Virus record (IMG/VR): IMGVR_UViG_3300021964_000635
Coordinates: 1 to 21,765 of that record
DNA: 21,765 bases
DNA from: a virus
Strand: one strand, 5' to 3'
The position numbers and the translations under genes were made by a program. Shown piece by piece: positions 1-21,765 of the stretch. Below the pieces are notes generated by a model. That model was not told where the DNA came from and made no database searches. It saw only the letters and a list, made by a program, of their open reading frames with translations. Position 1 is the first letter of the stretch, and the number at the start of each line of letters is the position of its first letter.

Positions 1-278
1 ATAAAAGATTAAAAGACAATATTATACAAATTTCTAATCCAATAGAAAAGATTAAATCTATTGGTGGGTATGAATTTGATTGGAATGATAATCAATCAAC
101 ATACGAAGGACACGACATTGGTGTTATTGCACAAGAGATTGAAGACATAATGCCAGAATTAGTCACCACAAGAGATACTGGATACAAAGCAGTAAAGTAT
201 GAAAAAATCATAGCACTATTGATTGAAGGTATTAAAGAACAACAAAAACAAATAGACGAGATAAAGAATAAATTGTAA
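1..278 (+). CDS. Fibre-like protein, C-terminal S74 chaperone domain (5' end outside window)
   Basis: Only the last 91 or so codons are present. The first visible residues, (D)KRLKDNI, match the start of the intramolecular chaperone (peptidase S74) domain found at the C terminus of phage fibres and tailspikes. In that family the domain trimerises, helps the fibre fold, then cuts itself off at a Ser-Asp pair just before KRLK. The serine lies outside the window. The conserved core follows: IGGYEFDWND, then GVIAQEIEDIMPELV, then VKYEKIIALLIEGI, ending in a short Lys/Gln-rich helix. The same domain recurs at the end of the gene at 6705-7859, so these are paralogues. It lies directly before the neck gene, the position held by the whisker gene wac in T4, so it may be a neck or tail fibre. 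That placement is inference; the domain call is firm. Confidence 0.85.
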   Translation, partial: KRLKDNIIQISNPIEKIKSIGGYEFDWNDNQSTYEGHDIGVIAQEIEDIMPELVTTRDTGYKAVKYEKIIALLIEGIKEQQKQIDEIKNKL

Positions 279-282
279 TCTT

Positions 283-300
283 GTTATATTTATTAATGTA
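283..300 (+). promoter_or_regulatory. Candidate late promoter motif (ATATTTAT), copy 1
   Basis: The 18-base string GTTATATTTATTAATGTA lies between the S74 gene and the neck gene. The identical string is found at 11529-11546 before the tail tube gene. The distance to the start codon is 30 bases here and 31 there. Five other gaps carry the core ATATTTAT. The promoter role is inferred from position and repetition. Confidence 0.5.
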
Positions 301-330
301 TACAAATAGACTATTAATAGGAGAATTTTA

Positions 331-1491
331 ATGGCTCAAGAAGCAATATGGCCAGGAAGTGGGTCAAGTGTTGTTGGAAATACACCATTCGCAGTGTATG
401 ATAATGACCTTGAATTTCAATTAGAAGCACCCCAAGTTGCAAGTTGGTGTGCAAAAAGACTTGGATATCCAATTATGGATGTTGAACTTCAAGATACGCA
501 ATTTTATGCTTGTTTCGAAGAAAGTATTTCCGAATACTCGGCACAAGTTAATCAATTTAACATTCGTGATAACTTATTACACTTAAAAGGACAACCAACA
601 AGTTCAAACTTTACACACAAAAGGATATCAGCAGGATTATCAGAAAATATATTTATATCTGAAAACTATGGTTCAGAAGCACAAGTGGGTGGTAATGTAG
701 AGTACAAACGAACAGCGGTAAATCTACAATCTGGTAGTCAAGATTATGATTTAAATGAACTAATTGCACAAGCAAGTGAATCTGGTGAATCAATAGAAGT
801 TAAACGAGTTCATTATGAAGCAAGACCAGCAATCACAAGATACTTTGACCCATATGCCGGAACAGGTATGGGTACAAATAATATGTTGGACGGATTTGGT
901 TTCGGTAGTTATTCACCAGCAATTACTTTCGTATTACAACCAATGTATGCAGACTTACTTAGGGTTCAAGCAATTGAATTTAATGACCAGATTAGGAAAT
1001 CAGCATACACTTTTGATATTCAAAATAACAATTTAAGAATATTCCCAATCCCTACATCAACAGGTTCTTTATGGGTAGAGTATATCAAAACATCAGATAG
1101 AGATAATCCTTTAAAAACTCGTTATAGTGGTTCAAGTGATGATACCGTAGTATCAGATTATTCAAATGTAAACTATGACTTTATGGTGTATTCTAACATC
1201 AATGATGTGGGTAAACAATGGATTAGAAAATATTGTTTAGCACTATCAAAAGAACTATTGGGTATTGTTCGTTCTAAATATGGTAATATTCCTATTCCAA
1301 ATGCAGAAGTTTCAATGGACGGGGATACATTAAGAGCCGAAGCAACTGCAGAAAAAGAACAATTAGTAGAACAATTAAGAGAAAATTTAGAACAAACCAG
1401 TCGTAAGGCATTGTTGGAAGCTCAAAGAGATGAGAGTGATACACAACAAGAAACACTTCGTAAAGTTCCTTACCCAATCTATATAGGATAA
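331..1491 (+). CDS. gp13: Neck protein, gp13-like
   Basis: This 386-residue protein probably sits at the portal/neck boundary and helps join the filled head to the tail. Near residues 28-90 it has a helical stretch reading roughly LEAPQVASWCAKRLGYPI, then VELQDTQFYACFEESISEY and NQFNIRDNLL. This is the pattern I associate with gp13-type neck/adaptor proteins of marine T4-like phages. A beta-rich middle follows (YADLLRVQAIEFNDQIR and FPIPTSTGSLWVEYIK), and the C terminus is a charged helical region from about residue 325. It is longer than T4 gp13 (309 residues). The start is well set by TAGGAG eight bases upstream. The gene is followed after four bases by a second connector gene and then a gp15-like gene, matching the T4 order 13-14-15. 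The family call rests on pattern memory and context, not on a search. Confidence 0.65.
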   Translation: MAQEAIWPGSGSSVVGNTPFAVYDNDLEFQLEAPQVASWCAKRLGYPIMDVELQDTQFYACFEESISEYSAQVNQFNIRDNLLHLKGQPTSSNFTHKRISAGLSENIFISENYGSEAQVGGNVEYKRTAVNLQSGSQDYDLNELIAQASESGESIEVKRVHYEARPAITRYFDPYAGTGMGTNNMLDGFGFGSYSPAITFVLQPMYADLLRVQAIEFNDQIRKSAYTFDIQNNNLRIFPIPTSTGSLWVEYIKTSDRDNPLKTRYSGSSDDTVVSDYSNVNYDFMVYSNINDVGKQWIRKYCLALSKELLGIVRSKYGNIPIPNAEVSMDGDTLRAEATAEKEQLVEQLRENLEQTSRKALLEAQRDESDTQQETLRKVPYPIYIG

Positions 1492-1495
1492 AAAA

Positions 1496-1981
1496 ATGCC
1501 ATCAAGATTTTATGGAAATAAAGATTTGGCAACCATAGAAAAGTTCAATAGAGAACTTTTAGGTGAACCAAATAAAGATGATTGCGGAATCATTGACCAG
1601 TTCATTATTTTATATCGTGTGTCCGTTTACGATACAGATACAAATATGTATGGAGAAGCATCGGACGGAAAAGTTTACAAACAAGGAATTAAATTACCTT
1701 GTATTGTAAATGCAGAAGATATAGATTTTGAATTTGATGAGTTTGGTCCAGATAGTAAACAAAATGTTACATTTGCATTCCAACGAGCATACTTAGTAGA
1801 AATAGGAACAAAGCCAGATATCGGTGATATATTGAAATGGAATGATGGTTGGTTTGAAGTTAAAGATTATAATGAAAATCAGTTAGTTGGTGGACAGCCA
1901 GATAATAGTCATTCAATAGTTGTATCAGCTTATTCAGTAAGACCACCAACACATAATTTAGAAGAATATAAAGGATTTTAA
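1496..1981 (+). CDS. Head-tail connector / head-closure protein, gp14-like
   Basis: This small (161 residues), beta-rich, acidic protein lies between the neck and tail-completion genes. The middle reads as successive strands (IIDQFIILYRVSV, IKLPCIVNAEDIDFEFDEF, NVTFAFQRAYLVEI). It is followed by a DIGDILKWNDGWFEVKDYNENQLVGG stretch, split here by description only, which resembles the D-x-I-x-W-x-G-x-x-x-E-V turn of phage head-closure proteins. Its place in the 13-14-15 order suggests the role of T4 gp14, which plugs the filled head and offers a docking surface for the tail. T4 gp14 is longer (256 residues), so I do not assign the symbol. The ribosome site (AGGA) lies inside the end of the previous gene. 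The stop overlaps the next start by one base (TAATG), indicating translational coupling. Confidence 0.5.
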   Translation: MPSRFYGNKDLATIEKFNRELLGEPNKDDCGIIDQFIILYRVSVYDTDTNMYGEASDGKVYKQGIKLPCIVNAEDIDFEFDEFGPDSKQNVTFAFQRAYLVEIGTKPDIGDILKWNDGWFEVKDYNENQLVGGQPDNSHSIVVSAYSVRPPTHNLEEYKGF

Positions 1982-3687
1982 TGGCAAGAAATAAACCAAT
2001 ACCAAGAAGTCAACGAATTAGTTTTAATCGTGCAGAAAAAGTAAGTCGTAATTCACCAGGAGCAAAAGATAATGTAAAGAATTTATCCGTAGGTATTATG
2101 GATATGGATAGTGCTATTATGTATTACTTCAATGAGGTAATTAAACCAGATGTAGAAGTTAATGAGGAAAAGGTAAAAGTTCCTTGTATTTACGCATCAC
2201 CAGAAAGGTGGTTATCTATATCTAAGCAAGGATACCTAAGAGATAAGAAAAGAAAAATTATAGTTCCGTTGATTGTATTTAAACGAACAGGTATGAGTCG
2301 TGATGACCAAATGCCAGTTGATAAATTAGATGCCAATGACCCTAAAATAAATTATTCATTTCAGAAAAAATTTACACAACACAATCGTTATGATAAGTTT
2401 TCAGTATTACAAAACATTACACCAGGTAGAGAATATTATAATGTAGCAATGCCAGATTATGTTCAGTTAACATATGAATTTACTATATGGACTTCTTACA
2501 TTGACCAAATGAATCAAATAGTTGAAAAAATTAATTATTCGGACGGAGCATATTGGGGTGAACCAGGAAAAATGAGATTTAGAACTCGTATTGATAGTTT
2601 TTCGGACTCATCACAAATAGATGGAGAAAGATTAATCAAAACCACATTTAGTATGACACTAAATGGATACTTAGTTCCAGAAGTGTTTAATAATAAAACC
2701 ACTACACAGAAATTTCTAACACCAAAGAAAATAGTTTTAAAAGAAAGTGCAGACACAACTATTGTAGATAAAACAGGAAAAGTTGTTTTAGCACCAAACT
2801 CCGCAACAGACGACGGCTCATCAAATACAAAAGATATATTTTCAATCAACATATCTAATGGGTTGGTGTTTGAAGAAGGAACAGGTGTAACACTTTCTAA
2901 TAATGGTTCAAGTTTTGATGGTTCATCACCATTAACACAAGAATTTTCAATCGGACAATCAGTTGGAACCACAGATAATGTTCAATTCAATTCTTTAACC
3001 GCAAGTTCAGTTCAAGTAGGAACAGGAACTACCGTGATTGAAGACGGGAATATTAGTAGTTCAGCAGGAACTTTTGAAATTACAGGTTCTACCATAGTTA
3101 CTGGTAGTTTAAATGTATCTGGTAGTGTAGAGGTTACTGGTAGTTTAATAGCAGATATATCAGTTACACAAGTCACTACACAATCTATTGATTTTTCCGC
3201 AGGTTCAAATCAATTTGGAGCGGCATTAGTAGATACACACGAATTTACAGGTTCAGTTGATGTAACGGGTTCATTAAAACTAAATGGTTATTCGGTAGAT
3301 GAAATCAGTAATGATACATCTTTAACTGACGCAAGTCAAACCGCATTAGTAACGGAATATGTATTGGCAAACACCTCACTTTCATCAAGTATTTCAAGTG
3401 ATGATACCGCATATCTAAGAAAGAATTTTTACAAAACATCTGCTGGAATAAGTGGTAGTAGTACAGCAAGTTTCACGGCAGTAACGGCATCCGCACCGAG
3501 TGGACTAACATCAACATCAGAAAATGATTTCGTGTTTTTTGTCAATGGTCAATATATGGAACACGACGCAATCTCAATAGAACAAAAAAATAGCACAGAA
3601 TTTTTATTAAAGGTAGACACCGATTCAATAGGATATGAATTAGAATCCGATGACGAAATATTAGGAATCGGTAAGTTTAATTCATAA
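1981..3687 (+). CDS. Tail-completion (gp15-like) domain fused to a fibre-like C-terminal half
   Basis: The 568-residue protein has two unlike parts. Residues 1-240 look like a T4 gp15-type tail terminator/sheath stabiliser: MDSAIMYYFNEVIKP near the N terminus, a VPCIYASPERWLSI strand, IIVPLIVFKR, then YVQLTYEFTIWTSYIDQMNQ and a closing TTFSMTLNGYLVPE. From about residue 290 the composition changes to Ser/Thr/Gly-rich repeats (EGTGVTLSNNG, SIGQSVGTTDNVQFN, several VTGSL) typical of phage fibres. It ends in a compact domain (ENDFVFFVNGQYMEHDAI to ILGIGKFNS). That second half is paralogous to the whole next protein. The T4 gp15 family is about 270 residues, so the C-terminal half is an addition. 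The reading frame is unbroken across the junction. Starts and stops overlap both neighbours by one base. The gp15-like call is moderate; the fibre-like half is clear. Confidence 0.65.
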   Translation: MARNKPIPRSQRISFNRAEKVSRNSPGAKDNVKNLSVGIMDMDSAIMYYFNEVIKPDVEVNEEKVKVPCIYASPERWLSISKQGYLRDKKRKIIVPLIVFKRTGMSRDDQMPVDKLDANDPKINYSFQKKFTQHNRYDKFSVLQNITPGREYYNVAMPDYVQLTYEFTIWTSYIDQMNQIVEKINYSDGAYWGEPGKMRFRTRIDSFSDSSQIDGERLIKTTFSMTLNGYLVPEVFNNKTTTQKFLTPKKIVLKESADTTIVDKTGKVVLAPNSATDDGSSNTKDIFSINISNGLVFEEGTGVTLSNNGSSFDGSSPLTQEFSIGQSVGTTDNVQFNSLTASSVQVGTGTTVIEDGNISSSAGTFEITGSTIVTGSLNVSGSVEVTGSLIADISVTQVTTQSIDFSAGSNQFGAALVDTHEFTGSVDVTGSLKLNGYSVDEISNDTSLTDASQTALVTEYVLANTSLSSSISSDDTAYLRKNFYKTSAGISGSSTASFTAVTASAPSGLTSTSENDFVFFVNGQYMEHDAISIEQKNSTEFLLKVDTDSIGYELESDDEILGIGKFNS

Positions 3688-4550
3688 TGTCAGATATATT
3701 ATTTAAACTTAATAAACCTATAACTCTTAAAGAGGGAACAGGTGTAACCTTAACCAATAATGGTATTACTGGAACACAAGTAATAGACGGAACCAACACA
3801 TCTAATGTTCAAGTATCCATTGGACAATCAGTATCAACGAGTTCTAATGTACAATTTGACAATGTAGTTTTAAGCAGTAATAGTTTAACCGTAGGAACTG
3901 GTTCAGATACCTTAGTGTTTAGTGATGGAAAACTTGTTGGTGATGTTACATTTCAACAAGAGGTTAAAACAACAGAAGACTTAACCACTATTGGTAATTT
4001 GGTCTACACGGATAGTGTAACGGCTACAACTATAATTACAGGTTCATCACAAGTTACACAATCAGTTGCAACCGGTAGTAATATATTTGGTTCAACATCA
4101 TCAGATAATCAGTTCTTTACTGGTAGTTTAGATATAACGGGTTCCATTAAACTAAATAATTCAAATACAATTACTGAAATATCCAATGATATTAATGCAA
4201 CAGACCAAAGTCAAACAGCATTCGTAACGGAATATGCAGCATATCAATTTTTAACTGGACAATCTACCGAAGGACTTTATTTAAGAAAATCATTTGTTCA
4301 TACGGGTAGTTTTGTTAATAGTTCTACATCAAGTTTCAATGCTATAACGGCATCAGCTCCACAGACTTTAACAGGAACAACTGAAAATGATTTTATGTTT
4401 TTTATTAATGGTATGTTGGTAGAAAACGACGCATTAACAATTGAACAAAAAACATCAACAAATTTAGAATTAAGATTAGATACGAGTTCATTGGGATACG
4501 AATTATCCGCACAAGATGAGATAATTGGGTTCGGTAAATTTAACAATTAG
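3687..4550 (+). CDS. Fibre-like structural protein, paralogue of the preceding C-terminal half
   Basis: This 287-residue protein is rich in Thr, Ser, Asn and Gly with almost no Lys or Arg in the middle, as in beta-structured fibre shafts. It aligns along nearly its whole length with the last 280 residues of the preceding protein. Both share EGTGVTL-NNG near the start, SIGQSV-T--NVQF, a TGSLDITGSIKLN stretch, the ISND----D-SQTA-VTEY stretch, YLRK-F, and a C-terminal domain running from ENDF-FF-NG to GFGKFN. The pair therefore arose by duplication, and this copy lacks the gp15-like domain. The start (ATG overlapping the previous stop) suggests coupled translation and a similar level of production. 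It is likely a neck- or tail-attached fibre or decoration protein; the exact site on the virion is unknown. Confidence 0.6.
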   Translation: MSDILFKLNKPITLKEGTGVTLTNNGITGTQVIDGTNTSNVQVSIGQSVSTSSNVQFDNVVLSSNSLTVGTGSDTLVFSDGKLVGDVTFQQEVKTTEDLTTIGNLVYTDSVTATTIITGSSQVTQSVATGSNIFGSTSSDNQFFTGSLDITGSIKLNNSNTITEISNDINATDQSQTAFVTEYAAYQFLTGQSTEGLYLRKSFVHTGSFVNSSTSSFNAITASAPQTLTGTTENDFMFFINGMLVENDALTIEQKTSTNLELRLDTSSLGYELSAQDEIIGFGKFNN

Positions 4551-4559
4551 ATATTTATA
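4551..4559 (+). promoter_or_regulatory. Candidate late promoter motif, copy 2 (ATATTTATA)
   Basis: ATATTTATA directly follows the stop of the upstream fibre gene and lies 14 bases before the ATG of the 105-residue gene. The leader would be short and the ribosome site is weak. On the opposite strand it reads TATAAATA, the T4 late promoter consensus, so its direction is not certain. Confidence 0.4.
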
Positions 4560-4573
4560 AGTAGAGAAATATT

Positions 4574-4891
4574 ATGGCAAAAACAAAATCAAAACAACTG
4601 GCAAATCTATTAACCTTTTCCACTGCAAGTATAGATGTAGTGAGTGGTTCATTAATTCCAGATGCCGCAAATCTTTACAATGTAGGTAGTTCTACACTAC
4701 CTTATAAAAGTGGCTCTTTCCAAAACTTAGATGTAACCGATGGTGGACAAGCCACAATCACAAACCTTTTCGTAACAGACGTAAGTAGATTTACAGGTTC
4801 AATCGTATTGAAAGAACAAACCACATCACCAACCGCACAAGAAGGTGGATTGATGTATAGTGGTAGTAATTTTTACTTAGGTTTTGAATAA
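4574..4891 (+). CDS. Short fibre-like protein
   Basis: This 105-residue protein begins MAKTKSKQLANLL and continues with a Ser/Gly/Thr-rich beta pattern: LIPDAANLYNVGSSTLPYKSG, then LDVTDGGQATITNLFV. The Asn-Leu-Tyr-x-x-Gly-Ser-x-x-x-Pro-Tyr-Lys-Ser-Gly element is common in phage fibre and collar proteins. It ends in EGGLMYSGSNFYLGFE, a short strand-turn motif like fibre tips. It lies in the fibre gene array between two larger fibre genes. I see no separate N-terminal anchor like the SWKK motif of the two downstream fibres. It may be a short fibre, a spacer, or a remnant of a larger fibre gene. The ribosome site (GTAGAG) is poor. Confidence 0.5.
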   Translation: MAKTKSKQLANLLTFSTASIDVVSGSLIPDAANLYNVGSSTLPYKSGSFQNLDVTDGGQATITNLFVTDVSRFTGSIVLKEQTTSPTAQEGGLMYSGSNFYLGFE

Positions 4892-4908
4892 TAAAACTTT
4901 CAAACTTA

Positions 4909-4943
4909 ATATTTATAATTAGAAAAAGTAGACAAACTACTTT
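4909..4943 (+). promoter_or_regulatory. Candidate late promoter motif (copy 3) followed by a short inverted repeat
   Basis: ATATTTATA (4909-4917) precedes a perfect 7-base inverted repeat, AAAGTAG (4925-4931) with CTACTTT (4937-4943) and a 5-base loop. The stem is AT-rich and has no T run behind it, so it is a weak terminator at best. It would lie in the leader of the 468-residue fibre gene. Confidence 0.4.
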
Positions 4944-4984
4944 ACTATTAATTAACAAAACAAGATAATCTTAGGAGAATAAAA

Positions 4985-6391
4985 ATGGCAAGTTGGAAAA
5001 AAGTCATTGTTAGTGGTTCGTCCGCAGAGTTGTCAGCATTAACTTTAGATACAGCTTTACCAGTCGCACAGGGTGGTATTGGTGCAAGTTCGTTAACTGA
5101 CAAAGCAGTTCTGATTTCACAAGATAGTGGAACAGATGCAATTGGAGCATTAGCATTAGGTACCAATGGAAACATTATCGTAGGTGGAACAAGTGGACCA
5201 GCAGTAGAAGCAGCAGCAGATGTTGCAGGAACTGGTTTAACCGCCGTAGTAGGAGACGGAACATTAGCAATCAATGTTGACGCAGCACAAACACAAGTAA
5301 CATCAGTCGGTACATTAGCCGCAGGTGCTATTTCAAGTGGTTTCGGAAACATTGACAATGGAACATCTACTTTAAACACAGGTAATGCAACCGTAGATAA
5401 TTTAACAAACGCATCAGCAGTAGCAGATTCACACATTACAGGTTCTATGACCGGTTCATTTATTGGAACATTTAGTGGAGACGGTAGTTCATTAACAGGT
5501 GTAACAGCAGCAGTTGATATCGATTCATTAAGTGCAGCAGCAATAGCACAAACAGATAATTTAATTTTCTCAGATGCTGGAACCGAATCAAAAATTACAT
5601 TTAGTAATTTTGAAGACGCAATTTTCGGTAATGTATCAGGGGACGCAACAATCGCAGCAGGTGGTGCTTTAACAATAGCAGCAGATTCCGTAGAAGGAAC
5701 AATGTTAAACACAAATGCAGCAGACACATCAACAATAGAACTATCAAGTGATACACTATCAGTATTGAAAGTTCCTAATGCACTTACCGTTGATAACGCT
5801 ACTATTGCATTAAATAGTGGTACAACATTTGACGGAAGTGGAGCAGTAACAATCTCCATTAAAGACGGAGGAGTTGACGCTGACGCATTAGCAGCAGCAG
5901 TTGCTGGTGGTGGTTTAACTGGTGGTGGTGGTTCCGCATTAGCAGTCGGAGCAGGAACGGGTGTTACCGTAAATGCAAATGATATCGCTATTGGACAGGC
6001 AATTGGAACAGGTGATTCACCAACATTTACAAACTTAACACTTTCAGGTGATTTGACAGTAAGTGGAACAACTACAACACTAAACACAGCAAACTTATTA
6101 GTAGAGGACAAATTCATCTTACTAAATAGTGGTTCAGATGCGACCGGAGATGGTGGTATTTTAGTTGGTAGTGGTTCAAACCAAAGTGGTAGTGCTTTCG
6201 CATGGGACGATTCAACAAATCGTTGGGCAGTTCAATACGATACACAACTGAAACACGACGCAACAGCAGTAGCACCAGAAGCAAATGTGTCATTATATGT
6301 TGGAACGGCCTATACAGGTTCAGCAACATATACACAAAAAGGTAATATCAAAGTAGACGATACTACTGAAGACATCTTTATTTACTCTTAA
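4985..6391 (+). CDS. Major fibre-like repeat protein with SWKK anchor
   Basis: The 468 residues are extremely rich in Ala, Gly, Ser and Thr and contain no cysteine. The N terminus MASWKKVIVSGSSAELSAL matches MPSWKKLITSGSAASLSSI of the gene at 6705-7859 and probably forms a common attachment anchor. The shaft repeats elements such as VAQGGIGASSLTD, TGSMTGSFIGTFSGDGSSLTG (abbreviated) and SPTFTNLTLSGDLTVSG. These are typical of trimeric phage fibre shafts. Near residue 365 a NLLVEDKFILLNSGS element opens a C-terminal domain (GGILVGSGSN, then FAWDDSTNRWAVQY). The protein closes with KGNIKVDDTTEDIFIYS. There is no S74 domain. The start is set by TTAGGAG before ATG. Likely a tail or neck fibre; the receptor target is unknown. 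A long reading frame on the other strand here is a composition artefact. Confidence 0.65.
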   Translation: MASWKKVIVSGSSAELSALTLDTALPVAQGGIGASSLTDKAVLISQDSGTDAIGALALGTNGNIIVGGTSGPAVEAAADVAGTGLTAVVGDGTLAINVDAAQTQVTSVGTLAAGAISSGFGNIDNGTSTLNTGNATVDNLTNASAVADSHITGSMTGSFIGTFSGDGSSLTGVTAAVDIDSLSAAAIAQTDNLIFSDAGTESKITFSNFEDAIFGNVSGDATIAAGGALTIAADSVEGTMLNTNAADTSTIELSSDTLSVLKVPNALTVDNATIALNSGTTFDGSGAVTISIKDGGVDADALAAAVAGGGLTGGGGSALAVGAGTGVTVNANDIAIGQAIGTGDSPTFTNLTLSGDLTVSGTTTTLNTANLLVEDKFILLNSGSDATGDGGILVGSGSNQSGSAFAWDDSTNRWAVQYDTQLKHDATAVAPEANVSLYVGTAYTGSATYTQKGNIKVDDTTEDIFIYS

Positions 6392-6414
6392 TGAGTAAGT
6401 AAATAAAGGTTAAT

Positions 6415-6633
6415 ATGGGATTAATAGATAGTAAAGAAGCAAAAAAACTAAGATTATCCAATCAGGAAAAAAACGAAGGTGTTTCAAAAGAGACACCTTC
6501 GTTAAAGTTGGATAAACAAGAAATTGAGTTTCTTTTATATTTAATACAAGAAGGAATGATTCCAGGAAAAAGACTGATAGAAGCAATATCAGTTGTAGAA
6601 AAATTACAAAAAAGTTACAAAGAACAAAAATAA
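6415..6633 (+). CDS. Small hypothetical protein between fibre genes
   Basis: I do not recognise this family. It has 72 residues, is Lys/Glu-rich and predicted mostly helical (KQEIEFLLYLIQEGMIPGKRL, then AISVVEKLQKSYKEQK). No signal peptide or membrane span is seen. It lies between two fibre genes on the same strand with a weak ribosome site (AAAGG). Its codons 20-30 carry a strong 14-base-pair hairpin in the DNA (listed separately), which is unusual for coding sequence here. It could be a small virion or fibre-assembly helper, but nothing in the sequence shows a function. Confidence 0.5.
   Translation: MGLIDSKEAKKLRLSNQEKNEGVSKETPSLKLDKQEIEFLLYLIQEGMIPGKRLIEAISVVEKLQKSYKEQK
6472..6503 (+). 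repeat. 14-bp inverted repeat (hairpin) inside a small gene
   Basis: AACGAAGGTGTTTC (6472-6485) pairs with GAGACACCTTCGTT (6490-6503) around an AAAA loop: 13 Watson-Crick pairs and one G-T wobble. It has no T run after it, so it is not a typical terminator. Confidence 0.7.
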
Positions 6634-6642
6634 CTTTATTGG

Positions 6643-6662
6643 CCTTGATGTGGCAATCAAGG
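6643..6662 (+). repeat. Short hairpin in the leader of the S74 fibre gene
   Basis: CCTTGAT (6643-6649) and ATCAAGG (6656-6662) form a perfect 7-bp stem with a 6-base loop in the 71-base gap before the S74 fibre gene. No T run follows. It may be a processing or leader structure; no function is shown. Confidence 0.4.
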
Positions 6663-6704
6663 AAGTGGGCTCAACGAGTAACCAACCATAAGGAGACAAA
6701 TTAA

Positions 6705-7859
6705 ATGCCAAGTTGGAAAAAATTAATCACAAGTGGAAGTGCAGCTTCCCTTTCAAGTATCACCACATCTGGTGATATTACTATACCAGCAACAAATAAA
6801 ATTTATTTAGATGGTGGTTCTCATACTTACATAGATGAAGTAGCATCAGACCAACTAAGATTGGTAGCAGGTGGTACAGAAATTTTAAAAGGATATTCAA
6901 GTGGAGTTATTGATATTTATGGTTCAAACATAAATAGAAGTATTGAGTTAGGTTCCAACAGAACTGGAGATGGTGCTTCTTATATTGATTTTATAGGTGA
7001 TACAACTTATACAGATTATGGATTTAGAATAATTAGAAATTCTGGTGCTAATGGTATTACTCAATTACTACATAGAGGTACTGGTGAAGTACAACTGACT
7101 ACACAAGAATCAGCAGGTATAAGATTTAGAACAGGTGGCTCTGATGCATTAATGATTAACTCAAGTCAAAATGTAGGATTGAAAGCTACTGGAAAATTAT
7201 TCTTTGATGGAGTAGATAGTACCGGTGATACTTATATCCACGAACCATCAGGAAACCAAATAGGGCTTGTTACTGGTGGTAATACAAGAGTATTAGTTCA
7301 AGCACATAAAACTTACATTAATTCAACTGGTGCCAATGGATTAGTTATTAACAATGATGAAGGACTTACTACTAATTCAGGAAGAATATTCTTTGAAGGA
7401 AATAGCACAACTGCCTTAATGCAAGAAGCTGATGATTTTAGTATTAGAACTGGTGCAACTACTGGTACTTCAAGTGGTACAGAAAGATTTAGGGTAAATA
7501 CTTCTGGAGTGGGAGTAACTGGAGATGTAAATGCAACCGGTGATGTTGTGGCATATTATTCATCAGACAAAAGACTTAAAGACAATATTATTCGTATAGA
7601 AAATCCATTAGAAAAGGTTGAAAAAATAGGTGGTTATACATTTGATTGGAACGACAACCAACAAACTTATACAGGAAAAGATGTCGGAGTAATTGCACAG
7701 GAAATCCAAGAAGTTCTACCAGAACTCGTAACCGAAAGAGATAATGGATACTTAGCAGTCAAGTATGAAAAAATTGTTCCATTATTAATCGAATCAATCA
7801 AAGAATTAAAACAAGAAGTTGATGATATCAAACAAAAATGTGATTGTTTGAACAAATAA
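6705..7859 (+). CDS. Fibre protein with SWKK anchor and C-terminal S74 self-cleaving chaperone
   Basis: This is a complete 384-residue fibre protein. Residues 1-18 carry the anchor shared with the upstream fibre. The shaft (about 20-280) consists of beta elements often seen in phage fibre proteins, for example KIYLDGGSHTYIDE, RLVAGGTEILKG and RFRVNTSGVGVTGDV. From about residue 284 it holds an S74 intramolecular chaperone: SSDKRLKDNI with the expected Ser-Asp cleavage pair, then IGGYTFDWND, DVGVIAQEIQEVLPELV, and YLAVKYEKIVPLLIESI. The protein ends in a coiled-coil helix containing Cys-Asp-Cys. In the family this domain drives trimer folding and is then released by self-cleavage. It is paralogous to the fragment at 1-278. 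The start is set by AAGGAG nine bases upstream. It probably contributes to host recognition, by inference. Confidence 0.85.
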   Translation: MPSWKKLITSGSAASLSSITTSGDITIPATNKIYLDGGSHTYIDEVASDQLRLVAGGTEILKGYSSGVIDIYGSNINRSIELGSNRTGDGASYIDFIGDTTYTDYGFRIIRNSGANGITQLLHRGTGEVQLTTQESAGIRFRTGGSDALMINSSQNVGLKATGKLFFDGVDSTGDTYIHEPSGNQIGLVTGGNTRVLVQAHKTYINSTGANGLVINNDEGLTTNSGRIFFEGNSTTALMQEADDFSIRTGATTGTSSGTERFRVNTSGVGVTGDVNATGDVVAYYSSDKRLKDNIIRIENPLEKVEKIGGYTFDWNDNQQTYTGKDVGVIAQEIQEVLPELVTERDNGYLAVKYEKIVPLLIESIKELKQEVDDIKQKCDCLNK

Positions 7860-7863
7860 CTTT

Positions 7864-7872
7864 ATATTTATT
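7864..7872 (+). promoter_or_regulatory. Candidate late promoter motif, copy 4
   Basis: ATATTTATT in the 36-base gap between the S74 fibre gene and the coiled-coil gene, 23 bases before the ATG. It has the same core as the other copies. Confidence 0.4.
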
Positions 7873-7895
7873 ACTAAACCAAAACAGGAGTTATA

Positions 7896-8192
7896 ATGGC
7901 AAAAGCTAAAACACAAAAAAAACAAGAAATCAAATTCACTCAAGAAGAGTTAAATTCACTAAATGGTTTGAAAGTCAATTTTGAAAGATTACAGAATCAA
8001 TTAGGTTCTATTGAAATAAATAGAATACAAACTGAATCTCAATTGCAAACTATTGAAGACGAAAAACTTAGACTTGAAGCAGAGTATTCAAATCTAAAAG
8101 ACCAAGAAGGTCAATTAGTAAATACTCTAAATGAAAAGTATGGAAGAGGACAACTCGACCCTACAACTGGTGTTTTCACACCACAAAAATAA
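7896..8192 (+). CDS. Small coiled-coil protein, possible assembly chaperone
   Basis: The 98 residues form an almost continuous amphipathic coiled coil from about residue 15 to 78 (heptad spacing of Leu/Ile in ELNSLNGLKVNFERLQNQL and the following segment). A conserved-looking tail follows, KYGRGQLDPTTGVF. The N terminus is Lys-rich. There is no membrane span or catalytic motif. It lies after the fibre array and before the sheath gene. T4 has a small coiled-coil fibre chaperone, gp57A, and a similar role is possible here, but this is only analogy by size and shape. It could equally be a minor virion protein. The ribosome site AGGAG before ATG fixes the start. Confidence 0.55.
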   Translation: MAKAKTQKKQEIKFTQEELNSLNGLKVNFERLQNQLGSIEINRIQTESQLQTIEDEKLRLEAEYSNLKDQEGQLVNTLNEKYGRGQLDPTTGVFTPQK

Positions 8193-8226
8193 TTCGCTCA
8201 CAGAGTGATTTTGAGAATTTTATTTG

Positions 8227-8235
8227 ATATTTATT
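8227..8235 (+). promoter_or_regulatory. Candidate late promoter motif, copy 5, before the sheath gene
   Basis: ATATTTATT lies 33 bases before the sheath ATG, in a 76-base gap. The gap also holds a short TCAC-AGA-GTGA stem followed by TTTT (about 8198-8212), which could weakly stop upstream transcripts. Confidence 0.45.
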
Positions 8236-8268
8236 CATACCAAATAAAACCCAATTAGGAGAAAAAAA

Positions 8269-10650
8269 ATGGCAGAAAGAGTAGTAAGTCCAGGTGTATT
8301 TACCAACGAAAAAGACTTATCTTTCTTACCGCAAGGGATAGACGGAATTGGAGCAGCATTAATCGGACCGACATTAGACGGACCGGCATTTGTTCCAACA
8401 ACCATCAGAAACTTCGGTGAGTTTGAAGATATTTTTGGTAAAGAAACTCAAGACTTTTATGTTCCATTTGCAGCAAAACAATATTTAAGAAACGCTGGAA
8501 ATGTAACAATCGTTCGTGTTATGGGATTAGGCGGATACTCAAACAATACAGTAGCTTTAAGTGTTAGTGGTTCAGACGGGTTAGTTCATACCGTAGCAAC
8601 ACTAAAACCTTCACGAGGCGCAGCAGACCCAGATAGTTTAGACTTAACAACAACCGCACTTAGTGGTAGTGTTAATACAAAAAGCAATTTTGGTCTTACG
8701 ATTGGCGGAACTGCATATCAATTATCATTTGATTCAAGTTCAGCAAACTATATCGGTAAAGTATTTAGTGAAGACGCACAAGACAATACAAAAAATGTTT
8801 ACTTGTATTCTAATCTTTTACATACACAAAACATAATAACGGGTACATCAGTAGTTTTCGTAACGAATGCTGCTACTGACCCATTTTCATCGAATTATTC
8901 GGTGGCAACAACACCATCAATCACATCACAACTTGTAAGTAATTCAAGAACAGAATTATTTAAAGTTAACACTCGTTCACACGGAACAAGTCAAAACACA
9001 AGATTTAGAATCGGTATATCAGATGTTAAACCAGCAACTGATGTAGCAGGAAGTGATTATGGTACATTTAGTTTACAGGTCGTAAGCCATAATCCAGGTC
9101 AAAATGATGACGGAGATATTTTAGAAAACTTCTCTGGATTAAATTTTGATGAGGATTCAGTAAACTACTTACCAAGAGTAATTGGAGATACCTATACAAC
9201 AGTAGACAATTCAACAGGAAAATTAACCAATAATGGTGATTATCCGAATCGTTCAAAATATGTATATATTTCTGATTATGGTAATTTAACAGGAATTTCG
9301 AAAGAATTGGTTCCTATGGGATTCGGAAAGCTAACTTTACCACACAGAACATCAGTAGTAAGTGGTTCAGCTTCTTTCCCAACAGCATCATTACTTGGAC
9401 TAACACAAGCAGCTAAGTCAAGTCAGGTAAATTCAAGAGGAACATTTGACCAAAATGCTTTCTATGGATTTGACTTTGGTCAAACTGCTACAAGTTCTTT
9501 TGACGACAATAGTGAATACTTAGCACCACTACCTTCCACAGGAACAGGTACTGGTAGTAATGTAACTATGAGTTTGGAAGATTGTTTTGGAAACGATGAC
9601 GCATCTACATTAGGTGCTACATACGCAAATGGTTCAACAAAAATCAGTTTAACAAATTCAGCACTTGGTCAAAGAAAGTTCCAAGTTCCTTTCCAGGGTG
9701 GTTTTGATGGACAAAATCCAGCACAAGACATTAAAACTGGAACAGATATCGTAGCTACAAATTCACAAGGATTTGACTTATCTGCAGCAGATAAAAGTGG
9801 TTCAGTTGCATTTAAAAACGCAATTACAGCTATTTCAAACCCAGACGAATTTGACATTAATCTATTAGCAACACCGGGTGTTATTCATTCAATTCACCCA
9901 TCAGTAACAAATCACGCAATTGATAAAGTTGAAGATAGAGCAGACGCTTTCTACATTATGGACGGCTCTCACTATTCAGCATCAGTTCAAAATGCTATTG
10001 ATGATGTTGCGGCAGTAGATTCAAATTATGCAGCTACTTACTATCCTTGGGTAAAAGTATTGGATAGTGTTAAAGGTAAACCTACTTGGGTTCCACCTTC
10101 AGTAGTGTTGCCAGGTGTTTACGCACAAAACGACAGAATTGGACAAGAGTGGTTCGCACCAGCAGGTCTAAATCGTGGTGGTTTAACAGAAGTATTAGAA
10201 GCTAAAACAAGACTAACGAACTTGGAAAGAGATGATTTATATGAAAGTCGTGTAAATCCTATCGCTACTTTCCCAGGTCAAGGTGTAGTCGTGTTTGGTC
10301 AGAAAACACTTCAAGGTAAACCAAGTGCATTAGACAGAATCAATGTAAGAAGATTGTTGATTAACTTGAGAAAGTTCATCGCTTCTACTTCAAGATTCTT
10401 GGTATTTGAACAAAACAATAGTTCTTTAAGAAATCGTTTCTTGAATATTGTTAATCCATATATGGAACAAGTTCAAGCAAATGCAGGACTAACAGCATTC
10501 AGAGTAGTAATGGATGAATCAAACAACACACCAGATGTTGTAGATAGAAACCAATTAGTTGGTCAAATCTTTATCCAACCTACAAGAACAGCTGAGTTCA
10601 TTGTATTGGACTTTGTAGTTCAACCAACAGGAGCAGCATTCCAAGACTAA
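8269..10650 (+). CDS. gp18: Contractile tail sheath protein
   Basis: This 793-residue protein polymerises around the tail tube and contracts to drive the tube through the host envelope. The N terminus (ERVVSPGVFTNEKDLSF, then GAALIGPTLDGPAFVPTTI and the YLRNAGNVTIVRV strand) is the classic opening of T4-type sheath subunits. The C-terminal fold is equally typical: DLYESRVNPIATFPGQGVVVFGQKTL, then INVRRLLINLRKFIAS, ending with GQIFIQPTRTAEFIVLDF. The middle (about 100-500) is a variable Ser/Thr-rich insert, making it longer than T4 gp18 (659 residues). The extra length probably forms surface-exposed domains. The start is fixed by TTAGGAG before ATG. The gene is closed by a strong terminator 23 bases after the stop, so it can be expressed as its own high-level unit. 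Confidence 0.95.
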   Translation: MAERVVSPGVFTNEKDLSFLPQGIDGIGAALIGPTLDGPAFVPTTIRNFGEFEDIFGKETQDFYVPFAAKQYLRNAGNVTIVRVMGLGGYSNNTVALSVSGSDGLVHTVATLKPSRGAADPDSLDLTTTALSGSVNTKSNFGLTIGGTAYQLSFDSSSANYIGKVFSEDAQDNTKNVYLYSNLLHTQNIITGTSVVFVTNAATDPFSSNYSVATTPSITSQLVSNSRTELFKVNTRSHGTSQNTRFRIGISDVKPATDVAGSDYGTFSLQVVSHNPGQNDDGDILENFSGLNFDEDSVNYLPRVIGDTYTTVDNSTGKLTNNGDYPNRSKYVYISDYGNLTGISKELVPMGFGKLTLPHRTSVVSGSASFPTASLLGLTQAAKSSQVNSRGTFDQNAFYGFDFGQTATSSFDDNSEYLAPLPSTGTGTGSNVTMSLEDCFGNDDASTLGATYANGSTKISLTNSALGQRKFQVPFQGGFDGQNPAQDIKTGTDIVATNSQGFDLSAADKSGSVAFKNAITAISNPDEFDINLLATPGVIHSIHPSVTNHAIDKVEDRADAFYIMDGSHYSASVQNAIDDVAAVDSNYAATYYPWVKVLDSVKGKPTWVPPSVVLPGVYAQNDRIGQEWFAPAGLNRGGLTEVLEAKTRLTNLERDDLYESRVNPIATFPGQGVVVFGQKTLQGKPSALDRINVRRLLINLRKFIASTSRFLVFEQNNSSLRNRFLNIVNPYMEQVQANAGLTAFRVVMDESNNTPDVVDRNQLVGQIFIQPTRTAEFIVLDFVVQPTGAAFQD

Positions 10651-10667
10651 TAGGAATATTGATTAAG

Positions 10668-10696
10668 AAAAACCCCCAAGAAATTGGGGGTTTTTT
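10668..10696. terminator. Strong bidirectional intrinsic terminator
   Basis: CCCCCAA (10673-10679) pairs perfectly with TTGGGGG (10684-10690) around a GAAA loop. It is flanked by AAAAA on the left and TTTTTT on the right, so it works in both directions. It stops sheath transcription from the left and the minus-strand gene from the right. The GAAA loop also makes it a very stable hairpin. Confidence 0.95.
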
Positions 10697-10853
10697 GTTA
10701 TGATAATCAGGAAGAAAAAATTTGAGAGTTTAACCACCTAACTCACAAGGGTTGTTTCTAAATCGTGAAACTCTACATAACCCACTCGGTTCCAAATTTG
10801 TAGTCACCGAAAACCCACGACTCAATAGGTTCTTACGATTACGATATTAACAC
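10697..10853 (-). other. Non-coding 3' region of the minus-strand gene with three inverted repeats
   Basis: No open frame of note exists in these 157 bases. Three separate inverted repeats are visible: AGAGTTT (10725-10731) with AAACTCT (10768-10774); TCGGT (10786-10790) with ACCGA (10806-10810); and AATAGGT (10824-10830) with ACCTATT (10852-10858), the last overlapping the stop codon of the minus gene. It would be the structured 3' untranslated region between that gene and the shared terminator, or a small RNA. No tRNA pattern fits. Confidence 0.4.
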
Positions 10854-11252
10854 CTATTTAGGATAAATAGCAAATGTATCAGCGTATTCTGCCAATGTAT
10901 TATATTGACTTCTAACATATCCGTATTGTGGCTTACTACCACCACGATATCTAATTCTATAATTACCAGTCATCATCATTTCTCTAATAACTGGATTCCA
11001 CCTTAATCTCATAGGAATACCCTTGTAATGAGCTACTTCACCAAGGTCAGTATTAGCGTAATTCATAATATTTAATCTTGGTTGATTTTGATTAGCTTCA
11101 TACAATTCCATAGGATTGTGTGCATATTGATAAACATTCATAGTGAATGTCCTATTGTCAAAACCAAAACATCTTTCTACAAGAGTATCTTGGTAATTTC
11201 TCATATAAATACCTTCGGTATCAGTCGTTATTGTTTCATTATTTTCAATCAT
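10854..11252 (-). CDS. Hypothetical protein, probable early gene on the opposite strand
   Basis: I do not recognise this 132-residue protein. It is rich in Tyr, Asn, Met and Arg, has no signal peptide or membrane span, and includes segments such as ERCFGFDNRTFTMNVYQY and GNYRIRYRGGSKPQYGY. A longer frame begins at 11276, but the start at 11252 (MIENNETITT) is preferred because AAGGA lies six bases before it. It is transcribed against the surrounding tail genes from a strong sigma70-like promoter (TTGACA, 17-base spacer, TATATT). Its transcript would end at the bidirectional terminator shared with the sheath gene. This arrangement suggests a self-contained early or accessory gene inserted into the late region. 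Its function is unknown; a host-takeover role would be a guess. Confidence 0.65.
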   Translation of the reverse strand: MIENNETITTDTEGIYMRNYQDTLVERCFGFDNRTFTMNVYQYAHNPMELYEANQNQPRLNIMNYANTDLGEVAHYKGIPMRLRWNPVIREMMMTGNYRIRYRGGSKPQYGYVRSQYNTLAEYADTFAIYPK

Positions 11253-11284
11253 TTCGTTTCCTTTTATCATTATCATAACACTAT

Positions 11285-11313
11285 AATATACAAATACTAT
11301 TTGTAAATGTCAA
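11285..11313 (-). promoter_or_regulatory. Sigma70-like promoter for the 132-residue minus gene
   Basis: On the minus strand: TTGACA (11313-11308), a 17-base spacer, TATATT (11290-11285), followed by ATAGTG. Transcription would start near 11279, leaving a leader of about 26 bases with an AAGGA site. The -35, spacing and -10 are near ideal for a host housekeeping polymerase. Confidence 0.8.
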
Positions 11314-11322
11314 GCTTTTTTT

Positions 11323-11421
11323 TTAATTATTTTCTTCAAAGAGTTCTTCTTCACAATCATCACAAAGGAAAAAGCCGTCTATTTCAACACCACACTCTTC
11401 ACATATTATCTCATCAATCAT
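11323..11421 (-). CDS. 32-residue Cys4 mini-protein, possibly from a leaderless transcript
   Basis: A tiny reading frame with two Cys-x-x-Cys pairs: C7-E-E-C10 and C20-D-D-C23, nine residues apart, followed by an acidic tail (EEELFEENN). The two pairs form a minimal zinc-ribbon-like or rubredoxin-like knuckle able to bind one metal ion. The ATG falls only five bases after the -10 box of an excellent sigma70-like promoter, so the mRNA would start at or next to the ATG with no ribosome binding site. The stop is 10 bases before the -35 box of the next promoter. It is too short for ordinary gene calling. That it is translated is inferred from the promoter fit and the four ordered cysteines; otherwise the promoter would have no obvious gene. 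Confidence 0.55.
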   Translation of the reverse strand: MIDEIICEECGVEIDGFFLCDDCEEELFEENN

Positions 11422-11426
11422 ACTAT

Positions 11427-11455
11427 AATATACAATGAATAAATGACAATGTCAA
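11427..11455 (-). promoter_or_regulatory. Sigma70-like promoter for the Cys4 mini-gene
   Basis: On the minus strand: TTGACA (11455-11450), a 17-base spacer, TATATT (11432-11427), then ATAGT and ATG. It shares TTGACATT and TTGTATATTATAGT with the promoter at 11285-11313, so the two look like copies of one promoter unit. Confidence 0.75.
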
Positions 11456-11528
11456 GTAAAAACTTCAAAAAAACTTCTAATAATTATATTAAAATAAGTT
11501 CTTTTAAGAAATCACTTTTTTTCATTTC

Positions 11529-11546
11529 GTTATATTTATTAATGTA
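11529..11546 (+). promoter_or_regulatory. Candidate late promoter motif, copy 6, before the tail tube gene
   Basis: GTTATATTTATTAATGTA, identical over 18 bases to the element at 283-300, with nearly the same spacing to the start codon. It is divergent from the sigma70-like promoter at 11427-11455, so this gap separates an early leftward from a late rightward unit (inference). Confidence 0.5.
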
Positions 11547-11577
11547 ATAGAAAATTCTTATTTATAGGAGAAAGAAA

Positions 11578-12066
11578 GTGGCTGATTTTATAGACCCAAA
11601 CGAAATATTTTTTACACCATTTGAACCAAAATTATCAAATAGGTTCATTATGGAAATTGACGGAATACCATCATTTATGGTGCAATCTTTCGCAAGACCA
11701 AACATTGAGTTTGAAGAAATAGTAATTCCACATATCAATACAAAAAGATATGTAAAAGGTAGACCAACTTGGTCAGATGTGGAAGTAAAACTATATGACC
11801 CAATCGTCCCAAGTGGAGCACAAGCAGTTATGGAGTGGGTAAGACTACACCACGAATCAGTAACGGGTCGTGACGGATATTCTGACTTTTATAAAAAAGA
11901 TATTACATTTAATGTATTAGGGCCAGTCGGTGATAAAGTTGAAGAGTGGACATTAAAAGGAGCATTTATTAAAAGTGCTAACTTTAGTGATTTCGGATTT
12001 GATGCAGCTAACATAGCAGACATCACACTAACTTTAAGATACGACTACGCTGTATTACAATTCTAA
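11578..12066 (+). CDS. gp19: Tail tube protein
   Basis: This 162-residue protein has the length of T4 gp19 (163 residues) and forms the hexameric rings of the inner tail tube. Typical elements are FEPKLSNRFIMEIDGIPSFM near the N terminus, FARPNIEFEEIVIPHINTKRYVKG, WSDVEVKLYDPIVPSGAQAVMEWV, and a closing ANIADITLTLRYDYAVLQF strand. This is the classic tube layout of two beta sheets with a helix. The start is GTG, chosen because AGGAG stands just upstream and the protein begins directly with the conserved region. It follows the sheath gene except for the minus-strand island, matching the T4 order 18-19. Confidence 0.9.
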   Translation: MADFIDPNEIFFTPFEPKLSNRFIMEIDGIPSFMVQSFARPNIEFEEIVIPHINTKRYVKGRPTWSDVEVKLYDPIVPSGAQAVMEWVRLHHESVTGRDGYSDFYKKDITFNVLGPVGDKVEEWTLKGAFIKSANFSDFGFDAANIADITLTLRYDYAVLQF

Positions 12067-12077
12067 GGAGAATAGTT

Positions 12078-12293
12078 ATGTGGGCAATATTTAAAGACAA
12101 CAATGAATACAACGAAAAATCAATAATTGGTTTCGGTGCATTCACAGTAATGGTTTTATTTGCATTTGCAGATGTTGTTACTGGACTTATGGGTAAAGAT
12201 TTAGTTATCAATGATGTGGTATACAATTCTTTCCTATTCACTACATTAGGTAGTTTCGGTATCGCAGGTGCAGAAAAAGTTTTAAAAAAATAA
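12078..12293 (+). CDS. Small two-helix membrane protein, holin-like
   Basis: The 71-residue protein has two hydrophobic segments, about residues 17-38 (SIIGFGAFTVMVLFAFADVV) and 46-64 (VVYNSFLFTTLGSFGIAGA), with a short turn and a Lys-rich C terminus (EKVLKK). This topology and size fit class II holins or other small phage inner-membrane proteins. The neighbouring genes are tail proteins, not lysis genes, and no endolysin is seen in the window, so the holin role is only a possibility. A strong AAGGAG site precedes the ATG, and it follows the tube gene by 11 bases, so the two are probably co-transcribed. Confidence 0.6.
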   Translation: MWAIFKDNNEYNEKSIIGFGAFTVMVLFAFADVVTGLMGKDLVINDVVYNSFLFTTLGSFGIAGAEKVLKK

Positions 12294-12326
12294 GTTATTA
12301 ATTCAGTATTAATCAAGGAGTAAACA

Positions 12327-13097
12327 ATGGCTGAAAATCAGTACGGATTTCCTACTGAAGTTCTATCTTTACCTTCACAGGGATTATTGTATCCCGAAGA
12401 TAGTCCTTTGCGTAATGGAACCATAGATGTCAAATATATGACAGCAAAAGAGGAAGATATCTTAACTTCCACAAATCTAATTCAACAAGGTGTAGTTTTA
12501 GATAGATTATTGGAAAGTGTAATCGCAGACAAAGGTATCAAATTAGATGACCTACTTGTCGGTGATAAAAATGCACTTCTATTAGGAACTCGTATTTTGG
12601 GGTATGGTAAAGATTATAGATGTACCATTACAGACCCAGATACAGAGGAACAAGTAGAACATACAATAGATTTATCTACAATACAACACAAATCAATAGA
12701 TGAAAAATCATTTGAAAATGGAAATCTATTTAGTTTTGAATTACCGAACTCTAAAAGAGTATTAGAATTTAAAGTTCTAACTCACGGAGACGAAAAGAAA
12801 CTTCAAGAAATAAATGAAACCTATGAAAATGCAAAAAAGATAACAGGTATTGACCACTCTATGACAAATAGAATGAAATATCAAATCGTATCAATAGACG
12901 GAAAAACAGACCAAAAAGAAATAGACAAGTTTGTTGATAACGACTTCTTAGCATTAGATTCAAGAGCATTCAGATTATATCGAGATAAACTAAACCCAGA
13001 TGTCGAAATGGTGTTTGACTATACAAGTCAGACTGGTAAAAAACATAAAGTTGATTTACCAATAAATGTAGAATTTTTTTGGCCAGCCGCCGAGTAA
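12327..13097 (+). CDS. Tail assembly chaperone / baseplate hub factor, gp26-like, short form
   Basis: The 256-residue product opens with YGFPTEVLSLPSQGLLYPEDSPL, then VKYMTAKEEDILTSTNLI and VLDRLLESVI. I associate this pattern with the T4 gp26-type baseplate/hub family (T4_baseplate in Pfam, from memory). The middle carries an acidic beta region and a helical LKVLTHGDEKKLQEINETY-like stretch. It lies between the tube and tape-measure genes, exactly where most long-tailed phages encode the tail assembly chaperone pair. The zero-frame product ends in NVEFFWPAAE and two tandem stops (TAA TAG). A T7 run and hairpin just before the stop suggest that a fraction of ribosomes shift frame and add 71 residues. 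The start is set by AAGGAG before ATG. Confidence 0.75.
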   Translation: MAENQYGFPTEVLSLPSQGLLYPEDSPLRNGTIDVKYMTAKEEDILTSTNLIQQGVVLDRLLESVIADKGIKLDDLLVGDKNALLLGTRILGYGKDYRCTITDPDTEEQVEHTIDLSTIQHKSIDEKSFENGNLFSFELPNSKRVLEFKVLTHGDEKKLQEINETYENAKKITGIDHSMTNRMKYQIVSIDGKTDQKEIDKFVDNDFLALDSRAFRLYRDKLNPDVEMVFDYTSQTGKKHKVDLPINVEFFWPAAE

Positions 13098-13106
13098 TAG
13101 GGCGGC
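13074..13106 (+). promoter_or_regulatory. Probable programmed ribosomal frameshift site: T7 slippery run and GC hairpin
   Basis: TTTTTTT (13074-13080) is followed after five bases by a perfect six-pair all-GC stem, GCCGCC (13086-13091) with GGCGGC (13101-13106). The nine-base loop holds the zero-frame stop. Phe-tRNA on UUU UUU U can slip +1 (or -2) and enter the frame that stays open to 13296. The stem is exceptional in such AT-rich sequence. Confidence 0.7.
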
Positions 13107-13296
13107 CATACACGAAGAACTCTTTAACATTGCCTATTATGGTAATGGATTCAACCACGACGAACTATACAATATGCCAGTATTCTTAAGAAAATTCTAT
13201 GCTCAAAAATTAATAGACGCAAAGAAAAAAGAATCTGAACTAATCAAAGATGTTCAACGAGGAAAAAGTCAACCACCAAGTTACCAAAAATCTTAA
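13081..13296 (+). CDS. Frameshift extension of the tail assembly chaperone (long form 12327-13296)
   Basis: In the +1/-2 frame a 71-residue segment runs from GGC at 13081 to the TAA at 13294-13296. It reads GQPPSNRAAIHEELFNIAYY, then GNGFNHDELYNMPVFLRKFY and a Lys-rich helix (AQKLIDAKKKESELIKDVQR). The N-M-P-x-x-L-R-x-F-Y pattern is one I recall from C-terminal parts of phage tail chaperones. There is no ATG, GTG or TTG near its beginning; the first ATG is internal, at the NMP. The frame is closed upstream by a TAG at 13069-13071, so it can only be reached inside the short window holding the T7 run. The long product would have 322 residues (323 after a -2 slip). In known systems the long form binds the tape measure and the short form coats it. 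Confidence 0.7.
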   Translation, partial: GQPPSNRAAIHEELFNIAYYGNGFNHDELYNMPVFLRKFYAQKLIDAKKKESELIKDVQRGKSQPPSYQKS

Positions 13297-13302
13297 AACT
13301 TG

Positions 13303-13311
13303 ATATTTATT
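13303..13311 (+). promoter_or_regulatory. Candidate late promoter motif, copy 7
   Basis: ATATTTATT just after the frameshift extension. It lies only five bases before the ATG of the 70-residue gene, so a transcript starting from it would be nearly leaderless for that gene, or would serve the tape measure gene downstream. Confidence 0.35.
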
Positions 13312-13315
13312 ATTG

Positions 13316-13528
13316 ATGAAAAACAAACTTACAGAACGACAAAAAATCAACGAATTTATCGGTAAAGCACTTGAAAGGTTTTTAACCAACCGAGCAAGTA
13401 AATCTCTTGATAAATTTATGAAAACTGACCCGGCGCTACGCAAGAAAATTAACACTATGAATGACAAAGCTCTTGATGTATTAAACCACTTAGAAAAGGT
13501 TAAGCAGGGTAAAGTTAAACTTAGATAA
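13316..13528 (+). CDS. Small basic helical protein, hypothetical
   Basis: The 70-residue protein is Lys/Arg-rich and mostly helical: KLTERQKINEFIGKALERFL, then SKSLDKFMKTDPALRKKINT and NHLEKVKQGKVKLR. The ATG at 13316 is preferred over the TTG one codon earlier. No ribosome binding site is visible. I do not recognise the family. Small basic proteins between chaperone and tape-measure genes occur in many phages, often without known function. It may be a minor virion protein or a DNA/RNA-binding factor. It is coding in style with its neighbours (same strand, similar composition), and the next gene starts 46 bases later. Confidence 0.55.
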   Translation: MKNKLTERQKINEFIGKALERFLTNRASKSLDKFMKTDPALRKKINTMNDKALDVLNHLEKVKQGKVKLR

Positions 13529-13574
13529 AGTATTTTCGTTTTTCGTTTATATCAATTCACACACATTATAAAAT

Positions 13575-15395
13575 ATGGCTAAAACAAGACAGCAAAATCT
13601 GAACGATATGTTTGGTTCTATTGACAAACTCAATACCAAACTTGACAAATTATCATCTACCGTAGAAAACTTAGATACTAAACTATCTTCGGTGGAAAAG
13701 GGTAGTGCTGAAGAAGCAAATCTTATAAATAAAAAAAATAAAGCCATAGAAGAAGAAACCAAAGTCACAAAAGAATCTACAAAGAAAGAAAAAGAAAAAG
13801 TTGAAAGTATAGAAGAATCGATTGAAAAGACTGATAGTTGGACTGAAGCTATCATAAAAAGTGCAGATGAAGCCAGTGTTGGTTTTACACAAGTAAAGAA
13901 AATGTTTGGAGAATCTGGTAATAGTTTTATCGATAGTTTTACCGACTATGCAGAAATCATACTAAGTTCTGGAAAAGACCTTGATACAAATGATATAGGT
14001 AAAAAAACTCTTAAATCAGTTGGTGGTATATTTGAAAACATAGCTAATATAGCAAATGATGAATATACAAGTTTTGATAGAAAAGCTTCAGATAAAAAAC
14101 GAAAAGAACTTGAAAAATCAGGCGCAGGTGATGTAGACCTTGACTTGTTTGATTCAGCAGTAGCAGCTGCAGAAGCAACTGATACGGTGGTACAGCAATC
14201 GGAGAAATTAGTTGATTCAACACAAGCGTTGGGTAAACAACTTAGTTCAACGGTTCAAAGTATTCCATTAATTGGTGGATTTTTAGATAAACATTTACAA
14301 AAAGGTTTAACAAGTCTTGGACAAAATTTAAAATCAAATTTACTTAAAAATATAAACTTATCAAATAAAGGAACGAAAAATATAGGAAAAGGATTTACAG
14401 GAACATTAGGGCCAATTAGAGCGATGGGTGCAGCAATCGGAACAGCTACGGGTGGTGTTACAATATTGATTGGACTTTTAGTAGCGGCAGCAGCATTACT
14501 AATCGGAATGGCAAAACGAGCAAGAGATTTTGCTGGTGAAGCCAATATAGGTTTTATGCAATCAGTAAAACTACAAGGTGAATTCTTGAAAGCTGATGCT
14601 ATGTTGGTTGGAACTGGTAAAAAATCAACAGATATTGGAAAAGAATTAATTCAAAACTATGGAACATTAGCAAATGTTAATGCGGATGCTATAAAACAAA
14701 TAGGGCAAATGTCCGTAAAATTTGGTGTTGCAACAGACGACTTAATTAAATTCCAAAAAGGATTTTCAGATGTAACGGGAGCATCAGCAGATGTTGCTAA
14801 CGATGTTGTTAGAGCAGTTGGTGATATGGCAGCAGGAGCTGGTGTAGCTGCAGGTGCAGTAATAAAAGATATATCAGGTAGTATGGAAGCGTTTGCAAGA
14901 TTTTCTACTGAGGGTGCTATGGGTATGGCTGAAGCTGCAATTGAAGCAGCTAAAATTGGTTCAAACTTAAGTGAGGTTGTTAAAATGGCAGACGCACTAT
15001 TAAATTTTGAATCCAGTATCACAGCAGAATTTGAAGCACAAGTCTTAACGGGTAAAGCACTAAACCTTGAAAAAGCAAGAGAAGCTGCACTTCAAGGAGA
15101 TTTCGCAACATTAACACAAGAAATACAACAGCAAGTTGGTGGATTAGGTAATTTACAAGCAATGAATGTTATTCAAAAAGATTCTATCGCAACTGCACTT
15201 GGTATTAGTGTAGCAGAATTAACAAAGATTGCTCGTGGTGAAGCAATAGATAACGAAGAATCACCAGAATTAAAAGCACAAAAAAGAACAAATCAAATCT
15301 TAATTGACGGATTTACAGGAAACAAAGAAGCATTAGAAAACATCGGTAAGAAATCAGCTGATAGTTCCGGTGGTATGTTTGGGGATTTTTTATAG
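13575..15395 (+). CDS. Tail tape measure protein
   Basis: The 606-residue protein sets tail length by spanning the inside of the tube. It opens with a long charged coiled coil (about 10-100), then mixed helices. A strongly hydrophobic segment follows (about 292-314, GGVTILIGLLVAAAALLIGM), as expected for tape measures that enter the host membrane. Further amphipathic Ala/Gly-rich helices run to the C terminus (ADVANDVVRAVGDMAAGAGV, then MNVIQKDSIATALGISVAEL). At the usual 0.15 nm per residue it would give a tail of about 91 nm, close to T4, whose tape measure gp29 has 590 residues. It follows the chaperone gene, the usual place. There is no clear ribosome binding site before the ATG, so translation may be inefficient, in line with its low copy number. 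Confidence 0.85.
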   Translation: MAKTRQQNLNDMFGSIDKLNTKLDKLSSTVENLDTKLSSVEKGSAEEANLINKKNKAIEEETKVTKESTKKEKEKVESIEESIEKTDSWTEAIIKSADEASVGFTQVKKMFGESGNSFIDSFTDYAEIILSSGKDLDTNDIGKKTLKSVGGIFENIANIANDEYTSFDRKASDKKRKELEKSGAGDVDLDLFDSAVAAAEATDTVVQQSEKLVDSTQALGKQLSSTVQSIPLIGGFLDKHLQKGLTSLGQNLKSNLLKNINLSNKGTKNIGKGFTGTLGPIRAMGAAIGTATGGVTILIGLLVAAAALLIGMAKRARDFAGEANIGFMQSVKLQGEFLKADAMLVGTGKKSTDIGKELIQNYGTLANVNADAIKQIGQMSVKFGVATDDLIKFQKGFSDVTGASADVANDVVRAVGDMAAGAGVAAGAVIKDISGSMEAFARFSTEGAMGMAEAAIEAAKIGSNLSEVVKMADALLNFESSITAEFEAQVLTGKALNLEKAREAALQGDFATLTQEIQQQVGGLGNLQAMNVIQKDSIATALGISVAELTKIARGEAIDNEESPELKAQKRTNQILIDGFTGNKEALENIGKKSADSSGGMFGDFL

Positions 15396-15403
15396 GATAA
15401 ATT

Positions 15404-16744
15404 ATGGCACTTATTGAATTAAAATCAAACTTAGCAGCAGACCCAGATTACAATAAACAAAGTTTAGAAGAATCTAAAAGGGATAATGCAAAACTAAACC
15501 ACAGAAAGTTTAGACCAGACGAGGACCAACTAATCCATAGAGAGATTGGAGACGGATACAACTCAACTAAATTGGACGGGGGATTTGTTCGTGGTGGAGC
15601 AGGACTACAAGCAGAACGAACCATTGAAGATACAAAAAGAATTGGTAAGTTTTTATTTTCACCAAAAGGAGCGTTGTTCACATTAAAACAATCCGTTTTA
15701 CAAAATCAAAACAAACAAAGAAATGCAAATATTTATGACCCAACATCAATTTTAAAAAATCTACCTTCAATAGCACATTTCCAACGACACGTTAATGAAG
15801 ATTTATTTTCTGAAGGGTTATCATTGAGTGGTATAGCACAACAATTAATCGGTGGAGACGCTGATAATCAATATATAAAATTTATCAAAACAAAAGGAGA
15901 TAAATTTGGAACAAAATATGAAGATGTTGTAGATTCAGTAACTTACTTTCAACAAAAAGGAAAGAAAAAATTACAAGTTGAGTATGGTGAGTTTGATGAA
16001 ACAAAATTACCAAAAGATTTTATTAAATTTAGAATTAGAGATTTGGTAAATGGAAAGTGGATTATATTTCCTGCTTTCTTAACATCAGATATTGTGGATA
16101 ATTCACAAGCAAGTTATGAAGAAATAAATTATGTTGGTAGACCAGACGCTGTTCATATTTATAAAAATACTAAGCGTTCATTTAGTATTGGATTTAAAGT
16201 CGTAGCAACCAACAAAGCTGATATTAAGTTAATTTGGAAAAAAATAGATAGATTAAAAGGATTAGCACAACCAGCATATAAACCATTTTTAAACACTACG
16301 AATAAAGTAAAAGAAACTACAGAAACCGATATATTTACAAGACCAACCGCACCTATGGTTTCATTAACGATTGGTGATGTATTTAAAAATACAGTTGGAT
16401 ACTTTGATTCAATTAGTGTAACGATACCACAAGCAAGTAATACTTGGGAAACAGAAGAAGGAACACAACTACCAGTTATATGTGATGTTTCTTTAAGTTT
16501 CATACACATAGGTAATGTAACACCAACAATAGATAGTCCAAATTATGGTAGTCAAGATTTTACAGATAAAAAGGATATATTTATACAAGAAACAAAAGAC
16601 AACACAGCAGCTTCAAAAGAAGTAGAAGCAGGAAAAGAAGTTTCACAACAAAATTCAAAAGAATTAAGTAGTGAAGAGAGGCGAGCACAAATATTGGCAG
16701 AAGCTTATAAAGTTCGAGATGACGCCAATCATTATGGACGATAG
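15404..16744 (+). CDS. Baseplate tube-cap / tube-initiator protein (gp48/gp54-like)
   Basis: The 446-residue protein has a charged, partly disordered N-terminal region (1-180) and a structured part from about 195 to 370. The structured part reads FIKFRIRDLVNGKWIIFPAF, YVGRPDAVHIYKNTKRSFSI, LIWKKIDRLKGLAQPAYKP, MVSLTIGDVFKNTVGYFDSI, and a closing VICDVSLSFIHIG. These strands resemble the tube-like fold of baseplate proteins that nucleate the tail tube (T4 gp48 and gp54), and its position after the tape measure matches T4 order 29-48-54. The C-terminal 60 residues are Lys/Glu-rich and probably flexible. I cannot say which of gp48 or gp54 it stands for; a single protein may fill both roles. The start lies eight bases after the previous stop with an AGGA site. 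Confidence 0.6.
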   Translation: MALIELKSNLAADPDYNKQSLEESKRDNAKLNHRKFRPDEDQLIHREIGDGYNSTKLDGGFVRGGAGLQAERTIEDTKRIGKFLFSPKGALFTLKQSVLQNQNKQRNANIYDPTSILKNLPSIAHFQRHVNEDLFSEGLSLSGIAQQLIGGDADNQYIKFIKTKGDKFGTKYEDVVDSVTYFQQKGKKKLQVEYGEFDETKLPKDFIKFRIRDLVNGKWIIFPAFLTSDIVDNSQASYEEINYVGRPDAVHIYKNTKRSFSIGFKVVATNKADIKLIWKKIDRLKGLAQPAYKPFLNTTNKVKETTETDIFTRPTAPMVSLTIGDVFKNTVGYFDSISVTIPQASNTWETEEGTQLPVICDVSLSFIHIGNVTPTIDSPNYGSQDFTDKKDIFIQETKDNTAASKEVEAGKEVSQQNSKELSSEERRAQILAEAYKVRDDANHYGR

Positions 16745-16746
16745 TT

Positions 16747-17043
16747 ATGAGTAGATATGATAAATCAAAAGTATTTAGAGATGAAAACGGAGTTCGTTAT
16801 CTAAATAGAATACAATATCCGAAGATTGAAATTAGTGATAGTGATGTTACAATTACTGGACTATATGGACAACGACTTGAAAACTTAGCACATAAATTCT
16901 ATGGTAATGTAGAATTATGGTGGATAATTGCCAGAGCAAACGGACAACTTGATGGTTCCAGTTATATGATTCCAGGTAAAGAATATCGTATTCCACAAAA
17001 TCTTGCTCGTATCATAGAGGACTTCGAGGAGTTGAATAGATAA
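16747..17043 (+). CDS. gp53: Baseplate wedge protein with LysM-like domain (gp53-like)
   Basis: The 98-residue protein carries the signature of short LysM-like tail proteins: GLYGQRLENLAHKFYGNVEL, then WWIIARANGQLDGSSYMIPG and KEYRIPQNLARIIEDFEEL. The sequence D-x-L-A-x-K-F-Y-G and W-x-I-x-x-x-N form the LysM-type helix-turn-helix, here adapted to bind baseplate partners rather than cell wall. T4 gp53 joins neighbouring wedges around the hub. This protein is shorter than T4 gp53 (196 residues) and corresponds to the LysM core. It starts two bases after the previous stop and overlaps the hub gene start by one base (TAATG), so all three are probably translated together. Confidence 0.7.
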   Translation: MSRYDKSKVFRDENGVRYLNRIQYPKIEISDSDVTITGLYGQRLENLAHKFYGNVELWWIIARANGQLDGSSYMIPGKEYRIPQNLARIIEDFEELNR

Positions 17044-20000
17044 TGAGTGCATTTGAAAGTTCTCAAATACACGCAAAAGTCCAACAAGCACTATTCAGAA
17101 GAATGTTGGCAGTCAATAGGTTAGTTCCTAATGGTGTAGAAAGTCCAGGTGTTGGTTCAGCACAAAATTTAAAAGATTCATTAGCAACAGGTCAAGCATT
17201 TTTACCACAGGATATTGTTGGAGATAAAAATCCATATGAACAACAAATAATTCGTAGTGCTTTTTGTAAAGTTAGTGCTGATGTACTTGTTGGAAAAGAT
17301 ATAATGAACTTCTCAAGTTATATTACGGGTGGACCAGGTGGTAAAGGAGAAGCAACACAAGCAAACAGACCTATATCATTCAAAGATAAGATAAACCCAG
17401 ACTCTAATTCTTATCGTGGAGATACTGGTGTACAAAGTGTATCGATAGCACAAAAAAGTTATTTTATGAACGAGATAACTATCAACTGGGTTTGTCCGGA
17501 CCCTATGGATTTTGAATCAAGAATACAACCTATATTTTTAAAACACGGAAGAATGATTTTTGTAGAGTTTGGATTCGGTATAAACAGTTCAAAGGAGTTT
17601 GAACAACTATCACAAATAGGAACAAAGACTTTAAAAAAACTTGATAGAGAAATACTATTATTAAACTCAGCTCACCCAGACAAGTATCAAGTTTTTAGAG
17701 GGTTGGTAACCAAGTATGATTTTAAGATTACTGATTATGGTGGATATTCCGGAACTATAACTTTAGCTTCAAAAGGAAAAAATGTATTAGAAACACCAAT
17801 CCAAAAAGCAACACAACAAACATCTACCTCAACATCAACAGAACTCGGAGTAAATGATTACAAAAATAAACTAAAAGAAAAAATTGAAAAAGAAAATAAA
17901 ACCATAGACGACCAGGGTGAAGATTTTATTGGACCACAAAAGTCTACTGAAAAAGAATTAAAAGATAAGTTTTCCGATACAGAAGTTCACTTTAAAGCAG
18001 TTATTGAAGCACTACCAGAAGTTGTAGATAGATATGTAAAAGAAGCTCCACCAAAAGGAGTTAGTATTACGGAAGACAACAAAGGTAGGAAAGACGCTGT
18101 TATACCACCAGTAAGAAAGTTAAATTACTATTATAAAAATGGTGCGATGAACTACTTTTTTGGAGCAGGTGTAGATATAAATCCCGACGACGACACTTGG
18201 TTTGGACCAGTAGTTACAAAGTTGTATGAAGAAGTTAAACAAGCTGGTGGTGAATTAGTAGATAGTGAAGAAACTTGGTGGAAAAGAACTTGGGGTGGGG
18301 TAAAACTTTTAGGAGCTGCTGCATTAGCAGTAGCTGGAGCAGTAGGTAGTGGAGTTGTAGCTACTGGGGTAGCAGTAGTTGCTACTGGAGCTGCAGTTGT
18401 TGGTGCGGGTAGAGCACTCCTTAAAGTAGGAAAAATGGCAACGGAAGAATTATTTGAAAGTGAAATAAATGACAAACAAGAAAAATCTACACACTTAGTT
18501 ACTTGGGGTTGGTTTGAAGACCACATACTAAATTCATTTTTTCAAGTTCAATCATCAACCAATACAGGTGAAGGAACTCAAACACTACAACAAATTCGTA
18601 GTGTTCATTTACCTTACAACTATGAAGTAGAACAATACAATACAGAAGAAGGAAAAAAAGAATCTCAAAGTAATAGACAAACTAAATCCTATAATGAAGC
18701 TTTGAAAGTAGAAAGAGAATCACAAGAGGAAGGTAATGAAGCTTCAACTGAAGAGGAATTTCAAAATGTACAAAGATTAATTGAAGCTAATGACAAAATG
18801 TCAGTAGTTTCAGATTCTAAGTATTTAGTGAGTAATCGTTGTGCAAATAGTCCTTCATTACAAAGTATTGGATTGGATAGTGTTGTGATACCAGGACAAA
18901 CTAATAAATTCTGGGAAGAAGAAGTGGTTAGTGGAAGTCAAGCAGAACCAATTCCAGACCAACAGCTGGACGCAGGACAAGCAGTAGTAGCAATCGGAAC
19001 AACAGTAGCAACAGCTGCTGGATTAGCTAATCCATTTACTTTAGCACCAGCTGCTGCTTATTTGTTCAAAAAAAGAAGTCAAAATATCGACCAACAAGTT
19101 GTAAGAAAATTATATGGAGTTATTAATGAGGAATTTCCAAGTTTTAAAGTTGATGATAGTTTGGAAAGTGGATACATTAGAAATTTAGTTTTTGATGTAA
19201 AGTATTTACAAGATAGTTTTAAAGACATTACAAACTTAAAACAAGGATTAAGAGATTTCTGGTCAAAGGTAAAAACCGATATGTTTGATTACAATGGATT
19301 TCAAATAACACAAGACTTATCTGATGATGGAAGAGTAGGAATTACAGATACCAAATATCAAAATCCAATAGAAAATGCAAAAGATTTATTAAGTTCAAAA
19401 AAACAATCACAAGCAGAAGAGTTCGCAGATGAAAAAGCATTATCAAACAAAATGTTTTTCTTACCAGTTTATACAAAAAGTTCTATTGTTAGAAGTTTCT
19501 CAGTTGGTTTAAAATTAACAGACAAAGCAGCATCTATGGCTGCACTTGGCTCTAATATCGGAACAGATGGTAAAAGTCCGACATATCATTATGATGTAGG
19601 TATCGAATCTTTTGCTCAAGCAACCGCACTACAAAGTGGTCCTGACAAATCAGTAAACAAAGAAACTGCGGATACTTATAATCTAACAAAAGAACAAGTA
19701 GAACGAGAACAAAAATTGAAAAATTTAGTTGTAAATGACTTACATACTTTTGTTGGTGGAACAGATAAAATTGGTTCAAGTGCAGTTACTGAACACGGAA
19801 ACAACTCAGGCAAAACAGGTGACATAACTGATAACTCAGGTGTAGACTTTTCTGGTGTATCGGAAGTTTTGAAAAATATAGATGATATAAATAATGAACT
19901 TGAAAATCTCGAAGATACAAAAAATAAAGATGGAGGTAAAGATAGTAAAGAAACATTAGGTTCCATATATGATAACAAGGGTAGAATGAAAAAACGACCT

Positions 20001-20678
20001 AAAGAACTGATTTCATCTACGATAAATAAAAGTTTAGGTCCAAATCCAAATCAAGAAGGACATTACAATTTAAACAAAACCATAATACCAATAGAATTAT
20101 CACTTACATTAGACGGAATAGGTGGTTTACGAGTGGGTAATATGTTCAAAACAGATTACTTACCAGAACTATATAGAAAGTATTCATATTTTACAATAAC
20201 TGAAGTTTCTCACGCAGTTGGAATAGGTGGGTGGACAACTGATATTACTGCTATGATGAAATTGGATAGAGTTAAAATGATTGAGGACGGACTTATTACC
20301 AAAAGAGGTGGTAATGTTTCTACAAAAGCAAGCAACGAAGAACTTTTACAAAATGCACAAGATGCCGGCCGTGATTATTATTTTAATAATGAAGGAAAAT
20401 ATACGGTAATTCAAAAACCAACAGACGAACCAGACAAAACAGCTGAGGAAAAAGAATTAATTCAACCAGTAGAAGAAACAATCACCAGAACAGAACCTAC
20501 AATAAATAGAACAGACGGAGTAAGACTAAAAAGTGGGAAGGTTTTGTACCCAAGAGATGAAGGTTATGAAGAAGCTAACATTGTTAAAAAACGAGAGTTT
20601 GATAAAAAAAGAAAAGATGAAATACCAAGTATTGTACCAGACCCAACTCAACCTTCATCATACAATACAAAAGGTTAA
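17043..20678 (+). CDS. Large baseplate hub protein (gp27-like regions) with two hydrophobic segments
   Basis: The 1211-residue protein is the largest in the window. The N-terminal region (about 60-245) contains SFKDKINPDSNSYRGDTGVQ and WVCPDPMDFESRIQPIFLKH, then MIFVEFGFGIN and YQVFRGLVTKYDFKITDYGG. This resembles hub domains that form the central ring above the spike. The C-terminal region (about 1013-1085) has IPIELSLTLDGIGGLRVGNM and YFTITEVSHAVGIGGWTTDI, also typical of hub proteins. Between them are charged helical stretches and two uncharged Ala/Gly/Val-rich segments, at 422-456 and about 644-671, unusual for a hub. The last 120 residues are polar and probably flexible. No lysozyme or peptidase motif is seen, so a separate spike enzyme may lie elsewhere. 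It could be a fusion of hub and spike-support functions. Confidence 0.65.
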   Translation: MSAFESSQIHAKVQQALFRRMLAVNRLVPNGVESPGVGSAQNLKDSLATGQAFLPQDIVGDKNPYEQQIIRSAFCKVSADVLVGKDIMNFSSYITGGPGGKGEATQANRPISFKDKINPDSNSYRGDTGVQSVSIAQKSYFMNEITINWVCPDPMDFESRIQPIFLKHGRMIFVEFGFGINSSKEFEQLSQIGTKTLKKLDREILLLNSAHPDKYQVFRGLVTKYDFKITDYGGYSGTITLASKGKNVLETPIQKATQQTSTSTSTELGVNDYKNKLKEKIEKENKTIDDQGEDFIGPQKSTEKELKDKFSDTEVHFKAVIEALPEVVDRYVKEAPPKGVSITEDNKGRKDAVIPPVRKLNYYYKNGAMNYFFGAGVDINPDDDTWFGPVVTKLYEEVKQAGGELVDSEETWWKRTWGGVKLLGAAALAVAGAVGSGVVATGVAVVATGAAVVGAGRALLKVGKMATEELFESEINDKQEKSTHLVTWGWFEDHILNSFFQVQSSTNTGEGTQTLQQIRSVHLPYNYEVEQYNTEEGKKESQSNRQTKSYNEALKVERESQEEGNEASTEEEFQNVQRLIEANDKMSVVSDSKYLVSNRCANSPSLQSIGLDSVVIPGQTNKFWEEEVVSGSQAEPIPDQQLDAGQAVVAIGTTVATAAGLANPFTLAPAAAYLFKKRSQNIDQQVVRKLYGVINEEFPSFKVDDSLESGYIRNLVFDVKYLQDSFKDITNLKQGLRDFWSKVKTDMFDYNGFQITQDLSDDGRVGITDTKYQNPIENAKDLLSSKKQSQAEEFADEKALSNKMFFLPVYTKSSIVRSFSVGLKLTDKAASMAALGSNIGTDGKSPTYHYDVGIESFAQATALQSGPDKSVNKETADTYNLTKEQVEREQKLKNLVVNDLHTFVGGTDKIGSSAVTEHGNNSGKTGDITDNSGVDFSGVSEVLKNIDDINNELENLEDTKNKDGGKDSKETLGSIYDNKGRMKKRPKELISSTINKSLGPNPNQEGHYNLNKTIIPIELSLTLDGIGGLRVGNMFKTDYLPELYRKYSYFTITEVSHAVGIGGWTTDITAMMKLDRVKMIEDGLITKRGGNVSTKASNEELLQNAQDAGRDYYFNNEGKYTVIQKPTDEPDKTAEEKELIQPVEETITRTEPTINRTDGVRLKSGKVLYPRDEGYEEANIVKKREFDKKRKDEIPSIVPDPTQPSSYNTKG

Positions 20679-20697
20679 AAAAATTACATTTTGATTA

Positions 20698-20705
20698 TAT
20701 AAATC
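20698..20705 (+). promoter_or_regulatory. T4-late-like box before the polymerase gene
   Basis: TATAAATC matches the T4 late consensus TATAAATA at seven of eight bases, 14 bases before the polymerase ATG in a 41-base gap without a terminator. It may equally be a plain -10 box. No ribosome binding site follows. Confidence 0.3.
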
Positions 20706-20719
20706 AATACTTATTGTAA

Positions 20720-21765
20720 ATGGTTATAGTAAATACAGATATTCTATTCAACCAACTCAAACAACAAATACAATCAAAACCATTTGTATTATTGCAAATG
20801 TATTCAGATGTTCAACAACATCCACAAGAAAATCGTATTAGTTGTTATTGGGTTGATTTTCAAGACGAACAATATATTGTTCCGATTCACCATACAGAAC
20901 AATTTCAAGACACCTTAGAAATGATTAAAACCGACCAAACGATTTATGTTCAAGATTTAAAACAATATTATCACAATACATTGGTATTCAGTAAAGACAT
21001 TAGGGATATGAATTGGGCACACTATCAACAAACCAATCAACCATATGATTCAGAACAACACTTAACCAATGCACATCATCATCAATACAGATTACATTAT
21101 GATAAACAAAACATAAATGATGTAATTCCATTAGTGAAACACGCAGAATACTTTGAACCAATATCACGAGAACTATATAAGTCATACGAACAACACGACC
21201 AAACCATACTGGAAAACCTATACCAAATAGAACGAAACGGATTGAAAACTTATGAAAAAATCGTATATTCAGAATACAATCCATACACTTCAACAGGTCG
21301 TCCAAGTAATCGTTTCGGTGGATTAAACTTCGCAGCACTAAACAAATCAGACGGAAGTAGAAAACAATTCATCAGTAGATTTAACAATGGAGTATTGGTT
21401 GAAATGGACTTTGATGCTTATCACTTACGATTAATCGGAGAGATTATCGGTTATGAATTCCCTAAAACATCAGTCCACGAACATATGGCAGAACTATATG
21501 GATTACCTTATGATGAAGCAAAAGCCCTATCATTTAAGTATTTATATGGAGGTATTACAGATGAGGTATCAAACAACCCATTTTTCTCAAAAGTAAACGA
21601 TTATATTAAATTACTCTGGCAGGACTATAAAACTAACAATTTTGTTCAATCTTATATTTATAATAGAAGAATATATAGGAAAAATCTACAAGATATGAAT
21701 CCAAATAAATTGTTCAATTATATGATACAATTAATGGAAACGGAAAACAATATCAAGATTTTGAA
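20720..21765 (+). CDS. Family A (Pol I-like) DNA polymerase, 3' end outside window
   Basis: 348 codons are visible and the frame is still open at the edge. It has T192-G-R194, matching the TGR before the O-helix region. Motif A is MDFDAYHLR with the catalytic Asp at 230 and Arg at 237. Motif B is K268-ALSFKYLY-G277 (family pattern K-x-x-x-F-x-x-x-Y-G), and an N333-x-x-x-Q337 pair matches the conserved Asn/Gln of the Q helix. Motif C (HDE) would lie beyond the window. The motif A Asp to motif B Lys distance is 38 residues against 53 in Klenow and Taq, and the Arg normally four residues before Lys is Tyr. Residues 1-190 show no DxE exonuclease motif; they may be a reduced exonuclease-like fold. 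It probably replicates the phage genome, perhaps with a separate proofreading protein. Confidence 0.85.
   Translation, partial: MVIVNTDILFNQLKQQIQSKPFVLLQMYSDVQQHPQENRISCYWVDFQDEQYIVPIHHTEQFQDTLEMIKTDQTIYVQDLKQYYHNTLVFSKDIRDMNWAHYQQTNQPYDSEQHLTNAHHHQYRLHYDKQNINDVIPLVKHAEYFEPISRELYKSYEQHDQTILENLYQIERNGLKTYEKIVYSEYNPYTSTGRPSNRFGGLNFAALNKSDGSRKQFISRFNNGVLVEMDFDAYHLRLIGEIIGYEFPKTSVHEHMAELYGLPYDEAKALSFKYLYGGITDEVSNNPFFSKVNDYIKLLWQDYKTNNFVQSYIYNRRIYRKNLQDMNPNKLFNYMIQLMETENNIKIL

Follow-up and report, generated by a model that had tools for sequence, protein, structure and literature searches.

A conserved probable +1 frameshift in the gp26-type tail assembly chaperone gene of a T4-type phage

The DNA studied here, hereafter the window, is a stretch of 21,765 nucleotides from a virus (IMG/VR record IMGVR_UViG_3300021964_000635). 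It contains a gp26-like gene whose end is overlapped by an open frame that continues beyond the stop codon. An earlier note on this DNA proposed that a programmed +1 or -2 frameshift joins both frames in a tail assembly chaperone. This raises the questions of whether the second frame codes for protein, how ribosomes would enter it and in which direction they would slip.

The chaperone locus and its neighbours

The product of the zero-frame gene (TAC-N) matches the Pfam family PF12322, T4_baseplate, above its curated cut-off (E = 1.7e-10, 41.4 bits vs a cut-off of 24.5) and the PHROGs family phrog_150, baseplate hub (E = 2.8e-14). The N and C parts were folded separately by AF2. The TAC-N model (pLDDT 92) is matched in Foldseek by the SP-15 hub and T4-like hub assembly proteins, and these results together bear out the gp26-like identity that had been proposed. 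Against the PDB, Foldseek gave no significant match for this model, the HK97 chaperone appearing only at E = 3.3. The C part (TAC-C), modelled as a three-helix domain (pLDDT 85), has zero matches in Pfam and PHROGs, and its structure search returned weak matches only, including a 'Tape measure chaperone' of phage Moogle (E = 1.1). A profile of the fused product aligns with T4 gp51 over most of the length, C-terminus included (E = 1e-5), and the C-domain alone, whose length is insufficient for a convincing match, scores E = 0.005 (probability 7%) against the gp51 C-terminus.

The gene sits between the tail tube gene and a tape measure candidate (Table 1), whose product shares 38.8% identity over 139 aa (E = 9e-20) with the protein annotated as tape measure in Flavobacterium phage immuto_3-5A. 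Tail assembly chaperone genes usually lie here, and position and homology support the chaperone role ahead of the tape measure put forward in the earlier note. The locus would encode a tail assembly chaperone of the gp26/PF12322 type, in a T4-type phage with a contractile tail. Among the other ORFs of the window, a 71-aa one (13313-13528), present in 25 of the loci searched, lies between the chaperone and tape measure genes, and a minus-strand ORF of 140 aa (10854-11276), which has no PHROG match, lies between the sheath and tube genes. An ORF running off the end of the window (20720-21765) displays family-A DNA polymerase-like motifs by eye, unsupported by Pfam and PHROGs.

The elements first described from the letters are all in place: a T7 run, a 5-base spacer and a six-pair stem (13086-13091 paired with 13101-13106) whose 9-nt loop, GAGTAATAG, contains the zero-frame TAA (13095-13097). 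The +1 frame is indeed closed upstream by a stop (TAG, 13069-13071) and lacks a start codon of its own, its earliest in-frame ATG being found at 13174, within the conserved domain. The extension is open up to its terminal TAA (13294-13296) as had been described, but its length has to be corrected from 71 codons to the 72 that follow a +1 shift (13078-13293). The fused product, TAC-NC, would have 322 aa.

Table 1. Features of the chaperone locus and neighbouring tail genes in the window
Feature	Position	Strand	Details
Tail sheath protein	8269..10650	+	PF04984 and PF17482
Tail tube protein, gp19-like	11578..12066	+	PF06841, E 5.4e-6, just below cut-off
TAC-N, short tail assembly chaperone, gp26-like, 256 aa	12327..13097	+	zero frame, stop TAA 13095-13097
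Shift site, T7	13074..13080	+	zero frame GAA TTT TTT TGG; +1 next codon GGC
Spacer GGCCA, 5 nt	13081..13085	+	length constant; GGCC[AT] in hairpin clade
Hairpin GCCGCC / GGCGGC, probable stimulator	13086..13106	+	420/420 pairs, RNAalifold z -7.9
TAC-C extension, +1 frame, 72 codons + stop	13078..13296	+	dN/dS 0.24-0.25; AF2 pLDDT 85; relatives in Mel-JY01, immuto, LR756508 and IMG/VR
Probable tape measure protein	13575..15395	+	match to immuto tape measure

Coding in two frames across relatives

Coding in both frames is conserved. Copies of the locus from other metagenome records, 100% and 99% identical to the window, have the identical T7. A tblastn search with the C part retrieved Microcystis phage Mel-JY01, the uncultured phage LR756508 and Flavobacterium phage immuto, in which this part overlaps a gp26-like gene in the same relative frame as in the window. 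Examined across relatives as the earlier note had suggested, the offset is kept: it is +1 in 150/150 loci with both halves (from IMG/VR and the records of these three phages), and the distant gp26-like genes of SP-15, Listeria LIS04, Streptococcus GXN1 and Rhodothermus RM378 are also +1. A profile-based survey covered 183 distinct loci with enough sequence. The C frame is +1 in 178 of them (171 by HMM, 7 by an open +1 extension) and -1 in the other five (four by HMM, cyanophage S-SSM7 by reading), so the rarity that had been attributed to +1 does not hold within the gp26-type family. In the window's clade, the dN/dS of the C frame is 0.25 overall and 0.24 beyond the overlap, compared with 0.25 for the N gene, and its codon-position entropy (0.59/0.28/1.06) is highest at the third position. 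The C part is under purifying selection of the same strength as the N part.

Several scenarios may explain this arrangement. The one that the earlier note regarded as the main alternative is an indel, introduced by assembly or sequencing, in a gene that is in fact continuous. The site is a homopolymer run, but the same T7 and offset are shared by contigs from many metagenomes and by isolate genomes such as those of Mel-JY01 and RM378, and zero-frame stops are conserved within or just after the hairpin. Since the offset is shared across loci and the C frame shows the dN/dS and codon-position pattern described above, an indel artefact is refuted, its probability being practically nil.

Another scenario is that the C-ORF is a separate gene with its own or a coupled start. 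In some relatives a TTG or ATG does occur upstream in the C frame, and in one public record a short CDS of its own is annotated at this place. Yet the window is start-less before 13174, no ATG, GTG or TTG is found within 12 codons after the shift in 152/171 loci, and this scenario would not account for the conservation of the T run and the hairpin. A separate gene seems very improbable. The programmed frameshift proposed in the earlier note is better supported, both by the conserved two-frame coding and by a conserved slippery site.

Shift site, direction of slippage and hairpin

The T run, whose conservation the earlier note had also proposed to examine, is present in every main-clade locus, and UUU-Y is retained in 167/171 distinct loci. 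TTC occurs at the site in 7/330 cases vs 22.7% elsewhere in the same genes (raw counts, relatedness ignored); the run is preserved more strictly than the codons themselves demand. The site motifs are mainly TTTTTTTGG (n = 112), TTTTTTTAC (n = 30) and TTTCTTTGG (n = 7), with TTT or TTC, then TTTC, in the SP-15 group. Nearly all of them appear to obey one rule, by which tRNA-Phe on UUU before U or C could move +1 onto UUU or UUC. A shift in -1 is rejected, since the C-ORF is in the +1 frame and the classical heptamer X XXY YYZ is absent in 170/171 loci.

Slippage by -2, as in phage Mu, would reach the same frame and make the same fusion with one extra Phe (EFFFG, vs EFFG for +1), and the T7 lets tRNA-Phe re-pair two bases back. 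Cognate re-pairing is possible for -2 in 154/171 loci, a majority but not all, and for +1 in 167/171. The 13 loci that permit +1 only (TTTCTTT, TTCTTTC, TTCTTTT or TTTCTAT) are homologous genes with the same offset, which favours +1 over -2 and agrees with the view of +1 as the natural direction here; a -2 shift seems rather unlikely. Four SP-15-like loci (L283, L286, L288, L292) keep the +1 C-domain without cognate UUU-Y re-pairing; their sites read TTA TTT AAT, TTA TTC AAT or CTA TTC AAT, and neither rule fits them.

Alternatively, transcriptional slippage on the T7 could yield mRNAs in both frames. Most relatives have a homopolymer T7, but a 7-base run is short for RNA polymerase slippage. 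Moreover, the offset is unchanged in homologues without a long run (TTTCTTTGG, TTCTTTCGT, TTTCTATTC), which argues against this explanation; we give it very little credence.

All stem cells pair (420/420) across the window's clade (70 loci), while the arms co-vary (GCCGCC/GGCGGC, GCCGGT/ACCGGC, GCCGGC/GCCGGC and GCCGGC/GTCGGC). At least six parsimony changes map to the stem on the tree, slid versions of the stem pair at 16 to 64%, and RNAalifold gives a z of -7.9 for this clade. On both arms, the stem changes are non-synonymous (QPP with RAA, QPV with RPA); the pairing itself is therefore probably under selection. For the other +1 clades, RNAalifold gave no shared hairpin. The hairpin is thus not essential to the mechanism and, being confined to the window's clade, would be a lineage-specific addition. 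Its conservation among relatives, one of the points raised by the earlier note, holds in the window's subclade, where compensatory changes maintain it, but not across the +1 clades in general. Its probable role is that of a stimulator of the shift.

On this comparative evidence, the locus very probably uses a conserved programmed +1 frameshift to make the chaperones TAC-N and TAC-NC. Most ribosomes would terminate at 13095 and release the 256-aa TAC-N. The hairpin that follows after 5 nt, and possibly the UGG codon as well, would slow a fraction of them at GAA UUU UUU UGG; the P-site tRNA-Phe would then slip one base forward, from UUU to UUU, and decoding would resume at GGC, adding the 72-residue helical TAC-C to give the 322-aa TAC-NC. 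If the pair behaves like gpG/gpGT of lambda, abundant TAC-N and scarce TAC-NC would cover the tape measure protein and bring in the tube subunits.

Known systems and the gp26-type family

The earlier note was not aware of frameshifting in a T4-type gp26-like gene, but such cases are known. According to PMC10885494 and PMC12846349, the T4-like TAC genes and their frameshifting were identified by Vladimirov, Gautam & Davidson 2022 (Virology 566:9-15), a study that both also cite for the separate short and long TAC genes of some T4-like phages. The poly-T sites in T4-like TAC-N genes are given as -1 signals in PMC12846349, and T4 is described in PMC10885494 as having two genes and no frameshift. 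More generally, Atkins et al. 2016 (PMC5009743) describe wide conservation of G-T frameshifting, with T4 as the exception, and shifts of -1, -2 and +1 among tailed phages. Lambda gpG/gpGT resembles the window in that two overlapping ORFs ahead of the tape measure gene yield the chaperone in a short and a long form (PMC5009743), although the shift is -1 in lambda and +1 in the window.

The T4-like -1 chaperones share with the window a homologous gp26-type gene, a TAC-N plus TAC-C organization and two product forms, as in S-SSM7 (T TTT TTC with the C-ORF in -1). The window differs from them by its +1 frame, the short covarying hairpin of its clade and its position on a separate deep branch of the tree. 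T4 gp26 resembles the short form of the window and T4 gp51 looks like N plus C in a single ORF, but T4 has two genes without a frameshift. HSTV-2 and prfB (+1) and phage Mu (-2) reach the same frame as the window. The prfB type of P-site slippage (CUU-U) has a counterpart in TTT CTT TGG of immuto; in prfB the shift occurs at a stop codon, whereas in the window the next zero-frame codon is UGG and the stop comes a few codons further. The abstract of the 2022 study by Vladimirov and colleagues reportedly names gp26 and gp51 and describes frameshifting as conserved in several T4-like groups.

The N-part tree has on one side the -1 phages S-SSM7, RL2RES, Cygsa01 and L296-298 together with T4 gp26/gp51, and on the other 74 +1 rows and a single -1 row. 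Shift direction is strongly clustered on this tree (0/500 shuffles as low), whose long branches leave the details unsure, and +1 appears to be the rule across the whole deep branch that holds the window. The single -1 row is jumbo phage LR756511 (L160), whose gp26-like gene lies within the +1 branch while its C-domain is read in -1 at T TTT TTC, an apparent direction switch. In S-SSM7 (L165, 2160-2230), the annotated 63-aa 'gp51' corresponds to the -1-frame C-domain of gp26, and a strong 12-bp hairpin (z -5.5) lies 3' of the T TTT TTC site.

Frameshifted T4-like chaperones with -1 poly-T sites being known (PMC12846349), what seems new is a deep gp26-type branch, comprising Bacteroidota phages, SP-15, RM378 and Mel-JY01, that would use +1, with a clade-specific hairpin. 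No description of a +1 direction for gp26-type chaperones was found in the open-licence literature, and none of the public records examined annotates the gene as frameshifted; in public genomes such as those of Mel-JY01, immuto and SP-15 the C-domain is either labelled a hypothetical protein or truncated in the annotation. On balance, we lean towards a scenario in which +1 slippage of tRNA-Phe on UUU-Y gives this whole branch its long form. Within one family, the Phe-Phe site would then have served -1 or +1 shifting, or been replaced by two genes in T4, and the window's clade would have recruited a 3' hairpin at a -1-type spacing to stimulate +1 shifting, an uncommon arrangement in bacteria and phages.

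In genes that shift by +1, the C-domain would escape homology searches and -1-oriented frameshift tools. With its -1, +1 and two-gene members, the family would form a natural series in which to study how a frameshift can change direction without loss of the fused protein, and it is relevant to the roles of T4 gp26 and gp51 in the assembly of hub and tail. It would also be a clean test case for +1 shifting driven by a 3' hairpin.
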